Assembly (NCBI GenBank): GCA_004762155.1
Contig: SIHP01000014.1
Location: 62,001 to 126,000, forward strand
Length of the DNA stretch: 64,000 nt
Reading direction: 5' to 3'
Source: Flavobacteriaceae bacterium
GTDB lineage: Bacteria; Bacteroidota; Bacteroidia; Flavobacteriales; Flavobacteriaceae
Part shown: positions 1-64,000 of the stretch, one piece after another
Layout of the letters: each line of letters starts with the position of its first letter
How positions within the stretch are numbered: position 1 is the stretch's first letter
Made by a program: the position numbers and the translations under genes
The notes under the pieces: model-generated
Seen by the model: the letters and a program-made list of their open reading frames with translations, nothing else
What the model was told of the DNA's origin: nothing
The model's database searches: none

Positions 1-410
1 TTGGTATAGGTTTTCAATTTTCTACGTTTGGAGAAGGTTATGATTACGGAATAGGTTTGTACGCAAACTCAGATTTTGGAGAAGCAGAAGGATTGGGTTA
101 TACAGCTCAGTTTGTTTATGTACAACCTTCAGATCTTATAGCTGATTTTGTAGATTATGCTTATTCGTTTGATGTTTCTTTAAAATACGATGTTGAACTT
201 ATGCCAGGTTTTGAAGTTGGACCAACAGCAGGTGTTGGGTATTTTGCAGTTGAAGCAGGAGATGCTGGTTCAACAGAATTTTACTTCTCTTTAGGAGCAA
301 CAATGTCTTATTTTATATCAGATAGTATTGTATTAGGTCTTGATCTAATCAATCCTTTTTTAGATGGAGCTTCTCCTTCTTTAGCAACTTCAATAAGATT
401 TCAGATATAA
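1..410 (+). CDS. C-terminal part of a probable outer-membrane beta-barrel protein (5' end outside window)
   Basis: The frame is open from base 3 to the TAA at 408-410, so the start lies upstream of the window; the TTG at 57 is only an internal codon. The visible 135 residues alternate short polar and hydrophobic stretches, are rich in Gly, Tyr, Phe and Ser, and end in an aromatic/hydrophobic strand (…SIRFQI), as beta-barrel outer-membrane proteins do. Residues such as the repeated 'GVGYF' and 'LGATMSYF' look like barrel strands. The family cannot be named from this part. A small lipoprotein gene follows 26 bp downstream on the same strand and may be co-transcribed. Confidence 0.6.
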   Translation, partial: GIGFQFSTFGEGYDYGIGLYANSDFGEAEGLGYTAQFVYVQPSDLIADFVDYAYSFDVSLKYDVELMPGFEVGPTAGVGYFAVEAGDAGSTEFYFSLGATMSYFISDSIVLGLDLINPFLDGASPSLATSIRFQI

Positions 411-436
411 TCTTAAACTATTTAAATCTAAAAATT

Positions 437-787
437 ATGAAACAGTTTATTTTAAAATCAATTTTATTAGCTTTTTTAGCTGTTAGTTTTATAGCTTGTG
501 AAGATAGTGATGATCCAATTGGGAGTGACTCATTAGATACAAGTGTAACTTTTTGGTCAGATTTTTCAGGACCTCCAATTTCAGTAACAATATCTGGATA
601 TGGATCAGGAACAATAACCACTATTGGAAGCAGTACACCAGATTGTGGAGTATCAGGGAATTTTACTAGGAGTTTAGATCCAGGGACATATTCTTATACT
701 GCAAGTGATGGGAATTTATCATGGAATAATGGCTCTTTCACTATCAGTGGTAATACAAGTTGTACTACAGTATTATTAACAGATTAA
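437..787 (+). CDS. Small predicted lipoprotein of unknown function
   Basis: 116 residues. An N-terminal hydrophobic segment ends in the lipobox-like FIAC (Cys21), followed by an acidic EDSDD tail, so export and lipid anchoring by signal peptidase II are likely. The rest is rich in Ser, Thr, Gly and Asp, with two cysteines (DCGV and TSCTT) that could form a disulfide outside the cytoplasm. The region with repeated YSYTASDG / GSFTISG patterns resembles a small beta-sandwich. No family recognised. It follows the outer-membrane protein gene closely and ends at a strong bidirectional terminator. Confidence 0.65.
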   Translation: MKQFILKSILLAFLAVSFIACEDSDDPIGSDSLDTSVTFWSDFSGPPISVTISGYGSGTITTIGSSTPDCGVSGNFTRSLDPGTYSYTASDGNLSWNNGSFTISGNTSCTTVLLTD

Positions 788-793
788 ATGCAT

Positions 794-826
794 AAAAAAA
801 GCTCGGATAATATCCGAGCTTTTTTA
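794..826. terminator. Bidirectional intrinsic terminator between convergent genes
   Basis: Perfect stem GCTCGGAT (801-808) / ATCCGAGC (812-819) with a 3-base loop, flanked by an A run on the left and a T run on the right that extend the stem. It separates the plus-strand lipoprotein gene from the minus-strand amidohydrolase gene and can serve both. Confidence 0.85.
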
Positions 827-828
827 TT

Positions 829-2127
829 TTATTGATTTTTATATTTATTGGAATAACGTTTCCAAAGTTTTGTTTGATGCGTTTCTAAACTAATTTTTCT
901 TCCATCTATAAAAGCATCGGTAACATTATTTGTACTCATGTCTAAAGCATCTCCTTCAGAAATAAAAATTGTTGCATTTTTACCAACTTCTAACGTTCCT
1001 ACTTTATCATCAATGCCTAATATTTTTGCATTGTTTTCCGTAATTATTTGAACAGCTTTTTCTTTATCTAAACCATAAGCAGCATATGTACCAGCATAAA
1101 AAGGTAAATTACGTGAAGACATACGTTCCATATCACCGCCCATACCTAAACCAACTAAAATACCAGCATCAGATAAAATTTTAGCATTTCTAAAAGGTAA
1201 ATCATAATCTTCATCTTCATTTCCAGGCAATCTGTGTGCACGTTTTAAAATTACTGGAATATTATTCTTCTTTAAAAGATTAGCTACTTTTTCAGCTTCT
1301 TTTCCTTCAACAATAACAATATTAGTAATGTTTAAGGTTTTAAAAGTATCAATAGCATCCACAATATTTTTAGCACCATTCACATGAATAAAAATCTTTT
1401 GAGTACCATTAAATAAGTTTTTTACAGCTTCAAAAGGTAGGTTTTTTGTTTTTTTGTCACTTGCTAAATAGCGTTTAGCAGCTTCAAAATATTCTTTGAT
1501 TTTAGTAATATTTTCTGAATATTTTTCATTTGGTTTTAAACTTCTAGCTCCACCAAAAGAAGAACGCCCGTAAGAGAAGATATTAGGCCAGTTAATATGA
1601 ATACCTTCATCTAATTTTACAACAGCATCTTGCCAATTCCAAGCATCAAACTGAACAACAGATGACGTACCAGAAATAATTCCACCACGTGGCGTTATTT
1701 GCGCCAGTAAAACTCCATTTGGTCTCATGGTTTCAATAATCTTACTTTCTGTGTTGTAGGCTATAATACTTCGTATGTGTGGAAGCATTGAACCAACTTC
1801 ATCAAAATCACGTGTAGCACGAACAGCATCAATTTCTGCTAAACCAAGTGAAGAATTAGCAACTATAAATCCAGGATATATATGTTTTCCTTTTGCATTG
1901 ATTACTTTTCCTTTTCTAGCTATTCTTGAGTTGGCACTTCCTACAAAAGAAATTTTTCCGTTAGAAAACATAATTAAAGAGTTTTCTATAATTTTTCCAT
2001 TACCTAAGTGAGCAGTTGCTCCTTCAATACTATAATCTGTAGTTTGTTTTGGTGCTGGTGTTTGTTGTCCAAAAATGTTTCCTAAGAATAAGAAACAAAT
2101 GAAGCTATATATAATATGTTTTTTCAT
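829..2127 (-). CDS. Exported amidohydrolase-family protein lacking the HxH metal motif
   Basis: 432 residues from the ATG at 2127, chosen because it begins a clean signal peptide (MKKHIIYSFICFLFLGNIFGQ); a longer in-frame start at 2208 would overlap the upstream gene. The fold is that of the amidohydrolase superfamily: an N-terminal beta-sandwich piece (GKIIENSLIMFSNGKI), the 'GKHIYPGFIVANSSLGL' entry to the barrel, and a C-terminal return to the sandwich (ILGIDDKVGTLEVGKNATI). Active members read PGFID-x-H-x-H at the barrel entry; here that place reads PGFIVANSS, so the first metal-binding histidines are missing. It sits 19 bp downstream of a second, larger amidohydrolase gene. It may be a non-catalytic partner; substrate unknown. 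Confidence 0.75.
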   Translation of the reverse strand: MKKHIIYSFICFLFLGNIFGQQTPAPKQTTDYSIEGATAHLGNGKIIENSLIMFSNGKISFVGSANSRIARKGKVINAKGKHIYPGFIVANSSLGLAEIDAVRATRDFDEVGSMLPHIRSIIAYNTESKIIETMRPNGVLLAQITPRGGIISGTSSVVQFDAWNWQDAVVKLDEGIHINWPNIFSYGRSSFGGARSLKPNEKYSENITKIKEYFEAAKRYLASDKKTKNLPFEAVKNLFNGTQKIFIHVNGAKNIVDAIDTFKTLNITNIVIVEGKEAEKVANLLKKNNIPVILKRAHRLPGNEDEDYDLPFRNAKILSDAGILVGLGMGGDMERMSSRNLPFYAGTYAAYGLDKEKAVQIITENNAKILGIDDKVGTLEVGKNATIFISEGDALDMSTNNVTDAFIDGRKISLETHQTKLWKRYSNKYKNQ

Positions 2128-2146
2128 TGTTGTAAGTTTTAGATTC

Positions 2147-5092
2147 TTATTCAGTATCACAGTGGAAAAGTTGATGTTCTTTTTTACTAGGTTTTTGTGT
2201 TTCTGCACCGCCTAATTTTTCTTCTAACATCATTTTAATCAACTTATTTTTCTCTGCTTTTATGGCTTTTCTTTTTTCTAAATCTTTTTCAAGATCAAAA
2301 TAAATAGTTCCGTCTACAATTGTTTTTTCTGCTTTTGAATATACAGATAAAGGATTACCACTCCACAAAACAACATCAGCATCTTTTCCTTCTATTAAAC
2401 TTCCTGTTCTTTTATCTAAATGCAATAGCTTAGCAGGATTTATAGTTACCATTCTCCAAGCTTCTTGTGCTGTTAATCCACCATATTTCATGGTTTTTGC
2501 AGCTTCTTGATTTAGTCTACGAGACATTTCTGCATCATCAGAGTTTATAGCAACTGTAACTCCTTGTTTGTGCATAATTGCAGCGTTATAAGGAATAGCA
2601 TCATTTACTTCGTATTTATAAGCCCACCAATCTGAAAAGGTAGAACCACCAGCTCCGTGCTTTTTCATTTTATCTGCAACCTTATATCCTTCTAAAATAT
2701 GAGTAAATGTATTGATGTTAAAGTTGAATTGTTCAGCAACTTTCATTAACATATTAATTTCTGATTGAATATAAGAATGACAAGAAATAAAACGTTCTTT
2801 ATTGATGATTTCAGCTAAAGTTTCTAGTTCTATATCTTTTCTATATGGTTGTCCACTTTTTTTCTTGGCATCATATTCTTTGGCACGTTGAAAATAATCA
2901 ATATACACTTGTTCAACTCCCATACGTGTTTGTGGAAAACGAATTACGTTACGATCTCCCCAGTTTGATTGTTTTACATTTTCACCTAAAGCAAACTTGA
3001 TGAATTTAGGAGTGTTTTTATAAAGAAGGTTCTCAGCATTTTCTCCCCACTTTAATTTAATAATAGCAGAACGTCCACCAATAGGATTTGCAGAACCGTG
3101 TAAAATTTGAATTGAAGTAACTCCACCAGCTAAGTTTCTGTAAAGATTAACGTCATCAGGATTAATAACATCTTCAATAGTAACTTCAGCTGTAGAATTA
3201 TGTCCGGCTTCATTAACAGCAGATGTTCCTATATGAGAATGTTCATCAATAATACCAGCAGTAACATATTTACCAGTACCATCTATTATTTTAGCACGAC
3301 TACTTTTTAAGTTTTTACCAATTTTGGTAATCTTACCGTCTTTTAATAAAATATCTGAGTTTTCAAAAACCTCGTCATTTTCTCCTGTCCAAATAGTAGC
3401 ATTTTTAATTAAAATAGTTTCTTGTTTAGGTTTAGTATAATTACCAAAACCTATGTTAGGAAAAGAAACAGCTTGAACTATTGGAGCAGTTTTGGTTTTC
3501 TTTTTATCTTTTTTCCTTAAAGAAATACTATTATCATTTTTTAATGCAGACCAAGTTATAGCATTTCCAAAACTGTTTTTACCAGTTCCTTCTATAGTTT
3601 TGGTGTCTGTTACTTTACCCACCAACTGAACAAACTCATTAGCGTCATTAATTGTTAATTGTATCCAGTTATCGATAAAAGAAAAATTAGATTTTAATTT
3701 TTTGTCTCCTAATTTTATATCAGCTTTTACCTTTTTTCCTTTTTCAGTAAAACTAACATCATATGTTTTTCCGTTTGTGGTTAATGTGTATTTACCAAAA
3801 ATATCTTTTTTAATTGGCTTTATAATGTTTTGAGAGCCTAGTATCCAGTTTTCATAAACTGTAGTTTTTTTATCAAAAATATTACCAGACGTAATTAAAA
3901 AGTTAGCATAACTTCCTGTGTTTAAGTTTCCAATATCAGTTCTTCCTAATATTTCAGCTGGCACAGTTGTTAAAGAAGCTAGAGCATCTGAAGTACTTAA
4001 CCCGTAAGTTATTGCTTTTTGTAGGTTTTTAGTGAAATCTTTTTTACTTTTTAAATTATGAGTTGTTAAAGCAAATGAAATTCCTTTTTTAGCTAACATA
4101 GCAGGATTTGCAGGCTCTTGATTCCAATTACGCATATCATGTAATGAAATTTGTTCAGCCCAAAACTGATTACTTACATCGTATGCTTTCCTAAAATTAA
4201 CAGGAATTATAAATTTAGCGTTTGTTGCTTTTATTTCATCAATACGTTCAAATTCATTTCCACTACCTAAAATAGTATATTGAATATTAAATTGATCTCC
4301 TATTTTATCTGCACGTAAAGCATCTAAATAACTACCTGCATTAAAAATTTGAGTTAATTTTTTGTTTTTATTTAAAGCTTCTAAAGATAAATCTGTGTTT
4401 TTTGCATTCCCTTTTTGATACCAATCAGCATCCATATACGTTTGACGTAATAAAGCTATTGCTCCCATACGAGAAGTAGGGTAAGCTTGAGTAGATTTAG
4501 AACTTTTACTGAAAGATAAATAATTACCAGATACTTCCTCTAAAATTCTATGCGCATTTGAAGAATTACTACTAAGAGAAACCAACATTCCGTTTCCTTG
4601 CATAATTCCATCATCAGAATGAGTATTTACAACACCAAAACCAAGATTAACTAATTCTTTAGCTTCTTTTTTATTAAAGTTAAATAAAGAAAAAGCATCA
4701 GTTTCTGGTCTAATATGATCGTTCCAATAATAGCCTTTTCTGGTAGCATCATAAACAGGAACTCTTCCTCGTCTTCTAGGTGTTCTTTTAGGTTTTTTAA
4801 TACCAAAAGTACTATATACATCAATAAAAGAGGGGTAAATTAATTTTCCTTTTAGGTCTATGATTCTAGTACCTTTAGGAATGTTAACATTCTTACCAAC
4901 ATTAATAACTTTTTTATTTTGGATTACTAATGTTCCGTTTTTAATAGTTTTAGTGGGTGAGATATTAATAGTAGCATTGGTAAAAGCAACTATTTCATTT
5001 TCTGTAGTTTTTACTCCTGTATTTGTAGGAAAATATTCTTGTGAATAGAATACGGATACATTTAGCAGAAGCAGCAGTAGAAGTTTTTTCAT
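2147..5092 (-). CDS. Large two-domain exported amidohydrolase-family protein
   Basis: 981 residues with signal peptide (MKKLLLLLLLNVSVFYSQ), about twice the usual family length. Residues ~25-450 form a first amidohydrolase-like unit whose barrel entry (IYPSFIDVYSTFG) lacks the HxH motif. Residues ~580-960 form a second unit with the full motif: DEHSH (His618, His620), later SCHS and FTHILEG histidines and the aspartate in AINSDDAE. The second half is therefore the likely catalytic one, probably a metal-dependent hydrolase acting on a peptide-like or cyclic amide in the periplasm (inference). It is co-oriented with the smaller degenerate homologue downstream. Confidence 0.8.
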   Translation of the reverse strand: MKKLLLLLLLNVSVFYSQEYFPTNTGVKTTENEIVAFTNATINISPTKTIKNGTLVIQNKKVINVGKNVNIPKGTRIIDLKGKLIYPSFIDVYSTFGIKKPKRTPRRRGRVPVYDATRKGYYWNDHIRPETDAFSLFNFNKKEAKELVNLGFGVVNTHSDDGIMQGNGMLVSLSSNSSNAHRILEEVSGNYLSFSKSSKSTQAYPTSRMGAIALLRQTYMDADWYQKGNAKNTDLSLEALNKNKKLTQIFNAGSYLDALRADKIGDQFNIQYTILGSGNEFERIDEIKATNAKFIIPVNFRKAYDVSNQFWAEQISLHDMRNWNQEPANPAMLAKKGISFALTTHNLKSKKDFTKNLQKAITYGLSTSDALASLTTVPAEILGRTDIGNLNTGSYANFLITSGNIFDKKTTVYENWILGSQNIIKPIKKDIFGKYTLTTNGKTYDVSFTEKGKKVKADIKLGDKKLKSNFSFIDNWIQLTINDANEFVQLVGKVTDTKTIEGTGKNSFGNAITWSALKNDNSISLRKKDKKKTKTAPIVQAVSFPNIGFGNYTKPKQETILIKNATIWTGENDEVFENSDILLKDGKITKIGKNLKSSRAKIIDGTGKYVTAGIIDEHSHIGTSAVNEAGHNSTAEVTIEDVINPDDVNLYRNLAGGVTSIQILHGSANPIGGRSAIIKLKWGENAENLLYKNTPKFIKFALGENVKQSNWGDRNVIRFPQTRMGVEQVYIDYFQRAKEYDAKKKSGQPYRKDIELETLAEIINKERFISCHSYIQSEINMLMKVAEQFNFNINTFTHILEGYKVADKMKKHGAGGSTFSDWWAYKYEVNDAIPYNAAIMHKQGVTVAINSDDAEMSRRLNQEAAKTMKYGGLTAQEAWRMVTINPAKLLHLDKRTGSLIEGKDADVVLWSGNPLSVYSKAEKTIVDGTIYFDLEKDLEKRKAIKAEKNKLIKMMLEEKLGGAETQKPSKKEHQLFHCDTE

Positions 5093-5172
5093 TATTAATT
5101 ATTTGGATTATTGAATGAATAAAAGTACATCAATAATGAAAGATTGCTATTTATTTAACAGAAATTTAAGAA

Positions 5173-6216
5173 TTAATTAAGGTTTAGTTTACCAATTCTG
5201 GAATTCCCAGCTAACCAGGCAACATTTTTATTTACAAATTGTATAGTATAATAACTTTCTTTTGATACATCTTCCCAAGAAATACCTCCATCATTAGAAA
5301 AAGAAACTCCAGTTTTTCCAACAGCAAAAATTTCTTTTCCATTTGTATTTGGAACATATTGGACACAACTTTTATAATTAGGATTGGTATTATCAGAAAC
5401 TATTTGCCAGCTAATTCCGCCATCTTTGGTAATCGCTTTATTTTTAGAATTGTTTTCGGGTTTTGCGTAATTCCCACCAATAATAATTCCATTTTTTTCA
5501 TCATAAAAATCAATTGAATAAATTCCTTGTGATCCATCTCCTTGTACTATTGGTGTGTCGTATATATTCCAGGTTTCTCCTTTATCTATAGATTTTAATA
5601 TACGTGCTTTTGTTCCTCCAGAGGCAATCCAAATAGTATTATTTATAATTTTTATATTGGTATTACTTGCAGCAAAAAAAGCTTCTCCTTTTCCAAAATC
5701 AGGTAATTTGTTACAAGGTGTTTTTGACCAAGTATTTCCACCGTCTGAAGTTGTAATTATGGAAGCACAATTATCTGTAGGATCTCCAACAGCTATTCCA
5801 TTTTTACCATCATCAAAAAATTGTAAAGAATCATAAAATACCTTTTCATCGTTTTCTTGATATACCAAAGTTATTTTATTGTTAGTTATTTTATATAATA
5901 ATGCAGGATTTGAAATAGATAACGCAAAAATATCATTGCCATTTTTAGCAATACTTCTAAAATGAGGCTTTATAGTATCGTTAAAGGTAATTGTATTTGT
6001 TTTCCAAGTTTTTCCACCATCAGAAGTAAAGCCAATATCTCCTTTAGAACCAGCAAAATATAATGAGTTTTCATCTATAACTTTAATAGCACGAATACTT
6101 GTGCTATCAATATTTATTTTAGTAATTATAATGTCGTTAATGACTCTTGGAGTCTGTTTTGTATTGCAAGAAAAAAATAGTGTAATTAAAGAAGCAAATA
6201 ATAAAAAATGTTTCAT
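5173..6216 (-). CDS. Lipoprotein with BNR/Asp-box (YCF48-like) beta-propeller repeats
   Basis: 347 residues from the ATG at 6216, which gives a lipoprotein signal (MKHFLLFASLITLFFSC); the upstream in-frame start at 6345 would read through the divergent patatin gene. Several Asp-box motifs of the S-x-D-x-G-x-T-W type are present: TSDGGKTW, TSDGGNTW, SIDKGETW, TKDGGISW and SNDGGISW, spaced as in sialidase/YCF48-like beta-propellers. Such flavobacterial proteins are often labelled 'oxidoreductase' or 'glycosyl hydrolase' without evidence; there is no visible catalytic site. Probably an outer-envelope binding or assembly protein. Confidence 0.8.
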   Translation of the reverse strand: MKHFLLFASLITLFFSCNTKQTPRVINDIIITKINIDSTSIRAIKVIDENSLYFAGSKGDIGFTSDGGKTWKTNTITFNDTIKPHFRSIAKNGNDIFALSISNPALLYKITNNKITLVYQENDEKVFYDSLQFFDDGKNGIAVGDPTDNCASIITTSDGGNTWSKTPCNKLPDFGKGEAFFAASNTNIKIINNTIWIASGGTKARILKSIDKGETWNIYDTPIVQGDGSQGIYSIDFYDEKNGIIIGGNYAKPENNSKNKAITKDGGISWQIVSDNTNPNYKSCVQYVPNTNGKEIFAVGKTGVSFSNDGGISWEDVSKESYYTIQFVNKNVAWLAGNSRIGKLNLN

Positions 6217-6256
6217 GTGTTTTTTATATTTTAGTGTTCTAAAGTAATTAATTTTA

Positions 6257-7213
6257 ATGAAAAAAGCATTAGTAATATCAGGAGGAGGAAGCAAAGGAGC
6301 ATTTGCTGGTGGTGTAGCTGAATATTTATTAAAAGAGAAAAACAAAAAATACGATTTATTTTTAGGAACTTCAACAGGTAGTTTACTTGTTTCTCATTTA
6401 GCTTTAGGTAAAGTGAATGAACTAAAAAATATATATACTAATGTATCTCAAAAAACAATTTTTAGTAACAGTCCTTTTAAGATAACAAATGTACATGGTA
6501 CAAAGGTTATATCAATACGTCATATCAATACGTTTTGGAATTTTATGAAAGGGAGAAAAACGTTTGGTGAGAGTAAGAACTTACGTAAGCTAATCAAAAA
6601 AAAGATTACTGAAAAAATGTATCATGAAATTAGAGAGAACAATAAAGATGTTGTTGTTACACTTTCTAATTTAACCGCAAATACAATTGAATATAAATCT
6701 ATTTTAGATTGTACTTATAATGATTTTTGTGATTGGATTTGGGGTTCATGTAATTACGTTCCTTTTATGAGTTTGTTAGAGAAAAATCATTGTCAATATG
6801 CAGATGGTGGATTTGGGTGTTTGGTTCCTATACGAGAAGCTATCTTAAGAGGAGCAAAAGAAATAGATGCAATTATTTTAGAAACTGAAGTAACTCAAAT
6901 AAATAGAATTCCTGCTAAAAATCCATTTTCGTTAATGTTAGATGTTTTTGATTTTATGTTGGAACATGTAGAAAAACATAATGTTACTATTGGTAAGTTA
7001 TCAGCAAAGCATAAAGATGTTAAATTGCGTTTGTATTATACACCAACAGTTTTAACTACTAATTCATTAGTTTTTGATAAAAAATTAATGACAAAATGGT
7101 GGAAAGAAGGTTTTGATCATGCAAAACAAGAGAATGATATATTAATGTCTGATTTTAGACCTGAATTAATGGACAATAAAGAAATTGAAGAAGGTTTAGG
7201 AAACATAAAATAA
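6257..7213 (+). CDS. Patatin-like phospholipase family protein
   Basis: 318 residues. The Ser-Asp dyad of the patatin fold is visible: oxyanion loop GGGSKG (residues 9-14), nucleophile elbow GTSTG with Ser39, and the aspartate in DGG (Asp183). No signal peptide, so it is likely cytoplasmic or peripherally membrane-bound and hydrolyses acyl esters of lipids. It is divergent from the BNR lipoprotein gene with only 40 bp between starts, so the promoters overlap. It is followed 4 bp later by a DUF72 gene, with which it probably forms an operon. Confidence 0.88.
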   Translation: MKKALVISGGGSKGAFAGGVAEYLLKEKNKKYDLFLGTSTGSLLVSHLALGKVNELKNIYTNVSQKTIFSNSPFKITNVHGTKVISIRHINTFWNFMKGRKTFGESKNLRKLIKKKITEKMYHEIRENNKDVVVTLSNLTANTIEYKSILDCTYNDFCDWIWGSCNYVPFMSLLEKNHCQYADGGFGCLVPIREAILRGAKEIDAIILETEVTQINRIPAKNPFSLMLDVFDFMLEHVEKHNVTIGKLSAKHKDVKLRLYYTPTVLTTNSLVFDKKLMTKWWKEGFDHAKQENDILMSDFRPELMDNKEIEEGLGNIK

Positions 7214-7217
7214 GAGG

Positions 7218-8105
7218 ATGAAGTTTGGAAAGGTTGAGCAACCAGAGTTGGTAGATTTTACGTTACCAGAAACACATATTGATACTGTAAAGTTATTATC
7301 GAAAAATGAGCAAACAAAACCATTATCTGTATTTGTTGGATGTGCAAAATGGAATAAAGCCGATTTAAAAGGGTTTTATCCAAAAGGGACTAAAGATGAA
7401 TTGATATATTATTCAAATCAATTTAATTCCATAGAACTTAATGCAACTTTTTATCGTCAATTTTCTGGAGATCAGTTTAAAAAATGGAAAGAAAAAACAC
7501 CAAAAGGATTTAAATTTTTTCCAAAGTTAACCCAAGAAATTAGTCATTGGAAACGATTAGAAGATGTTGCAGATGCTGTAAATATTTATTTAGATAATGC
7601 CTTGTACTTAGAAGATAAGTTAGGTACAATTTTTTTACAATTACATAGTAACTTTGGACCAAAAAACTTTAATAGAGTTGTTGATTTTGCTGAAAGTTGG
7701 CCAAAAGATATTCCTTTATCTATTGAATGTCGTCATACAGATTGGTTTACAGATCCGTCTATTTCAAAAGATTTTTATCAATTATTAGAAGAGAATTCTA
7801 TTTCAAATACATTAGTAGATACTGCAGGTAGAAGAGATATGATGCACATGCGTTTAACAAATAACGAAGCATTTATTAGATATGTTGGTGCAAATCATCC
7901 AAGTGATTATTTAAGGTTAGACGATTGGGTGCTTCGTTTAAAAGAATGGACAGCTTTAGGATTAGAAAAAATACATTTTTTTATACATCAAAATTTAGAA
8001 GAAGCTTCGCCTTTATTGGCATCTTATTTTATTAAGAATTTAAATGAAAATTTAGGAGTAAACTTAAAAATTCCAAATCAAGAAATACAACAAAGTTTGT
8101 TTTAA
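7218..8105 (+). CDS. DUF72 domain-containing protein
   Basis: 295 residues. The hallmark DUF72 features are present: FVGCAKWNKADLKGFYPKG near residues 36-54, the 'FNSIELNATFYR' strand, FKFFPKLTQEISH, and the C-terminal 'HFFIHQN' segment. The fold is a TIM barrel related to sugar-phosphate isomerase/endonuclease IV-like proteins; no biochemical role is settled. Translation is probably coupled to the patatin gene 4 bp upstream. It ends 25 bp from the convergent stop of cobN. Confidence 0.88.
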   Translation: MKFGKVEQPELVDFTLPETHIDTVKLLSKNEQTKPLSVFVGCAKWNKADLKGFYPKGTKDELIYYSNQFNSIELNATFYRQFSGDQFKKWKEKTPKGFKFFPKLTQEISHWKRLEDVADAVNIYLDNALYLEDKLGTIFLQLHSNFGPKNFNRVVDFAESWPKDIPLSIECRHTDWFTDPSISKDFYQLLEENSISNTLVDTAGRRDMMHMRLTNNEAFIRYVGANHPSDYLRLDDWVLRLKEWTALGLEKIHFFIHQNLEEASPLLASYFIKNLNENLGVNLKIPNQEIQQSLF

Positions 8106-8130
8106 TCTTGATTTTTAGAATAGAGTAAGT

Positions 8131-11100
8131 TTACTCTGTAAGATCATCCGATTTCCTATAAATATCCTTCAACTCTTCCACAGTTTCTTCCGATGGATTT
8201 TCCCACATTCCTCTTTGAATGGCTTCTAACATTCGTTCAGACATATCTCTTAACGCCCAAGGATTGTGTTCCTCAATAAATGCTTTGTTATCCTCATCAA
8301 ACAAATAACTATCTGTAATTTGTTCGTACATAAAATCTTCAATTAAATTGGTAGTGGCATCATAAGCAAAAAGATAATCCATAGTGGCAGCCATTTCAAA
8401 AGCACCTTTATAACCATGTTCTTGCATACCTTGCATCCATTTTGGATTCACAACTCTTGAGCGGAATACCTTTAATAATTCCTCTTTTAAAGATTTAACC
8501 TTTGGGTTTTCAGGTCGCGAATGATCTCCAAAATACGTTTCAGGCTGACTTCCTTTTATCGTATTCACAGCAGCCGTCATTCCACCTTGAAACTGATAAT
8601 AATCATCAGAATCTAAAATATCGTGTTCTCTATTATCCTGATTTTGCATTACGACTTCAATATTTGATAATCGCTTTTTAAAGGTTTCGTGAGCCGATTT
8701 TCCACTGTTATTTTTTCCGAAATAAGCATAACCACTCCAATTGATATAAGCTTGTGCTAAATCATTAGAAGTTGTCCAATTTTTACCATCAATTAAACCT
8801 TGTAAACCTGCTCCATAAGCACCCGGTTTTGAACCAAAAATACGATACAAAGCACGTTCATTGGCTTGCTTTTCATCTAAACCTTCTTCTTGCCATTGTT
8901 GTTTTTCCTTTTCAAAACGTTTTTTGATAGGATTTTGTTCTTCTGTTTCATCTAATGAAGCCACTTTTTCAACAGCGGCATTAAATAAAGAGATTAAATC
9001 GGGAAAAGCGTCTCTAAAAAATCCAGAAATACGAAGCATTACATCTACTCGTGGACGTTTTAATTCTAAAGTAGAAAGTACTTTAAAGTCTTTTACTCTT
9101 CGGTTACTTCCTTGCCAAACAGGTTTTACACCAATTAGAGCCAAAGCTTGTGCAATATCATCGCCACTGGTTCGCATTGTAGATGTTCCCCAAACGGATA
9201 GACCAATCGAAGTAGGGTATTCTCCATTTTCTTGTAAATAACGGTCAATAATATTCTGCGCACTTTTTTGTCCTAATTGATAGGCAGCTTCCGAAGGAAC
9301 CGTACGTACATCAACGGAATAAAAATTTCTTCCCGTAGGTAAAATATCTAAACGTCCTCGTGTTGGAGCACCAGAACCACCAGCAGGAATATAGTGTCCG
9401 TTTAAGCCTTTTATTAAATGTGTTATTTCATTACTTGTTTTGTGTAAAACAGGTAAGGTATGTTGTTGTATATAGTTTAATAGTTGATTGGTATGTTGTC
9501 CAATATTTTCAATTACATAATTGTTGAATAATTGCGTAACTAAATTTTTAGCCTTGTTTTCTAATAACTCAACAGCTTGTCCGTATGTTCTGCAGGTAAT
9601 TCCAAAAATATCTTTTTCAAAAGTATCTGAATACGTAACGTTAATCGGGTCAAAATTTAATTGTAAATCTTCGGCTAAACACTGTGTAATTCCTTTTAAA
9701 TTAGCTTGTGGTAAACGATGTAAAGCTACAATTAAATCGATTAACTTTTCTTCTCTAGGTAATTTTCCTAAAATATGTAAACCACCTCTAATTTGAGATT
9801 CTTTTAACTCACATAAATATCCATCAATCACTTCTAATAAAGCATCAATATCTTTTCCATCTTCGTTTAAATCACTCTTTAAATGCGTTTCATTAACAAG
9901 CGTTTCAATCTTTGTTTTAATTAAATCAGCTCTTCTTTTATCAACCAAAGCAGATTCGTAAAACTCATCAATTAATAATTCTAATTTTAATAAATCACCA
10001 TAATTCTCGGCACGTGTCATTGGCGGAATTAAATGGTCTAAAATAATAGCTTGATTTCTTCTTTTAGCTTGTGTTCCTTCTCCCGGGTCGTTAATAATAA
10101 ACGGATAAAAATGTGGAATTGCTCCTAAAATAGCCGAAGGAAAACAAGTTTCCTTACTCAAAGCCACGCTTTTCCCTGGTAACCATTCTAAGTTTCCATG
10201 CTTACCAATATGCACTAAAGCATCGGTTTTAAAACTATGTTGTAACCAAATGTAATACGCCAAATAAGCTGGAGGAGGAGGTAAATCTGGTGAATGATAG
10301 CTGGCTTGTAAATCTAAATTATAACCTCTACTCGGTTGAATACTTACCAATACATTTTCAGAAATAAAACCAGGAATTAAAAAACAACCGTCTTTATAAT
10401 TCGGTGAATTTTTAGGATTTCCCCATTGTGCTTCAACGGTCTCTTTTAGTGTTTTTGAAAGCTGATTGTAATACTCAAAAAATACAGCTTCGTCTAATTT
10501 AATAGCGTGACGTTCGTTTAAGCTATTTATCGTCTCTAAACTATTGGTAACCGAATTGGTTAGTTTATCTATCAGTTCTTGGGTTGTTTTTGGATAATCA
10601 TCAGCTAAAACATACTTCTCATTAGCCAACTGTGCTAAAATTTGCAAAGTGCTTTGTGGTGTATCTAAACCTACACCATTAGCCAAACGACTATTGTTAT
10701 TCGGGTAATTCGGTAAAATTAAAGCGATTTTCTTATCGGCATTCGTTTTCTGCTGTAAGTTAATCCAAGCCTTTGCCATTTCGGCAACAAACTCGCACCC
10801 CTCTATATTAGGAACATAAGAAACCACTTCCGAATCGGTAAGGGCATCTTTTTCTATGGATTCTTTAAAGGATATTACTTTCGATATAATTTTTCCATCT
10901 ACTTCTGGTAAAGCAATATTCATTGCAATATCAGTAGGAGGTAAGCCAAAACTTCCTTCTAACCAACTATCACGATTACAGCTTCCCATAATGGCTTGAA
11001 TCACCGGAACATTAAATACATCGAACAAAGTTTGTGTAGTTTCGTGAAAACCTTGCACACTAAATCCAGTAGTATTAATAATAACTTGTGGCTTTTCTGT

Positions 11101-11877
11101 TTGATGGATTTTCAGTAAATCGAAAATTTGTTGCTGAATATCGTGTTCTCTGTAACCAGCACTCATTAAAAGAACAACCGAAATACTTTTTGCTTCTAAA
11201 GCATCAATAATACTATGAATGGGTGCTAAATTATTAGATAAATAATAACTTCTGTATCCAAAAATTACAACTTGTTTTTTGGCTGTGAATGGTGTTTCTG
11301 AATTATAAATTCCTGTTTTAGGGTGATATAAAAATAAATCAGGAATCGTTTTAATTACATTAGGAGTTACTGTTGTATCCGTAATTCTATTGCTAATTAA
11401 TTGTAAAGATGCTTGGCAATTTTGAAGTCCACCTGCTTGTATGTATTTCCAAATTAAATCAACATCTTTTAGCGGAATGTTAGAAGACTGCATTAACTCT
11501 AAATCGGGTTTATTATCACCAGGTAAAAATACTAATTGAATGTCGTTTTCTTCGCAACATTCCGTAACCGCTTCACATAAATAATTATAGTACGCTTTTC
11601 CGCCTAATAATTTTAAAACTACAATTTTTGCTGATGAGATAACCTCATCAATATATGTATCTATAGTTAGTTCTTGTTTAAAATAACTAAGATTGGCAAA
11701 CCGAAACGTAGGTGCATTTTTTACCGAGTTATGAATTAACTTATACGCGTTATTCATCATAAATAAATCCGAATCTGCCGAAGACAAAAACACAATGTCT
11801 CCTGGAGATTGATCTATATAAAATACGCCTTCATCATTAGGATTCCAGCCACCTGGTATTGTAGATATTAAATGCAC
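8131..11877 (-). CDS. cobN: CobN, large subunit of ATP-dependent cobaltochelatase
   Basis: 1248 residues, the usual CobN length. Family blocks are recognisable: 'HIGKHGNLEWLPGK', 'PTGRNFYSVDVRTVPSEAA', 'YGAGLQGLI' and 'ENPSEETVEEL' at the end. CobN is the tetrapyrrole-binding subunit that inserts cobalt into hydrogenobyrinate a,c-diamide, working with AAA+ and VWA subunits; here the ChlI/ChlD-like protein at 16049-17692 is the obvious partner. CobN-like proteins in Bacteroidota can also be metal-removing (HmuS-type), but the neighbours here (cobW, cbiA, adenosyltransferase) favour cobalt. It is the last gene of the riboswitch-led operon. Confidence 0.92.
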   Translation of the reverse strand: MHLISTIPGGWNPNDEGVFYIDQSPGDIVFLSSADSDLFMMNNAYKLIHNSVKNAPTFRFANLSYFKQELTIDTYIDEVISSAKIVVLKLLGGKAYYNYLCEAVTECCEENDIQLVFLPGDNKPDLELMQSSNIPLKDVDLIWKYIQAGGLQNCQASLQLISNRITDTTVTPNVIKTIPDLFLYHPKTGIYNSETPFTAKKQVVIFGYRSYYLSNNLAPIHSIIDALEAKSISVVLLMSAGYREHDIQQQIFDLLKIHQTEKPQVIINTTGFSVQGFHETTQTLFDVFNVPVIQAIMGSCNRDSWLEGSFGLPPTDIAMNIALPEVDGKIISKVISFKESIEKDALTDSEVVSYVPNIEGCEFVAEMAKAWINLQQKTNADKKIALILPNYPNNNSRLANGVGLDTPQSTLQILAQLANEKYVLADDYPKTTQELIDKLTNSVTNSLETINSLNERHAIKLDEAVFFEYYNQLSKTLKETVEAQWGNPKNSPNYKDGCFLIPGFISENVLVSIQPSRGYNLDLQASYHSPDLPPPPAYLAYYIWLQHSFKTDALVHIGKHGNLEWLPGKSVALSKETCFPSAILGAIPHFYPFIINDPGEGTQAKRRNQAIILDHLIPPMTRAENYGDLLKLELLIDEFYESALVDKRRADLIKTKIETLVNETHLKSDLNEDGKDIDALLEVIDGYLCELKESQIRGGLHILGKLPREEKLIDLIVALHRLPQANLKGITQCLAEDLQLNFDPINVTYSDTFEKDIFGITCRTYGQAVELLENKAKNLVTQLFNNYVIENIGQHTNQLLNYIQQHTLPVLHKTSNEITHLIKGLNGHYIPAGGSGAPTRGRLDILPTGRNFYSVDVRTVPSEAAYQLGQKSAQNIIDRYLQENGEYPTSIGLSVWGTSTMRTSGDDIAQALALIGVKPVWQGSNRRVKDFKVLSTLELKRPRVDVMLRISGFFRDAFPDLISLFNAAVEKVASLDETEEQNPIKKRFEKEKQQWQEEGLDEKQANERALYRIFGSKPGAYGAGLQGLIDGKNWTTSNDLAQAYINWSGYAYFGKNNSGKSAHETFKKRLSNIEVVMQNQDNREHDILDSDDYYQFQGGMTAAVNTIKGSQPETYFGDHSRPENPKVKSLKEELLKVFRSRVVNPKWMQGMQEHGYKGAFEMAATMDYLFAYDATTNLIEDFMYEQITDSYLFDEDNKAFIEEHNPWALRDMSERMLEAIQRGMWENPSEETVEELKDIYRKSDDLTE

Positions 11878-11935
11878 GTTTTTACGTTTTTAAGTTAATG
11901 CTATTAAGAAAGTTTATAAATGTTTTTAATTTTAA

Positions 11936-11968
11936 AGACCTCACAGGTTTTAAAAACCTGTGAGGTCT
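11936..11968. repeat. 33-bp perfect palindrome (copy 1)
   Basis: Arms AGACCTCACAGGTTTT (11936-11951) and AAAACCTGTGAGGTCT (11953-11968) are exact reverse complements around one base. It lies between the start of cobN and the end of the next upstream gene. A second, slightly decayed copy is at 20505-20537. It looks like a REP-type intergenic palindrome; it may also act as an RNA hairpin inside the operon transcript. Confidence 0.85.
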
Positions 11969-12014
11969 AAATCATTTAATATTTCATCACTTTTAAACAA
12001 TCCTTTAGTTTGTA

Positions 12015-12530
12015 TTATGATTCAATATTATTAGAAAGTAAAGCTTCCATTTCTTCATATGGATGTTTCCAACCTAATTGTTCAAAAGGTGTTAGGTTTA
12101 ATTTTTCTGTCATTTCTCTAATAACAGAAGCATTAAAAACAGGATACTCATATTTAAAATAGTTCATTTTCTCTATGTTATAAGTAAGAATACCAATAAT
12201 TTTCCGGTTGTTATTCGTCGAATTAAAGGTTATTTTACCAATTTTTGAACAAAGACTGTCATAATCAACAATTATTTTTTCATACAATAATTGATTATAA
12301 AAATTTTCAATAAACAATTCATGAAGCTTATCAATATTTTTCATTGAAAAACGAGGAATAACAAAAGAAAAAAATGTCTTAGAATTTACAAAAAGCAAAC
12401 ATTTTTTTTTCGCAACATAAAAAACATTTGCATTCCAAGTACCAAGATTGTTTTCATCAACTAAATTGTTGTTTTCAATCTTTTTGTGGATTATTTTCTC
12501 TAGCTTTTTGGTTGTATAAATATTAGTCAT
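12015..12530 (-). CDS. Hypothetical protein, possibly DUF6933 family
   Basis: 171 residues, no signal peptide or membrane segment. The central part (LGTWNANVFYVAKKKCLLF, then 'SKTFFSFVIPRF') and the end (LNLTPFEQLGWKHPYEEM) resemble from memory the DUF6933 family, whose role is unknown; I could not verify this. It is 3 bp downstream of cobW and 137 bp upstream of cobN on the same strand, so it is probably transcribed with the B12 operon, yet nothing in it points to corrinoid or metal chemistry. Low-complexity Asn/Lys-rich composition is the AT-rich codon bias. Confidence 0.6.
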   Translation of the reverse strand: MTNIYTTKKLEKIIHKKIENNNLVDENNLGTWNANVFYVAKKKCLLFVNSKTFFSFVIPRFSMKNIDKLHELFIENFYNQLLYEKIIVDYDSLCSKIGKITFNSTNNNRKIIGILTYNIEKMNYFKYEYPVFNASVIREMTEKLNLTPFEQLGWKHPYEEMEALLSNNIES

Positions 12531-12533
12531 CTC

Positions 12534-13610
12534 TTAATGAGAATGAGAATGTCCGTGGTCGTGACTATGTGAATGAGCGTGCGTAATTATTTCATTGTCT
12601 TTTGTTAATTCTATATTTTTACCAATAACAACCAAATTTGTTTTACGCTCTTCAGTAGCACCCCAAGGTCTTTCGAAATAATAATCGAAACGAGAACCTA
12701 CACCTTGTAAAACCATACGCATTGGTTTATTAGGAATATTTACAAAACCTTTAATTCTATAAATTTCGTGTTGCTCTGTAAGCGCTTTTAAATCCTTCAC
12801 TAAAGTTTTAATATTAGCAGTTTCAGTATGCTCTAATAAAACTGTTTTAATATCATCATTGTGATGGTGATGGTTTCCAGATTTATGGTGCTCTTCGTGA
12901 ATAGAATGACGATTATCTACATCATCTTCCGCAGAAGCCTCAATACCTAATAAAACAGCATTATCTACTTCACCTTTAACTAAAGGTACAATCCTCGTAT
13001 TTGGTCTTGCTTTCTCAGTAACAATTTTAGTTACTTCAGCAAATTTCTCATCATCAATCAAATCTCTTTTACTAACTAATACCAAATCAGCACAGACTAA
13101 TTGGTCTAAAAACAACTCCTCAATAGGTGTTTCGTGGTCTAAAGTATCATCCGCTAAACGTTGCGCTTGTACACGCTCTCTATCGCAAATTTCTCCCGTA
13201 GCAATTCCAACAGCATCAACTACAGTAATTACAGCATCAATAGTAATATGAGGCTTTAAATCTGGCCAGTTTACCGCTTTTACTAAAGGCTTTGGCATCG
13301 ATAAACCAGAGGTTTCTATAACAATATGGTCAATTTCTTCCTTACGCTCTAACAATTGTAACATAGACGGTAAAAACTCCTCTTGCACCGTACAACAGAT
13401 ACATCCGTTTGGCAACTGAATTAAATTACAACCATCATCATCACATTCCGACGATGCAATTAATTGTCCGTCTACATCTACCTCTCCAAATTCATTTACC
13501 AACACCGCAATGCGTTTTCCGTTGGCATTCTTTAGCATATTATGTACTAAAGTTGTTTTTCCTACCCCTAAAAATCCGGTTACTATGGTAATTGGTATTT
13601 TCTTGTTCAT
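12534..13610 (-). CDS. cobW: CobW-type G3E GTPase (metallochaperone)
   Basis: 358 residues. Walker A GFLGVGKTT (residues 12-20), the metal-binding GCICC (CxCC at Cys70-Cys73), the G3E switch/Walker B region (ETSGLSMPKP) and the 'SKRDL' guanine-specificity motif are visible, followed by the CobW C-terminal domain (RIKGFVNI…GVGSRFDYYFERPW). Two histidine-rich stretches, one around residues 235-250 and one at the extreme C-terminus (HSHSHDHGHSHSH), could bind metal. CobW proteins are GTP-dependent metal chaperones; next to cobN this one presumably delivers Co(II) to the late cobaltochelatase. Upstream lies a 535-bp repeat-filled gap. Confidence 0.93.
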   Translation of the reverse strand: MNKKIPITIVTGFLGVGKTTLVHNMLKNANGKRIAVLVNEFGEVDVDGQLIASSECDDDGCNLIQLPNGCICCTVQEEFLPSMLQLLERKEEIDHIVIETSGLSMPKPLVKAVNWPDLKPHITIDAVITVVDAVGIATGEICDRERVQAQRLADDTLDHETPIEELFLDQLVCADLVLVSKRDLIDDEKFAEVTKIVTEKARPNTRIVPLVKGEVDNAVLLGIEASAEDDVDNRHSIHEEHHKSGNHHHHNDDIKTVLLEHTETANIKTLVKDLKALTEQHEIYRIKGFVNIPNKPMRMVLQGVGSRFDYYFERPWGATEERKTNLVVIGKNIELTKDNEIITHAHSHSHDHGHSHSH

Positions 13611-13661
13611 TTTGATATGTTTTAGGTTCTTACTGTTTTATAATTCTACTTTGTTCTTTTT

Positions 13662-13746
13662 GGGCGTTTCCCTATGGGTCGGGCTATACGCTATATCTTT
13701 TTTACCCTTGCGAGATAAAAAAGGATGTCGCTGTTATCCCTAACGC
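13662..13746. repeat. 85-bp imperfect foldback repeat
   Basis: Starts with GGGCGTT and ends with AACGC, so GCGTT (13664-13668) can pair with AACGC (13742-13746). Inside, ATCTTTTTTA (13695-13704) pairs with TAAAAAAGGAT (13716-13726) around the loop CCCTTGCGAGA region. The GC-rich words (GGGTCGGGCTATACGCTAT, GTCGCTGTTATCCC) stand out in AT-rich surroundings. From memory, elements with this GGGCGTT…CGGGCTATCCGCT…ATCCCTAACGC pattern are common between genes in Bacteroidota; their function is not known. Confidence 0.7.
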
Positions 13747-13868
13747 AAAACTTCACTTTCTTTATATTCGTTATTTCACTAAAAGTCTGTTTTATCTTTT
13801 TCTTGATAAAAAGAAACAAAAATCAAGACTTCTGATAAGAACTAAAAAATACTACGGTATCACCAGCC

Positions 13869-13913
13869 AAAGATGAAAAGAACTCGCTCTCGCTCAAACA
13901 GCTTTTCATCTTT
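13869..13913. repeat. Hairpin repeat with conserved 21-base loop (copy 1)
   Basis: A 12-bp perfect stem AAAGATGAAAAG / CTTTTCATCTTT encloses the loop AACTCGCTCTCGCTCAAACAG (21 bases; 13881-13901). Copy 2 at 20371-20409 has the same loop with one change but a different, still complementary stem. Stem change with loop conservation suggests that the folded form matters. Confidence 0.8.
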
Positions 13914-13997
13914 TTTGCCAACACTACTACCTTGATTTCTAAAATTCTTCTAAGTGTGTCGAAAATTAACTTAACTACTTTTAATATTTATTTGTTG

Positions 13998-14129
13998 TCA
14001 CTTCGAGTGAAATTATTTGTAATGCAATGAAAAATAATTTAGTATTGAGAAGTCGCAAATTATTCTCGATACAATTTTTCTTATGATTTCCACTTCGTTC
14101 AATCACAAGAAAAACCACTCGAACTGACA
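13998..14129. repeat. 132-bp element with 14-bp terminal inverted repeats (MITE-like)
   Basis: Ends are TGTCACTTCGAGTG (13998-14011) and CACTCGAACTGACA (14116-14129), reverse complements with one mismatch. Between them are three further hairpins: AAATTATTT/AAATAATTT, GTATTGAGAA/TTCTCGATAC (one mismatch) and TTTTTCTTATGATT/AATCACAAGAAAAA (one mismatch). As RNA it would fold as a closed multi-branched structure. No coding capacity. It could be a non-autonomous mobile repeat or a structured RNA. Confidence 0.75.
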
Positions 14130-14145
14130 TTCGTTAGATTTAACC

Positions 14146-14730
14146 CTAACTTTTTTTCTTCTTTCTCTTATATAAAAACAAGTTCCATTTTTCTTCAGCA
14201 ACACCGTGTTTATCCATTTCTGCTCTTGACATAGTAAAGAATAAATCAGACATTCTGTTTACATAACTCATAATATAATCGTGTACACATTCTGGGTCTT
14301 CTTGCATTAAGGTAACCAAAGTTCTTTCTCCTCTTCGCATTTGTGTTCTACAAACGTGACAAAGTGCAGATATTTCATTACCTCCAGGTAATAAAAAGTA
14401 ATCAGAAGGCGAACTAATTTGACTTTCCATTGCATCCATCCAAACCTCACAAAAATCAGCACCGTCTTTAGGCTCTGGATTCGGATTTTCTTTTTTAGAA
14501 TCAGATGGACGTGCTAAATGTGACATCATATTCATCATATCCTTTTGAATACGATGCAAATTTGGTTGCCATTCGTGGTCGTTTCCTAATTTAGAACGCA
14601 TTAAACCGATAGTAGAATTCACCTCATCTAAGGTTCCAATACATTCAATTCGTGCAGAATTTTTATAAGTTCTTTTCCCCCCAAAAACTCCGGTAGTTCC
14701 TTTGTCTCCTTTTCTTGTATAAATTTTCAT
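14146..14730 (-). CDS. pduO: PduO-type ATP:cob(I)alamin / cobyrinate adenosyltransferase
   Basis: 194 residues. The N-terminal KGDKGTTG (residues 7-14), the 'LDEVNSTIG' helix and the C-terminal 'RTQMRRGERTLV' and 'YVNRMSDLFFTMSR' motifs identify a PduO-type (trimeric five-helix bundle) adenosyltransferase, which transfers the 5'-deoxyadenosyl group of ATP to Co(I). A stretch around residues 78-95 (SDSKKENPNPEPKDGAD) is a longer, charged loop than I expect in the family. It is 3 bp from cbiA, so adenosylation follows a,c-diamidation in both pathway and operon. Confidence 0.92.
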   Translation of the reverse strand: MKIYTRKGDKGTTGVFGGKRTYKNSARIECIGTLDEVNSTIGLMRSKLGNDHEWQPNLHRIQKDMMNMMSHLARPSDSKKENPNPEPKDGADFCEVWMDAMESQISSPSDYFLLPGGNEISALCHVCRTQMRRGERTLVTLMQEDPECVHDYIMSYVNRMSDLFFTMSRAEMDKHGVAEEKWNLFLYKRKKKKS

Positions 14731-14733
14731 AAG

Positions 14734-16044
14734 TTAATCGTTTATTTGGTTAATCAATTGTAATAATTTTTCTGATGTACCAAAATAGTGATGTACATAA
14801 GAACCCATTACCTTATTTTTTTTATGAATTTTAGTGGTGGTTTCACCACCTCTTGCATTTGTAATTGTTGCTTCAATTGTTGTTTCATTATCGTTTACTA
14901 AACTTGAATAATGAAATTCATGTCCTTTAAAAACAGTTTCACCTATGGTAGATGTTCTATAACCCAAGTGCAACTTTTTATGGGCTATTGACGTTTCAAA
15001 ATCGAAATGATTTACCATTTCAAAAGCTTCGTAGTCTTTATCTATAATAGCTTTTCCTAAATACATCATTCCTCCACATTCAGCATATATCTGACCATTG
15101 TTTTGCCCAAAGTCTTTAATACTTTTAAGCATTGCTGTGTTAGCAGACAATTCTTTTGCATACATTTCAGGGTATCCACCAGCTAAATAGATAAAATCAC
15201 AATGAGGCAATACAGTATCGTGTATAGGACTAAAGTAAATCACTTCTCCTAAAGCTTCCATTGCCGAAATATTCTGCGGATATATAAAGTTAAAAGCCAT
15301 GTCTTTAGCAACAGCAAATCGTATGTTCTTGTTTACTGATGTTTTTTCTTCTGAAATAACTTTCGTTTCCACTTCTTTTGAAGCTTCTAAAATAGCTTTC
15401 CAATCCACTGTTTTGTCTAAAGCAATGGCAATCTCATGAATAAGAGCGTCAAACTTTTCAATTTCTTGAATATTCAAGCCTAAATGTCTTGACGGAATTT
15501 CAATATTTTTTAAGTTCGATAAATACCCAAAGCAAGGCACCTTAATATCGTCGCAAGCTTCTTTAAGCATTCCGTAATGTCTTTCCGAACCTACACGGTT
15601 AAATACAACACCCATTATGGCAACATCTTTATCAAAATTCACAAAACCTTGAATCAATGGCGCAACAGAATAGGCAACCGCTTTGGCATCAATCACCATT
15701 AAAACAGGTGTTTTTAATTTCTTAGCCATTTCAGCAGTACTGCCTTTATCTTTTTGAGCACCATCAAACAACCCCATTACACCTTCAATACAATTAACCT
15801 GAGCATCTTTACCATAATGATGTAAATACGCGTTGATTTCATCTTCCGACATCATAAATAAATCGAGATTTACACCAACTTTTTTACACGCCAATTGATG
15901 AAACTTTGGGTCAATATAATCGGGTCCAACTTTAAAAGGTTGTACCACAATATTTTTACGTTTCAATAAACGCAACAAACCTAAAGTAAGCGTGGTTTTA
16001 CCTGCATTACTGCTTGGTGCCGATATGATGAGTTGTTTAGTCAA
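14734..16044 (-). CDS. cbiA: Cobyrinate a,c-diamide synthase
   Basis: 436 residues in the usual two-domain layout. Residues 1-~230 are a P-loop synthetase domain with Walker A 'SSNAGKTTL'; residues ~245-436 are a class-I glutamine amidotransferase-like domain with the nucleophile in ECGGMMYLG (Cys323) and a conserved His-containing end (GSYVHHYFG). The enzyme amidates the a and c carboxylates of cobyrinate using glutamine and ATP. Genes on either side (chelatase ATPase 4 bp upstream, adenosyltransferase 3 bp downstream) make this a tight sub-operon. Confidence 0.94.
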   Translation of the reverse strand: MTKQLIISAPSSNAGKTTLTLGLLRLLKRKNIVVQPFKVGPDYIDPKFHQLACKKVGVNLDLFMMSEDEINAYLHHYGKDAQVNCIEGVMGLFDGAQKDKGSTAEMAKKLKTPVLMVIDAKAVAYSVAPLIQGFVNFDKDVAIMGVVFNRVGSERHYGMLKEACDDIKVPCFGYLSNLKNIEIPSRHLGLNIQEIEKFDALIHEIAIALDKTVDWKAILEASKEVETKVISEEKTSVNKNIRFAVAKDMAFNFIYPQNISAMEALGEVIYFSPIHDTVLPHCDFIYLAGGYPEMYAKELSANTAMLKSIKDFGQNNGQIYAECGGMMYLGKAIIDKDYEAFEMVNHFDFETSIAHKKLHLGYRTSTIGETVFKGHEFHYSSLVNDNETTIEATITNARGGETTTKIHKKNKVMGSYVHHYFGTSEKLLQLINQIND

Positions 16045-16048
16045 AATA

Positions 16049-17692
16049 TTATATACTCTTGGTTATTAAAAGTTCGTAATTCGCATTGATACGTTTGGCA
16101 AAATCAGAAGCAATTCCAATTTTCACCATTCCTTTTTCTGCATCTATAATTTGTGTACTGTTTATGCCTTTACAGTAGGTTTGAAAAGCCAAAACCGTAC
16201 TTTCTAAAGTACTATCTGCATTTAACTTACCATCGGTAATAATATGTAAGTTGTGATTAAAATCCACATCAGAAGAAATCCCTTTTACTTGTTTAAAACC
16301 TGCTGTTAAATTGGTTTTTCCTCCAGTTTTAATTGATGTTAATCCAATTTCAATATCTTTTAAAACAGCCGTTCTATGTAATATGTGTTGTGCTTCTCCA
16401 TCAAATAAAGAAACAATAGAAAATTGTGTGTTTTGATTTTTAGTTTGTGATGCTATTTTATCTACAGCTCCTTTTGCATAGGCTATAATTAGGTCTTTTA
16501 ACATAGAGCCACTCGAATCTATTAAAAAAATATGATGCTCTTTTAAAAGCGATTTTTTACGTTTGGTTTTTAATTCAAACTTATCGGTTGCTAAATACTG
16601 ACTTACCGTTTTCTTAGTATCAGTACTTGTTATATTTCCTGCGGAAGTGTTTATAGAACTCGTTCCTTTGTCAATAGTATTGATAGCCGTGTTTTTTAAT
16701 TTCTGAAAATCATTTTCAGGACTTAAAATATGAACATTTTCTTCTTGGGAAGCATTTCCGTCAGATGGCGATTCTTTTGGTTGCTCATTTTCGTTCTGAT
16801 TTGGTGGTTGCTGATTCGGACTGTTATTATTACTTCTATGATTCAATACAAAATCGGCAATTTTATCTACGGCTTCTTTGGTGACTTCTGATTTATTGTT
16901 GTATGAAGCATAAGCTCTTGCAGTTTTCAGTAATAAAATATCGGCACGTAAACCTTCTACTTCATGTTGTATAGCTAATTCACTACAATATTCAATAATA
17001 GCATCGTTTATGATTACCGAAGTTAATTTGTTTTTTGCTTTTGCTATTTGTGTAGCGATGCTTTCATCTTTACTTTTATAAATAGCTACAAACTCGATAG
17101 GATTATCATCAAACTGAAAGCGTTGCTTTATAATTTGCTGACGCACTTTAGCATCTTTAGTTGTAGTAATATTTACACTTAAACCAAAACGATCTTTTAG
17201 TTGAGGTCGTAAACTTCCTTCTTCAGGATTCATAGAGCCTACTAAACAAAATCTACTCTTAAAATAACGAGAAACTCCTTCGCGCTCTAAGTAATAGTTT
17301 CCAGAAGCCGAAGCATCTAACAAAATATCGGTTAGATAATCTTGTAATAAATTCACTTCATCAACATATAAAACACCTTTGTGTGCTTGTGCCATTAAAC
17401 CAAGATTAATGGTCTCCTTTTTTGCATTAATCAATTCCTCTAAATTGATACTACCAATCAATCGGTCTTCCGAAACACCAATAGGCAAATTCACAAAAGG
17501 TAACTCCTCTTGGTTGCTCATTAAGTTGGTTAACGAACGAATTAATGTCGTTTTCCCTGTTCCTTTATCGCCAATAGCTAAAACACCACCAATAAGCGGG
17601 TCTAACAAGTTTAAGATAAGCGCTAACTTAAAATCATCCTGACCTACAATGGCAGAAAACGGAAAATTGATTTGTTTTTTATCTGTAGTCAT
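16049..17692 (-). CDS. ChlI/ChlD-like chelatase ATPase (AAA+ plus VWA in one protein)
   Basis: 547 residues. N-terminal AAA+ domain: Walker A GDKGTGKTT (residues 41-49), Walker B 'VLYVDEVNLL', sensor-like 'LVGSMNPEEGSLRPQLKDRF'. A Pro/Asn/Gln-rich linker (around 292-320) joins it to a C-terminal VWA domain with the metal-ion site DSSGS (residues 392-396). This is the arrangement of magnesium-chelatase subunits I and D merged into one chain. In genomes with CobN but no CobS/CobT-type chelatase subunits, such ChlID proteins are taken to power cobalt insertion. It overlaps the permease gene by one base. Confidence 0.9.
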   Translation of the reverse strand: MTTDKKQINFPFSAIVGQDDFKLALILNLLDPLIGGVLAIGDKGTGKTTLIRSLTNLMSNQEELPFVNLPIGVSEDRLIGSINLEELINAKKETINLGLMAQAHKGVLYVDEVNLLQDYLTDILLDASASGNYYLEREGVSRYFKSRFCLVGSMNPEEGSLRPQLKDRFGLSVNITTTKDAKVRQQIIKQRFQFDDNPIEFVAIYKSKDESIATQIAKAKNKLTSVIINDAIIEYCSELAIQHEVEGLRADILLLKTARAYASYNNKSEVTKEAVDKIADFVLNHRSNNNSPNQQPPNQNENEQPKESPSDGNASQEENVHILSPENDFQKLKNTAINTIDKGTSSINTSAGNITSTDTKKTVSQYLATDKFELKTKRKKSLLKEHHIFLIDSSGSMLKDLIIAYAKGAVDKIASQTKNQNTQFSIVSLFDGEAQHILHRTAVLKDIEIGLTSIKTGGKTNLTAGFKQVKGISSDVDFNHNLHIITDGKLNADSTLESTVLAFQTYCKGINSTQIIDAEKGMVKIGIASDFAKRINANYELLITKSI

Positions 17693-18405
17693 TATGCGAA
17701 AACAGTATTATACGTCCAAACAATACCAATAATTATAGAAGCAATTCCGGCAATACCATTCATCCACTTAAAAATAGATAAGTTACGTTCTAAAAATCGA
17801 CTCATTACATAAATTAGAACATAACTATATACACCCATAGCTACAATAATCCCTAAAGACTCTACTGCAAGAATAAGAATAGCATCCATTATTGTAGGAC
17901 TACTTAATACCAATGCAGAAGTTAATGCTCCACCAGTACCAGCTAAACCGTGTAGCATACCAATCCAAAACGATTTGTTCATTGGATTTACAGCGATTTC
18001 TTCACCTTTGGTTCCGTGTAAATGTATTGGGTTTGATAGTTCGTGTTCGTGTGCTTCAATTTTTTTATGATCTTTCACCATTTCATTAATAGCGTGGTTT
18101 CTTTTAATAGCAACAATACCTAACCAAATCATAATTGGTCCAACAGCAACTTCAGCATAAAAAGAAATGTCTTCAACCACTAAGGAAGCCATACTTTTAA
18201 ATAATAAAGCTACTCCACCAAAAAGTAAAAGTGTTGCAGAATGTCCAAAAGCCCATTGCGATGCTTTTAATACAGTTATAAAACTAACCTTTTCTTTATT
18301 GATAGCATTTTCAGTAGCTAATACCGAAACAGCTGTAACATGATCTGGCTCAAAAGAATGTAAAATCCCAGCCATTAAAGGTCTAACTAAAGAAGTAAAA
18401 GTCAT
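17692..18405 (-). CDS. Nickel/cobalt permease-like membrane protein (NicO/UreH-like)
   Basis: 237 residues with about six membrane segments. The first helix carries HSFEPDH (His16, Asp21, His22), close to the H-x4-D-H metal signature of NiCoT/RcnA-type permeases, and a later helix has 'GMLHGLAGTGGALTSAL'. A histidine-containing loop (HEHELSNPIHLHG) lies between helices. In this operon, between cbiD and the chelatase ATPase, cobalt uptake is the natural reading; nickel transport or a TauE/UreH-like function cannot be excluded from sequence alone. It overlaps cbiD by one base. Confidence 0.78.
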   Translation of the reverse strand: MTFTSLVRPLMAGILHSFEPDHVTAVSVLATENAINKEKVSFITVLKASQWAFGHSATLLLFGGVALLFKSMASLVVEDISFYAEVAVGPIMIWLGIVAIKRNHAINEMVKDHKKIEAHEHELSNPIHLHGTKGEEIAVNPMNKSFWIGMLHGLAGTGGALTSALVLSSPTIMDAILILAVESLGIIVAMGVYSYVLIYVMSRFLERNLSIFKWMNGIAGIASIIIGIVWTYNTVFA

Positions 18406-19484
18406 TATTTATTATATTTTATTAGTGTTCCGTTTTTATGAATTAAGTAAATGTTTAAGTCTACTTGTCTTATTTTTGTATGTGTATAACAGTGTGCTAA
18501 TAACAATTGAAAGAAAGGCGAGTTTTGTTCAAACTCAAATAATTCAATCAGTCTACCAGCCATATTTAAAGCTTTGATTTTCTCAGCATCTGAAAAACCA
18601 ACTTGTTTAGCTAAATCAACTACAAAATCTTTATTCCAACTAGATACACAACTATGCGTATCTGTAATTCCGCCTGCTAATTTTACAGCCTTTCCTAACA
18701 TAATTCCAATACTCACTTTTGTAATAGTTGATGAGGTATTAATTTTGTTTAAAGTTTCACCAATCCAATTTCCATAATGGATAAAAGCATATTCAGGCAA
18801 GTGATTAAACTTTTTAGATAGAAACTTTTCACTTCTTGCTCCAGAGTTAATAACCAATTCGGTTACATTATTAGAAACCGCCACATCAATACCTTGTTCT
18901 ATACTTGCTATATATGATGATGACGAATATGGTTTTACAATACCTGTAGTTCCTAAAATAGATAAGCCATTCATAATACCCACACGTTCGTTTAGGGTAC
19001 GTTTAGCTATCTTTTTTCCATCTGTTACATAAACCGTAACCGAAACACCGCACTCTAAATCGTAATCGTGTAATAATTTTTGTAGTGCGCTGGTTATCAT
19101 TTTTCGTGGCACAGGATTAATAGCAGGTTCGCCAATAGCTAACTCTAAACCTTTAAGTGTAACCGTACCAACACCTTCACCAGCAATAAACTTAATATCT
19201 TTTTCTTGCGTTAATTTTAAAATACAACCAATTTCTGCACCATTAGTAACATCTGGATCGTCACCAGCATCTTTAATCACCGAGCAGTTCGCAGTACTTT
19301 CGGTAAACACACAATGATGAATGGGAATCTCAACTATTTTATCTACAGGCAAGTGTACCTTAACGCTTGTGTTTTTTTGTTGATGAATAATAGCCATCAA
19401 ACCAGCTTTAGCTGATGCTGTAGCACAAGTACCCGTTGTAAATCCGTCTCTTAATGGCCCTTTAGGAACTTTTCTTAAACTCAT
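18405..19484 (-). CDS. cbiD: Cobalt-precorrin-5B (C1)-methyltransferase
   Basis: 359 residues. The N-terminal 'LRDGFTTGTCATASAKAG' is the family signature, followed by the conserved 'DAGDDPDVTNGAEIG' and 'GVGTVTLKGL' blocks. CbiD methylates C1 after ring contraction in the early-cobalt-insertion ('anaerobic') route. Its presence rather than CobF supports that route. It overlaps cobK by 4 bp (ATGA), indicating translational coupling. Confidence 0.95.
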   Translation of the reverse strand: MSLRKVPKGPLRDGFTTGTCATASAKAGLMAIIHQQKNTSVKVHLPVDKIVEIPIHHCVFTESTANCSVIKDAGDDPDVTNGAEIGCILKLTQEKDIKFIAGEGVGTVTLKGLELAIGEPAINPVPRKMITSALQKLLHDYDLECGVSVTVYVTDGKKIAKRTLNERVGIMNGLSILGTTGIVKPYSSSSYIASIEQGIDVAVSNNVTELVINSGARSEKFLSKKFNHLPEYAFIHYGNWIGETLNKINTSSTITKVSIGIMLGKAVKLAGGITDTHSCVSSWNKDFVVDLAKQVGFSDAEKIKALNMAGRLIELFEFEQNSPFFQLLLAHCYTHTKIRQVDLNIYLIHKNGTLIKYNK

Positions 19485-20257
19485 AGTTGTGAAATATTAG
19501 TAGAAGAAGATGAAGTAATTGTTATCAAATTTTGCAATTCTGTTTCATTAAAGACTTGCGTAAAGTATGCAGGTACTCCTGGTTGGTTGATAATGATAAT
19601 CTGTGTATCTGTTTTTAAAGCCGATTCAATTTTGGTACTTAAAAAACCACTATTACCTGTTTCTTTGGTTAAAATAATATCAATCTGATGTGTTGTAATC
19701 AAGTCGATTTCTTTTGCTAAGTTGTCAGATGGCAAACCTAAAATTAATTGACTTTTAGGGAAGTTACTTTCATTAGCAATAGCTATAGACTCAGGTCTGT
19801 TTAATATTCTAAAATACGATGTATTCGTTTGCCACCAAGAGCTTAATCGTTTAATAGATTGTACGCCTGTTAAGGCTAATACTATTTTGTTTTCTTTGAA
19901 TAAGCTTAAAGCCTCATCATAAGAACTCACATAAGACACTAATGGGTGTGTTGTTTTAGCTAATAATTGTCTTCCAAAACGTAATACAGGTATCTGTAAA
20001 CGTTCCGCAACCTTAGCTATAGTACAGTGTAATATTTCAGCAAACGGATGCGAAGCATTTACAATAGTTTGTATCTTATTGTTAAGTATATATTTTGCTA
20101 ATTGCTTTTCATCTAAAGCACCGTGTCGATAACTGGTAATTTTAGTATTTTCAAAAGCAATTTTTGTTTTTGTAGAATACACGAAAGGTAACGCCATACT
20201 TTCTAATAAAGTGGCTGTTTTTTTACCTTCTGTTGTTCCTCCAAAAACTAATATCAT
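19481..20257 (-). CDS. cobK: Precorrin-6A / cobalt-precorrin-6A reductase
   Basis: 258 residues. The start 'MILVFGGTTEG' is the NADPH-binding loop of CobK/CbiJ, with 'ASHPFAE' and 'LTGVQSIKRL' further on. The enzyme reduces (cobalt-)precorrin-6A to -6B. The last few residues (ITSSSSTNISQL) extend past the usual core and overlap cbiD. Upstream is a 294-bp gap with two repeat elements that separates it from the cbiG-cbiF fusion gene. Confidence 0.92.
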   Translation of the reverse strand: MILVFGGTTEGKKTATLLESMALPFVYSTKTKIAFENTKITSYRHGALDEKQLAKYILNNKIQTIVNASHPFAEILHCTIAKVAERLQIPVLRFGRQLLAKTTHPLVSYVSSYDEALSLFKENKIVLALTGVQSIKRLSSWWQTNTSYFRILNRPESIAIANESNFPKSQLILGLPSDNLAKEIDLITTHQIDIILTKETGNSGFLSTKIESALKTDTQIIIINQPGVPAYFTQVFNETELQNLITITSSSSTNISQL

Positions 20258-20370
20258 TATTCTTTAATTTATATGATTAACATCCTTTTCTTTTTTCCAT
20301 TGATTAAAAAAGAAACAAAAAAATCTAGTCTTATTAATTCTTCATTTATAAAACCTCATCCTCGAAACTA

Positions 20371-20409
20371 AATTAAAAGAACTCGCTATCGCTCAAACAG
20401 CTTTTAATT
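20371..20409. repeat. Hairpin repeat with conserved 21-base loop (copy 2)
   Basis: Stem AATTAAAAG (20371-20379) / CTTTTAATT (20401-20409) encloses AACTCGCTATCGCTCAAACAG, identical to copy 1 at 13869-13913 except one base, while the outer stem bases differ compensatorily. An outer pair GAAAC (20364-20368) / GTTTC (20416-20420) can extend it. Upstream sequence around 20296-20326 (TTGATTAAAAAAGAAACAAA) also resembles the sequence before copy 1. Confidence 0.8.
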
Positions 20410-20504
20410 ATTAACGTTTCTTGCGGTGAATTTTATAATTCGACTTAAATATGACAAAACTAAAATTCACTGATGTCATTACGTTTTGCAATAACTTGAT
20501 TTAA

Positions 20505-20537
20505 AGACCTCACAGGTTTTTAAAATCTGTGAAGTCT
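20505..20537. repeat. 33-bp palindrome (copy 2, two mismatches)
   Basis: Left arm AGACCTCACAGGTTTT (20505-20520) is identical to copy 1; right arm AAAATCTGTGAAGTCT (20522-20537) carries two changes, leaving G-T pairs in one RNA strand. It lies 15 bp beyond the stop codon of the cbiG-cbiF gene, between it and cobK. Confidence 0.8.
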
Positions 20538-20551
20538 AAAACTAAATCGTA

Positions 20552-22393
20552 TTACTCTGTTACTACAAATTTCTTATTGGTTCTAAAAATATGTTTCCAT
20601 TCAGGACTGTATAATTGCGAACGGTTCTTACGAGCACCAATAGCATGACCAACTACAATTAATACGGTTCTTGTTTTCTTACTCTTCTTTACAATAGAAG
20701 CTAATTCAGATAATTTTCCTTGGAAAATCTCTTCATCCTTCCAAGAGATTCTGTACATCACAGCAACAGGTGTGTCAGGGTCAAAATGTTCTAATAATTG
20801 ACCTTCTACTTTCTTCGCAATTCCAGCACTTAAGAAAATACACATCGTAGCATTAGTTGCAGCAAAGGCACGAATACTTTCTTTATTAGGCATTGGTGTT
20901 TTTCCTTCCCCACGTGTTAATACAATTGATTGTACTACTTCAGGAATGGTAAATTCCGATTTTAATACGGCCGCAGCGGCACTAAAGGCAGAAATACCAG
21001 GAACAATAAAGTAATCCATTCCTAATTCATCAAAAATGGTCATTTGCTCTTGAATAGCTCCGTATAAAGAAGGGTCTCCAGATTGTAAACGCACAATTGA
21101 ATTTCCTTTTTTATAATGTTCTTGCATTATAGAAACTTGCTCTTCTAAAGTCATCATTGCAGAGTTTCGTACAATAGCACCTGGTTTACACCAATTGGTC
21201 ATTTCTTCAGGCACTAAACTACCTGCGTATAATACACAATCAGCTTCCTGTAAATATTTTTTTCCTTTTACAGTAATTAATTCTTCATCACCAGGACCTG
21301 CACCAATTATGGCAACAGCAGTTCTTCGTTCTGCATTAGTATCAATAGCTACAGCGAACGTAAACTTTTCACCATTATCTAAATGAATTTTTTGCTTTTC
21401 AACTAATACATTGTTGTTTCCAGACAATAACATTGCAGTAGATTCGGAAACACCATCGACTCCAATTTTAGACTGTACCATTTCACTCGGGTTAGGTACG
21501 GTAATCGTATCTATTGCATCCGAAGTAAAAAAGCTAAAAGGAATGGCGTTATTAGTACTGAAATCTAAATACGCTTGTTGGGTTGCTTTGATGTCTATAG
21601 AACCAAAATTCTTAATAGCTGAAAAGTGAATGTTTCTATTTGCTAATTCTTCTTTTAAAGTAGTATCAAAAAGTGAGGTATCTAATTGTTTAGAACAACC
21701 TGAACCCACAGACAACACTTTTGGAATAAAGCACAGGCTCGGAATACTTACTTCGTATATCTTATAACTCACTACAATACATAATTCGAATTGGGTATAA
21801 TCAATATCAGCTTCACTATAAAAAACAGAAACAAAATTTGGAACCGTTTTCTCTAAATGCTGTGTTCCTTTATCTTTAAGATCTAACAATAGGACAGTAG
21901 GTTTATTATTTACAAACAACGCCATTGTTTTGTTCATAGATAATGAAGTTTCTATTTGCCAATCGAATTGAGTTCCTAAAGTATCTAATGCCCAAATGTT
22001 CTGAACATCGCTAGAGGTAGATATAATAGGTTTCGCTCCTAAAACGCTAGCAATTTTTGATGTAAAATCATTTGCACCACCTTTATGTCCGCTTAATACC
22101 GATTGTACATTTAACCCTAAATCATCCACAGAAATTACAGCAGGGTCAGTGTTTTTATCTTCAAGGTGCGGTGCAATTAAACGCACACAAATTCCTAAAG
22201 CAGAAACAAAACAAATACCATCTAACTTCGCAAAATTATCATCAAGATAACTTGAAATAGAGACAATAGTTGATACATTTTTATTAGTAGAACTTAAGGT
22301 AGTTATTACTAATGATTTTGGGAATTCTTGCTGAATTATAAGAGCTTTTTCAAGGCCTTTTTCAGTAACTGCTATAATGGCTATTTTCTTCAT
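20552..22393 (-). CDS. cbiG-cobM: CbiG–CbiF/CobM fusion: cobalt-precorrin-5A hydrolase and precorrin-4 C11-methyltransferase
   Basis: 613 residues. Residues 1-~345 match CbiG: 'VSALGICVRLIAPHLEDKNTDPAVISVDD', 'LSGHKGGANDF' and the late 'VGSGCSK' block; CbiG opens the delta-lactone and releases the two-carbon fragment. Residues ~358-613 are an S-adenosylmethionine-dependent tetrapyrrole methylase: 'IIGAGPGDEELITVKG', 'DCVLYAGSLVPEEM', 'RLQSGDPSLYGAIQEQ'. This is CbiF/CobM, which methylates C11 directly before the CbiG step, so the fusion joins consecutive reactions. It is adjacent (0 bp) to the cbiE-cbiT gene. Confidence 0.93.
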   Translation of the reverse strand: MKKIAIIAVTEKGLEKALIIQQEFPKSLVITTLSSTNKNVSTIVSISSYLDDNFAKLDGICFVSALGICVRLIAPHLEDKNTDPAVISVDDLGLNVQSVLSGHKGGANDFTSKIASVLGAKPIISTSSDVQNIWALDTLGTQFDWQIETSLSMNKTMALFVNNKPTVLLLDLKDKGTQHLEKTVPNFVSVFYSEADIDYTQFELCIVVSYKIYEVSIPSLCFIPKVLSVGSGCSKQLDTSLFDTTLKEELANRNIHFSAIKNFGSIDIKATQQAYLDFSTNNAIPFSFFTSDAIDTITVPNPSEMVQSKIGVDGVSESTAMLLSGNNNVLVEKQKIHLDNGEKFTFAVAIDTNAERRTAVAIIGAGPGDEELITVKGKKYLQEADCVLYAGSLVPEEMTNWCKPGAIVRNSAMMTLEEQVSIMQEHYKKGNSIVRLQSGDPSLYGAIQEQMTIFDELGMDYFIVPGISAFSAAAAVLKSEFTIPEVVQSIVLTRGEGKTPMPNKESIRAFAATNATMCIFLSAGIAKKVEGQLLEHFDPDTPVAVMYRISWKDEEIFQGKLSELASIVKKSKKTRTVLIVVGHAIGARKNRSQLYSPEWKHIFRTNKKFVVTE

Positions 22394-23593
22394 TTAATAT
22401 TTTTCTGCGGTGTGAATGCTAATTGTATTGTGTTCGTTTAGCTGAATGGTATTCGTGCTAATCGTATAATTTAAGTCCGTTAATTCTTTTATAAATACGG
22501 AACTACTGGTTTCTCTTACAGCGTTAGTTACAAAACGCACTGTAGGATTTAATTGATAAACGGTTTGGATTAATTCCTTTAAACGACCTCCGTGTCCGCC
22601 AATGAAAACTACATCTGGCGTAGGATAGTTGTCTAAATCAAGGTTAAAGAAATCGTCAATAACAATTTCTATACCTGGTGTAGCAAAACGTTCTGTGTTT
22701 TGTTGGATGATAGTGCTACATTCTGTTCGCTTTTCAAAAGCAACTACTTTTAAATGCGGAAACTGTTGTTTCGCTTCAATAGCTACAGAGCCTGTGCAAG
22801 CACCAATATCCCAAAAGACATGTTTGTTTTGTAGTGCCAATGCGCTAATGGTAGTTAAACGAATAGGCATTTTGGTAATCATATTTGCTCTATTTTCTAA
22901 ATGAATAAAAGCAGTATCTAGAATACCAAAAGATTTTTCTTTAGATGTAATCTGTTTTAATAACACACAATTTAATTTGTTATGTGTTTTGCTGGTACAA
23001 TCCGATAAATTGAGTTGTTCAATATGTTCAGATTCGCCGTCTAAGGCTTCACCAATAGTAATTGTATAATTATCAAAACCGTATTGTAACATACGTTTCG
23101 CAATTACTGCGGGTGTTTTTTTAGTATCAGTTAAAACACCAATCAATTTAGTTCTATTGATTAATGCTTCATCTAAAGCCGACCAATCTCTACCGTGAAC
23201 TGATATTGATTTTAAGTTGTTATAATTCGTTTGTGTTTTATGACATAGCAATTGAATACTATTGAAATACGGAAAAGCTTTTAGCTCTGCTTTAGGTAGT
23301 AAACGTTGTAAAGTGTTTCCGAAACCATAGAAAAAAGGGTCGCCCGAAGCAAATACTACAATAGAAACGTCTATCGTTTTGTATTGCTGCATTAACACAT
23401 CCATCTTTCCTGAAATTTCAATCCATTTATGATTTTCTGGTAAGTAGGATTGTACCAATTCATAATGGCGTTTTCCACCAGAAAAAATAGTGGATTCTTT
23501 GATTAAAGTCAGCACGTCATCATTCCATTTTATAGTAGGATGATTGCTAATGCCAATCAAATAAAAATCGATATGTGTATTTGTTTTACTCAC
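22394..23593 (-). CDS. cobL: CbiE–CbiT (CobL) fusion: precorrin-6Y C5,15-methyltransferase (decarboxylating)
   Basis: 399 residues. Residues 1-~205 are a tetrapyrrole methylase of CbiE type ('IFSGGKRHYELVQS', 'VFASGDPFFYGFGNTL'), which methylates C5. Residues ~215-399 are a Rossmann-fold CbiT domain ('WDIGACTGSVAIEAK', then 'VVFIGGHGG'), which decarboxylates and methylates C15. The length fits CobL. It lies between bluB (1 bp) and the cbiG-cbiF gene, all co-directional. Confidence 0.94.
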   Translation of the reverse strand: MSKTNTHIDFYLIGISNHPTIKWNDDVLTLIKESTIFSGGKRHYELVQSYLPENHKWIEISGKMDVLMQQYKTIDVSIVVFASGDPFFYGFGNTLQRLLPKAELKAFPYFNSIQLLCHKTQTNYNNLKSISVHGRDWSALDEALINRTKLIGVLTDTKKTPAVIAKRMLQYGFDNYTITIGEALDGESEHIEQLNLSDCTSKTHNKLNCVLLKQITSKEKSFGILDTAFIHLENRANMITKMPIRLTTISALALQNKHVFWDIGACTGSVAIEAKQQFPHLKVVAFEKRTECSTIIQQNTERFATPGIEIVIDDFFNLDLDNYPTPDVVFIGGHGGRLKELIQTVYQLNPTVRFVTNAVRETSSSVFIKELTDLNYTISTNTIQLNEHNTISIHTAEKY

Positions 23594-23594
23594 T

Positions 23595-24236
23595 TTATGA
23601 ATAAATCTCTTTTATAACTACATCGTTAATATTCTTACGCTTTTCCCATTGTAAACGTTCTAATTCAGGGTTCTCATAAAACTTATCTACGTGTCCTAAA
23701 CATAAATAACCAATAAGTTGTCGGTCTTTTGGTGCTTTTAATATGGTTTTAATAGTATTGGGATTTAAAATACTTACCCAACCCAATCCAATATCTAAAG
23801 CACGTGCCATTAACCACATATTTTGGATGGCACAAACGACCGAATATACACCCGCTTCTTTCATAGCCGTTTGTCCTAAAACAGGATGTTCGCTTGGTTT
23901 ATAAAACACGGCTATGTTTAAAGAAGACTCTACAATACCTTCTAATTTTAATTGGGTATAAGCATCTGTTTTCTTTCCCTCAAAAAGTGTTTTGGCTTTT
24001 TCGTTTTCTTCAAAAAAGCTCTCTTTAATTTTATTTCTGATGTCCAAATCTTTAATAACCACAAACTCCCAAGGTTGTGAAAAACCAACCGAAGGAGCGT
24101 TTACCCCAGCAAATAGAATTTTATCTATATCTTTTTGAAGAATAGGTTTGTCAGTAAATCGATTACCTCTCACATCTCTACGAGCAAGGATAATCTGTTC
24201 CAGCGTTTCTATATTTTCTGAAGTAAATTTTGTCAT
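23595..24236 (-). CDS. bluB: 5,6-dimethylbenzimidazole synthase
   Basis: 213 residues, nitroreductase-like fold. The start of the core, 'ARRDVRGNRF', and 'GVNAPSVGFSQPWEFVVI' are BluB signatures, with 'ARALDIGLGWVSIL' later. BluB cleaves FMNH2 with molecular oxygen to give the lower ligand dimethylbenzimidazole, so the cell can make true B12 in air. It sits inside the corrin-ring operon rather than with cobT. The match is BluB rather than a generic nitroreductase because of the RRD-VRGNRF and cob context. Confidence 0.93.
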   Translation of the reverse strand: MTKFTSENIETLEQIILARRDVRGNRFTDKPILQKDIDKILFAGVNAPSVGFSQPWEFVVIKDLDIRNKIKESFFEENEKAKTLFEGKKTDAYTQLKLEGIVESSLNIAVFYKPSEHPVLGQTAMKEAGVYSVVCAIQNMWLMARALDIGLGWVSILNPNTIKTILKAPKDRQLIGYLCLGHVDKFYENPELERLQWEKRKNINDVVIKEIYS

Positions 24237-24238
24237 TT

Positions 24239-25615
24239 TTAAGATGTAAAATACGTTGAAGCTTCTGGTAAAGTAAAAACTGAATTTACGATAGCCGCAG
24301 CTACATTGCTACCACCTCTGTTTCCTTCTATAATTACCCAATCGGTGGTGTTAATTTGCGATAATTGTTCTTTTGATTCTAATACATTTACAAAGCCAAC
24401 AGGTACACCAACAATTCCAACAGGCTTAAATGAAGTGTTACCTCTTAATTGTTCTACAATTTCAAATAGGGCAGTAGGTGCATTACCTATAACATATAAA
24501 GCATTTGGGTGTTTTTCTATAGCTTTTCTAATTCCTGCTTGAGAACGTGTAATATTTGCTGATTTCGCTAATTCTTGCGCATCTTCATCATTTAATAAAC
24601 AGTGAATTTGATTTCCATATTCCGAAATAAAAGCTTTTGTAATTCCTGCTTTTACCATCGTAACGTCGGTAACAATTTCGCCACCATTTTTAAGATGATG
24701 ATACCAGTTTTCAATCGCTTTTGACGTTGCTGAATAATGATTATAATCCTCTAAAATTCCTGTGGTATGAATCACTCTTGTCATTGCCCATTTATCAGCA
24801 ATAGAAAAAGGTAAATCGATAATATGTTCGGTAACAATTCTAAAACTCTCTTGCTGAATTTCTTTACCTGTATGTGGTTTTCTGTTGAGGTATCCACGTG
24901 GTGTTACTAAGTAATCTTTAAAACGATAGGTTTGTGAATTCCCAATCATCACCAAACAAAACATATCTACATCTTCTGGATTAAATTCTCCTAACGTAGT
25001 AATTTTAAGTTCTTCTTCTGGACGTGTTACGTGTCTTATAATGGCAACTGGTGTAGCAGGAGAACGCTCTGCTAAAAATATTTTTTGCAACCTTCCTAAT
25101 TGCCAATGTCTTTTTTTACTTTTTGGATTGTACAAGCTTGTAACAAAATCTCCCATTGCCGCAGCTTTAATACGTTGCTCAATTTTGTTCCAAGGAGTCA
25201 TTAAATCCGACAATGAAATACAACAAAAATCGTGACCCAATGGCGCACCTAATTTACTTCCTGCAGCTAAAAATGCAGAAACACCTGGTAGGGTTTCTAA
25301 TTCAATATCAGTATGATTATCTTTAGAAACTATTTCGTAAACAATAGCAGCCATTGCATAAATACTGGCATCACCAGAACCAATAACTACTACATATTTA
25401 TTTTCTTTAGCTTTTTCAACAGCTTTATGCGCTCTTGCTTCTTCTTTACCTAAAGGCATTGAAATAAGTTCAGCATCCTCTTTAAAAAGTGATGCTCCAA
25501 ATTGAAAATAATAGTCGTAACCAATAACTACATCTGCCTTTTGTAAAGCATTTTTAACTACGGGCAACATATAATCGATATCTCCAGGTCCTAAACCTGC
25601 TACTGTTATTTTCAT
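24239..25615 (-). CDS. cobJ-cobH: CobJ–CobH fusion: precorrin-3B C17-methyltransferase and precorrin-8X methylmutase
   Basis: 458 residues. Residues 1-~245 are a CobJ/CbiH methylase ('VAGLGPGDIDYM', 'VIGSGDASIYAMA', 'TSLYNPKSKKRHWQL'), responsible for C17 methylation and ring contraction. Residues ~250-458 are CobH/CbiC, the C11-to-C12 methyl shift enzyme, with the catalytic His283 in 'TRVIHTTG' and the C-terminal 'GNRGGSNVAAAIVNS'. The two activities are not consecutive in the pathway. It overlaps cobI by 4 bp. Confidence 0.94.
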   Translation of the reverse strand: MKITVAGLGPGDIDYMLPVVKNALQKADVVIGYDYYFQFGASLFKEDAELISMPLGKEEARAHKAVEKAKENKYVVVIGSGDASIYAMAAIVYEIVSKDNHTDIELETLPGVSAFLAAGSKLGAPLGHDFCCISLSDLMTPWNKIEQRIKAAAMGDFVTSLYNPKSKKRHWQLGRLQKIFLAERSPATPVAIIRHVTRPEEELKITTLGEFNPEDVDMFCLVMIGNSQTYRFKDYLVTPRGYLNRKPHTGKEIQQESFRIVTEHIIDLPFSIADKWAMTRVIHTTGILEDYNHYSATSKAIENWYHHLKNGGEIVTDVTMVKAGITKAFISEYGNQIHCLLNDEDAQELAKSANITRSQAGIRKAIEKHPNALYVIGNAPTALFEIVEQLRGNTSFKPVGIVGVPVGFVNVLESKEQLSQINTTDWVIIEGNRGGSNVAAAIVNSVFTLPEASTYFTS

Positions 25616-26322
25616 TGGTTGATTTTTTTAATAATAAGAAGAGAAAAATAAGGTGTTTCTCTTTGGTTTGCCGTTGCCCAACTAGTAGAGATAAATTGTT
25701 TATCGGTTCCTAAACGTTCAGCATAGGTAATGCTATGTTTTGTTTCGTCAATTACTGAAGTGATAATGTCAACAACTGATATGATTTTCATCAATACCAC
25801 AGTTTCAAAATTATCAAGTGCTTCTTGCAATTCTTCTTTGGTTTGTATACGTGGAATAATGCTTACTTTTTCGTTTTGTAAACACAAAGGTATTTTGATT
25901 TCAGCGGCTAAATGTAGGTAAGAACTAATACCTGGAATTAATTGAATATCTAATTTATGCGCTTGTATTTTTTCTAATAGATAAGAGAATGAACTAAACG
26001 TACTAATATCACCTTCGCTAACAATAGCGATTGATAAACCGTTGTTGCAATCAACTAATATTTGCTGAAAGGTAGTTTCGTAAATTTCTTTGGCTTGCAC
26101 ACGACCTAAATCCATTTTTAAATAGAAACCTTGTAATTTTTCTTCATCTAAATCATATTGATTTAAAATGGACAAAGAATAACTCGATTTTCTACCATCT
26201 TTAAATAAAGAACCTGGGTAATATATTTTATCTGCTTTTTGTAATGTTTTTAAACCTTTTAGCGTAATTAAATCTGCATCACCAGGCCCTAAGGAAACAC
26301 CATAAATTTTTCCTGTTATCAT
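25612..26322 (-). CDS. cobI: Precorrin-2 / cobalt-factor II C20-methyltransferase
   Basis: 236 residues. 'GVSLGPGDADLITLKGLKTLQKADKIYYPG' covers residues ~8-37 and is the CobI/CbiL form of the tetrapyrrole-methylase start; 'VSEGDISTFSSFSYL' is the second glycine-rich block. It catalyses the first committed methylation after cobalt insertion by CbiX, whose gene overlaps it by 4 bp. Whether it prefers cobalt-free or cobalt-bound substrate cannot be read from sequence. Confidence 0.93.
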   Translation of the reverse strand: MITGKIYGVSLGPGDADLITLKGLKTLQKADKIYYPGSLFKDGRKSSYSLSILNQYDLDEEKLQGFYLKMDLGRVQAKEIYETTFQQILVDCNNGLSIAIVSEGDISTFSSFSYLLEKIQAHKLDIQLIPGISSYLHLAAEIKIPLCLQNEKVSIIPRIQTKEELQEALDNFETVVLMKIISVVDIITSVIDETKHSITYAERLGTDKQFISTSWATANQRETPYFSLLIIKKINQ

Positions 26323-27257
26323 ATCCCTAACATCTTTTTAATTTTGCTTCCTAAACTGTTTTGTTTCTGGTCAGGTTTTTCATCTTCTTCAAATAAAATT
26401 CCTTTTACGTTAAGGTGATGTCCCATTTGCTCTTTTCCTTGGTCTTCTTCAAAACCAATTACTTGTTTACGGTATTTACACAACTGACAATTCATATTGG
26501 CAATTCCGTTTTTAGCTTCGTGTAAACGCTCATCAAAAGCTTGTAGAATTAATTCATCAGCTCCAAAAGGGTCGGTATACACATATTCTAAATCAGATTC
26601 AGCATCCATTGCAGAAACTGTGGTATAAATACGTTCTAATAAAACACCTGTAAAAAAGAAAAAAGGAATAACGATAGTTCGTTTGAAACCTAATTTTTCA
26701 ACCAATTGTAAACTTTCATCAATTTTAGGATATGCCGTTCCACTATAGGCTGTGGTTGCGAAACCAAATCCCATTCCGTCCCAAAGCATACTCGTTAATT
26801 TGGCAACATCGCTATTGGCATCTGGGTCTGTAGTTCCTCTACCAACCACCACCAGGCACGTATCTTTTCTATCTACTTTAGGTAAGTTTTTTTCTGTTTC
26901 TTCAATACGTTTTAACGATAAATCCAATAAAAAAGAACTCACACCAATATGTTTCCCCATAGAAATGGTTAAATCATCGTGATACCCTTGTAAGGTATTT
27001 AGCTCATACGGAATGTCGTTTTTAGCGTGTGAACCCGCAAATAAAATAACAGGTAATGCGTAAATTTTACGAATACCGTTTGCATACATACGTTCTACCG
27101 CAGCTTCATAGGTAGGATGATTGAATTCTAAAAATCCGTAATCAACTTCATATTTATCTTGGTAACGTTCTTTAAGAATGGCTACTAATCGCTTAAACGA
27201 TTTTACACCAGCTTCTCTTCGCGTACCGTGTCCACATAATAAAATTCCTTCCTTCAT
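26319..27257 (-). CDS. cbiX: Sirohydrochlorin cobaltochelatase CbiX (long form) with MxCxxC motif
   Basis: 312 residues, two chelatase half-domains. The first begins 'GILLCGHGTRREAG' with the metal-site histidine His10 and includes 'VILFAGSHAKNDIP'; the second includes 'VVVGRGTTDPDANSDV'. The C-terminal tail contains MNCQLC (residues 255-260), the MxCxxC motif that in long CbiX proteins has been linked to a [4Fe-4S] cluster. CbiX inserts Co(II) into sirohydrochlorin, i.e. early cobalt insertion. The tail after the motif is charged rather than His-rich. Adjacent to the SDR gene upstream (0 bp). Confidence 0.92.
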   Translation of the reverse strand: MKEGILLCGHGTRREAGVKSFKRLVAILKERYQDKYEVDYGFLEFNHPTYEAAVERMYANGIRKIYALPVILFAGSHAKNDIPYELNTLQGYHDDLTISMGKHIGVSSFLLDLSLKRIEETEKNLPKVDRKDTCLVVVGRGTTDPDANSDVAKLTSMLWDGMGFGFATTAYSGTAYPKIDESLQLVEKLGFKRTIVIPFFFFTGVLLERIYTTVSAMDAESDLEYVYTDPFGADELILQAFDERLHEAKNGIANMNCQLCKYRKQVIGFEEDQGKEQMGHHLNVKGILFEEDEKPDQKQNSLGSKIKKMLGI

Positions 27258-28100
27258 TTACGATTGATTTTTAAGTAAAGGTTCTTTTGAGAAAATCCAT
27301 TCAGGATTTGAAAACTCATATTCAAAATTTAATAGTGACTTTGATTTCGAATTATCTACTATTTTATAGTGTTCTTCTTTTTGAGTACCAAAAACAGGAA
27401 GAGGTAAGTTTAATCGTACGGCAGCATTTTCATAAAAATCTTTTCGCTTTGGATGCACATCAGCACAGCCATTAATAGTTTCACCAAAACAGTCTCGTTC
27501 TAAAATAGTTTCAATTAAACCAACACAATCTTTTTGATGTATTAGGTTTATAGGTACGTTCGGATTTTTTAATTGTTTTTTATTGGTTAAAAATCTACCT
27601 GGATGACGTTTTGGTCCAATTAAACCAGCCAAACGTAAAATAGTTAGGTTGCTACCAAAATAGTCTCTAAGTAATTGTTCTGCTTTTACCAAACCAATAC
27701 CAGATGCTTTTTCTGGTACACAGTTTACAGTTTCATTAATAAGCGCATTCGTATTTTGATATACGGATGTAGAACTTACAAAAATAACCTTTGTAGTCTT
27801 TGATGTTTGTTTTATGATTTGTGCTATTTGCAGGGGATGTATGGTTTCAATATTATCAATTCGTTTTGGTGGAAAGTTGATAATCAAAATGTTAGATTGA
27901 TGTATAAAAGCCTCCCAATCACCAATAATGTTATCCGTTTCAACTTTTATTCTACATACCTGAAAAGGGTGTTTAGATAAGGTTTCTAGCTTATCTAAAG
28001 TTGTAGTTGTGCCACTAATTGTATACCCATTTTGTTGAAGTTGTAAAGCCAATGGAACTCCCAGCCAACCTAATCCTATTATAGAAATTTTTGTATTCAT
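27258..28100 (-). CDS. SDR-like NAD(P)-dependent epimerase/dehydratase-family protein
   Basis: 280 residues. An N-terminal Rossmann fold 'ISIIGLGWLGVPLALQLQ' binds NAD(P); 'VIFVSSTSVYQ' and 'RLAGLIGPKRHPGRFL' match atypical SDR proteins (YeeZ-like), which often lack the full YxxxK pair; here Ser-Thr-Ser-Val-Tyr is present, but the lysine is not at the classical spacing. It lies between the ferredoxin-like gene and cbiX with 0-3 bp spacing, so it is certainly in the B12 operon. None of the known corrin steps is missing, so its job is unassigned: redox, metal-factor or side-chain repair are possible (inference). Confidence 0.75.
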   Translation of the reverse strand: MNTKISIIGLGWLGVPLALQLQQNGYTISGTTTTLDKLETLSKHPFQVCRIKVETDNIIGDWEAFIHQSNILIINFPPKRIDNIETIHPLQIAQIIKQTSKTTKVIFVSSTSVYQNTNALINETVNCVPEKASGIGLVKAEQLLRDYFGSNLTILRLAGLIGPKRHPGRFLTNKKQLKNPNVPINLIHQKDCVGLIETILERDCFGETINGCADVHPKRKDFYENAAVRLNLPLPVFGTQKEEHYKIVDNSKSKSLLNFEYEFSNPEWIFSKEPLLKNQS

Positions 28101-28103
28101 AAC

Positions 28104-28904
28104 TTATATTACGTCTAGCTTAGTGTTCAGTAACTGAATAGAGGTGCAATATTCCCAAACTTTATTATCTATAGAATCAAATATTATTTTACCTATTAGT
28201 TTTCCAAATTTATTTTTGAATCGAATACCAGTTTGTTGTGTTTCTTTTTGATAAAAATACTCAGTACTCGATATTTTAGATTGTTGTAACTCTTTATTTT
28301 CTTTTGGTACTGAGGCAATAGTCAATTCAATAGTATCTCTTCTGGTAGTTAATTCTAAAGTGTGTGTATTGGAATAATCTACAGAGATTATGTCTTTAAA
28401 TTGAATAGGAGTTTTATTAATCAAATTAAGTATTACTCCTTCAGCGTTTTCAAAAAGGAATAAGAATAAAGGATATAGATATTGGTCAGAACTAAATCCT
28501 TTTGTAATAAAACATTCACCCAATTCTTCATCATTTTTTAATTCAAAAGGTTTGGGTTTAAAAGGAGCTAATTCTTTGGTAGATGTCATTTGTTCCCATC
28601 CTTTTTGATATAATAAATCAGCTTCAACAGGTTGGTTATTTTCAATATGACTTTTTACAATAGGAATAATTTTTTCAGGAGTTAATTCTTTGTACCAATA
28701 TTCATTTGAATTTACAATACAAGTAGGTGCATCTTCACATCTTCCATTACATCTGGTTTTAATTGTATGCGTGGTATTCCAAAGTCCATTATTGCGTAAA
28801 TAAGCTCTTGCTGTTCTTACAACTTGTTCACTGCCTTTTTTTTGACAAGAACCCCCATCGCAAAATAAAAAAGTATGTGTTGTTTTAGAAATGTCTTTAC
28901 CCAT
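28104..28904 (-). CDS. Thioredoxin-like [2Fe-2S] ferredoxin-domain protein (CbiW-like role?)
   Basis: 266 residues. Residues ~10-95 form a thioredoxin-like [2Fe-2S] ferredoxin: CDGGSC (Cys15, Cys20) and RCNGRCEDAPTC (Cys52, Cys56, Cys62). Residues ~110-266 are a second domain that I do not recognise by motif; it may be a HugZ/HutX-like heme- or tetrapyrrole-binding domain (weak inference). Ferredoxin-like proteins (CbiW) occur in the cobI operons of aerobic Bacillus that use the early-cobalt route, so electron supply to a corrin-ring enzyme is plausible here. Located 2 bp downstream of the TonB-dependent receptor gene. Confidence 0.75.
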   Translation of the reverse strand: MGKDISKTTHTFLFCDGGSCQKKGSEQVVRTARAYLRNNGLWNTTHTIKTRCNGRCEDAPTCIVNSNEYWYKELTPEKIIPIVKSHIENNQPVEADLLYQKGWEQMTSTKELAPFKPKPFELKNDEELGECFITKGFSSDQYLYPLFLFLFENAEGVILNLINKTPIQFKDIISVDYSNTHTLELTTRRDTIELTIASVPKENKELQQSKISSTEYFYQKETQQTGIRFKNKFGKLIGKIIFDSIDNKVWEYCTSIQLLNTKLDVI

Positions 28905-28906
28905 TG

Positions 28907-31144
28907 TTAAAAGATATATGTTAAACTTAGTTTAGCTAAAAATGGAGTTCCTGGAGTGAAATGTATATCATCTACAGGTTGTAGCTCTCCTTGTAATTGA
29001 GAAGAATCATAAAAAACAGCTTCTCTCCAATTGGTATCAAATAGATTCTCTATTGATAATCCTATCTTATATTTTGAAGTTTCATAATTAATAACGGCAT
29101 CAGTAATAAAATATGATTGTCCGATTATAGATGCATCTTCTATTAAAGGACGTTCACCTAAATATCGGTAACGTAAAGAAGCTTTAATTCCGTTTTGTAA
29201 ACGCAAAGTAGCACCACCAGTAGAAGTAAATCTTGGAGCAGTTGGAATTTTATTTTCATTTTGAGGAGCATCTAATAATGTTCCGTAACTATAATTTAAA
29301 TCGGTGTCTAACCAAAAATAAGGCAGCGGTTGATATCTTAAAGAAACTTCACTACCTATACGTTTAGATCTTCCTTTGTTTTCAAATTCAAAACCATCAG
29401 ATAAAAAAACAAACTCAGCATCGCTTTGTAAATAATAACCGGCAATGTTACCAATAAACTTTTTACCAACTTTAAATTCAGTACCAAGGTCGTAACCAAT
29501 TGCTTTAGGCAACGGATTTGTGGTTTTATCAGTAACAGCAGCATTGGTATAATTAGAATGAAAACCAGAACTAGCTTTTGCATAAAACTGAATATTTGCT
29601 GTAGCATCAAAATACAAACTCAACTTAGGACTTAATCTAAAAGAGGTGGTATTTCCTTCTTGTGGATTTGGTGAAATTTCAGTAGAATTAAAATTGAAAA
29701 AATTAGCTCTAAGTCCAGCTAAAACTGTTAGTTTAGAAGAGATTTGTAGACGCTCTTTAATGAAAGCAGCATAATTAGTTTCTTTAAACTCAAATTTATT
29801 TACAGCGTTTAAATATGTTCTCCCAACAGTGTTGTTTAAACTTATAAAGTTATGATGATGTTCTGCTGACCAACCAAAAGTTGTTGTACTATTAGGAATT
29901 TCTAAAAAGTTCTGTATTTCAATATTTCCTTTGTAAGTAAAAATATCTCTGTCTTCTTCTTGGTGAATCATATCTCCATTAACAGGATCGTTTTGGAAGA
30001 AAGAAAAGTTGGAGTATAAATTAAAGATATTGGAAACATAATACAATTGATTAGTAAGCTTTGTATTATTATTTAATGTTGAGTTTAACTGTACATTGGC
30101 GTGTATTCTTTTAGTATCTCCACCTTCTTGGTCATCAATGGCACCAAATCTTGTGATAAGTCCATTTTTTACTGCACGTAAAGGAATTTGACCTGAAGCA
30201 TTCCAGTTACTATGAAAAGTAGAAAGCGATGTTTTTAATTCATGATTATTAGTAAGGTCAATACTATATTTCGTGAAAGTATTTAAACGTCTTAGATTTT
30301 GATTGCTTTCAAAAAAACTTTTGTTGTAAGTTCCTTCAATAGCAATATAGGCACTTTCATTGTTTTTCTTTACCAAAGAAATCATAGCTAATGCTCTTGC
30401 AAAATCATATTGTCCGTATTCTAATTTAATAAGGTTGTTATCTAAATTATCTTTTGAAGTAAATTTAGCAGCACCAGAAACAGCAAAATTACCTAAAGAA
30501 GCTTCGTGTGGTCCTTTATAATAATCAGCATTATTAATAGTTTCGGGAATTAGAAAATGTAAATCGGCATATCCCTGTCCATGTGCATGTGAGCTTAGGT
30601 TAATACCAATATCATCAACTAAAACAGCAAAATCGGTTCCGTGGTCATTATCAAAACCTCTTAAAAATATTTGTTCTGCTTTTCCACCACCAGCATGTTG
30701 TGCAATAAATAAACCAGGGACAGCCCTTAGATAATCTTGAGAATTATTTATTGGTCGTAATTCTAATGATATTTTAGAAACTTTTTGAACGCCTAATTTT
30801 TTTTCATTTTTGGCGCTAATAATAATTTCAGAAAGTAACGTAGCTTCTTTTTCTAATTGAACACTTAGGTTATCTGTTTCCTTTGTTATGGTTATTATTC
30901 TGTCAATATATCCTTCTAAAGAAAAGACTAATTGTAAAGTTGTTTTTTCTAGGTTAATTGAAAAAAAACCAGCACTATTTGTAGTAGCTAATACTTTGTT
31001 TTCAGTTGTTAAAATACGAACTTTAGAAACTTCTAATTGAGTTTCAATATCAGTTACTTTACCTGAAATTTTTTTTGTTTGTGAGAATATGGATAGCGAA
31101 AAAAACACTGTCCATACGCTGCATAAAATCAATTTTTTGTACAC
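28907..31144 (-). CDS. TonB-dependent outer-membrane receptor, cobalamin-riboswitch controlled
   Basis: 745 residues from a GTG start (in-frame stop just upstream, no ATG available). Signal peptide, then a carboxypeptidase-regulatory-like domain (residues ~22-95: 'KKISGKVTDIETQLEVSKV'), plug domain ('LRAVPGLFIAQHAGGGKAEQIFLRGFDNDHGTDF'-type block near 138-170) and a 22-strand-type barrel ending 'KLSLTYIF'. The plug histidines (NDHGTDF, SSHAHGQGYAD) resemble metal- or metallophore-type receptors. The cobalamin riboswitch directly upstream and the downstream B12 genes make corrinoid or cobalt uptake likely; which of the two is open. Confidence 0.9.
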   Translation of the reverse strand: MYKKLILCSVWTVFFSLSIFSQTKKISGKVTDIETQLEVSKVRILTTENKVLATTNSAGFFSINLEKTTLQLVFSLEGYIDRIITITKETDNLSVQLEKEATLLSEIIISAKNEKKLGVQKVSKISLELRPINNSQDYLRAVPGLFIAQHAGGGKAEQIFLRGFDNDHGTDFAVLVDDIGINLSSHAHGQGYADLHFLIPETINNADYYKGPHEASLGNFAVSGAAKFTSKDNLDNNLIKLEYGQYDFARALAMISLVKKNNESAYIAIEGTYNKSFFESNQNLRRLNTFTKYSIDLTNNHELKTSLSTFHSNWNASGQIPLRAVKNGLITRFGAIDDQEGGDTKRIHANVQLNSTLNNNTKLTNQLYYVSNIFNLYSNFSFFQNDPVNGDMIHQEEDRDIFTYKGNIEIQNFLEIPNSTTTFGWSAEHHHNFISLNNTVGRTYLNAVNKFEFKETNYAAFIKERLQISSKLTVLAGLRANFFNFNSTEISPNPQEGNTTSFRLSPKLSLYFDATANIQFYAKASSGFHSNYTNAAVTDKTTNPLPKAIGYDLGTEFKVGKKFIGNIAGYYLQSDAEFVFLSDGFEFENKGRSKRIGSEVSLRYQPLPYFWLDTDLNYSYGTLLDAPQNENKIPTAPRFTSTGGATLRLQNGIKASLRYRYLGERPLIEDASIIGQSYFITDAVINYETSKYKIGLSIENLFDTNWREAVFYDSSQLQGELQPVDDIHFTPGTPFLAKLSLTYIF

Positions 31145-31198
31145 TTAAAAATGATGTTAAGCAGGAAAGGAAAGAAAATATGAAAAAACACAATTTTC

Positions 31199-31219
31199 TA
31201 ACTCTTTACCCGAGAGTTA
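31199..31219 (-). promoter_or_regulatory. Hairpin in the riboswitch expression platform
   Basis: TAACTCT (31199-31205) and AGAGTTA (31213-31219) form a 7-bp stem with a 7-base loop between the riboswitch aptamer and the GTG start. On the minus strand it is followed after about ten bases by TGTTTTTTC, so it could be a weak attenuator, or a switch helix acting on translation. Not a classical terminator. Confidence 0.4.
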
Positions 31220-31240
31220 CTATTATAAATTATTATCATA

Positions 31241-31372
31241 GTGGCAGGTCTCCTGACTCAACTCAATATTCATCTACCTTCCCATAGTTTAGCTACAGTG
31301 GTTTTTATTAATGAATACTTTTAAGTTTTACAGTTGCGGGAACAGTTTTGGAATTACACCAAATTCCCTTTT
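31241..31372 (-). promoter_or_regulatory. Cobalamin riboswitch
   Basis: Read on the minus strand, the conserved parts appear in order: GGGAATTTGGTGTAATTCC at the 5' side, CCCGCAACTGTAA (the B12-box neighbour; 31329-31341), CCACTGTAGC, GGGAAGG, and GTCAGGAGACCTGCCAC (31241-31257), the highly conserved 3' block. It lies about 100 bp upstream of the TonB-dependent receptor start. Adenosylcobalamin or another cobalamin would repress the receptor and, through the long co-directional run, the B12 biosynthesis genes down to cobN. Confidence 0.95.
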
Positions 31373-31408
31373 AATTTTTACGAAAACGTAAAAAACCATT
31401 TGATATGG

Positions 31409-31416
31409 CAAATCTA
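31409..31416 (-). promoter_or_regulatory. Candidate -7 box for the riboswitch transcript
   Basis: Minus-strand TAGATTTG fits the Bacteroidota -7 consensus TAnnTTTG and lies ~40 bp upstream of the riboswitch, overlapping the stop codon of the preceding ATPase gene. I see no convincing TTG -33 element at the right spacing, so this is tentative. Confidence 0.3.
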
Positions 31417-31965
31417 ATGTTTTTTCATGGATAAACTAACAGATAATTTACTTAGCACAAGTTTATATCTTTCTGAAAGCTTCGTTTTTGGAAGTATTAT
31501 TATTTCAAATCCCTTATTTTTATAGAGTTCTAAAAGGGATTTTTCTAACTTTAAACAATAATCAAACTCTTGAAGTCTTTGTTCGTCTTGGCAATAAATA
31601 TCAAACCATGTAGGCGTAAAAAAAACTTCTTTATGATAGGTTTCTAAATACGGAAAAGTTTTTAGGTAATTAGGGATAGGTCTGTTTTCTACCGTTAAAT
31701 AAGCTTCTAAATCTAATAAAGATCTGTCGCAAATTATAGTATTAGTATTCAATAGTTCTTTTGTTGTAGCATTGAAAACAAGATTTGTAAACCTACAGAT
31801 GTCTTCCCAAGGGGTTCCGTTTCTATTGTTTTTTTGCTCATCGATAATAACTTTTCTTGAAATTTCATCCATGCAAGGAATAGTTTCTTTCAGAAGATTA
31901 ATTAGTGTAGTTTTTCCAGTACCAGGAGCTCCTGTAATAATATACTTTTTTTGAAGGTTATGCAT
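31414..31965 (-). CDS. Small P-loop ATPase/kinase-like protein in the cbiB operon
   Basis: 183 residues. Walker A 'GAPGTGKTTL' at residues 12-21, a 'CDRSLLDLEAYL' block typical of AAA_28/NadR-type nucleotide kinases, and 'LPKTKLSERYKLVL' at the C-terminal end. It overlaps cbiB by 8 bp, so it is the last gene of the cbiP-cobD-cbiB operon. Kinases of this fold phosphorylate small molecules or nucleotides. No L-threonine kinase of the PduX (GHMP) type is visible in the window, and this protein is a candidate for making threonine phosphate for the aminotransferase next door; that is inference only. Confidence 0.75.
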   Translation of the reverse strand: MHNLQKKYIITGAPGTGKTTLINLLKETIPCMDEISRKVIIDEQKNNRNGTPWEDICRFTNLVFNATTKELLNTNTIICDRSLLDLEAYLTVENRPIPNYLKTFPYLETYHKEVFFTPTWFDIYCQDEQRLQEFDYCLKLEKSLLELYKNKGFEIIILPKTKLSERYKLVLSKLSVSLSMKKH

Positions 31966-32899
31966 ATTGGATGAATGCTAAAATTCCAATAATCAGAAGA
32001 ACAAAAAAAGTAGTAACTGTAAAGTTTATGCCACTCACTTTTTTAATTTCTTCATGTTTAATTTCACGATTATTACTTCCTATAAAAGGTTTTTCAAGTA
32101 ATTTTCCGTGATAATAATTAGGACCACCAAACTGACAATCTAAAGAATAAGCCAAGGCAGCTTCTGGGTATCCTGCATTAGGACTACTATGTTTTTTTCC
32201 TTCTTTGAAAACAAAAGAAATTCCATTTAATTTAAACTGAACTACTAAAATTAGTATAGCTGTAATACGAGCAGGAATATAATTTGCAACATCGTCTAAC
32301 TTAGCAGCAAACTTTCCGAAGTTTATATAGCGCTCGTTTTTATACCCAATCATAGAATCTAAGGTATTAATCATTTTATAAGCCATTGCACCTGGAATGC
32401 CTAATATCAAAAAATAAAACAGCGGAGCAATAACTCCATCACTTAAATTTTCTGACATTGTTTCTAAAGTCGCAATTCTAATCTGTTGCGTATTTAAGTT
32501 CTTTGTTTCTCGTCCAACTATCCAAGATAAACGTTTACGTCCGGCTTCTAAACCATCGTTTTGTAACGTGTTAAAAACGGCATAGCCTTCTTTTATTAAT
32601 GTTCTATTAGCTAAGCAATAAAATAACATTACTATTGAAAATAACATTGATATTATTTGAAAATCAAAAACGTTTAAATATTTGATAATTGTATATGGTA
32701 AAACAAATGAAATACTAACTAATAGGATAGTCAATAAAGCGCCTTTTAGAATTTTAGACTTTCCTTTATTTAATCTTTTTTCACCAAAAGCAATACTATT
32801 TCCGAAGAGAACAATAAGATGTGGTAATTTTCTTGGGTCTCCAAAAATAGAATCCAAACCAAAAGCAAATAACAATATGTAAATAGCGTTTACATCCAT
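31958..32899 (-). CDS. cbiB: Adenosylcobinamide-phosphate synthase
   Basis: 313 residues, membrane protein with four to five hydrophobic segments. The start 'FGLDSIFGDPRKLPHLIVLFG' and 'ETMSENLSDGVIAPLFY' plus 'YINFGKFAAKLDDVANYIPARI' are CbiB/CobD signatures. It attaches aminopropanol phosphate (or aminopropanol) to adenosylcobyric acid at the inner membrane. It overlaps the aminotransferase gene by 10 bp and the ATPase gene by 8 bp. Confidence 0.94.
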   Translation of the reverse strand: MDVNAIYILLFAFGLDSIFGDPRKLPHLIVLFGNSIAFGEKRLNKGKSKILKGALLTILLVSISFVLPYTIIKYLNVFDFQIISMLFSIVMLFYCLANRTLIKEGYAVFNTLQNDGLEAGRKRLSWIVGRETKNLNTQQIRIATLETMSENLSDGVIAPLFYFLILGIPGAMAYKMINTLDSMIGYKNERYINFGKFAAKLDDVANYIPARITAILILVVQFKLNGISFVFKEGKKHSSPNAGYPEAALAYSLDCQFGGPNYYHGKLLEKPFIGSNNREIKHEEIKKVSGINFTVTTFFVLLIIGILAFIQYA

Positions 32900-33897
32900 C
32901 CTTTTAAAGCTGAAATTAAAGTCAGGTTAGCTATTGTATTTTGTGTAGAAAGACGAATATATTCACCCTCTAATTCTTTGAAGTTAGTTGCGTCTCTAAT
33001 TAAAATTTGGTGTTCTGTTATTAAATGTTCTTTTAACTCTTTTGCTGATTTGTGTAATAATTGAACTAAAAAATAAGAAGTATTACTATTATTAATTTTA
33101 ATGCCTTTTACGGAAGAAAGTAGTCTTTGAAAATTAATTGTTTCTTCAATTAACTCATCAATATTAAATTGAAGTGTTTCGTAATTATTAAAAATATATT
33201 CACCTGCTTTTATGGCCAACAAATTAACACTCCAAGGCATTTTTAAATTTAATAATTTAGAGATAATTTTGGCATTTGAAACTACATATCCTAAACGCAA
33301 TCCTGGAATTGTAAAAGTTTTGGTTAATGATCTGACTATTATTAAGTTTTGATATTTTTCAGTTAAATATAATATAGATGCTATTTTATTGGTGAATTCT
33401 ATATAGGCTTCATCAATAACAAAAGTAGTTTTTGGGTTTTGTTGAAAAAGAAGTTCTAATTCCTCAGAAGAAAAAATATTACCATCAGGATTGTTTGGGT
33501 TACAAATGAATACTAAATCGGTATTAATATCTTTTAATTCTGTACGAGGAATTAATCTATAATTTATATTAAAATTTTTACATGCGTCTTCATATTCAGA
33601 AAAAGTAGGCGCAACAATTACTGCTGTTTTATTAGAAAATAACTGACCGATTAAATAAAAGGCTTCTGTTGCACCGTTTGCAAATAAAAACTGATTACTA
33701 TTCAAATTAAATTTTTTAGAAGCCAATTCATTTAATTCACTGGCAGCAGGCGAGGGGTAGCTTTGAATTTCATGTACTCGCTTTGAAATATCATTCAACA
33801 AATCTTCAGGACAACCTTTGTAATATACATTTGAACTAAAATTGTGTTTAATAATTCCCTTAATTAAATGGAGATCATCACCGTGTCCGTCTAACAT
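32890..33897 (-). CDS. cobD: Threonine-phosphate decarboxylase-like PLP enzyme
   Basis: 335 residues, aminotransferase class I/II fold close to histidinol-phosphate aminotransferase. The N-terminal 'HGDDLHL' is typical of Salmonella CobD-type L-threonine-O-3-phosphate decarboxylases; PLP contacts are visible at 'FICNPNNPDG' and the Schiff-base lysine is Lys193 in 'SLTKTFTIPGLRLGY'. It supplies (R)-1-amino-2-propanol phosphate for CbiB, whose gene overlaps its end. A histidinol-phosphate aminotransferase is less likely given the context. (The symbol cobD is used in the Salmonella sense.). Confidence 0.9.
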   Translation of the reverse strand: MLDGHGDDLHLIKGIIKHNFSSNVYYKGCPEDLLNDISKRVHEIQSYPSPAASELNELASKKFNLNSNQFLFANGATEAFYLIGQLFSNKTAVIVAPTFSEYEDACKNFNINYRLIPRTELKDINTDLVFICNPNNPDGNIFSSEELELLFQQNPKTTFVIDEAYIEFTNKIASILYLTEKYQNLIIVRSLTKTFTIPGLRLGYVVSNAKIISKLLNLKMPWSVNLLAIKAGEYIFNNYETLQFNIDELIEETINFQRLLSSVKGIKINNSNTSYFLVQLLHKSAKELKEHLITEHQILIRDATNFKELEGEYIRLSTQNTIANLTLISALKGWM

Positions 33898-35354
33898 TAG
33901 TTTGCGCTATTTTTTAAGATAGTTTTCATATCTAAATTTTCATCAATCCAAGTTGCTAATTTATCAAATTGAAGCGATTTAAAAGCTTTGTAATTTATAG
34001 CTTTAGCTTTAGGGTATTTTACTTGTAAGAGTTCTGTAACTATTTCTTGATTATCGAAAATCCCGTGAAAGTAGGTTCCCCAGCTTTTATTTCCATCGAA
34101 ATAACCTTCCTCTTTATTGTTAACAAGATTTAAATGTTTGTTTTTAGGTACTAAAGTTTCTCCCATATGAATTTCATAACCTTTACAAGGTGATTCAAAA
34201 TTTTTATACTGAAAAGTGCTTTGTATTGTTTGTTTGGTTTTAGAAAGTGTCGTTTCAATATCAAATAAACCCATACCTTTTTCTGATTTAATACTGCTTT
34301 CTACAGAAAAGGGGTCTTTAATATGGTTACCTAGCATTTGATAACCACCACAAATTCCAATTACAGGAATATGCTTGTAACATTCTTTAATAATATTGTC
34401 TAAACCTTCTTTTTTTAAAGAAACTAAATCATCAATAGTGTTTTTTGTACCAGGTATTATTAAGATATCAGCTTTGTTTATTTCAGATGCTTCTCTTGTA
34501 AAATATAAATTGATTAATGGTTCTTGTTCTAAGGCTTGAAAATCGGTGTAATTAGACATATAGTTAAGCCTGATAACAGCAATATTCAGCTTGTTTTCAA
34601 AAGCAATTGTGTTTCTACGGTTTAAAGCAACTGAATCTTCTTCTTCAATAATAATATCCTTTGCATAAGGCATAACCCCCAAAACAGGGACACCAGTAAG
34701 TTCCTCTAACTTCTTTTTACCATCAGTAAATAAAGAAGCATCTCCTCTAAATTTATTAATAATGATTCCTTTAATCAATTTACGTTCCCAATCTTCTAAT
34801 AATTCAATAGTTCCGTATACACTTCCAAATACACCACCTTTGTCAATATCAGCTACTAAATAGACACAGGCATTTGCAGCAGCGGCCATTCTCATATTTA
34901 CAATGTCTCTATGTTTTAGGTTTAATTCGCTAATACTTCCAGCGCCTTCCATTACAATAGGATTGTGTTTTGATGCTAATTGTTTAAAAGCATTTTTAGC
35001 TTCTTCAAACAAGTGTTTTTTATTGTCTCCTAAAAAATATTCTTTAGCGGTTTGGTTACCAATTGGTTTTCCGTGTAAAACAATTTGTGATTTATTTACA
35101 GAGGATGGTTTTAATAAAATAGGATTCATTTCTATAGTTGGAGGAATTTCACAAGCTTCAGCTTGTACTGCCTGTGCTCTTCCAATTTCTAAATTATCTG
35201 GCGTAGAGAAACTATTTAAAGACATATTTTGTGCTTTAAACGGAGCAGGTTCGTATCCTTTCTGTTTAAGCCACCTGCAAATTCCAGTTGTTATCCAGCT
35301 TTTACCAACATCAGAACCAGTACCCACTAACATAATAGGTTGTAAATTTTGCAT
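33897..35354 (-). CDS. cbiP: Cobyric acid synthase
   Basis: 485 residues. P-loop synthetase domain at the N-terminus ('VGTGSDVGKSWI', then 'PFKAQNMSLNS', the CobQ signature) and a C-terminal glutamine amidotransferase domain with the nucleophile in 'GICGGYQMLG' and the histidine in 'GTYFHGIFDN'. It amidates side chains b, d, e and g of adenosylcobyrinic acid a,c-diamide. First gene of the cbiP-cobD-cbiB-ATPase operon; the 5' region is a 266-bp AT-rich stretch without a second cobalamin riboswitch that I could see. Confidence 0.95.
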   Translation of the reverse strand: MQNLQPIMLVGTGSDVGKSWITTGICRWLKQKGYEPAPFKAQNMSLNSFSTPDNLEIGRAQAVQAEACEIPPTIEMNPILLKPSSVNKSQIVLHGKPIGNQTAKEYFLGDNKKHLFEEAKNAFKQLASKHNPIVMEGAGSISELNLKHRDIVNMRMAAAANACVYLVADIDKGGVFGSVYGTIELLEDWERKLIKGIIINKFRGDASLFTDGKKKLEELTGVPVLGVMPYAKDIIIEEEDSVALNRRNTIAFENKLNIAVIRLNYMSNYTDFQALEQEPLINLYFTREASEINKADILIIPGTKNTIDDLVSLKKEGLDNIIKECYKHIPVIGICGGYQMLGNHIKDPFSVESSIKSEKGMGLFDIETTLSKTKQTIQSTFQYKNFESPCKGYEIHMGETLVPKNKHLNLVNNKEEGYFDGNKSWGTYFHGIFDNQEIVTELLQVKYPKAKAINYKAFKSLQFDKLATWIDENLDMKTILKNSAN

Positions 35355-35566
35355 TTTAGGAGTATTGTTATGATTATGTAATTAAAAAAGCGAATTTAAT
35401 TTATTTTTAGTCTTTATAATGAAAAATAAACATGGTATTGTATAAAAATATTTTGTTTTTATAGATAACAGATAGGATGTACTTATGTTTAATGTAATAG
35501 AAAGTTTTATCACCAAAAATATTTTAATAAACCAAAATTTAGACGAAGTTTTGTTGTAAAAAGAAA

Positions 35567-35620
35567 ACTAAAAAGCATAAAAAAACCTTGTTCTCACAAG
35601 GTTTTTTTATGCTTTTTAGT
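35567..35620 (-). terminator. Strong terminator with a 24-bp perfect stem
   Basis: Left arm 35567-35590 and right arm 35597-35620 are exact reverse complements (24 bp; core AACCTTG/CAAGGTT flanked by A and T runs) with a 6-base loop. It begins directly after the stop codon of the S41 peptidase gene and lies upstream of cbiP. Confidence 0.85.
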
Positions 35621-37054
35621 CTATTTAAAGTTTGTATACATTGTGTTGTAATTTTTAAACCTCATATTGGAGTTCCATTTAATTGGCTGGAAATTTGTTT
35701 TGTTGCTGGTAAACGTTCCTTTTGCTCCAGTATCTATATATTCTATAGTCCTTTCTAGTAAAGGATCTGAAATTTCCCCAAGTACACCAAGATCAGTAGG
35801 ATCTTCTTGAAGGATTATTTCAGGAATATATCCATCAGGATTATTTTCATTGTCTTTATTTTGTATTTCTAATACAATTGGTTGCATTGCCCAAGTATGA
35901 CTAGAATTAAAATTTTCTCCATTTCTAGTATAATCATCAGAATCGTATAAGGTAACAGAACCAACTTGTTTACCTACAGTTTGAGTACCTACCAAATAAA
36001 CATCTATATAAGCACTTAAACAATTAATTACTAACTCAGATGCAGAAGCTGTATTACCAGAAACTATAAAGTATACTCTATCTAAATTTAAACTATTAAT
36101 AGCTTGAAGAACTTCACCGTTATCAATTTCATCAGTAAAATAATTTATAAAATTGTCGTTGTTAATATTAGACATTACTTTATCATTCCAAATTTGTCTT
36201 GAAAAAATTTCACCAGTAAATTGTCCAGTAATCATACTTCCTAAATAGGTAGCAGTTCTTACAGATCCTCCACCATTATATCTTAAATCAACAATTAAAT
36301 CATTAATATTCTCTGCATTAAAATTAGCAAAAGCAGTATTTAATTCAGCGTCATATGAACTAGAAAACTGATTGTACATTAAATATCCAATTTTTCTAGT
36401 TCCATTGTCAAATGTTGTAGCAATTTTTACTGGATTTTCAGAAGTTTCTAATCTTGTAAGATCAACAACAGTTCCATTATTAATAGGAGCTCCAGTTGCG
36501 GTATCATAATCGGCAAGTGTAACACTAAAAGAATTATTTTCAAGTAATGAATTCACATTACCTATAGTAACCTGAACAGCATCTATTTCCGTAATAATCA
36601 TTCCTCTTGTTATTCCTTGTAAATCAGCATTAGAACCCGTAATTACATCATATACATATAAATAAACATCACCAGAACCATCATCATAATACGCTAAACC
36701 TAATTTTAAACCCGTAGTAAGGTTTATTCCTTGAAATGAATTTTCTAAAGCAACATAATCATCCACAATCCATGAAAAACGATCTACAATATCAATTTGA
36801 TATCGTAAACTTTGAAATAAAACACTAGGATCATCAAAATCATTTAGATATCCGTTTAACTCGTCTCTTGAAGAAAATCTAGTATCAGCTAAATCAGGAA
36901 TTTCACCTTGCCATTTGTAATACGCATTCATTCCTCCCCAAACAAAATCATTAATTTCTATATCTTGCGGAATATCTTCTGTCTTAGAACAATTAATAAG
37001 TAGCAGTGGAAATAACAATACTAATAAATACTTTGTAAGGATTTTCATTTTCAT
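35621..37054 (-). CDS. S41-family peptidase lipoprotein (PDZ-containing, CtpA-like)
   Basis: 477 residues from the ATG at 37054 (the one at 37048 is equally possible); lipobox LLLINC places it in the envelope. An N-terminal helical region is followed by a PDZ-like segment (~residues 110-190, 'GSNADLQGITRGMIITEIDAVQV') and the S41 core with the serine in 'SGNTASASELV' and the lysine in 'GTQTVGKQVGS', the Ser-Lys dyad of tail-specific proteases. Substrate unknown. Monocistronic, ended by a strong hairpin; no visible link to B12. Confidence 0.88.
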   Translation of the reverse strand: MKMKILTKYLLVLLFPLLLINCSKTEDIPQDIEINDFVWGGMNAYYKWQGEIPDLADTRFSSRDELNGYLNDFDDPSVLFQSLRYQIDIVDRFSWIVDDYVALENSFQGINLTTGLKLGLAYYDDGSGDVYLYVYDVITGSNADLQGITRGMIITEIDAVQVTIGNVNSLLENNSFSVTLADYDTATGAPINNGTVVDLTRLETSENPVKIATTFDNGTRKIGYLMYNQFSSSYDAELNTAFANFNAENINDLIVDLRYNGGGSVRTATYLGSMITGQFTGEIFSRQIWNDKVMSNINNDNFINYFTDEIDNGEVLQAINSLNLDRVYFIVSGNTASASELVINCLSAYIDVYLVGTQTVGKQVGSVTLYDSDDYTRNGENFNSSHTWAMQPIVLEIQNKDNENNPDGYIPEIILQEDPTDLGVLGEISDPLLERTIEYIDTGAKGTFTSNKTNFQPIKWNSNMRFKNYNTMYTNFK

Positions 37055-37218
37055 ATAATAAGATGTTTCTAACACTAATCAAACGCAATTTAAGCAATAA
37101 TAGTATTTTTTTTATTTTTTTTGTAACAAAATTTATTATGCATCGTCGTAGGTATGTAAAGTTATTAAATATGACGTAAAGTTTATTAAAACATTACACT
37201 AACTAACCAAACAGAACA

Positions 37219-37728
37219 ATGAACCAATCAGACTTTTTAAAAGTTGTCACGCCGTTTAAAGATAAGGTTTTTCGTTTAGCAAAACGATTGCTTGTATCCA
37301 GAGAAGAAGCGGAAGATGCAACACAAGAGTTATATTTTAAGCTTTGGCGAAATAAAGAAAAGCTTGGTGAATATAAAAATGTAGAAGCATTTGCAATGAC
37401 TATGACAAAAAACTATTGTTATGATCGTTTAAAATCTAAACAAGCAAGTAATTTAACATTAGTACATAGTAATTATAAAGAAAAAGAAACCCCTTTAGAA
37501 AAAAAAGTAGAACATAATGATAGTGTAAACCAAGTACACAAATTAATAGAAGGATTACCAGAACAGCAAAAAATAATTATTCAATTACGTGATATAGAAC
37601 AATATGATTTTGATGAGATTTGCAAAATGGTAAATATGAAGCCAACGGCAGTAAGAGTAGCGTTATCAAGAGCGCGTAAAACAATTAGAGAAGCATTAAT
37701 TAAAAAACATAACTATGGAGTTAGCTAA
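37219..37728 (+). CDS. ECF-type RNA polymerase sigma factor
   Basis: 169 residues. Region 2 is visible at 'RLAKRLLVSREEAEDATQELYFKLW' (within residues 16-40) and region 4 at 'LPEQQKIIIQLRDIEQYDFDEI…SRARKTIRE', an extracytoplasmic-function sigma. It overlaps the next gene, a single-pass membrane protein, by 14 bp, which is the classic arrangement of a sigma factor with its anti-sigma. The two DUF4252 genes that follow are likely targets or parts of the same module. Confidence 0.93.
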   Translation: MNQSDFLKVVTPFKDKVFRLAKRLLVSREEAEDATQELYFKLWRNKEKLGEYKNVEAFAMTMTKNYCYDRLKSKQASNLTLVHSNYKEKETPLEKKVEHNDSVNQVHKLIEGLPEQQKIIIQLRDIEQYDFDEICKMVNMKPTAVRVALSRARKTIREALIKKHNYGVS

Positions 37729-38197
37729 CATAGAAAAGTTATTAGAAAAATATTTAGAAGCAACCACATCGTTACAAGAAGAAGATACACTTAGAACGTA
37801 TTTTAATTCAGGTAATGTTGCACCACACTTAGAAGAGTATGGTATGATGTTTGGATATTTTAAACAAAGCAAAGATGAAACCTTTACTAAAACCATTCAG
37901 TTAAAACCTGAGAAAAGAAAAAAGAACTGGAAATGGTTATCAGTAGCAGCATCAGTAGCTTTATTAGTAAGCGTGTTTATTGGATATCAAGAGTATCAAA
38001 AAGCCCAAGAGAAAGAAGCTATAAAACAATTAGCACAAGTAAAAGAAGCTTTACATCAAATATCATTTAACTTAAACAAAGGAAATGATGCTTTGTATGC
38101 AGTTTCAAACAACTTAACAAAAGGAAGCGATGCAATAACAAAGTTAGATACTTATAAGAGTACCGTAAACACAGTAATAGACAAAGTAAATTATTAA
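37715..38197 (+). CDS. Single-pass membrane protein, probable anti-sigma factor
   Basis: 160 residues: a cytoplasmic N-terminal part of ~70 residues (short helices, no zinc-finger HxxxCxxC motif), a basic stretch KPEKRKKNWK, one membrane helix (WLSVAASVALLVSVFIGY, ~75-92) and a C-terminal helical/coiled-coil tail rich in Asn, Lys and Thr. Overlap with the ECF sigma gene indicates coupled translation and an inhibitory role, as for flavobacterial sigma/anti-sigma pairs. The family is not recognised beyond that. Confidence 0.75.
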   Translation: MELANIEKLLEKYLEATTSLQEEDTLRTYFNSGNVAPHLEEYGMMFGYFKQSKDETFTKTIQLKPEKRKKNWKWLSVAASVALLVSVFIGYQEYQKAQEKEAIKQLAQVKEALHQISFNLNKGNDALYAVSNNLTKGSDAITKLDTYKSTVNTVIDKVNY

Positions 38198-38235
38198 ATT
38201 TTAAAAGTAAAAAACCAAGTAAATACAACAATATT

Positions 38236-38733
38236 ATGAAAAAAGTAATTTTAATATTAGCCGTAATTTTTTCATCAAACATTATGTTAGCGCAAGGAAT
38301 GTTTGATTCATTAGAAGATTTAGATGAAGTATCCGCAGTAATTGTAACTAAAGATGCATTTGAATTATTAAAAAAGTTTCCAGATGCAGCATCAGAAGAC
38401 ATGGAAGTTTTTAATACCGCAAAAGGTTTAGAAGAATTAAAAGTATTTTCTACAGAAAATATGGATGTTGCTGCTAAAATGGAAGTAATGGTAAATAAAG
38501 TAATCAAAAACTCAAACTTAACACAGTTAATGCGTGTTAAAGATGATGGAACTCGTGTAAAGATTTACATAAAATCTACCAAGAATAAAGATATTGTAAG
38601 TGAAGTTTTAATGTATGTAAAGAATAATGAAAAAGATGGTGAGAAAACAGCAACTATTATTTCTTTAATAGGAGAGATAGATGTGAATAAGCTATCTAAA
38701 ATAGCTAATGATTATCAAAAAAAAAACAAGTAA
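38236..38733 (+). CDS. DUF4252 domain-containing exported protein
   Basis: 165 residues with signal peptide (MKKVILILAVIFSSNIMLAQ). The remainder matches DUF4252: an early 'FDSLEDLDEVSAVIVTKDAFELL', a 'LMRVKDDGTRVKIYIKS' strand and the C-terminal 'SLIGEIDVNKLSKIA'. DUF4252 proteins are small Bacteroidota envelope proteins of unknown function often encoded next to ECF sigma factors. A homologue follows immediately. Confidence 0.82.
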   Translation: MKKVILILAVIFSSNIMLAQGMFDSLEDLDEVSAVIVTKDAFELLKKFPDAASEDMEVFNTAKGLEELKVFSTENMDVAAKMEVMVNKVIKNSNLTQLMRVKDDGTRVKIYIKSTKNKDIVSEVLMYVKNNEKDGEKTATIISLIGEIDVNKLSKIANDYQKKNK

Positions 38734-38744
38734 AAATAAAATAG

Positions 38745-38765
38745 AGTTGAGCTTTATGCTCAACT
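38745..38765 (+). terminator. Possible terminator or attenuator between the two DUF4252 genes
   Basis: AGTTGAGC (38745-38752) and GCTCAACT (38758-38765) form an 8-bp stem with loop TTTAT, followed by TTATTTATAA. The weak T run suggests partial termination, giving less of the second DUF4252 protein. Confidence 0.6.
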
Positions 38766-38791
38766 TTATTTATAACTAAACAAAAGAGTCA

Positions 38792-39334
38792 ATGAAAAAA
38801 CTATATATAATTACCACTGTATTCATTATGTTGTTATGTACTTCTTGTAAAAAAGAATCATTACAGAGTTATATAATGGAGAGTCAAGACAAAAAAGGAT
38901 TTAGCCATATCTCTATTCCTACAGATGTATTTCAATTTGTGACTAGTTCAGCTTCAGAGGAAGATAAGAAAGCTTATGAAAGTATTCGTAAGATAAATGT
39001 TACGGGTTTACCTAAAAGTAATGCAACTGATGAAGAATATGCTATAGAAAAAGAAAAGTTGAAAGCTATTTTAAAAAACTCAGCGTATAAAAAATTAATG
39101 GGATTTAAAAAAGATGGTGTTAATGCAACAATTTATTATACAGGAGATACAGATGCAATAGATGAAATTATAGCATTTGGTTATGGAGATGAAATAGGTG
39201 TAGGAATAGCACGTGTTTTAGGAGATAATATGAATCCTAGTGCCATTATGAAAATGATGAAAAGTACAAAGTTAGACCCTAGTGATGTAAGCTTAAGTCA
39301 ATTTAAATTTATTTTAGATAAAATAAAAGAGTAA
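38792..39334 (+). CDS. DUF4252 domain-containing lipoprotein
   Basis: 180 residues with lipobox (LLCTSC, Cys19), so anchored in the envelope, unlike the upstream soluble homologue. Same core order: 'GFSHISIPTDVFQFV', 'LMGFKKDGVNATIYYTG', 'ARVLGDNMNPSAIMKM'. Probably a paralogue by tandem duplication. Ended by a strong hairpin at 39356-39387. Confidence 0.82.
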   Translation: MKKLYIITTVFIMLLCTSCKKESLQSYIMESQDKKGFSHISIPTDVFQFVTSSASEEDKKAYESIRKINVTGLPKSNATDEEYAIEKEKLKAILKNSAYKKLMGFKKDGVNATIYYTGDTDAIDEIIAFGYGDEIGVGIARVLGDNMNPSAIMKMMKSTKLDPSDVSLSQFKFILDKIKE

Positions 39335-39355
39335 ACTTAATAATCAATATAAGTT

Positions 39356-39387
39356 AAACCACAACTCATTTTTATGAGTTGTGGTTT
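39356..39387 (+). terminator. Intrinsic terminator of the sigma/DUF4252 operon
   Basis: Perfect 14-bp stem AAACCACAACTCAT (39356-39369) / ATGAGTTGTGGTTT (39374-39387) with a TTTT loop, followed by CTTTTAA. Confidence 0.85.
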
Positions 39388-39512
39388 CTTTTAATATATA
39401 AGGGTTTAACGAGCTTTTAACAAGTAAGCCAACTAAAATTACTATTTTTGATGTTATTCTAAAAGTGGAATGCTTTTTGAAATTAAAAATAGAAATCTGA
39501 AGAAAAATATTT

Positions 39513-41957
39513 ATGAAGAAAATATTCTTATCCCTTATAGCTATTATAGCTACAACTTCAATAATTGCACAAAAAGCATCAGCATATAAAGCTGAAAAAG
39601 ATAAAGTTTTCGATTTAATTCACACAAAGTTAAAAGTAGATTTTAATTTTCAAGAAAAAACAATGAATGGTGAAGAGTGGGTAACTATAAAACCTCACTT
39701 TTATTCACAAAATAAATTGGTTTTAGATGCGAAAGGAATGTTGATTCATACTATAAGCTTGAATACTAAAACACTAAATTATAATTATGATGGGCAAGAG
39801 TTAATTATAGATTTGGATAAAAAGTATACCAAAGACGAAAAATTTACACTTCATATAAAATATACAGCACAACCAGAAAAAGTAAAACAAAAAGGAAGTG
39901 CAGCAATAACAGATGCAAAAGGATTATACTTTATAAATCCGACAGGAATTGATGAAAATAAACCAACACAAATTTGGACACAAGGAGAAACCGAAGCAAG
40001 TAGTTGTTGGTTTCCTACGATAGATTCACCAAATCAAAAAACATCACAAGAAATTTATATAACTGTTCCACAAAAATTTGTAACACTATCTAACGGAAAA
40101 TTAGAAAAACAAACAAAAAATACCAACGGAACACGAACTGACTATTGGAATTTTACACCAAAACATGCTCCTTATTTGTTTTTTATGGGAATTGGTGAAT
40201 ATGAAATCATAAAAGACAACTATAAAAATATTCCTGTTGATTATTATGTAGAAAAAAAATACGCTCCATACGCTAAGCAAATTTTTGGTAAAACTCCAGA
40301 AATGTTAGCGTTTTTCTCAAAAATAACAGGAATTGAATATCCTTGGAATAAATATGCTCAAATTGTTGGTAGAGATTATGTTAGCGGAGCTATGGAAAAT
40401 ACTACAGCGGTTATTCATGGAGAAAATGCATATCAGGTTCCTGGTGAATTAATAGACGATAATATTCAAGAAAATACAATTGCTCACGAAGCTTTTCATC
40501 ATTGGTTTGGAGATTTGGTAACTGCTGAAAGTTGGAGTAATTTAACGGTAAACGAAAGTTTTGCCAATTATAGCGAGTATTTATGGAGAGAATATAAATA
40601 CGGAACCGATAATGCAGATGCGCATATGTTGGAAGATATAACAGCATACAAAGAAGGGAAAAATTACGATAAACATTTAGTCCGTTTTTTTTATGATGAT
40701 AAAGAAGATATGTTTGATGCAGTTAGTTATAATAAAGGAGGGAAGATCTTACATATGTTGCGTAACTATTTAGGAAAAGAAGCTTTTTATGCAGGTTTAA
40801 ATAACTATTTAACCAATAATAAATACAGTACAGGAGAAGCACATCAATTGCGTTTGGCTTTCGAAGAAGTGAGTGGAAAGGATTTGAATCCCTTTTTTAA
40901 TCAATGGTATTTTAATAGCGGACATCCAAAATTAGATGTTTCTTACGATTATAATGAATTAAGAAAAACAGTAACTGTAAACATTTATCAAACGCAAGAT
41001 AACGAGTTTACTTTTCCTTTAGCTATTGATGTTTTTGAAGGAACAACTGCAACACGACAAAATGTTTTTGTAAATGGGAAAGATGCTTCTTTTACGTTTC
41101 CATATACAAAGCAGCCAAAATTAATACAGATAAATGCAGATGGAGTTTTATTATGTGACATCAACGAAAATAAAGTTTTAAGTGATTATATTTTTCAATT
41201 AAAAAATGCTAAATACTATGGACATAAAAGAGAAGCGTTATTAGAAGTTGCTAAAAAACAAGACGATAAAAATGCATTTGATGCTATTGCTAATGCAATG
41301 AATGACTCGTTTTATAAAATTAGAATATTAGCTTTAGAAAATATAAATCTAATTAATAAGAACAGTAAAAAACGAGCTATAGAAAACATCAAAAAAATAG
41401 CAAATAACGATTCTAAAACATTGGTGCAAGCAACAGCAATAGAAACTTTAGGTAAATTAACGGATCCAGAGTATAAACCAATTTTTGAAAAAGCATTGCA
41501 AAGTCCTTCGTACTCAGTAATGGGTAAAGCTTTGGTGGCAATGTACTATATTGATAAACCTTTGGCAATAACAAAATCTAAAGAACTACCTAAAGAAGTA
41601 AAAGAAATTATAGCTACTCCGTTAACACGAATTTATCTTGAAGAAAAAGATGAAACAGAATTAACTTTTATAGCAGGTAATGTAATGTCTGGAATGTTTT
41701 TAAGTGCCGATAAAAAAGTACAAACTTTGTATAAAAAAGCTTATGAAAAAATAGCGAAAAGTAATAATACGGAGGCTATTATAAATTTAACAGAGGATAT
41801 TGTAGTAAAGGGAAATCAATATAAGCAATATAGTTTTGATCAAGTTGGTGTAAATCTATTACGACAAATGATACAAAAGCAGAAAACAGCGAATAAGTCA
41901 AACAAAGATAAAAACATAGAAATTATTAAAACTGCAATGGCAAAGTTGTTACAGTAA
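39513..41957 (+). CDS. M1-family zinc aminopeptidase, exported
   Basis: 814 residues with signal peptide. The substrate-recognition motif GAMEN (residues 292-296) and the zinc site HEAFHHWFGD (His325, Glu326, His329) with the downstream glutamate in 'NLTVNESFANY' are intact. Domains: N-terminal beta-sandwich, catalytic thermolysin-like domain, a small beta domain, and a C-terminal HEAT-like helical part. It removes N-terminal residues from peptides in the periplasm. Stands alone between terminator and a small membrane-protein gene. Confidence 0.93.
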   Translation: MKKIFLSLIAIIATTSIIAQKASAYKAEKDKVFDLIHTKLKVDFNFQEKTMNGEEWVTIKPHFYSQNKLVLDAKGMLIHTISLNTKTLNYNYDGQELIIDLDKKYTKDEKFTLHIKYTAQPEKVKQKGSAAITDAKGLYFINPTGIDENKPTQIWTQGETEASSCWFPTIDSPNQKTSQEIYITVPQKFVTLSNGKLEKQTKNTNGTRTDYWNFTPKHAPYLFFMGIGEYEIIKDNYKNIPVDYYVEKKYAPYAKQIFGKTPEMLAFFSKITGIEYPWNKYAQIVGRDYVSGAMENTTAVIHGENAYQVPGELIDDNIQENTIAHEAFHHWFGDLVTAESWSNLTVNESFANYSEYLWREYKYGTDNADAHMLEDITAYKEGKNYDKHLVRFFYDDKEDMFDAVSYNKGGKILHMLRNYLGKEAFYAGLNNYLTNNKYSTGEAHQLRLAFEEVSGKDLNPFFNQWYFNSGHPKLDVSYDYNELRKTVTVNIYQTQDNEFTFPLAIDVFEGTTATRQNVFVNGKDASFTFPYTKQPKLIQINADGVLLCDINENKVLSDYIFQLKNAKYYGHKREALLEVAKKQDDKNAFDAIANAMNDSFYKIRILALENINLINKNSKKRAIENIKKIANNDSKTLVQATAIETLGKLTDPEYKPIFEKALQSPSYSVMGKALVAMYYIDKPLAITKSKELPKEVKEIIATPLTRIYLEEKDETELTFIAGNVMSGMFLSADKKVQTLYKKAYEKIAKSNNTEAIINLTEDIVVKGNQYKQYSFDQVGVNLLRQMIQKQKTANKSNKDKNIEIIKTAMAKLLQ

Positions 41958-42004
41958 ACTAATATTTTATATAACTTTAGATTAAAAGTTTCCATATTAT
42001 TAAT

Positions 42005-42439
42005 ATGAAATTAAGACAAATAACCAAGCTAAATATTTTTTTAGGTTGGTTTTTACTATTAGCGATACTAATTACCCAAGTTGTAATAATAAATTGGGCT
42101 TTTACTATAGGAAGAATGGCTTCTTTTATAGCTTTGTTAACTGGAATATTATTTTTACCTTTTCTATTGGTTTCTATAATAAGTGTTTTAAAAAGATCTC
42201 GCCATAATAATAGTATTAAAAAAGGGATTAGAATAGCAATATTTTTTCAGGTATTATTACCAATACTATTACCTTTTTTCTTTGATAAAGAATTAAAATA
42301 TTTTAGCGTATTAGGTGTTTCTTTTGGCATTATTAACTGGTACTTTAGAAAGAAACATGAAATACAATTATTAATACTTAATTTGACGGGGTTTTGCCTT
42401 TGGCTATGTATATCTTTATTAGGAATATTAAATATATGA
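42005..42439 (+). CDS. Small membrane protein of unknown family (four helices)
   Basis: 144 residues with four predicted membrane segments (about residues 13-30, 38-60, 75-108 and 122-142) joined by short basic loops (KRSRHNNS, RKKHEI). No conserved catalytic residues seen. It is followed 42 bp later by the broken RDD gene, itself a small membrane protein. Confidence 0.6.
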   Translation: MKLRQITKLNIFLGWFLLLAILITQVVIINWAFTIGRMASFIALLTGILFLPFLLVSIISVLKRSRHNNSIKKGIRIAIFFQVLLPILLPFFFDKELKYFSVLGVSFGIINWYFRKKHEIQLLILNLTGFCLWLCISLLGILNI

Positions 42440-42481
42440 TTAAAGAAAATAATATAATTTTAACAATAGAAAAAGAAACCA

Positions 42482-42964
42482 ATGATAGAAGATAAATTAC
42501 AAAAAACAGCGTTAATAACTCATCCAAATATAAGAAAGAGAATTATTGCAGGTCTATTTGATTATACAATTATTTTTCTTTTAACTTTTATATTTATACT
42601 TACTTTTGGAGAACCAAATAATGAAGGCGGTTATACTGTTGAAGGATTTCCAGCACTTTTACCAATGTTATTTTGGGGAGTTATGACAATAGGAGTAGAG
42701 CAATGGTTTGGAACTACATTTGGAAATTATTTAGTTGGATTAAAGCCAGTATCACTATTAAATATTTCTGAGAGTTCAATTTTTAATAAAATAAATAAAT
42801 AATTAACTTTCACACAATCTTTAAAAAGACATTTGTTAGATCCAATAGATATGTTTTTCTTTGGCTTAATAGGAATACTAATCATTAAAAATACAGGGAA
42901 AAATCAAAGATTAGGTGATCTTTGGGCACAAACAACTGTTGTAAAAATTGAAACTGAAAAATAA
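42482..42964 (+). pseudogene. RDD-family membrane protein split by an in-frame stop
   Basis: Residues 1-106 (from ATG 42482) carry the RDD start: 'IRKRIIAGLFDYTIIFLL…' with the Arg-Asp/Asp pair region (GLFDY) and 'TFGNYLVGLKPVSL'. A TAA at 42800-42802 ends this frame, but the same frame continues after the stop without a break to TAA 42962-42964 and encodes the rest of the family: 'FTQSLKRHLLDPIDMFFFG' and 'KNQRLGDLWAQTTVV'. The stop lies in an AAAT-repeat stretch (AATAAAATAAATAAATAA), which could have mutated by slippage. TAA, so not selenocysteine. A sequencing error is possible. Confidence 0.75.
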
Positions 42965-42985
42965 AATTGCTTTAAAAATAAAGAA

Positions 42986-43594
42986 ATGTACAAATTTTGG
43001 AAATTAAAAGACTCAAAAGTAAATAAACTAATTTTAATAAAAGATAAATGTATTTTCAAGGGAAACCCAAAAGAGAATGAATTAGTTAGGTTAACAAAAG
43101 AAACAGATGATGTTTCTTTTGTTAATGAACTTTTTAGTATTCCATATTCTTATATAAGAACAATAGAAAATCAGAAAAAGAACAAACAAATTAAAATATT
43201 TTATGGCAATGATTCTGAAGATGAATTGATTTTTAGCGATTTAAATGTTAAAAATGAGGTGTTTGATTATATAAAAACTGATATTTCAGGATTTCAATAT
43301 TCAAAAGAACTTCCAAGTGTTTTAAAATATGCAAAAGCTCAATTTTTTGCATTATTATTTGTTACTGGAATTTTTATTTGGGCATTATATTTAGCGAATC
43401 AAATTGAAAATGGAGTAGTATATGAAATTGTTGGAGGAAGACCAGGATTATCTGGAATTGTTTTAATAATAGCAGGTTTAGGTGTGCTAAAAGTTATATT
43501 AGGTTATTTATGTTTACTAAGTATAATTATTTTTGTTTTAATTAAGAAATTAAAATCAAGAACCGAGTTTGAAATTTTGAAAAGGAGAACATAA
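42986..43594 (+). CDS. Hypothetical two-helix membrane protein
   Basis: 202 residues. A ~105-residue N-terminal cytoplasmic part (charged, with a beta-rich pattern that could be PH-like: 'NKLILIKDKCIFKG', 'YSYIRTIENQ') precedes two or three membrane segments (~113-131, 146-190). The family is not recognised. It follows the broken RDD gene by 21 bp and precedes a Crp/Fnr-type regulator. Confidence 0.6.
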   Translation: MYKFWKLKDSKVNKLILIKDKCIFKGNPKENELVRLTKETDDVSFVNELFSIPYSYIRTIENQKKNKQIKIFYGNDSEDELIFSDLNVKNEVFDYIKTDISGFQYSKELPSVLKYAKAQFFALLFVTGIFIWALYLANQIENGVVYEIVGGRPGLSGIVLIIAGLGVLKVILGYLCLLSIIIFVLIKKLKSRTEFEILKRRT

Positions 43595-43629
43595 CTAATT
43601 TATTTATAATAAACATTTGGTATCTGTTA

Positions 43630-44214
43630 ATGAGTATTGAAAAATCAATTATATCAGAAATATTTAAAGACATTTCTTTTACATTAGAAGAAGTGAATAC
43701 TATTCAAGAATCGTTTGAAAAAGTAAATTTAAAAAAAGGAGAAATACTCTTAAAGTCAAACGAAACAGTATTTGATCAATACTATGTTTACAGTGGCTGT
43801 TTACGAACTTTTTTTATAGATTCATTTGGTAAAGAACATACTTTACAATTTGCCATAAACGATTGGTGGATTAGTGATTATACAGCATTTTTTACAACAA
43901 CAAAGTCAATATTAAATATTGAAGTTATTCAAGATGCGACGTTATATAAAATTTCCAAAAAAAGTTTAGAAAACTTATATGCTAAAATACCAGAGTTAGA
44001 AACGTTTTATAGAAAAAAAATGGAAAAAGCTTTTGCTAGTTTTCAAAAAAGAATATTGGCTAGTTTAGCACAATCTGCAAAAGAGCGCTATGTATTTTTT
44101 ATAAATACATATCCTAATATAGAACAAAGTGTAAAGAATTATCATATAGCGTCTTATTTAGGAATCACTACAGAAAGCTTAAGCAGAATTAGAAAAGAAT
44201 TAACATCTAAATAA
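43630..44214 (+). CDS. Crp/Fnr-family transcriptional regulator
   Basis: 194 residues. N-terminal cyclic-nucleotide-binding-like beta roll ('KKGEILLKSNETVFDQYYVYSGCLRTFF'-type region, ~34-62) and C-terminal winged helix ending 'HIASYLGITTESLSRIRKEL', the recognition helix. No four-cysteine cluster of the FNR kind, so it is of the common flavobacterial Crp/Fnr subgroup with unknown effector. The divergence of targets is unknown; the DJ-1-like lipoprotein gene downstream (74 bp) is a possible target. Confidence 0.9.
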   Translation: MSIEKSIISEIFKDISFTLEEVNTIQESFEKVNLKKGEILLKSNETVFDQYYVYSGCLRTFFIDSFGKEHTLQFAINDWWISDYTAFFTTTKSILNIEVIQDATLYKISKKSLENLYAKIPELETFYRKKMEKAFASFQKRILASLAQSAKERYVFFINTYPNIEQSVKNYHIASYLGITTESLSRIRKELTSK

Positions 44215-44288
44215 GTTTCTTACCATACATCAATTTTTAAGAGTTCTTTTCATTATAATTTTGTTTACTGATACTAAATAATATTAAA

Positions 44289-45089
44289 ATGAAAAAAATA
44301 CTAACCACAGTATTCGTTATAGCTTTGTTTGCATCTTGCGGAAAAAGCAAAAAAGAAACAGCAGTTTCAGAAGAAAAAACAGCAACGAACTCTAAAAAAA
44401 ATACACCAATGAAAAAAGTACTATTTGTAGTAACAAGTCACTCAGATTTAGGAAATACAGGAGAAAAAACTGGTTTTTGGGTTGAAGAATTTGCAGCACC
44501 TTATTATTTATTAAAAGATAAAGGAATAGAAATTACTATTGCTTCTCCAAAAGGAGGACAACCACCTATTGATCCAAAAAGCAATGAGCCAGATTTTCAA
44601 ACTCCAGCAACCGTAAGATTTAATGCCGACAAAGAAACACAAGAAATTTTATCAAAGTCAGTGAAGTTAGTAACGATTAATCAAGCAGATTTTGATGCCG
44701 TATTTTTTCCAGGAGGACACGGACCTTTATGGGATTTAGCAGAAGATAAAAACTCAATAGCTTTAATTGAAGATTTTTATAAAAATAATAAACCAGTAGC
44801 AGCAGTATGCCATGCACCTGCTATTTTTAAAAATACAAAGAATACAGATGGAACTCCTTTAGTAAAAGGTAAAAAAGTAACAGGGTTTACTAATACAGAA
44901 GAAGATGCTGTTCAACTAACCTCTATTGTACCATTTTTGGTAGAAGATATGTTAAAAAATAACGGAGGAATTTATTCTAAAAAAGACGATTGGAATCCTT
45001 ATGCAGTAGAAGATGGTATGTTAATTACTGGTCAAAATCCAGCTTCATCTGAATTAGTTGCAGAAATTTTATTAAAAAAGTTAGATTAA
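44289..45089 (+). CDS. DJ-1/PfpI-family glutamine-amidotransferase-like protein with lipobox
   Basis: 266 residues. The nucleophile elbow 'VAAVCHAPAIF' holds Cys174, with the preceding 'FPGGHGPLWDL' and the end 'ITGQNPASSELVAE', as in Hsp31/DJ-1-like type-1 glutamine amidotransferase-like proteins (glyoxalase III/chaperone). Unusually, the first ATG gives a lipoprotein signal (…IALFASC, Cys17) and an Asn/Lys-rich linker; an internal ATG at 44409 would give the ordinary cytosolic form starting MKKVLFVVTSHS. Both forms are possible. Confidence 0.85.
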   Translation: MKKILTTVFVIALFASCGKSKKETAVSEEKTATNSKKNTPMKKVLFVVTSHSDLGNTGEKTGFWVEEFAAPYYLLKDKGIEITIASPKGGQPPIDPKSNEPDFQTPATVRFNADKETQEILSKSVKLVTINQADFDAVFFPGGHGPLWDLAEDKNSIALIEDFYKNNKPVAAVCHAPAIFKNTKNTDGTPLVKGKKVTGFTNTEEDAVQLTSIVPFLVEDMLKNNGGIYSKKDDWNPYAVEDGMLITGQNPASSELVAEILLKKLD

Positions 45090-45112
45090 AATAACAATAA
45101 CTCATTTTTAAG

Positions 45113-45147
45113 AGAGACTTGAATATTAATTCAAGTCTCTTTTTTTT
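45113..45147 (+). terminator. Intrinsic terminator
   Basis: Perfect 12-bp stem AGAGACTTGAAT (45113-45124) / ATTCAAGTCTCT (45129-45140), loop ATTA, followed by seven T. Ends the DJ-1-like gene. Confidence 0.9.
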
Positions 45148-45333
45148 ATTTAAATTTTAAAATTTTTCGCATTGAAAAAAATAATTAATAAATAAGATAA
45201 AACTTTAAAAAAAAACAAATTGAATTAGTTTAAAATGTAATTTTGTAACGATAAATGTGGTTAATTTAAAAGGCTTACTTTATATTAATGAATATTAACT
45301 ACAACTAAAATTTAATTTCTTAATATTTATAAA

Positions 45334-46140
45334 ATGATGAACAGAATAGAACATGTAGAAAACGAAATTTCTGAATTAAGAGAACAATTACAAAAACATA
45401 AACTGTACACGAATTTAAAAAATGTGTCAGATATAAGAACCTTTATGGAAAACCATGTATTTGCTGTATGGGATTTTATGTCGCTTTTAAAATATCTTCA
45501 ATTAAAATTAACAAATGTTTCAATTCCTTGGATTCCTGCTAAAAATCCTGTTTTAGCAAGGTTTATAAATGAAATTGTTCACGGAGAAGAAAGTGATATT
45601 AATGAGTTAGGAGAACCTAAAAGTCATTTTGAAATGTATTTGGAAGCCATGCATCAAATAACAGCAAATACGAATGAAATTGATAATTTTGTTAAATTAA
45701 TAACATCAGGGCAGGCTGTTAATTATGCTTTAAATGAAATTCATATAGATGAAAGAGTAGCCGATTTTGTTAAGTTTTCTTTTTCTGTTATTGAAGCTAA
45801 TAAAACTCACTTAGTAGCTTCTGCATTTACATTTGGTAGAGAAGATGTTATACCAGATATGTTTATTGAAATTTTAAAGAATGCAGATGCAGAAAATAAG
45901 CAATTTAATAAATTGGTATATTATTTAGAACGTCATATTGAACTTGATGGAGATGAACATGGACCATTATCTCTTCAAATGATTTCAGAATTATGTGGTA
46001 CAGATGATGTTAAATGGGAGGAAACATTAATAATAGCAAAACAATCATTATTAAAAAGAATATCTCTTTGGGATGCAATAAATGATGTGTTAGAAAAAGA
46101 GAAATTGTTGAAGAACAATGAAGCAGTAAAAAATCATTAA
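45334..46140 (+). CDS. DUF3050 domain-containing protein
   Basis: 268 residues, soluble. The block '[20 protein letters not shown]' and '[25 protein letters not shown]' plus '[17 protein letters not shown]' are DUF3050 signatures; the conserved His, Glu and Asp residues suggest a heme-oxygenase-like helical bundle with a di-metal site (inference from residue pattern). Function unknown. It starts a short operon with a nucleotidyltransferase-like gene 3 bp downstream. Confidence 0.8.
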
Positions 46141-46143
46141 ATA

Positions 46144-46695
46144 ATGAATTCGAATCTAGATGATGAGTTTTTAAAAATTATTAAATCAGATATATGGATG
46201 ATTAATATTTTAAAAACTGTCAGAGATTTAAATCTTAATGATTGTTGGATTGGCGCAGGTTTTATTAGAAATAAAATTTGGGATGTAAAGCACAATAAAA
46301 CAAGAACAAATTTAAATGATATTGATGTAATTTATTTTGATAAAATAAAATATTCAAAAATATATGATGTATTATTAGAAAAGCAATTACAAGTTAGTAA
46401 TTCTACTATAAATTGGTCTGTTAAAAACCAAGCAAGAATGCATTTAAGAAATAAGCACAAACAATATGTTAATTGTGATAATGCAATTTCTTTTTGGCCA
46501 GAGACAGCTACAGCTATAGCAATACGAATAAATGACAAAAATGATATTGAATACATTGCTCCATATGGATTAGAAGACTTATTTAATTTGTTAATTGTAC
46601 CAACACCAAATTTTGATTTTAAGGTCTTTAAAAATAGAATTGAAAAGAAGCAGTGGATAAAAACCTGGAATAAACTAGTAATAAAAACAAATTGA
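46144..46695 (+). CDS. Nucleotidyltransferase-family protein (DUF925/NTP_transf_6-like)
   Basis: 183 residues. 'CWIGAGFIRNKIWD' and 'NLNDIDVIYFD' contain the GxG helix-turn and the D-x-D metal ligands of nucleotidyltransferase-fold proteins of this family; 'EYIAPYGLEDLFNLLIVPT' is the typical C-terminal block. Substrate unknown. It follows the DUF3050 gene by 3 bp. Confidence 0.82.
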   Translation: MNSNLDDEFLKIIKSDIWMINILKTVRDLNLNDCWIGAGFIRNKIWDVKHNKTRTNLNDIDVIYFDKIKYSKIYDVLLEKQLQVSNSTINWSVKNQARMHLRNKHKQYVNCDNAISFWPETATAIAIRINDKNDIEYIAPYGLEDLFNLLIVPTPNFDFKVFKNRIEKKQWIKTWNKLVIKTN

Positions 46696-46725
46696 TTTTA
46701 TAACTACTAAAAATTTAAAATTACT

Positions 46726-47154
46726 ATGGAAAACTATATAGAAACAACTGCAGAGTTAGGAAAACAATTTTATTTAGATTTTAAAGGAAAAGGAAAGTTG
46801 GTGATGTTAAATTTACTAAAGTTTTAAAAAATTGCAGACTATTCTGGGTTAAAAGATTTTGAATCAAAAAAACAAATTTCAGGTAAAGAAGCTTATCAAT
46901 TATATATAGCTAATGTTGCTCCTGAATTAGAAAAAGTAGGAAGTAAAATTTTATTTTCAGGAAATAGTAAAAACTATCTTATAGGTCCAGATTCAGAAAG
47001 TTGGGATGCTGTATTGCTAGTAGAACATCAATCTTTAGAATTTTTTTTGGAGTTCACAAAAAATGAAGAATACCTTAAATCTTTAATTCATAGAATTGCT
47101 GCTTTAGAAAATTCAAGACTTTTACCTACTTTAGAAAATAAAGGTTTATTTTAG
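46726..47154 (+). pseudogene. DUF1330-family gene interrupted by an in-frame stop
   Basis: Frame from ATG 46726 to TAG 47152-47154 encodes a DUF1330-like protein of 142 codons, but codon 34 is TAA (46825-46827): …VMLNLLKF-stop-KIADYSG… In intact homologues this position continues 'NLLKF…' into the strand, so a single A-to-T change in AAA would explain it. The rest is conserved ('GKEAYQLYIANVAPELEKVG', 'DAVLLVEHQSLEFF'). The frame after the stop has no good start codon nearby. Confidence 0.75.
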
Positions 47155-47176
47155 TTTAAGTATAAATATATAAACT

Positions 47177-47396
47177 ATGAAAAAGATATTAAGATTTAGT
47201 AATCTTTCTATTTGCTTTTAGTAATATTAATGCTCAAAAAATATATACTGTTGAGTATGAAAACCAAGCAGATTTAAAAGTATACAAAGTGGCTCATGAG
47301 AATCAGATAATATCAAACCAAGGAATATGGTTTTTTGCTGATTATGAAAATCAAGCTGGGTGGATTAACTTAACAAAAAAAGTATTACTAGAATAA
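47177..47396 (+). pseudogene. Small DUF6150-like exported protein with a frameshift in the signal peptide
   Basis: ATG 47177 starts MKKILR… but this frame ends at a TAG after 14 codons. From about 47194 the frame that stays open (to TAA 47394-47396) encodes LVIFLFAFSNINAQ (the rest of a signal peptide) and a mature part with repeats of the 'YENQADLKVYKV' / 'DYENQAGW' kind, typical of small DUF6150-like proteins. Joining the frames needs a one-base shift near 47193. Pseudogene or sequencing error. Confidence 0.65.
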
Positions 47397-47409
47397 AATA
47401 AAGTTAATA

Positions 47410-47958
47410 ATGGATTTAAAAATAGTTGAAAACGAAAACGAGTTACAAGCAATTTTAGCAATTCAAGAAGAGAATCATTTTAAAACTGTTTCATCAAATT
47501 TTTCAGAAAACAAAGGTTTTGTAACGGTTCAGCATACTTTTGAAATGTTACAGAAATTAAATGAAAAAGCACCACATATAATTGCTAAATCTAATGAAGA
47601 AGTAGCAGGATATGCTTTAGTTATGTTAGCTGAGTTTAAAGATTTAGTACCTGTTTTAATTCCAATGTTTAAAACATTTGAAAATATAAATTACAAAGGA
47701 AAGCCGCTAATTGATTCACGTTATTATGTGATGGGACAAGTATGTGTAAAAGAAGGTTTTAAACGCCAAGGTATTTTTAAAAAATTATATTTAAAACATA
47801 AGGAAGAGTATTCAAGTAAGTTTGATTATTGTGTTACAGAAGTATCTTCAAGTAATATTCCTTCTATGAAAGCACATGAAAAGGTAGGTTTTAAAACTAT
47901 TCATACTTTTAAAGATGAAACAGATGAATGGAATATTCTTCTATGGGATTGGTCTTAA
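47410..47958 (+). CDS. GNAT-family N-acetyltransferase
   Basis: 182 residues. The GNAT core is visible: 'YVMGQVCVKEGFKRQGIFKKLY' contains the acetyl-CoA-binding pattern (RQGI, a variant of Q/RxxGxG/A), then 'CVTEVSSSNIPSMKAHEKVGF', the usual motif B. Acceptor unknown. Follows the broken DUF6150-like gene by 13 bp; ends at a bidirectional hairpin. Confidence 0.85.
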   Translation: MDLKIVENENELQAILAIQEENHFKTVSSNFSENKGFVTVQHTFEMLQKLNEKAPHIIAKSNEEVAGYALVMLAEFKDLVPVLIPMFKTFENINYKGKPLIDSRYYVMGQVCVKEGFKRQGIFKKLYLKHKEEYSSKFDYCVTEVSSSNIPSMKAHEKVGFKTIHTFKDETDEWNILLWDWS

Positions 47959-47964
47959 AAAAAT

Positions 47965-47998
47965 AAAAGGTTAGTAAAATTAGTATTACTAACCTTTT
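47965..47998. terminator. Bidirectional terminator between convergent genes
   Basis: 13-bp perfect stem AAAAGGTTAGTAA (47965-47977) / TTACTAACCTTTT (47986-47998), 8-base loop, T run at the right and A run at the left. Serves the GNAT gene and hmp. Confidence 0.9.
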
Positions 47999-48007
47999 TT
48001 AATACAA

Positions 48008-49207
48008 TTAATAAGCAATTTTTTCACTAGGACCAAAAAATTCAAAATTTATCTGATTCTTATTAACTTTAAGCTCCTTTAAAATATTCATAGTATTTAT
48101 CATAAAAGGTTTTGAGCCACAGAAATAAAAATCACTTTCGTTTTTAATATCAATTTTGTTTAAAATTTTGGAAGTAAGATAACCTTTAAAAGTATTATGG
48201 TTGTTTATGTTGTCTAAAGTAAGTGGATCACTATATATTATAATAGATTTTGTGTTTTTGGTTGCATATTTATCAATTTCATTTTTAAAAGCATGAACTT
48301 TACTATTAAGTACACATTGAATAAAAATAACAGGTCTATTACCGTTTAAAAAATTATTTTTATACATGCTAATTAAAGGAGTTACACCAACACCACCAGA
48401 AATTAAAACTAATGGTTTTTTTGATTCTTTTAATGTAAAAGGACCAGATGGCATCGTTAAATTTAAAGAATCATTTTTATTAATATTAGTATGTAAATAG
48501 TTAGAAACGATTCCATCTGGATTTCCTTTTTCTTTTTTAACACTAATTCTTAAATGCTTTTTAGATGGACAATCAGACATGCTATAGTTTCTTGTATATT
48601 TATGCTCATGTCCTGGTATATTAATAGATATAGAAGTGTATTGTCCAGGAATAAATGTTGGAGTAGGTGTTTTATCTTTTCTTTTTAGATAAAAAGAAGT
48701 AATAACATCACTTTCTTTTATTTTGTCTACAACAACAAACTCCTTAGAGTTTCTAAAACCTCCATTAAGCTGTTCTCTTTCTGAATAAATTTTTTCTTCT
48801 CTAGTAATAAAAATCACAGCCAAATCATTGTAGGCTTCAGCCCAAGCGTTAATTATTTCAGGAGTAGCAGCGTCTTTTAAAACTTCTTTTATGGCTTTTA
48901 AAAGGTTTTCACCAACAATAGGATACATTTCTTTAGAAATAGATAAACTAGTGTGTTTTTGAGCAATAGACTCTACAGCATCACCTAGTAAAGCTAACTT
49001 ATCTATATGACAAGCATATTGAAAAATAGCATTAGCTAAAACTTTTGGTTGGTCTCCTTTTTTTTGATTTGTCATATTAAAAATGTCCATCATCTCCGGA
49101 TGATTTTTAAATAACAGCTTATAAAATACTTTAGTTATTGCTTCTCCATGTTCTTTTAAAACAGGTGCAGTTGATTTAACTATTTCAGTTGTGTTTGTAC
49201 TAGCCAT
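48008..49207 (-). CDS. hmp: Flavohemoglobin nitric oxide dioxygenase
   Basis: 399 residues, full three-domain flavohemoglobin. Globin domain 1-~140 with the heme residues at E. coli Hmp positions: Tyr29, Gln53 and proximal His85 ('AQKHTSLSI'). FAD domain ~150-260 ('TRNYSMSDCPSKKHL', an RxYS motif) and NAD(P)H domain ~265-399 ('SGGVGVTPLISMYK'). Converts NO plus O2 to nitrate. It follows an HPP-family membrane protein gene by 19 bp, with a Crp/Fnr-type palindrome upstream of the pair, consistent with NO control. Confidence 0.96.
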   Translation of the reverse strand: MASTNTTEIVKSTAPVLKEHGEAITKVFYKLLFKNHPEMMDIFNMTNQKKGDQPKVLANAIFQYACHIDKLALLGDAVESIAQKHTSLSISKEMYPIVGENLLKAIKEVLKDAATPEIINAWAEAYNDLAVIFITREEKIYSEREQLNGGFRNSKEFVVVDKIKESDVITSFYLKRKDKTPTPTFIPGQYTSISINIPGHEHKYTRNYSMSDCPSKKHLRISVKKEKGNPDGIVSNYLHTNINKNDSLNLTMPSGPFTLKESKKPLVLISGGVGVTPLISMYKNNFLNGNRPVIFIQCVLNSKVHAFKNEIDKYATKNTKSIIIYSDPLTLDNINNHNTFKGYLTSKILNKIDIKNESDFYFCGSKPFMINTMNILKELKVNKNQINFEFFGPSEKIAY

Positions 49208-49226
49208 GATAAATGTTTGTTATTTT

Positions 49227-49664
49227 TTATTTTATTGATAAAAAAATGTGAATTATTGTTAGTCCTGTTATTGTAGGATATATTGTAAAAAAGTATCCTA
49301 AATTTTGGATTTGTAGGTTTGGAGATAAGGGAATTAAAACGATTGCTCCAGCAGGCGGATATTTTAAATTAATAAGAGCCATTATAAGAATACAAATACA
49401 AATAGCTAAGGCTGTTTTTATAACAATACTTAATGTTGAACTGATTATAACTCCAAGTAATGCTGCAGTTATAGAGCTTAAGAATGCCTTTTTATAGGAA
49501 TAAGTGTATTTTTTATTAGAGAAAACTAATACTACTGCCCCAAAAGCATTAATAAAAATAGTGTTATTAGCACCATCAAATATATTTTTATGACAATAGT
49601 AAATAGATACAAAGCAAGTAAATGTTACTAAAAAATTAGCAATATTTAGTAGTTTATAATTCAT
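49227..49664 (-). CDS. HPP-family four-helix membrane protein
   Basis: 145 residues from the ATG at 49664 (an earlier in-frame start at 49685 lies at or before the predicted transcription start). Four membrane helices; 'YPPAGAIVLIPL' near residue 107 is the family's PPAGA-type motif. HPP proteins have been linked to nitrite/nitrate transport in cyanobacteria and plants and are often paired with flavohemoglobins. Export of the nitrate formed by Hmp is an attractive guess. Confidence 0.85.
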   Translation of the reverse strand: MNYKLLNIANFLVTFTCFVSIYYCHKNIFDGANNTIFINAFGAVVLVFSNKKYTYSYKKAFLSSITAALLGVIISSTLSIVIKTALAICICILIMALINLKYPPAGAIVLIPLSPNLQIQNLGYFFTIYPTITGLTIIHIFLSIK

Positions 49665-49682
49665 CTTCTGTTTTTTGATTTG

Positions 49683-49690
49683 CAAAACTA
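49683..49690 (-). promoter_or_regulatory. -7 promoter box for the HPP-hmp operon
   Basis: Minus-strand TAGTTTTG fits the Bacteroidota -7 consensus TAnnTTTG. With a start near 49679 the box is at about -11 to -4 and the leader to ATG 49664 is ~15 bases. The Crp/Fnr-type palindrome is then centred at about -41.5. Confidence 0.6.
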
Positions 49691-49712
49691 GGTAAGAGAA
49701 TTAGAGCTGTTT

Positions 49713-49728
49713 TATGATTCAAATCATA
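49713..49728 (-). promoter_or_regulatory. Crp/Fnr-type operator upstream of HPP-hmp
   Basis: TATGATTCAAATCATA is a 7-2-7 perfect inverted repeat with the TGAT-N4-ATCA core of FNR/DNR-type sites. Its centre (49720.5) lies where a class-II activator would sit relative to the -7 box at 49683-49690. A NO- or oxygen-responsive Crp/Fnr regulator is the expected ligand. Confidence 0.65.
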
Positions 49729-49824
49729 CTATATATTCTTTTTTATAAAAAAGGAAGATTAAGTGTGTAAAAGCTTTTTATTATATAGTATTTTAGATGA
49801 AAATTATCAAAGAAATTTCTTCTA

Positions 49825-50430
49825 ATGGATTTATTTAATCAAACAAATGAAGTACAAAACTTATTACCAAAAGATGGAACTGTGCATTATTATGGTCAAG
49901 TTTTTTCAGGAAATAAAGCAGATGAATTTTATACAATTTTATTAGACAAAATTGAATGGAAAAATGATGAAGCAATTATCTTTGGAAAGAAGATTATTAC
50001 AAAACGAAAAGTAGCTTGGTATGCAGAAAAACCTTTTGAATACACGTATTCTAAAGTAACCAAACAAGCATTGCCATTTACTACAGGCTTATTAAAAATA
50101 AAAGAATATATAGAAGAAATAACAGGAGAAACCTATAACTCTTGCTTATTAAATTTATACCATAATGGATCAGAAGGAATGGCTTGGCATAGTGATGGGG
50201 AAAAAGATTTAAAGAAAAACGGAGCGATAGCTTCTGTTACTTTTGGAGCAGAACGAAAATTTGGATTTAAACATAAAGAAACGAAAGAAGTAGTTTCTTT
50301 AATTCTGCAACATGGTTCTGTTTTAGTTATGAAAGATGAAACTCAAACTCATTGGTTACATCGTTTACCGCCAACAAAAATGAAACATCGACCTAGAGTG
50401 AATTTAACCTTTAGAACTATTGATAAATAA
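49825..50430 (+). CDS. AlkB-like 2-oxoglutarate/Fe(II) dioxygenase
   Basis: 201 residues. Fe(II) ligands and 2-oxoglutarate arginine visible: 'GMAWHSDGEKDL' (HxD), 'TQTHWLHRLPPT' (distal His) and 'RPRVNLTFRTI' (Arg-x5-Arg pattern). 'NSCLLNLYHNGSEG' is the nucleotide-recognition lid block of the ABH2/3-like group. Repairs N-alkylated bases in DNA or RNA by oxidative demethylation. Divergent from the HPP-hmp operon. Confidence 0.92.
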   Translation: MDLFNQTNEVQNLLPKDGTVHYYGQVFSGNKADEFYTILLDKIEWKNDEAIIFGKKIITKRKVAWYAEKPFEYTYSKVTKQALPFTTGLLKIKEYIEEITGETYNSCLLNLYHNGSEGMAWHSDGEKDLKKNGAIASVTFGAERKFGFKHKETKEVVSLILQHGSVLVMKDETQTHWLHRLPPTKMKHRPRVNLTFRTIDK

Positions 50431-50443
50431 GTGCTTAGTTTAA

Positions 50444-51115
50444 TTAAAACAGTTTTGTTTTTACAGCATCATAATACGAATCACTAACAGGTATTTTTAT
50501 ATCAGATAATAATAAATCACGTCCTTTTAAGCTGGTTACTTTTTGTTTATTAACAATATATGATCGATGAACGCGCATAAAAACACTAGTGTCTAATGTT
50601 TTTTCTAACGATTTTAATGTTTGATGACTCATGATTTTTTTATCATGAGTATAAAAAACTACATATTCGCTATCACTTTCTATATGTGTAATATCGTTTA
50701 CGTTTAATTTGTATAAGTCGTAGCCAGATTTTACTGTTATGGTAGTATTGCTATGTAAAGAAATGTTTTTCTCTTTTACTTTATTTACAGCTTTTAAAAA
50801 ACGTTGGAAAGTAATAGGTTTTAACAAATAATCTAAAGCATCTAATTCGTAGCTTTTTAAAGCATATTCAGAATACGCTGTTGTAAAGATAATATTAGTG
50901 TTTTTTGGAATAATTTTAGCAAAATCAGTACCTTTTAACTCAGGCATTTGAATATCTAAAAAAACAACATCAATAATTTCTTTTTTTAATAGCGGTATTG
51001 CATTAATTGGATTTTCAAAAGAACCAACTAACTCTAAGAAAGAAATTTTATTTACATAAGATTTTAATAGCTCTCTTGCTAATTCTTCGTCGTCAATTAT
51101 GATGCATTTAAACAT
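50444..51115 (-). CDS. LytTR-family response regulator
   Basis: 223 residues. Receiver domain 1-~118 with acidic pair Asp8-Asp9, phospho-acceptor Asp54 ('VFLDIQMPEL') and 'LDALDYLLKPI'; C-terminal LytTR DNA-binding domain (~135-223, 'VFMRVHRSYIVNKQKV'). Overlaps the sensor kinase gene by 8 bp and so forms a LytS/LytR-type pair. Confidence 0.94.
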   Translation of the reverse strand: MFKCIIIDDEELARELLKSYVNKISFLELVGSFENPINAIPLLKKEIIDVVFLDIQMPELKGTDFAKIIPKNTNIIFTTAYSEYALKSYELDALDYLLKPITFQRFLKAVNKVKEKNISLHSNTTITVKSGYDLYKLNVNDITHIESDSEYVVFYTHDKKIMSHQTLKSLEKTLDTSVFMRVHRSYIVNKQKVTSLKGRDLLLSDIKIPVSDSYYDAVKTKLF

Positions 51116-52112
51116 TACTGGTTAACTTTAATTGAACGCTAAATACGTTATCTTTTTTTTGTAACGTAAATGTATGATTATTTGCGTATAAAATTGCTAA
51201 TCTTTTTTCAACATTTTTAATACCAATTCCACCAACAGTATCTTTAGTTGTTTTAAATTCCGAAAACGTATTTTCTACAGTAAAATTAATACTGTTTTCA
51301 TTTGATGTAATAGCTATTTTAATATAAGTGTTTTCTATTTTTTCAATATTACTATGTTTAAAAGCATTCTCAATAAAAGGAATTAATAACATAGGAGCTA
51401 TTTTTAAACCATAATCATCAATTTCAAAAGAGGTGCTTATAGGATAATTTTTAGAGCTTTTAAGTTTGTATAAACGAATATAGTCTTCAATATAACTAAT
51501 TTCATTTTTTATAGGAACCAAAGGCTGCTCACATTCATATAAAACATAACGCAACATATTAGATAAATAACTAATACTTAACTGCGTTTTTTCTGTATTA
51601 ATAGCAGAGAAAGCATAAATATTATTAAGAGAATTAAATAAAAAATGAGGATTTATTTGTGCTTTAAGCAGTTTTAATTCTGTAATTAAGTTTTCGTTTT
51701 TACTGCGCAATAAAGCTTGTTCTTTTTCTCTTAAAAATAAAAACAGTTCAATTGTTGTTGTTGCAATAGAAGAAAGACTAAGCAATAAAAAATGAATAAA
51801 AAAAGGTGAAGGTCCTTTAGGATGCATATGGAAATCAAAATCTCTTCTACCAAATTCTATAATTCCTGTACCAACAGCTGTAAAAAGAATTAAAAACAGT
51901 AATGAGCTAACAATAAACCAAGTATACTTTTTTGTATATAAAAACTTAGGAATTAGAATGTAATTAAGTAAAATAATTAATACTACCTGAAAAATTAATA
52001 TAGCAGATTTATTACTTAAAAATCGAATTAAATCTCTTTCTCCAATACTCATAGTAATCCAAACAAGTATCCAAAAGAGACATTGTAAAAAGGTTCTTTT
52101 TATATTTTTCAT
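51108..52112 (-). CDS. LytS-like sensor histidine kinase
   Basis: 334 residues. Four membrane helices (~8-24, 36-57, 66-87, 105-127), a short coiled coil (REKEQALLRSKNENLITEL) and a His_kinase domain with His156 in 'QINPHFLFNSLNNIYAF', followed by an ATPase domain ('LLIPFIENAFKHSN', 'GGIGIKNVEKRLAILY'). No extracellular sensing domain, so the membrane part is the likely sensor. Divergent from the EF-hand/YHYH genes, which may be its targets. Confidence 0.92.
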   Translation of the reverse strand: MKNIKRTFLQCLFWILVWITMSIGERDLIRFLSNKSAILIFQVVLIILLNYILIPKFLYTKKYTWFIVSSLLFLILFTAVGTGIIEFGRRDFDFHMHPKGPSPFFIHFLLLSLSSIATTTIELFLFLREKEQALLRSKNENLITELKLLKAQINPHFLFNSLNNIYAFSAINTEKTQLSISYLSNMLRYVLYECEQPLVPIKNEISYIEDYIRLYKLKSSKNYPISTSFEIDDYGLKIAPMLLIPFIENAFKHSNIEKIENTYIKIAITSNENSINFTVENTFSEFKTTKDTVGGIGIKNVEKRLAILYANNHTFTLQKKDNVFSVQLKLTSNV

Positions 52113-52305
52113 AGCACAAAAAAAGCAAAAAATAAATAGATGAAAGCTTAAAAACCATTTGTGATTCGTTAAAAAAACACATTTTAACTATTCTGTAACA
52201 CTGTTTACAGATAATTGAAGGGGATTCACTGAAAATTAAAAAATCAGTCAATAAATTAAAGCACCTTTGAGTTATAAGAAATATAAAACATAAAAATTAA
52301 AGATT

Positions 52306-52599
52306 ATGAATAACAAATCAACAAAACTTGTATTAAGTATTATAACAGTATTTGTGTTAGGTGTATTTACATCTCAAGCGCAACAAGATAGAGGCGAAAG
52401 GAAAGAACGTCCTACGGCTGAACAGTTAATTAAGAAAATGGATGAGAATAAAGATGGTAAACTTTCAAAAGAAGAAGTTAAAGGACCTTTAAAAGATGAT
52501 TTTGATAAAATAGATACGGATGAAGATGGGTTTTTATCAAAAGAAGAAATAGAAAAAGCACCTAAACCAGAAAGAAAGGGAAGAGGTGAGAGAAATTAA
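52306..52599 (+). CDS. Exported EF-hand protein
   Basis: 97 residues: signal peptide (cleavage after AQA, ~25), a charged linker, then two EF-hand calcium loops: DENKDGKLSKEE (residues 46-57) and DTDEDGFLSKEE (residues 70-81), both with complete ligand positions 1, 3, 5 and 12. It probably binds Ca2+ in the periplasm or at the cell surface. Co-oriented with the YHYH protein gene. Confidence 0.88.
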   Translation: MNNKSTKLVLSIITVFVLGVFTSQAQQDRGERKERPTAEQLIKKMDENKDGKLSKEEVKGPLKDDFDKIDTDEDGFLSKEEIEKAPKPERKGRGERN

Positions 52600-52683
52600 A
52601 TAAAACTTAAGGCTAAACCTTAAAGAGAATAATTTAGTATTTGTTAATCAGCAAAGGTTCAATCAACATTAAAAATCAAAACC

Positions 52684-53652
52684 ATGAAGTACAAGAATAA
52701 TTCTTTAATTGCAATTATAATTTTTTGTAGTTTTTTTACAGTTGTAAGTTGCGGAAATGATGATGACGATGATACAACAGATTCAGGAAATACAGATGAT
52801 GGTACAACTGGAATAGCAGTAGATTCATCTTTTTTTTTAACAGCTGATGGTGCTGTAACAGTAACATTAGTTCCTTGTACTTTATCTAACGGAACAACAA
52901 CAGATTGTTATCAAATAGTTTCAAAAAGTACACCTTCAGATCATGAAATGGGACCTTGGTGTCCAGATAATATTTCAGATTCTGCAGAAGAAGGAGGGAT
53001 TTGGTTAGAAAATGGAGAGGTTTATGATGTTGATGGAGCTTTTATTGAAGGAATGGCTGAGTTTTATGGAGATACGAAATGGAAACTTTATGATGATAAT
53101 GGAGACATTTATACAACAGATACAGAAGAAGATTGTGGAAATGCCGCAAATCCAAATGTTGGAGTAGAATATGAGAATTATTGTGTAGAATGTTTGCCTT
53201 CTTATGTTGCAGATATTGAACAAACATATTTAATACCGGCAACACCTATAAAATTATCTACAACAACAACTTTAGGAGGTGATGAAAGAGGAATTGCTTT
53301 TAATGGCGTAAGGTTTGAAGGTCCAGCTCCTGTTGATGCTATTTTAGGTGCATATACGTTAGCGCCTTTTGATGATGCTGGCGGACATATAAACCTAGCT
53401 GTAGGTTATCATTATCATGCAGCAACTGGTGTAACTACAGAGATTGCTCAAGATGATGGACATGCTCCAATGATTGGTTATGCAAAAGACGGACATGGAA
53501 TTTATGCGTTATTAGATGAAAATGGAGAAGAGCCAACAGATTTAGATAGTTGTAGAGGTCATACTGATGATATAAGAGGTTATCATTATCATGTTGCAGC
53601 AGCAGGAAGTAATAGTTTTATAGATTGCCTTTCAGGAGCATATGTTGAATAA
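52684..53652 (+). CDS. YHYH-domain lipoprotein
   Basis: 322 residues. Lipobox 'FTVVSC' (Cys23), an acidic Asp/Thr/Gly-rich linker, then a beta-rich domain containing two Y-H-Y-H motifs: 'VGYHYHAATG' and 'RGYHYHVAAAG', the signature of the YHYH family, with several extra His and paired Cys (ECLPSY, DCGN). The histidines suggest metal binding. Function unknown. Lies between the EF-hand gene and a membrane-anchored protein gene. Confidence 0.88.
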   Translation: MKYKNNSLIAIIIFCSFFTVVSCGNDDDDDTTDSGNTDDGTTGIAVDSSFFLTADGAVTVTLVPCTLSNGTTTDCYQIVSKSTPSDHEMGPWCPDNISDSAEEGGIWLENGEVYDVDGAFIEGMAEFYGDTKWKLYDDNGDIYTTDTEEDCGNAANPNVGVEYENYCVECLPSYVADIEQTYLIPATPIKLSTTTTLGGDERGIAFNGVRFEGPAPVDAILGAYTLAPFDDAGGHINLAVGYHYHAATGVTTEIAQDDGHAPMIGYAKDGHGIYALLDENGEEPTDLDSCRGHTDDIRGYHYHVAAAGSNSFIDCLSGAYVE

Positions 53653-53682
53653 AAATGATTAACAGTTAAATCCCTTTTAATT

Positions 53683-54315
53683 ATGAATAAAATAAATCTA
53701 TTTTTTCTTTTCTTCTCTTTCTCTTTTTTGATAAATGCACATCAAATAGATGTTTCTACAACAATGTTGGTTGAAAAAGATAATAATACTTGGTTTTTAC
53801 AAGTAAGAGCATCTTTAACAGCTTTTAAGAAAGAAGTAATGACTTATTATGAACATGCTCCATACAAAACTGCAGAGGAGTTTAAATCAATGGTTTTAGA
53901 GCATCTTAAAAATAATATACAAATCAGTTTTGATGGAGACCAAGAATTAAAACTGACAAATGGTTTTGTAAAGTTAGGACATGAAGCAAATGTGGTTTTT
54001 CAAATAACAAATGTTCCTAATAATATTAAAAAGTTAACGATTAAAAACAGCTCATTTAGTTCGATTAAAAAAAATCAAAGCGGATTGGTAATTTTTAAAG
54101 AAGGTTTTCAAAAAGAACATTTCATTTTAAATAACGATAATAATCATACATTAAGTTTATCAGTAAAAAAGAACAAATTTGAAGTAATAAACACACAACA
54201 AGCTGGTGTTCTTTATTTAAATAACTTCTTAGTTTTTTCTTTCCTATTAATATTACCTATCTTTTTTTATGTTGAAAGAAAAAAGAACATACCTTTTGAT
54301 ATTGAAGATCAGTAA
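53683..54315 (+). CDS. Exported membrane-anchored protein of unknown family
   Basis: 210 residues: signal peptide (…SFLINA), a ~165-residue periplasmic domain with a repeated beta pattern starting HQIDVSTTMLVEKD, and one C-terminal membrane helix (FLVFSFLLILPIFFYVE, ~182-198) followed by a basic cytoplasmic tail. The N-terminal 'HQIDVS…WFLQVRA' resembles the extracytoplasmic domain in front of some HupE/UreJ-like metal permeases (weak). It completes the EF-hand/YHYH set. Confidence 0.65.
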   Translation: MNKINLFFLFFSFSFLINAHQIDVSTTMLVEKDNNTWFLQVRASLTAFKKEVMTYYEHAPYKTAEEFKSMVLEHLKNNIQISFDGDQELKLTNGFVKLGHEANVVFQITNVPNNIKKLTIKNSSFSSIKKNQSGLVIFKEGFQKEHFILNNDNNHTLSLSVKKNKFEVINTQQAGVLYLNNFLVFSFLLILPIFFYVERKKNIPFDIEDQ

Positions 54316-54354
54316 AATTGTGGATTAATTTACTGTAAATAAAAATTGGAAATT

Positions 54355-54386
54355 AAAAGAGAAGAACGGGGGACGCCTTCTCTTTT
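54355..54386. terminator. Terminator between convergent genes
   Basis: 10-bp stem AAAAGAGAAG (54355-54364) / CTTCTCTTTT (54377-54386) around a GC-rich loop AACGGGGGACGC, then T-rich sequence. Follows the membrane-anchored protein gene; the DinB gene converges. Confidence 0.85.
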
Positions 54387-54446
54387 TTATTACAGTATCA
54401 ACTTTTTTGAATGTTTTGTTTTTATCTCTTGATTTTAACCTAACTA

Positions 54447-54917
54447 TTAATCCCAAATTAGTGGTCGTTCAATTCCAATTGTTCGTAAATAATCTAAAAG
54501 CTGACCTGTATGAACTGCTTCATGATAAGCAATTCGGTTTAAATAATCACCTAGTTTTTTACTTTGATTTACTTCTGTTCTTTCTATTCGTATGCGTTCT
54601 AAATCTTTTTCATTAAGGTTTTTTATCATATTTAAAAAATCTAATCTGTATTTATTAGAGAAGTCCAATTCGTTATTTAAATCTAAATAACTCAATTTTC
54701 CCCAAGGAGATTTATAATCGCCTAAATTACCTCTATTCAGAATTATTTTATGAAAAAGATGTTCACCTTCTAAAATATGTCTAATCATTTCAAGAATAGA
54801 AAAAGCTTCTTCATCTGGTTTCCAATTAAGATACTCTTCAGGTATTCCGCTCCATAAATTAATACTTCTTCTTCTAATTTCAGAAAAATTTAATAATATA
54901 GTTTCTATTGAATTCAT
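54447..54917 (-). CDS. DinB-family protein
   Basis: 156 residues, four-helix bundle type. 'EMIRHILEGEHLFHKII' and 'RIAYHEAVHTGQLLDYLRTIG' provide the three metal-ligand histidines expected in DinB/YfiT-like proteins, probably a thiol-dependent transferase or metal hydrolase. It is the last gene of the ACT-OsmC-DinB operon. Confidence 0.85.
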   Translation of the reverse strand: MNSIETILLNFSEIRRRSINLWSGIPEEYLNWKPDEEAFSILEMIRHILEGEHLFHKIILNRGNLGDYKSPWGKLSYLDLNNELDFSNKYRLDFLNMIKNLNEKDLERIRIERTEVNQSKKLGDYLNRIAYHEAVHTGQLLDYLRTIGIERPLIWD

Positions 54918-54924
54918 AATATAT

Positions 54925-55398
54925 TTATTGTTTAATAAAGCATTTTGGATTATGACAAACTTTAAAATTAACTGAGTTAGCTATATAGCAAAACTTATTG
55001 GCTTTATTATGAAGTTTAATAGCTGTTTGTATCATTGTTACTTCAGTAACAATAACTATTGGGTTTAAAATAACTTTTGAAATAAAACCGCTTCCATCAC
55101 TATTTTCAATCATAGTTCCTGTAGCAACATCTAAATAATCAACAACAGTAATATTATTAATTGAACATAAATGCAAATACCAAAGCATATGACATGATGC
55201 TAATGAAGTTATTAAAAGTTCTTCAGGGTTATGTTTTGTTTTATCACCTCTAAAGGCTGGGTCAGAAGAACCAAAAATATCTTTTTTACAGGCAACAGAT
55301 ATTGTGTAGCTTCTTTCAAAATCATTGTATTTAGATGTTCCAGTTCCTTTATTTCCTGTCCATTTTATAGTTGTTGAATAATTATGTTGTTTTTTCAT
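54925..55398 (-). CDS. OsmC/Ohr-family protein
   Basis: 157 residues. The OsmC pattern is visible: 'KHNPEELLITSLASCHMLWYL' with one catalytic cysteine (ASCH) and the second in the C-terminal 'FKVCHNPKC'. OsmC proteins reduce organic hydroperoxides with a cysteine pair. Overlaps the ACT gene by 4 bp and is 7 bp from the DinB gene. Confidence 0.87.
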   Translation of the reverse strand: MKKQHNYSTTIKWTGNKGTGTSKYNDFERSYTISVACKKDIFGSSDPAFRGDKTKHNPEELLITSLASCHMLWYLHLCSINNITVVDYLDVATGTMIENSDGSGFISKVILNPIVIVTEVTMIQTAIKLHNKANKFCYIANSVNFKVCHNPKCFIKQ

Positions 55399-55808
55399 AT
55401 ACTATAATCATCATTATTCCAATTACTTTGCATCCAGTTTTCAGATACCTCTTTAGCTTTTTGATGATTATCAACCACAACAATTAACTGATTTACATCG
55501 TCGCTATATTGTGTTATAATGTTAATATTAGCATCTGCTAGTTCTCTACAGAATAAACCCAGCTGACCAGGTATATCTTGTCTGAGTTTTTGAATTATTA
55601 CATCATTGATTTTTGTAACTGTTATAGATGCTTCTGCAAGCGTTTCTTTTGCTATTTCAGCTTCTTTTACCAAGAAATGAGCTGTTGAAAAGTCACCATT
55701 TGAAAAAACTCCACCACCTTCTAAGCTAATATTATTTTTGCCTAATATTTCTCCCATAAGCGCTAATTGTCCAGGTTTGTTTTTAAATAAAATTTCTATG
55801 TCTTTCAT
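55395..55808 (-). CDS. Tandem ACT-domain protein
   Basis: 137 residues with two ACT-like halves: 'EILFKNKPGQLALMGEILGKNNISLEGGGVF' (residues ~4-34) and 'RQDIPGQLGLFCRELADANINI' (~78-99). Stand-alone ACT proteins bind amino acids or small ligands. It leads the OsmC-DinB operon, divergent from an ArsR-family regulator with 69 bp between starts. Confidence 0.85.
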   Translation of the reverse strand: MKDIEILFKNKPGQLALMGEILGKNNISLEGGGVFSNGDFSTAHFLVKEAEIAKETLAEASITVTKINDVIIQKLRQDIPGQLGLFCRELADANINIITQYSDDVNQLIVVVDNHQKAKEVSENWMQSNWNNDDYSI

Positions 55809-55877
55809 TATATTTTGATTTAATACGTAACAAAGAAAAAGGATTTATTATTTTTACATTTCATTTGAAAATGAATA

Positions 55878-56564
55878 ATGGAAGAAGCAAGTTTTATTTC
55901 GGTTGCATCTTTGCTTTGTGAACCATCAAGAGCAAAAATTGTATGGAATTTATTAGATGGTAGAGCATATACAGCAACAGAGTTAGCTTTAGCATCTGAT
56001 TTGTCTGCTAGTTCTGTTAGTAATCATTTATCAAAACTTTTAAAAGGTGATATTTTAAAAGTTTCAGCACAAGGTAGGCATCGTTATTATTCTTTTGCAA
56101 ATGATCATGTTTCTCATGTAGTAGAATCTTTAGCAAGTTTATCCAAAGAACAATTACCAGTTAAACGAGAAAAAAAGATACTTAAAACAGGCGTAAAATA
56201 TTGTAGAACATGTTACGATCATTTAGCAGGTTATGTTGGTGTTGCTATTACTGAAGCAATGGTAAAAGAGGGCTTTTTACTGAAACTAGATATCGGATAT
56301 TTAGTTTCAGAAAAAGGATGGGAATGGTTGACACAATTTAATATTTTAGAGTCAAATTTTATTAAAAGTCGTCGTCCTTTAACACGAGAGTGTCTTGATT
56401 GGTCTGAACGTCGTAGTCATTTATCTGGACATCTTGGTGCTGTGTTATTAGAGCAAATGTTATTGAAAGATTGGTTTAGAAAAGTTAAATTTTCTAGGGA
56501 GTTAGTTATTACTTCAAAAGGAAAAAAATCGTTATATAATATTTTAGGAATTAACCTTGATTAA
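55878..56564 (+). CDS. ArsR-family winged-helix transcriptional regulator
   Basis: 228 residues. N-terminal ArsR-type helix-turn-helix ('LLCEPSRAKIVWNLLDGRAYTATELALASDLSASS' within ~12-50, then 'SNHLSKLLKGDILKV') and an extra C-terminal helical domain of ~120 residues. The conserved 'KYCRTCYDH' (Cys-x2-Cys) is a possible metal or redox site. Divergent from the ACT-OsmC-DinB operon and a likely regulator of it. Confidence 0.87.
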   Translation: MEEASFISVASLLCEPSRAKIVWNLLDGRAYTATELALASDLSASSVSNHLSKLLKGDILKVSAQGRHRYYSFANDHVSHVVESLASLSKEQLPVKREKKILKTGVKYCRTCYDHLAGYVGVAITEAMVKEGFLLKLDIGYLVSEKGWEWLTQFNILESNFIKSRRPLTRECLDWSERRSHLSGHLGAVLLEQMLLKDWFRKVKFSRELVITSKGKKSLYNILGINLD

Positions 56565-56572
56565 GAATAAAC

Positions 56573-56608
56573 AAAAAGACCAAAATCTATGTAGATTTTG
56601 GTCTTTTT
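56573..56608. terminator. Bidirectional terminator
   Basis: Perfect 16-bp stem AAAAAGACCAAAATCT (56573-56588) / AGATTTTGGTCTTTTT (56593-56608), loop ATGT. Separates the convergent ArsR and TonB-dependent receptor genes. Confidence 0.9.
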
Positions 56609-56629
56609 TATTTTATAAATTAATTATGT

Positions 56630-59443
56630 TTAAAACTGATAATTTAAAGATAAGTTAAACATAGTACCTAATTGACTAAAGTGATAACCATCATAAGTCA
56701 TTTGAGAATAACGTTGGTTAAAAGTAATTAAATCAGATTGATTTTTAATAGCAGTTTGACCACTTGAAGTAATCGTTGTGTCGTTTATTATTGCTTGACC
56801 AGTAGCATTTTCAGCTTTGAAATCCCATTCAGGTAATACATCTAATAAATTATTTACATTTAAAGCTATTGTAATCTTATCTGTAGCATTAAAATTAATG
56901 CCTAAATCAGTAACTATTTTAGGAGTAAATTCTGTTCTTAAGTTCTCATCTAAACCTTGTTGTTTAAATGTAGTTTTACCAAAGTAAGTATTGTTTAAAG
57001 ATAATCCCCATTTACCAATGTCATAAGTAGTTCCTAAAATCCATTTTGTTTGAGGACGAGAAGTAAAAAATAAAGCTTCTTGTGTGTCGTTAACAACAGA
57101 TTGTCCTGCATCAGCAACTAATGTAGGATTGTTAACAGCTCCGTCTCTTTCATTTTCAATAGTGTAATTACCAGATAAGTTAAAACCTAATTTTCCGTTA
57201 CCTAATTCAATTTTATTATATCCAATAACAACATCTATTCCAGAAGTTTTAGTATCAATAGCATTTACAAAGAAACTTAAATCACTTAAATTATTATCAG
57301 TTAATATTTGATCTAATGCTGTTCCACCAGCATCAGTTGGACCAATTTCAGTACTTAAAACTATTCTATCTTTTACAGCAATATTGTAATAATCTATAGT
57401 AAAGCTTAAATTTCTATTCACTTTACCTCCAAAACCAAGTGTAAAGTTTGTAGATGTTTCAGCATCTAGTTTTGGTAAACCTAACAAACCTGCTTGAGAA
57501 GATACGTTATTTACTAAACCACCTACTTGAATCCCTTCACCAGGAACAAAACTATATTGAGCCTTTTGAGTATAAATTTGATGTAATGTTGGCGCTCTAA
57601 ATCCAGTAGAAACAGAACCTCTTAAAGTGTACTTATCAGCAATTGTATACGCAGAACTTAATTTCCAAACAAAAGCATTTCCAAAATCTGAATAATTTTC
57701 AGTACGAATTGTACCATCTAAAGTTAAATTTTCAGTAGGATTCCAATTTAAAGATGCATAACCACCAAAATTGTAGCGCGTAAATTTACCAGAATTTTCT
57801 GGACTATTACCTGCAAATGAATCTGCACCACCACCATCATAAGAAGCCAATTCACCTTCAATTATTTCAAAAGTTTCGTATCTAAACTCTGTACCAAAAG
57901 CAACACTTAAGTTGTCAGAAAGAATTTTAGATACATCTATATTTCCTACATTATGAGAAAAACTTGTTCCTCCTGGATCAAAAGATTTTTTACTATTTTC
58001 TCTATACAATTGAGAGCCTTCAGTTATTTCTCCAGTATCTACAACTCCATTTCCGTTTGAATCTACCCAAGTAGAAGGAGAGTAAACAACATTTCTATTA
58101 TGAGAATCACTTACTTTATAAGTTTGAGAATTTCCACCAGTTGTAAAACTAGCATCTACATTCCATTCATTAATAACACTCTTAAGTCCAATAGTAGCAT
58201 TGTAATCATTTAAATCACCTTCAAAAGTAGGTACGTATCCGTCATAACCACCATCAGTAGTTGGGTTATCTCCAGGGAAAAAGTCTGCTAAATAAGGGAA
58301 ATCATCAACAGTTCTCCAATATGGAGTTCTATAATTAGCAAAACTATTTACTTTTTTGTTGATGAATGCTGCATTAAAATATAGATTAGATTCTTCACTT
58401 AAAGTATAAGAACCATTTACTAAAAACTTTGCAGCAGCAGTTTCAGGAGCTCCATTAATATTTCCTGCATCTGGGTTTCTAGATAAAAACTCTTCAACAA
58501 AAGCTAAATCAGCTCCAAAACCTAAATCTGGGTCAGCTTCTCCTAATGCACTAACAGTACCTGGTCTATTAGATAAACTGGTTTTAGAAAAGTCTACGGT
58601 GTAGTTAATAAAACCTTTATCATCACCAATAGAAGAACCATTATTAATACTAACACCAAACATTTCACCATCACCTTGAGAGGTAATTCCTGACCTTAAT
58701 GTAGCTGAACCTGGATTAGGACTGTCTTTTAAAATAATATTTATTACACCAGCAATTGCATCTGAACCGTATTGAGCAGAAGCTCCATCTCTTAAAACCT
58801 CTACAGATTTAATTGCATCTGTTGGAATTCCAGAAATATCTGAACCAGTTTCTCCTCTACCAGGAGATGTTTGTGTGTATAATAAAGCACTTAAGTTTTT
58901 ACGTTTTCCGTTAATAAGTATTAAAGTTCTACTTGGCCCCATATTTCTTATTTCATATGGATCTAATAAAGAAGTAGCATCGTTTACTGGAGTTTGCACT
59001 GTGTTAAACGAAGGGATTTTATATTGTAAAGCTTTATCAAAAGTAGTTTGACCTGTAGAAACTAAATCTTTAGCAGATACTACATCTATAGGTAATGGAC
59101 TTTTTGTATTACTTCTAGCTGGTGTTCTAGAACCTGTAATAACTACTTCATCAAGCTCTAAACCTTCTTTTAAAACAATTGTAAAATTTGTTTTACCAGC
59201 TACTTTAATTTCTTGGCTATCAAAACCAACAAAATTAATAACTATTGTACTTTCTGGATTTACTGTTAAACTGAAGTTTCCATCAAAATCAGATGTGGTT
59301 CCGTTTGTAGTGCCTTTTTCAACGACACTAGCTCCAGGTAAACCTTGATTATTAATGTCAACAATTTTACCGCTTATTTTAAGTTGTGCCCACGAGGCAG
59401 TAATACCTAAAATAAAAGTAAGAATAAATAAATTTTTTCTCAT
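56630..59443 (-). CDS. TonB-dependent receptor, carboxypeptidase-regulatory-like N-domain
   Basis: 937 residues. Signal peptide, CarboxypepD_reg-like domain (~22-95), a 'LDEVVITGSRTP' TonB-box/plug entry at ~98-109, plug domain with 'LINGKRKN' and 'EVLRDGASAQYGSDAIAGVINII', then the barrel ending 'GTMFNLSLNYQF'. Larger than the riboswitch-linked receptor at 28907. It is 238 bp downstream of btuF on the same strand, so a corrinoid substrate is suggested but not proven; no cobalamin riboswitch seen in the gap. Confidence 0.9.
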   Translation of the reverse strand: MRKNLFILTFILGITASWAQLKISGKIVDINNQGLPGASVVEKGTTNGTTSDFDGNFSLTVNPESTIVINFVGFDSQEIKVAGKTNFTIVLKEGLELDEVVITGSRTPARSNTKSPLPIDVVSAKDLVSTGQTTFDKALQYKIPSFNTVQTPVNDATSLLDPYEIRNMGPSRTLILINGKRKNLSALLYTQTSPGRGETGSDISGIPTDAIKSVEVLRDGASAQYGSDAIAGVINIILKDSPNPGSATLRSGITSQGDGEMFGVSINNGSSIGDDKGFINYTVDFSKTSLSNRPGTVSALGEADPDLGFGADLAFVEEFLSRNPDAGNINGAPETAAAKFLVNGSYTLSEESNLYFNAAFINKKVNSFANYRTPYWRTVDDFPYLADFFPGDNPTTDGGYDGYVPTFEGDLNDYNATIGLKSVINEWNVDASFTTGGNSQTYKVSDSHNRNVVYSPSTWVDSNGNGVVDTGEITEGSQLYRENSKKSFDPGGTSFSHNVGNIDVSKILSDNLSVAFGTEFRYETFEIIEGELASYDGGGADSFAGNSPENSGKFTRYNFGGYASLNWNPTENLTLDGTIRTENYSDFGNAFVWKLSSAYTIADKYTLRGSVSTGFRAPTLHQIYTQKAQYSFVPGEGIQVGGLVNNVSSQAGLLGLPKLDAETSTNFTLGFGGKVNRNLSFTIDYYNIAVKDRIVLSTEIGPTDAGGTALDQILTDNNLSDLSFFVNAIDTKTSGIDVVIGYNKIELGNGKLGFNLSGNYTIENERDGAVNNPTLVADAGQSVVNDTQEALFFTSRPQTKWILGTTYDIGKWGLSLNNTYFGKTTFKQQGLDENLRTEFTPKIVTDLGINFNATDKITIALNVNNLLDVLPEWDFKAENATGQAIINDTTITSSGQTAIKNQSDLITFNQRYSQMTYDGYHFSQLGTMFNLSLNYQF

Positions 59444-59681
59444 TTTTAGTGTTTTTATAATTTGATTACAGCTAATGTATTGAGATAAATTTAAAAAATT
59501 AACTTTTTTAACGTTTTTCTTTGTTTAAAACATATTTGTTGTAATACATACAACTCTCTTTTAATAACTATAAATGACTACTGTTTTGACTAAATAAAAA
59601 AAGTAATTATTTATTAATAATGAGTTGTAATTCAAACAGTATAGAGGTTATAAAAAAGAAAATAAAAGCATTGGATTTGAT

Positions 59682-60797
59682 CTAGTTTAGTGGATCAAAA
59701 AAGCTTAATTGATATTCGGGTAAGCTATTTGGTTGTGTAATTTTAATTAAATCTTTTAATACTAAATCAGGTCTTACAGGAGAAAGTTCAAAATACATTA
59801 AACCACCAGTAGCTCCTTTCCGTTTGGCAAAAGTGTATAAAAAGTTATTATTAAAAGCACTAAAATCTGCATAATGTTTATTGGCTTTTATCATTTCTTC
59901 TTTCGTTTTAAATAAACCGCAGTTAAACCAATAATTTGCATTTTGACCTTTGTCTAAAACACTTTCAAAACTTAAAGGTAAGCTTCCTGTACCTTTAGTG
60001 TTTTTCCATAAGTAATTTAAATTAGCATCTTTATAATAGGTAGCTGTAAAACTTTCTCCAGCAGGGATATACCAAACATCTTTAAACATGCTTCCTGATA
60101 ATACTGTAGGGATATTAGTGTTTTGTTTTGCAATCTCTTTTGCTTTTAAATATTCAGTTTCAATAGCTGTAAAAAGACTATCGGCTTTTTTTTCTTTATT
60201 TAATAAAACGCCAAAAAATTTAATCCACTCAGCTCTTCCTAAAGGTGTTTCTTCCAACCAGTCTCCATTAAAAATAACAGGAATTCCTAGTTTTTGAATA
60301 TTCTGATATAATTTGTTATTTGGATGCAAAGAAAAACCAACGACTAACTCAGGATTTAAATCAAGTAGTTTTTCGGTATTCATATCTTGTTCAGAGCCTA
60401 ATTCAATAATCTTACCTGAATCAATTAATTGTCTTGTTTTTTTTGAGGATATGTATTTTGAATTAGGAAAACCAACGAGTTTGGTTTCACTATCCAAAAG
60501 TTCTAACATAGGAATGTGTGTTGTACTGGTAACAACTAAACTTTGTAAAGGGATTTGTAATTCGTTTTTTACAGTTGTTTTTTTATTTTTAAGCAGGTAT
60601 ACAAAACTTTCCTCAGAATTTTGAAAAGCTCTCTTAATGATTAACTTTTTTTGATCTCCTTCTGTAATAATATCAAACCCTTTAGCATGTTTAATAGTAC
60701 TTTTGTGTGTTTTTATAGAAGATTTTTCTGTATTATTAGCTTTTTTACATTGTAAAAAAAGAAAAAGAATAAAAACTATAGTTATAAAATGTTTCAT
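59682..60797 (-). CDS. btuF: BtuF-like periplasmic substrate-binding lipoprotein
   Basis: 371 residues, lipobox 'LFLFLQC' (Cys17). Two-lobed binding protein of the cobalamin/siderophore family: 'SLVVTSTTHIPMLELLDSETKLVGFP' and 'LGSEQDMNTEKLLDLNPELVVGF' in the N-lobe, 'PTVLSGSMFKDVWYIPAGES' in the C-lobe. In a run cobU-cobT-cobS-cobC-btuF it is most likely a corrinoid binder. No btuC/btuD transporter genes are in the window. Confidence 0.85.
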   Translation of the reverse strand: MKHFITIVFILFLFLQCKKANNTEKSSIKTHKSTIKHAKGFDIITEGDQKKLIIKRAFQNSEESFVYLLKNKKTTVKNELQIPLQSLVVTSTTHIPMLELLDSETKLVGFPNSKYISSKKTRQLIDSGKIIELGSEQDMNTEKLLDLNPELVVGFSLHPNNKLYQNIQKLGIPVIFNGDWLEETPLGRAEWIKFFGVLLNKEKKADSLFTAIETEYLKAKEIAKQNTNIPTVLSGSMFKDVWYIPAGESFTATYYKDANLNYLWKNTKGTGSLPLSFESVLDKGQNANYWFNCGLFKTKEEMIKANKHYADFSAFNNNFLYTFAKRKGATGGLMYFELSPVRPDLVLKDLIKITQPNSLPEYQLSFFDPLN

Positions 60798-60800
60798 TTT

Positions 60801-61328
60801 TTAGATGTTGAATTTAATAATAGCTCCATAATTCAATTTTAAATCAAAAGAATCTTTTAAAGAAGTCTTGTTAATATAAGAAGCTAAACTCCTTATAACA
60901 CCAGCATGTGTTATAACGATAATTTTAGTATGATTTTTGAGTTTAATTTCTTCTAAAAAACTGGTGGTTCGTTTATGCAAATCAATATAAGATTCTCCGT
61001 TTTTAGTAGGTTCATTTACAAAATCGTTCATCCAAATGTCTAAATCATTCTTATCAATATCGTTCCAGTCTTTTAATTCCCAATCACCAAAATCTAATTC
61101 TTTTAAACGATCATCAAAAATAATTTTATCTGATAATTTCTCAGCTAAAATTTTACAACGTTTTAAAGGACTAGAATAATAAACAGTATCATCATTATTA
61201 AAAGAAACTTGTTTTTGTATCGGCTTTATTTCTTCGGAAAAAGTATTGATAACATCAATATCGGTTTGTCCGTAACAAATTCCTTTTTTAATATCTGGAG
61301 TTGTATGTCTGATTAAAATAAGTTCCAT
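60801..61328 (-). CDS. cobC: Alpha-ribazole phosphatase (histidine phosphatase family)
   Basis: 175 residues. Catalytic 'LIRHTTP' (Arg7, His8) and the second histidine in 'VITHAGVIRS', with 'CYGQTDIDV' and 'ELDFGDWELKDW' as in CobC. Removes the phosphate of alpha-ribazole 5'-phosphate or adenosylcobalamin 5'-phosphate. Overlaps cobS by 16 bp and is 3 bp from btuF. Confidence 0.9.
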   Translation of the reverse strand: MELILIRHTTPDIKKGICYGQTDIDVINTFSEEIKPIQKQVSFNNDDTVYYSSPLKRCKILAEKLSDKIIFDDRLKELDFGDWELKDWNDIDKNDLDIWMNDFVNEPTKNGESYIDLHKRTTSFLEEIKLKNHTKIIVITHAGVIRSLASYINKTSLKDSFDLKLNYGAIIKFNI

Positions 61329-62080
61329 AAAGCTAGTATTGATAAATAAAAAACAACTTCAGCTACTTGTTGTAAAGCACCTGCGCAATCACCAGTTTGT
61401 CCGCCAATCCATCGTTTAAAAAAACGTGCCATATACCAATAGACTAATAGCAAAGGGATCAATGCTAAAAATACAAACCATTTTTGAAAAAAGAATAAAG
61501 GTAATACACCAAAAACACCAGAAATCAGTAACGATTTTGTACTCATTTGTTGGGTAGTTGGTTTTATTTTGGCGGTATCAATATCTCTAACATACTCGTG
61601 TGTATAGAGTAAGATAGTGGCAATAAAACGACTTACAGCATGACCAGAAATAATAACAATGATAAGATTCACAGATAACTCATGTAAATGATATAAGGCT
61701 AAAAATTTTAAAGCAAGAATAAAAATTAAACCAGCAACACCGTAAGTTCCCAAACGAGAATCTTTCATAATGGTTAAAATCTTTTCTTTGGTCCATCCGC
61801 CACCAAAACCGTCGCAAACATCAGCAAAACCATCTTCATGAAAAGCACCAGTAACCCAAACAGAAGCAATCATGCTTATAATAATAGCAATATCCGAAGG
61901 AAAAATAAAAGAACTTCCGAAGAAACCTAACGAGGCAATACTTCCGATTATAATGCCAACTAAAGAAAAATATCGACTACTTTTATTTAAAATTTCAGGA
62001 GAATGGTCTATCCATTTCGGACAAGGAATTCTTGAAAAAAACATTAGTGCAGTAAAGAAATAATGGACTTGTCTTTTCAT
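61313..62080 (-). CDS. cobS: Adenosylcobinamide-GDP ribazoletransferase
   Basis: 255 residues from the ATG at 62080, chosen because it avoids overlap with cobT (62085) and starts at the conserved 'YFFTALMFFSRIPCP'. Multiple membrane helices; the metal-binding 'EDGFADVCDGFGGGW' and 'MKDSRLGTYG' motifs are intact. It joins alpha-ribazole(-phosphate) to adenosylcobinamide-GDP, the last assembly step. Confidence 0.94.
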   Translation of the reverse strand: MKRQVHYFFTALMFFSRIPCPKWIDHSPEILNKSSRYFSLVGIIIGSIASLGFFGSSFIFPSDIAIIISMIASVWVTGAFHEDGFADVCDGFGGGWTKEKILTIMKDSRLGTYGVAGLIFILALKFLALYHLHELSVNLIIVIISGHAVSRFIATILLYTHEYVRDIDTAKIKPTTQQMSTKSLLISGVFGVLPLFFFQKWFVFLALIPLLLVYWYMARFFKRWIGGQTGDCAGALQQVAEVVFYLSILALWNLF

Positions 62081-62084
62081 TTTT

Positions 62085-63122
62085 TTAAGCTTCAGAAACA
62101 TTTGCACTTTTAAAAGTGGCCATGTTATTTAAAAAGTTAACACTCGCTTCTATAATCGGATAAGCAACAGCACAACCAGTTCCTTCTCCTAAACGCAAGC
62201 CTAAATTTAATAAAGGCTCCACATTTAAATAATTCAACATGTTTTTATGACCTTGTTCGCCAGAAGTATGACAAAAAATACAATAATCAACAATAGCCGA
62301 TTCTAAAGCATTGGCAACCAATAAAGCAGAAGTAACTATAAAACCATCAATTAATAAAGTCATTTTTAAAGAAGCAGCTTCTAACATAGCACCACATAGC
62401 ATGGCAATTTCAAAACCGCCAAAAGCCGTCAAAGCATCTAAAGGCGTTTTAACATCGTTTTTATGGAAGTTATAAACTTGTTGTAAAGTTTCAATTTTAG
62501 TTTGTAAACCTTCATCATTTAAACCGGTTCCTCTACCAACACAATTGGTAATTGGTGTATTTGTAAAATAACTCATTAATAAAGCAGCAGCAGAAGTATT
62601 TCCGATTCCCATTTCACCAAAACCAATAACATTAGTACCTTTTGAATATGCTTTTTTAACAAGTTTTTTCCCTTTTTGTATCGCTTCCAAACATTGTTCA
62701 TTAGTCATTGCTTTACCAATAGAATAATCATTCGTTCCTTTGGCAATCTTAGCATTAATAAGAGTGCTTGAAGTTTCAAAATCAGCATTAACACCCGCAT
62801 CAATAATTTTTAAGTTGATGTTATTCTGATTACAAAATACATTAATAGCTGCTCCACCGTTTAAAAAGTTAAGGACCATTTGTTGTGTTACTTCTTGCGG
62901 ATACGGACTTACTTTATTTGTCTTAGTAATTCCATGATCTCCAGCAAAAACTAAAATAGTAGGTTTAGAAAGTACAGGAGTTAACGTGTTTTGAATTAAC
63001 CCAATTTGTAAAGCTATTTTTTCTAAAACACCCAAAGCACCCAAAGGTTTGGTTTTAAAATTTATTTTTTCTTGTAAGTCAGTTGCTAGTTTTTTATCTA
63101 AAGGAATTATGTTAGTTTTCAT
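62085..63122 (-). CDS. cobT: Nicotinate-nucleotide–dimethylbenzimidazole phosphoribosyltransferase
   Basis: 345 residues, standard length. 'INFKTKPLGALGVLE', 'FAGDHGITKTNKVSPYPQEVT', 'GEMGIGNTSAAA' and the C-terminal 'LRLGEGTGCAVAYPI' (catalytic Glu region) identify CobT. It activates dimethylbenzimidazole, here presumably supplied by BluB (23595-24236), to alpha-ribazole phosphate. Confidence 0.95.
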   Translation of the reverse strand: MKTNIIPLDKKLATDLQEKINFKTKPLGALGVLEKIALQIGLIQNTLTPVLSKPTILVFAGDHGITKTNKVSPYPQEVTQQMVLNFLNGGAAINVFCNQNNINLKIIDAGVNADFETSSTLINAKIAKGTNDYSIGKAMTNEQCLEAIQKGKKLVKKAYSKGTNVIGFGEMGIGNTSAAALLMSYFTNTPITNCVGRGTGLNDEGLQTKIETLQQVYNFHKNDVKTPLDALTAFGGFEIAMLCGAMLEAASLKMTLLIDGFIVTSALLVANALESAIVDYCIFCHTSGEQGHKNMLNYLNVEPLLNLGLRLGEGTGCAVAYPIIEASVNFLNNMATFKSANVSEA

Positions 63123-63177
63123 ATGAGATTTTTTTGGGAGTATTTTCTGCTAATTAATCTTTTTTACTTTATGTTGC

Positions 63178-63435
63178 TTAGATGTTTAACAGATGACAAG
63201 AGAAAATAAAACCAGCGAATAATAAAAATACAATATTTAAAACGAGAGATTTTGTAGTTGATTTTTTCACTAAATTATAGATAAGTAATACTAAAAAAGA
63301 AATTACATATATCAAAGAAATTATAGGTGAATATTTATAATAAAAAGCGTAACAACTATTTGCGAATAAACAAAGTAACATAGCAATTAAGTAGATGATA
63401 AAAGATATGTTTATAATAAATGTTATTTTTTTCAT
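63178..63435 (-). CDS. Small three-helix membrane protein between cobU and cobT
   Basis: 85 residues almost entirely of three hydrophobic helices (~4-27, 35-55, 63-83) with conserved-looking Cys and no signal for a known family. Located in the cob run with 55 and 64 bp gaps to its neighbours. Role unknown; CobS is also membrane-embedded, so an accessory role is conceivable but unsupported. Confidence 0.55.
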   Translation of the reverse strand: MKKITFIINISFIIYLIAMLLCLFANSCYAFYYKYSPIISLIYVISFLVLLIYNLVKKSTTKSLVLNIVFLLFAGFIFSCHLLNI

Positions 63436-63499
63436 TAGAAGTTGTTTAAACTATAAATTTAGATGTTAAAATAAGCTATCGACTTGAGGTCAATTTGTT

Positions 63500-64000
63500 T
63501 TATTTTAACGTTAATGGTAAGCCAGAAACCATAAAAAAAGCTTTATCTGCATATTTTGCAATATACTGATTCGTCCAACCTTGTAATTCGGTAAATTTTC
63601 TTCCAGATTCAGTGTCGGCATGTAAACCCATTCCTATTTCGTTAGAAATAATAATGATGGTAGCATTTATATTTTTTAGTTTATCAATTTCTTCTTTAGC
63701 TAAGCGTAAAGCTTCTTGTGTGTTATATTTTGTATCAACATAAAAATTTGTCAACCACAAGGTAACACAATCAATAACTACGGTTGTATTTTCTTTAATA
63801 ACAGAACTGATGTTTTTTTCTTCTTCAATAGTTGTCCAGCGTTCATCTCTATCAGAAACATGACGATCTACACGTTTTTTAAAATCCTCATCCCATATTC
63901 TTGAAGTTGCCAAGTAAATAGGTTCGTTAGATAATGACTCAGCTAGTTTTTGAGCATAACTGCTTTTTCCTGAACGTTCGCCACCTGAAATATAGTATAT
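63500..64000 (-). CDS. cobU: Adenosylcobinamide kinase / guanylyltransferase (5' end outside window)
   Basis: The frame stays open to the window edge; 167 residues including stop are visible and probably only the first residue(s) are missing. Walker A 'ISGGERSGKSSYAQ' at the very start, then 'ATSRIWDEDFKKRVDRHVSDRDERW', with the His of the guanylylated site in 'RHVSDR', and 'VIDCVTLWLTN', 'SNEIGMGLH'. CobU phosphorylates adenosylcobinamide and adds GMP. First visible gene of the nucleotide-loop run. Confidence 0.94.
   Translation of the reverse strand: MYYISGGERSGKSSYAQKLAESLSNEPIYLATSRIWDEDFKKRVDRHVSDRDERWTTIEEEKNISSVIKENTTVVIDCVTLWLTNFYVDTKYNTQEALRLAKEEIDKLKNINATIIIISNEIGMGLHADTESGRKFTELQGWTNQYIAKYADKAFFMVSGLPLTLK

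What the first reader, a model, noticed from the sequence alone, without database searches (positions are those of the whole stretch)
13869..20409. Two hairpins with a nearly identical 21-base loop and covarying stems
Copies at 13869-13913 and 20371-20409 share the loop AACTCGCT[C/A]TCGCTCAAACAG (20 of 21 bases) while the flanking stem differs (GATGAAAAG/CTTTTCATC versus AATTAAAAG/CTTTTAATT) and remains fully complementary. Loop conservation plus compensatory stem change is the signature of selection on a folded form, RNA or cruciform. Both lie in gaps of the same operon. This could be a widespread but unnamed flavobacterial element.
Basis: seen in the sequence. Interest (0 to 1): 0.66.

Follow-up and report, generated by a model that had tools for sequence, protein, structure and literature searches.

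The report
Mobile two-hairpin repeat, fixed internal loop
The two hairpins are tips of two copies of a small mobile DNA repeat whose helices change in step while one 13-base internal loop stays fixed, and the same tip turns up in several bacterial phyla, which points to an unknown factor that recognises it.

Summary
Both hairpins are real and beyond chance. Each is only the tip of a ~165-170-nt unit: a long bulged hairpin (H1), a T tract, and a second hairpin (H2). A covariance model finds 9 units in this genome and 132 in 34 of 95 genomes of the genus. Helices covary strongly, also outside the model's training set. The "21-base loop" is not a loop: CTGTTTGA/GAGTT is an internal loop, capped by a hairpin of free sequence; 27 of 29 distinct caps close with at least two pairs, 3.8 expected. 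The units behave as mobile repeats: the same gaps in relatives lack them, and unrelated sites in two species share only the unit. The tip is not specific to flavobacteria: 100 of 115 copies from several phyla have complementary arms. No Rfam family or REP class tested fits. Best reading: a REP/MITE-like non-autonomous element whose folded single strand is recognised at the internal loop. The enzyme is unknown, and a role in the transcript is not excluded.

The parts
13824..13960 (-). Copy 1, hairpin H1 (class B of the family), between BtuR (14146-14730) and CobW (12534-13610)
   Evidence: covariance model R1 match, 91.0 bits, E 2e-15; read; a trimmed form (13824-13958) is in the model's training set
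13872..13910 (-).
13881..13901 (-). Copy 1, conserved tip: internal loop CTGTTTGA (13894-13901) / GAGTT (13881-13885) with cap GCGAGAGC (13886-13893)
13795..13814 (-). Copy 1, hairpin H2 (TCTTTTT-ATCAAG-AAAAAGA) after the T tract
20325..20455 (-). Copy 2, hairpin H1 (class A), between cbiG-like (20552-22393) and cbiJ (19481-20257)
   Evidence: covariance model R1 match, 104.5 bits, E 3.3e-18; this copy is in the model's training set
20371..20409 (-). Copy 2, upper stem AATTAAAAG/CTTTTAATT around the conserved tip
20380..20400 (-). Copy 2, conserved tip: internal loop CTGTTTGA (20393-20400) / GAGTT (20380-20384) with cap GCGATAGC (20385-20392)
20287..20315 (-). Copy 2, hairpin H2 (TTTCTTTTTT-AATCAATGG-AAAAAAGAAA) after the T tract

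Best explanation
Both hairpins are tips of two copies of one dispersed, non-autonomous mobile repeat (~165-175 bp in this family) that acts as a folded single strand. SHOWN: its anatomy. The base is a covarying G-N-C/G-N-C pair. H1 is a long hairpin with bulges and G.A-rich internal loops. Near its tip lies a fixed internal loop CTGTTTGA/GAGTT between two helices of free sequence. A tail CTWGATTTTT and hairpin H2, mostly with an ATCAATG or ATCAAG loop, follow. SHOWN: the unit occurs as a whole at unrelated sites and is missing from the same gaps of relatives. INFERRED: an enzyme or host protein recognises the fixed internal loop (and perhaps the H2 loop) on a single strand exposed during replication or transcription, and the unit is copied or moved into intergenic gaps, in the way REP or IS200-type elements do. 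The helices only need to pair, so they drift with compensation. INFERRED: in Flavobacteriaceae the copies mostly lie in the direction of their neighbour genes, so they are probably transcribed and may affect mRNA ends as a side effect.
For: Mobility: of five relatives that carry cbiJ, none shows the unit in the 330 nt read upstream of it, and three relatives with BtuR followed by CobW lack it in that gap. The model finds none anywhere in G003, G018 or G040. L067/L070, 8-kb stretches of two species with unrelated flanks, share only the 174-bp unit at 93%. Families inside one genome have sharp common ends, by eye. Fold: the covariation score beat all 500 shuffles and every slid control, in both sets. 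Fixed internal loop, variable cap. The base W of CTWG is tied to the H2 loop type, A with CAATG 47:0 and T with CAAG 31:0. One strand is constrained: mismatches on the tip strand are G.T 278 against A.C 144, and G.A 525 against C.T 119, in 198 scored of 300 copies. Betaproteobacterial copies form divergent dimers, 9 of 9 pairs closer than 300 bp in two genomes. No neighbour gene family is enriched.
Against: No mobilising enzyme was found. Y1 transposase (PF01797) is absent from G491, G507, G354 and G196, which hold several or many copies, and only 1 of the 30 PF01797 loci held (of 52 matches) has a copy within ~1.5 kb, there an IS200-type gene that sits inside a copy. No target duplication or exact single-event empty site was shown. 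Copy number in carriers of the genus is low, 1-14. Co-directional placement in Flavobacteriaceae (25 against 5) and in a mixed set of further copies from multi-copy genomes (16 against 4) is also what an RNA role would give. No match to one query each on plasmids and phages. Compensatory changes in palindromes can also arise from template switching, without selection (general knowledge).
Confidence: 0.55

Rival explanations
1. The unit is a structured RNA that works in the transcript: as a 3'-end, processing, stability or attenuator element bound at the internal loop by an RNA-binding protein. Mobility is only how it spreads.
For: Co-directional with both neighbour genes in Flavobacteriaceae (25 against 5) and in a mixed set of copies from multi-copy genomes (16 against 4). 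G-T pairs outnumber A.C (40 vs 14 and 35 vs 19). H1 is followed by a T tract in nearly all units aligned. Both window copies lie inside an operon on its sense strand.
Against: No orientation preference in the GTDB set (13 against 12; convergent 17, divergent 5). No link to any gene family. Presence is patchy even in the same gap. No terminator-like site is called there. No expression data.
Confidence: 0.25
2. A MITE moved by an ordinary double-strand transposase that reads its ends; the fold and the shared tip are by-products of palindromic origin.
For: Units of G505 and G510 end in an inverted repeat GTAACTA(C/T)TCA. Sharp ends in multi-copy genomes.
Against: The tip strand is enriched in G.A over C.T mismatches (525 vs 119). 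A fixed internal loop with a drifting, pairing cap is not expected of a by-product. Flavobacterial units carry H2 outside the terminal pairing. Repeats with different ends share the same tip.
Confidence: 0.13
3. An intrinsic terminator, or a regulator specific to the cobalamin operon.
For: H1 followed by a T tract; both window copies are in the B12 operon.
Against: 132 copies in 34 genomes of the genus; neighbours of diverse copies unrelated; absent from the same gaps of relatives; consensus scan finds no terminator.
Confidence: 0.04
4. An integron attC-type recombination site with gene cassettes.
For: Same-strand series of copies at ~300-bp spacing; one gammaproteobacterial copy first looked attC-like to me.
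Against: Of five such regions run, four are tandem duplications, 88-97% matching, and one gave no row. The attC-like copy belongs to a repeat with its own inverted ends.
Confidence: 0.02

Closest known systems
REP / BIME elements with GTAG or CGTC tags (Di Nocera 2013, PMC3733652: abstract and passages read)
   Same: Short intergenic palindromes downstream of genes, between co-directional or convergent genes, often as inverted dimers, presumed non-autonomous mobile.
   Different: H1 spans 126-141 nt in the alignment set, not 20-40; no GTAG/CGTC tag; a second hairpin; a fixed internal loop with a variable cap; 1-14 copies per carrier genome in this genus.
'Atypical secondary structures' that flank TnpA-Y1 subclass 2.6 genes in Bacteroidetes (PMC6006769: passages read)
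   Same: Same phylum, folded repeats with copies elsewhere in the genome, no GT[AG]G foot.
   Different: Their sequences were not seen, so not compared. Here 29 of the 30 PF01797 loci held have no copy nearby, and several carrier genomes lack PF01797.
Bacterial MITEs (NEMIS, RUP, ERIC and others; PMC3733652 and PMC10969869, passages read)
   Same: Size, AT-rich intergenic sites, fold-back structure; G505/G510 units have terminal inverted repeats.
   Different: A fixed internal loop between covarying helices and the H2 hairpin were not met in what I read on MITEs; no parent insertion sequence was identified.
GUCCY-hairpin and Flavo-1 motifs (Weinberg 2010, PMC2864571: table rows and passages read)
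   Same: GUCCY-hairpin is a Bacteroidetes/Proteobacteria hairpin of uncertain nature; some units here start GTCCT. Flavo-1 sits in the same gap as copy 1.
   Different: GUCCY-hairpin carries no Rfam number in that table and its alignment was not seen, so identity can be neither shown nor excluded. Flavo-1 is a separate 76-nt element.

Membership tests
GTAG/CGTC REP | 20-40 bp palindrome | tested here: not met
   H1 spans 126-141 nt in the A2 set; unit 174 bp in L067/L070
GTAG/CGTC REP | unpaired GTAG or CGTC tag at one end | tested here: not met
   5' end of most units is G-N-C-(C/A)-T; the G-N-C/G-N-C helix is paired in 99.1% of cells
GTAG/CGTC REP | dimers in opposite orientation | tested here: met
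   9 of 9 pairs closer than 300 bp in G501 and G496 are divergent, 204-293 bp; in the flavobacterial genus same-strand series and single copies are common
REP with RAYT (Y1 transposase) | PF01797 gene flanked by the repeat, present in carrier genomes | tested here: not met
   1 of 30 loci held (of 52 matches) has a copy nearby; PF01797 absent in G491, G507, G354, G196
MITE | terminal inverted repeats | tested here: inconclusive
   GTAACTA(C/T)TCA ends in G505/G510; flavobacterial units have H2 outside the terminal pairing
MITE | target-site duplication and a parent insertion sequence | not tested
   no exact empty site from a close relative; no parent element searched for beyond PF01797
Integron attC | array of different gene cassettes | tested here: not met
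   of 5 arrays run (8 or more noted), 4 are tandem duplications and 1 (L495) gave no row
Integron attC | linked integron integrase | not tested
   no search for the integrase was made
Rfam families (release 15) | match at gathering score on the unit | tested here: not met
   none on the units in the window or in 19 other loci that hold copies; only low scores far under the gathering scores at E up to 10

The most novel reading that the evidence does not exclude
CTGTTTGA/GAGTT is an old recognition module: a fixed internal loop bound by one conserved, still unknown factor, carried at the tips of mobile repeats with otherwise different ends in at least five bacterial phyla (phyla judged from record titles). 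Repeats would be built by setting this module into any palindrome, and the module, not the transposase, would explain their success.
Probability: 0.35. Interest if true: 0.82.

Novelty: new variant of a known kind. Interest (0 to 1): 0.62.

Why it matters
The palindromic repeats I read about are grouped by end tags and transposases, not by a shared inner recognition site. Here one internal loop keeps its sequence while the helices on both sides change, and the same tip occurs in several phyla in repeats with different ends. That makes a testable prediction: one factor binds the loop. It also gives a covariance model with which such gaps can be annotated, and it warns that a structured, covarying intergenic element need not be a fixed non-coding RNA gene but may be a mobile repeat.

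Tried and rejected
A strictly DNA reading from the cap was tried and weakened. Many caps are GC-GNA-GC or GC-GNNA-GC, which I recall (no call) as unusually stable DNA mini-hairpins, d(GCGAAGC) type. A pattern that leaves the cap free then showed Flammeovirga subfamilies with GC-AAA-GC and GC-TTTA-GC, and the genus showed long free caps, so the cap's loop is not fixed. Integron cassettes: rejected. Y1 transposase as general mobiliser: not supported. Link to B12 genes: rejected. Plasmid and phage copies by blastn: none, for one query each. Papers: six 15-base pieces of the tip gave none, six strings of a related repeat known to me gave one unrelated paper, and keyword searches on Flavo-1, long hairpins and internal loops gave none. 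K-turn likeness of the internal loop was considered from memory only and not tested. The 'reversed' control of the genome search is not independent here, because the tip is close to a mirror repeat.

Corrections to my own steps. Searches used 80 of the 117 GTDB loci held; searches put L207-L243 and some viral loci in the wrong groups. One search repeats the arm, mismatch and orientation tests on the full, rightly grouped set and replaces them; it leaves out 10 of 125 copies without full flanks and 102 of 300 copies whose arms align too weakly to score. In one search my script misread three caps and missed six hits; one search replaces it and leaves out 2 of 53 distinct hits (L505 and L511:3590-3709) without a readable GAGTT. 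One row of the 'further matches' (L479) is also in the training set. For one search I gave 96 of the 100 distinct neighbour proteins listed (four short ones dropped); one search drew on 80 of 117 GTDB loci and 13 viral-contig loci. One search left out L207-L243. Viral-contig hits include groups without pairing arms and carry no phylum claim.
Full report
OBSERVATION. The 21-mer is found twice, and never in 100 shuffled windows. Both copies lie on the sense (minus) strand of a cobalamin operon: one between a CbiG/methylase gene and cbiJ, one between a BtuR-type adenosyltransferase and a CobW gene. A cobalamin riboswitch (31226-31414) and a Flavo-1 RNA (13673-13751) are the only Rfam matches in the window at gathering score.

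THE UNIT IS LARGER. Genus and family surveys with strict tip patterns found it in 16 of 97 and 27 of 397 genomes. Reading 69 distinct copies and aligning them showed that the hairpin is the tip of a long hairpin H1. H1 starts G-N-C-(C/A)-T and ends G-N-C-T-W-G in most units. A T tract and a second hairpin H2 follow. Two 8-kb stretches from two species (L067, L070) share only this unit, 174 bp at 93%, in unrelated surroundings. Two more such pairs share about 257-265 bp.

COVARIATION. On 38 flavobacterial copies (A2), 21 pairs were counted: 92.6% of cells pair (72.1% shuffled), 166 cells changed on both sides (53.8 shuffled), score 0.544 (0.160). No shuffle of 500 reached these three values, and slid versions score at most 0.171; for the number of pairs with a double change 1 shuffle of 500 reached the observed 15. 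A model built from A2 was run over 95 genomes of the genus: 132 matches in 34 genomes, 9 in this one. The counts were repeated on 67 matches (53 distinct; 66 of 67 not in A2). This alignment is fitted to the model, so it leans towards the structure: 93.8% paired (75.0%), 170 double changes (48.4), score 0.438 (0.127), slid versions at most 0.091. The shuffles do not allow for shared descent; the slid versions do in part.

THE 'LOOP' IS AN INTERNAL LOOP. In 51 readable of these 53 units, the 5' side is CTGTTTGA in 38 and a one- or two-base variant in 13. The 3' side is GAGTT in 49; the other two read GAGTTA and AAGTT. Some caps, as I read them, repeat the G.A/G.A step inside, for example ATGC-GA-CC..GG-GA-GTAT beside ACAC-GA-CC..GG-GA-GTGT. 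So the fixed part is an internal loop between two helices of free sequence.

H2 AND A LONG-RANGE TIE. A script found a hairpin of at least seven pairs in the 60 nt after H1 in 80 of 90 units, 54 of them distinct. Most have an ATCAATG or ATCAAG loop with differing, complementary arms; a few are other hairpins, and no shuffled control was run. The base W in the CTWG that ends H1 is A with a CAATG loop in 47 units and T with a CAAG loop in 31, with no exception in 78 classed; 12 of 90 units could not be classed. For T, CTTGAT is complementary to ATCAAG. Whether this is an alternative hairpin, a pseudoknot or joint recognition is open. Related copies are counted, so the test is not independent of descent.

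WHICH STRAND. On the tip strand, mismatches within the arms are G.T 278 against A.C 144 and G.A 525 against C.T 119 (198 scored of 300 copies). The GTDB set alone gives 92:50 and 224:46. A neutral double-stranded palindrome should give equal numbers. The constraint therefore acts on one folded strand, DNA or RNA.

BEYOND FLAVOBACTERIA. I estimate about 22 chance matches in the whole collection (own arithmetic, equal base frequencies). Of 125 copies, 115 had full flanks, and 100 of 115 have strongly pairing arms, against 22 of 341 with swapped arms and 55 of 345 with shuffled arms. Single genomes hold up to 78 tips. In two Betaproteobacteria the 9 pairs closer than 300 bp are all divergent, 204-293 bp apart. 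In two Gammaproteobacteria the units end in GTAACTA(C/T)TCA repeats. In other held loci outside the genus, 136 of 222 TGTTTGA..GAGTT sites have paired outer arms, 129 with a GC-N3-5-GC cap and 7 with others; these loci were mostly chosen by the canonical tip.

MOBILITY AND CONTEXT. The cbiG-cbiJ gap of G003 and G040 is 18 and 25 nt with no unit, against 294 nt in this genome; in G018 it is 157 nt with other palindromes. G002 and G045 show no unit in the 330 nt upstream of cbiJ. In the BtuR-CobW gap, G003 has no repeat, G018 only another palindrome, G040 only Flavo-1. The model finds no unit anywhere in G003, G018 or G040. Multi-copy genomes show sharp common ends, by eye. Four of five same-strand series run are local tandem duplications (none called in L495). 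Among 96 neighbour proteins of diverse copies no Pfam family occurs more than twice. Copies with close ORFs on both sides are co-directional with both in 25 against 5 cases in Flavobacteriaceae and 16 against 4 in a mixed set from multi-copy genomes, but 13 against 12 in the GTDB set, where convergent gaps (17) exceed divergent ones (5).

MECHANISM. I favour a non-autonomous mobile repeat recognised as a folded single strand at the fixed internal loop (0.55). Shown: fold, strand, fixed loop, dispersal. Inferred: the factor, the single-stranded step, the copying. The main rival is a working RNA in the transcript (0.25). PF01797 was tested as mobiliser and not supported: absent in 7 of 24 genomes, among them G491 with 41 and G507 with 32 strict tips, and 29 of the 30 PF01797 loci held (of 52 matches) have no copy nearby.

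KNOWN OR NEW. It works like REPs and MITEs, but fails defining REP features (size, tag, RAYT link). No Rfam family matches. A Bacteroidetes/Proteobacteria 'GUCCY-hairpin' of 2010 has no Rfam number in that paper's table and its alignment was not seen; identity with it is not excluded. My paper searches were made; no title or abstract start that they listed names this motif, within an open-licence library only. I read passages of five papers: PMC3733652 (with its abstract), PMC6006769, PMC12306157, PMC10969869 and, fetched by DOI, PMC2864571.

Noticed in passing
window 13673-13751 (-) and L099 2247-2325: Flavo-1 RNA (RF01705) is present in this BtuR-CobW gap and in that of G040, but not seen in the gaps of G003 and G018; it too looks like a patchy intergenic repeat rather than a fixed RNA gene.
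   Followed up: partly
window about 13997-14128: A separate long palindrome of the type GTCAGTTCGAGTG...CACTCGAAGTGAC lies next to copy 1; a relative of it is alone in the same gap of G018. Three unlike repeats stand in series in one gap.
   Followed up: no
window about 20505-20537: A near-perfect palindrome (AGACTTCACAG...CTGTGAGGTCT type on the minus strand) stands right after the cbiG-like gene; G018 has a similar one without the unit.
   Followed up: no
L400 (G079:C1:892900-895200): A PF01797 gene with an internal stop lies inside the 3' arm of a third unit, between two further units on the other strand.
   Followed up: partly
L052, L059, L403, L502, L496: A 45-55-bp piece (about ...TTTTTATTGGTTT..TTCATGAATCTCC...) stands at the H1/H2 junction of some units, in both orientations.
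   Followed up: no
L494 840-1426 (G000:C7), L496, L497, L499: Local tandem duplications of unit plus neighbouring repeat, periods 300-446 bp, 88-97% matching.
   Followed up: yes
own genome, G000:C1:48822, C21:288828, C7:9935 and C7:10235: In four copies of this genome the cap is a 33-nt piece with TCTTTCGACT.CGCTCAAGATAAACT, itself repeat-like.
   Followed up: partly
L263 (viral contig 2908087089): The tip sequence recurs four times at 3114-3116-bp spacing in one contig of the viral collection, in a group of contigs where the tip lacks pairing arms.
   Followed up: no
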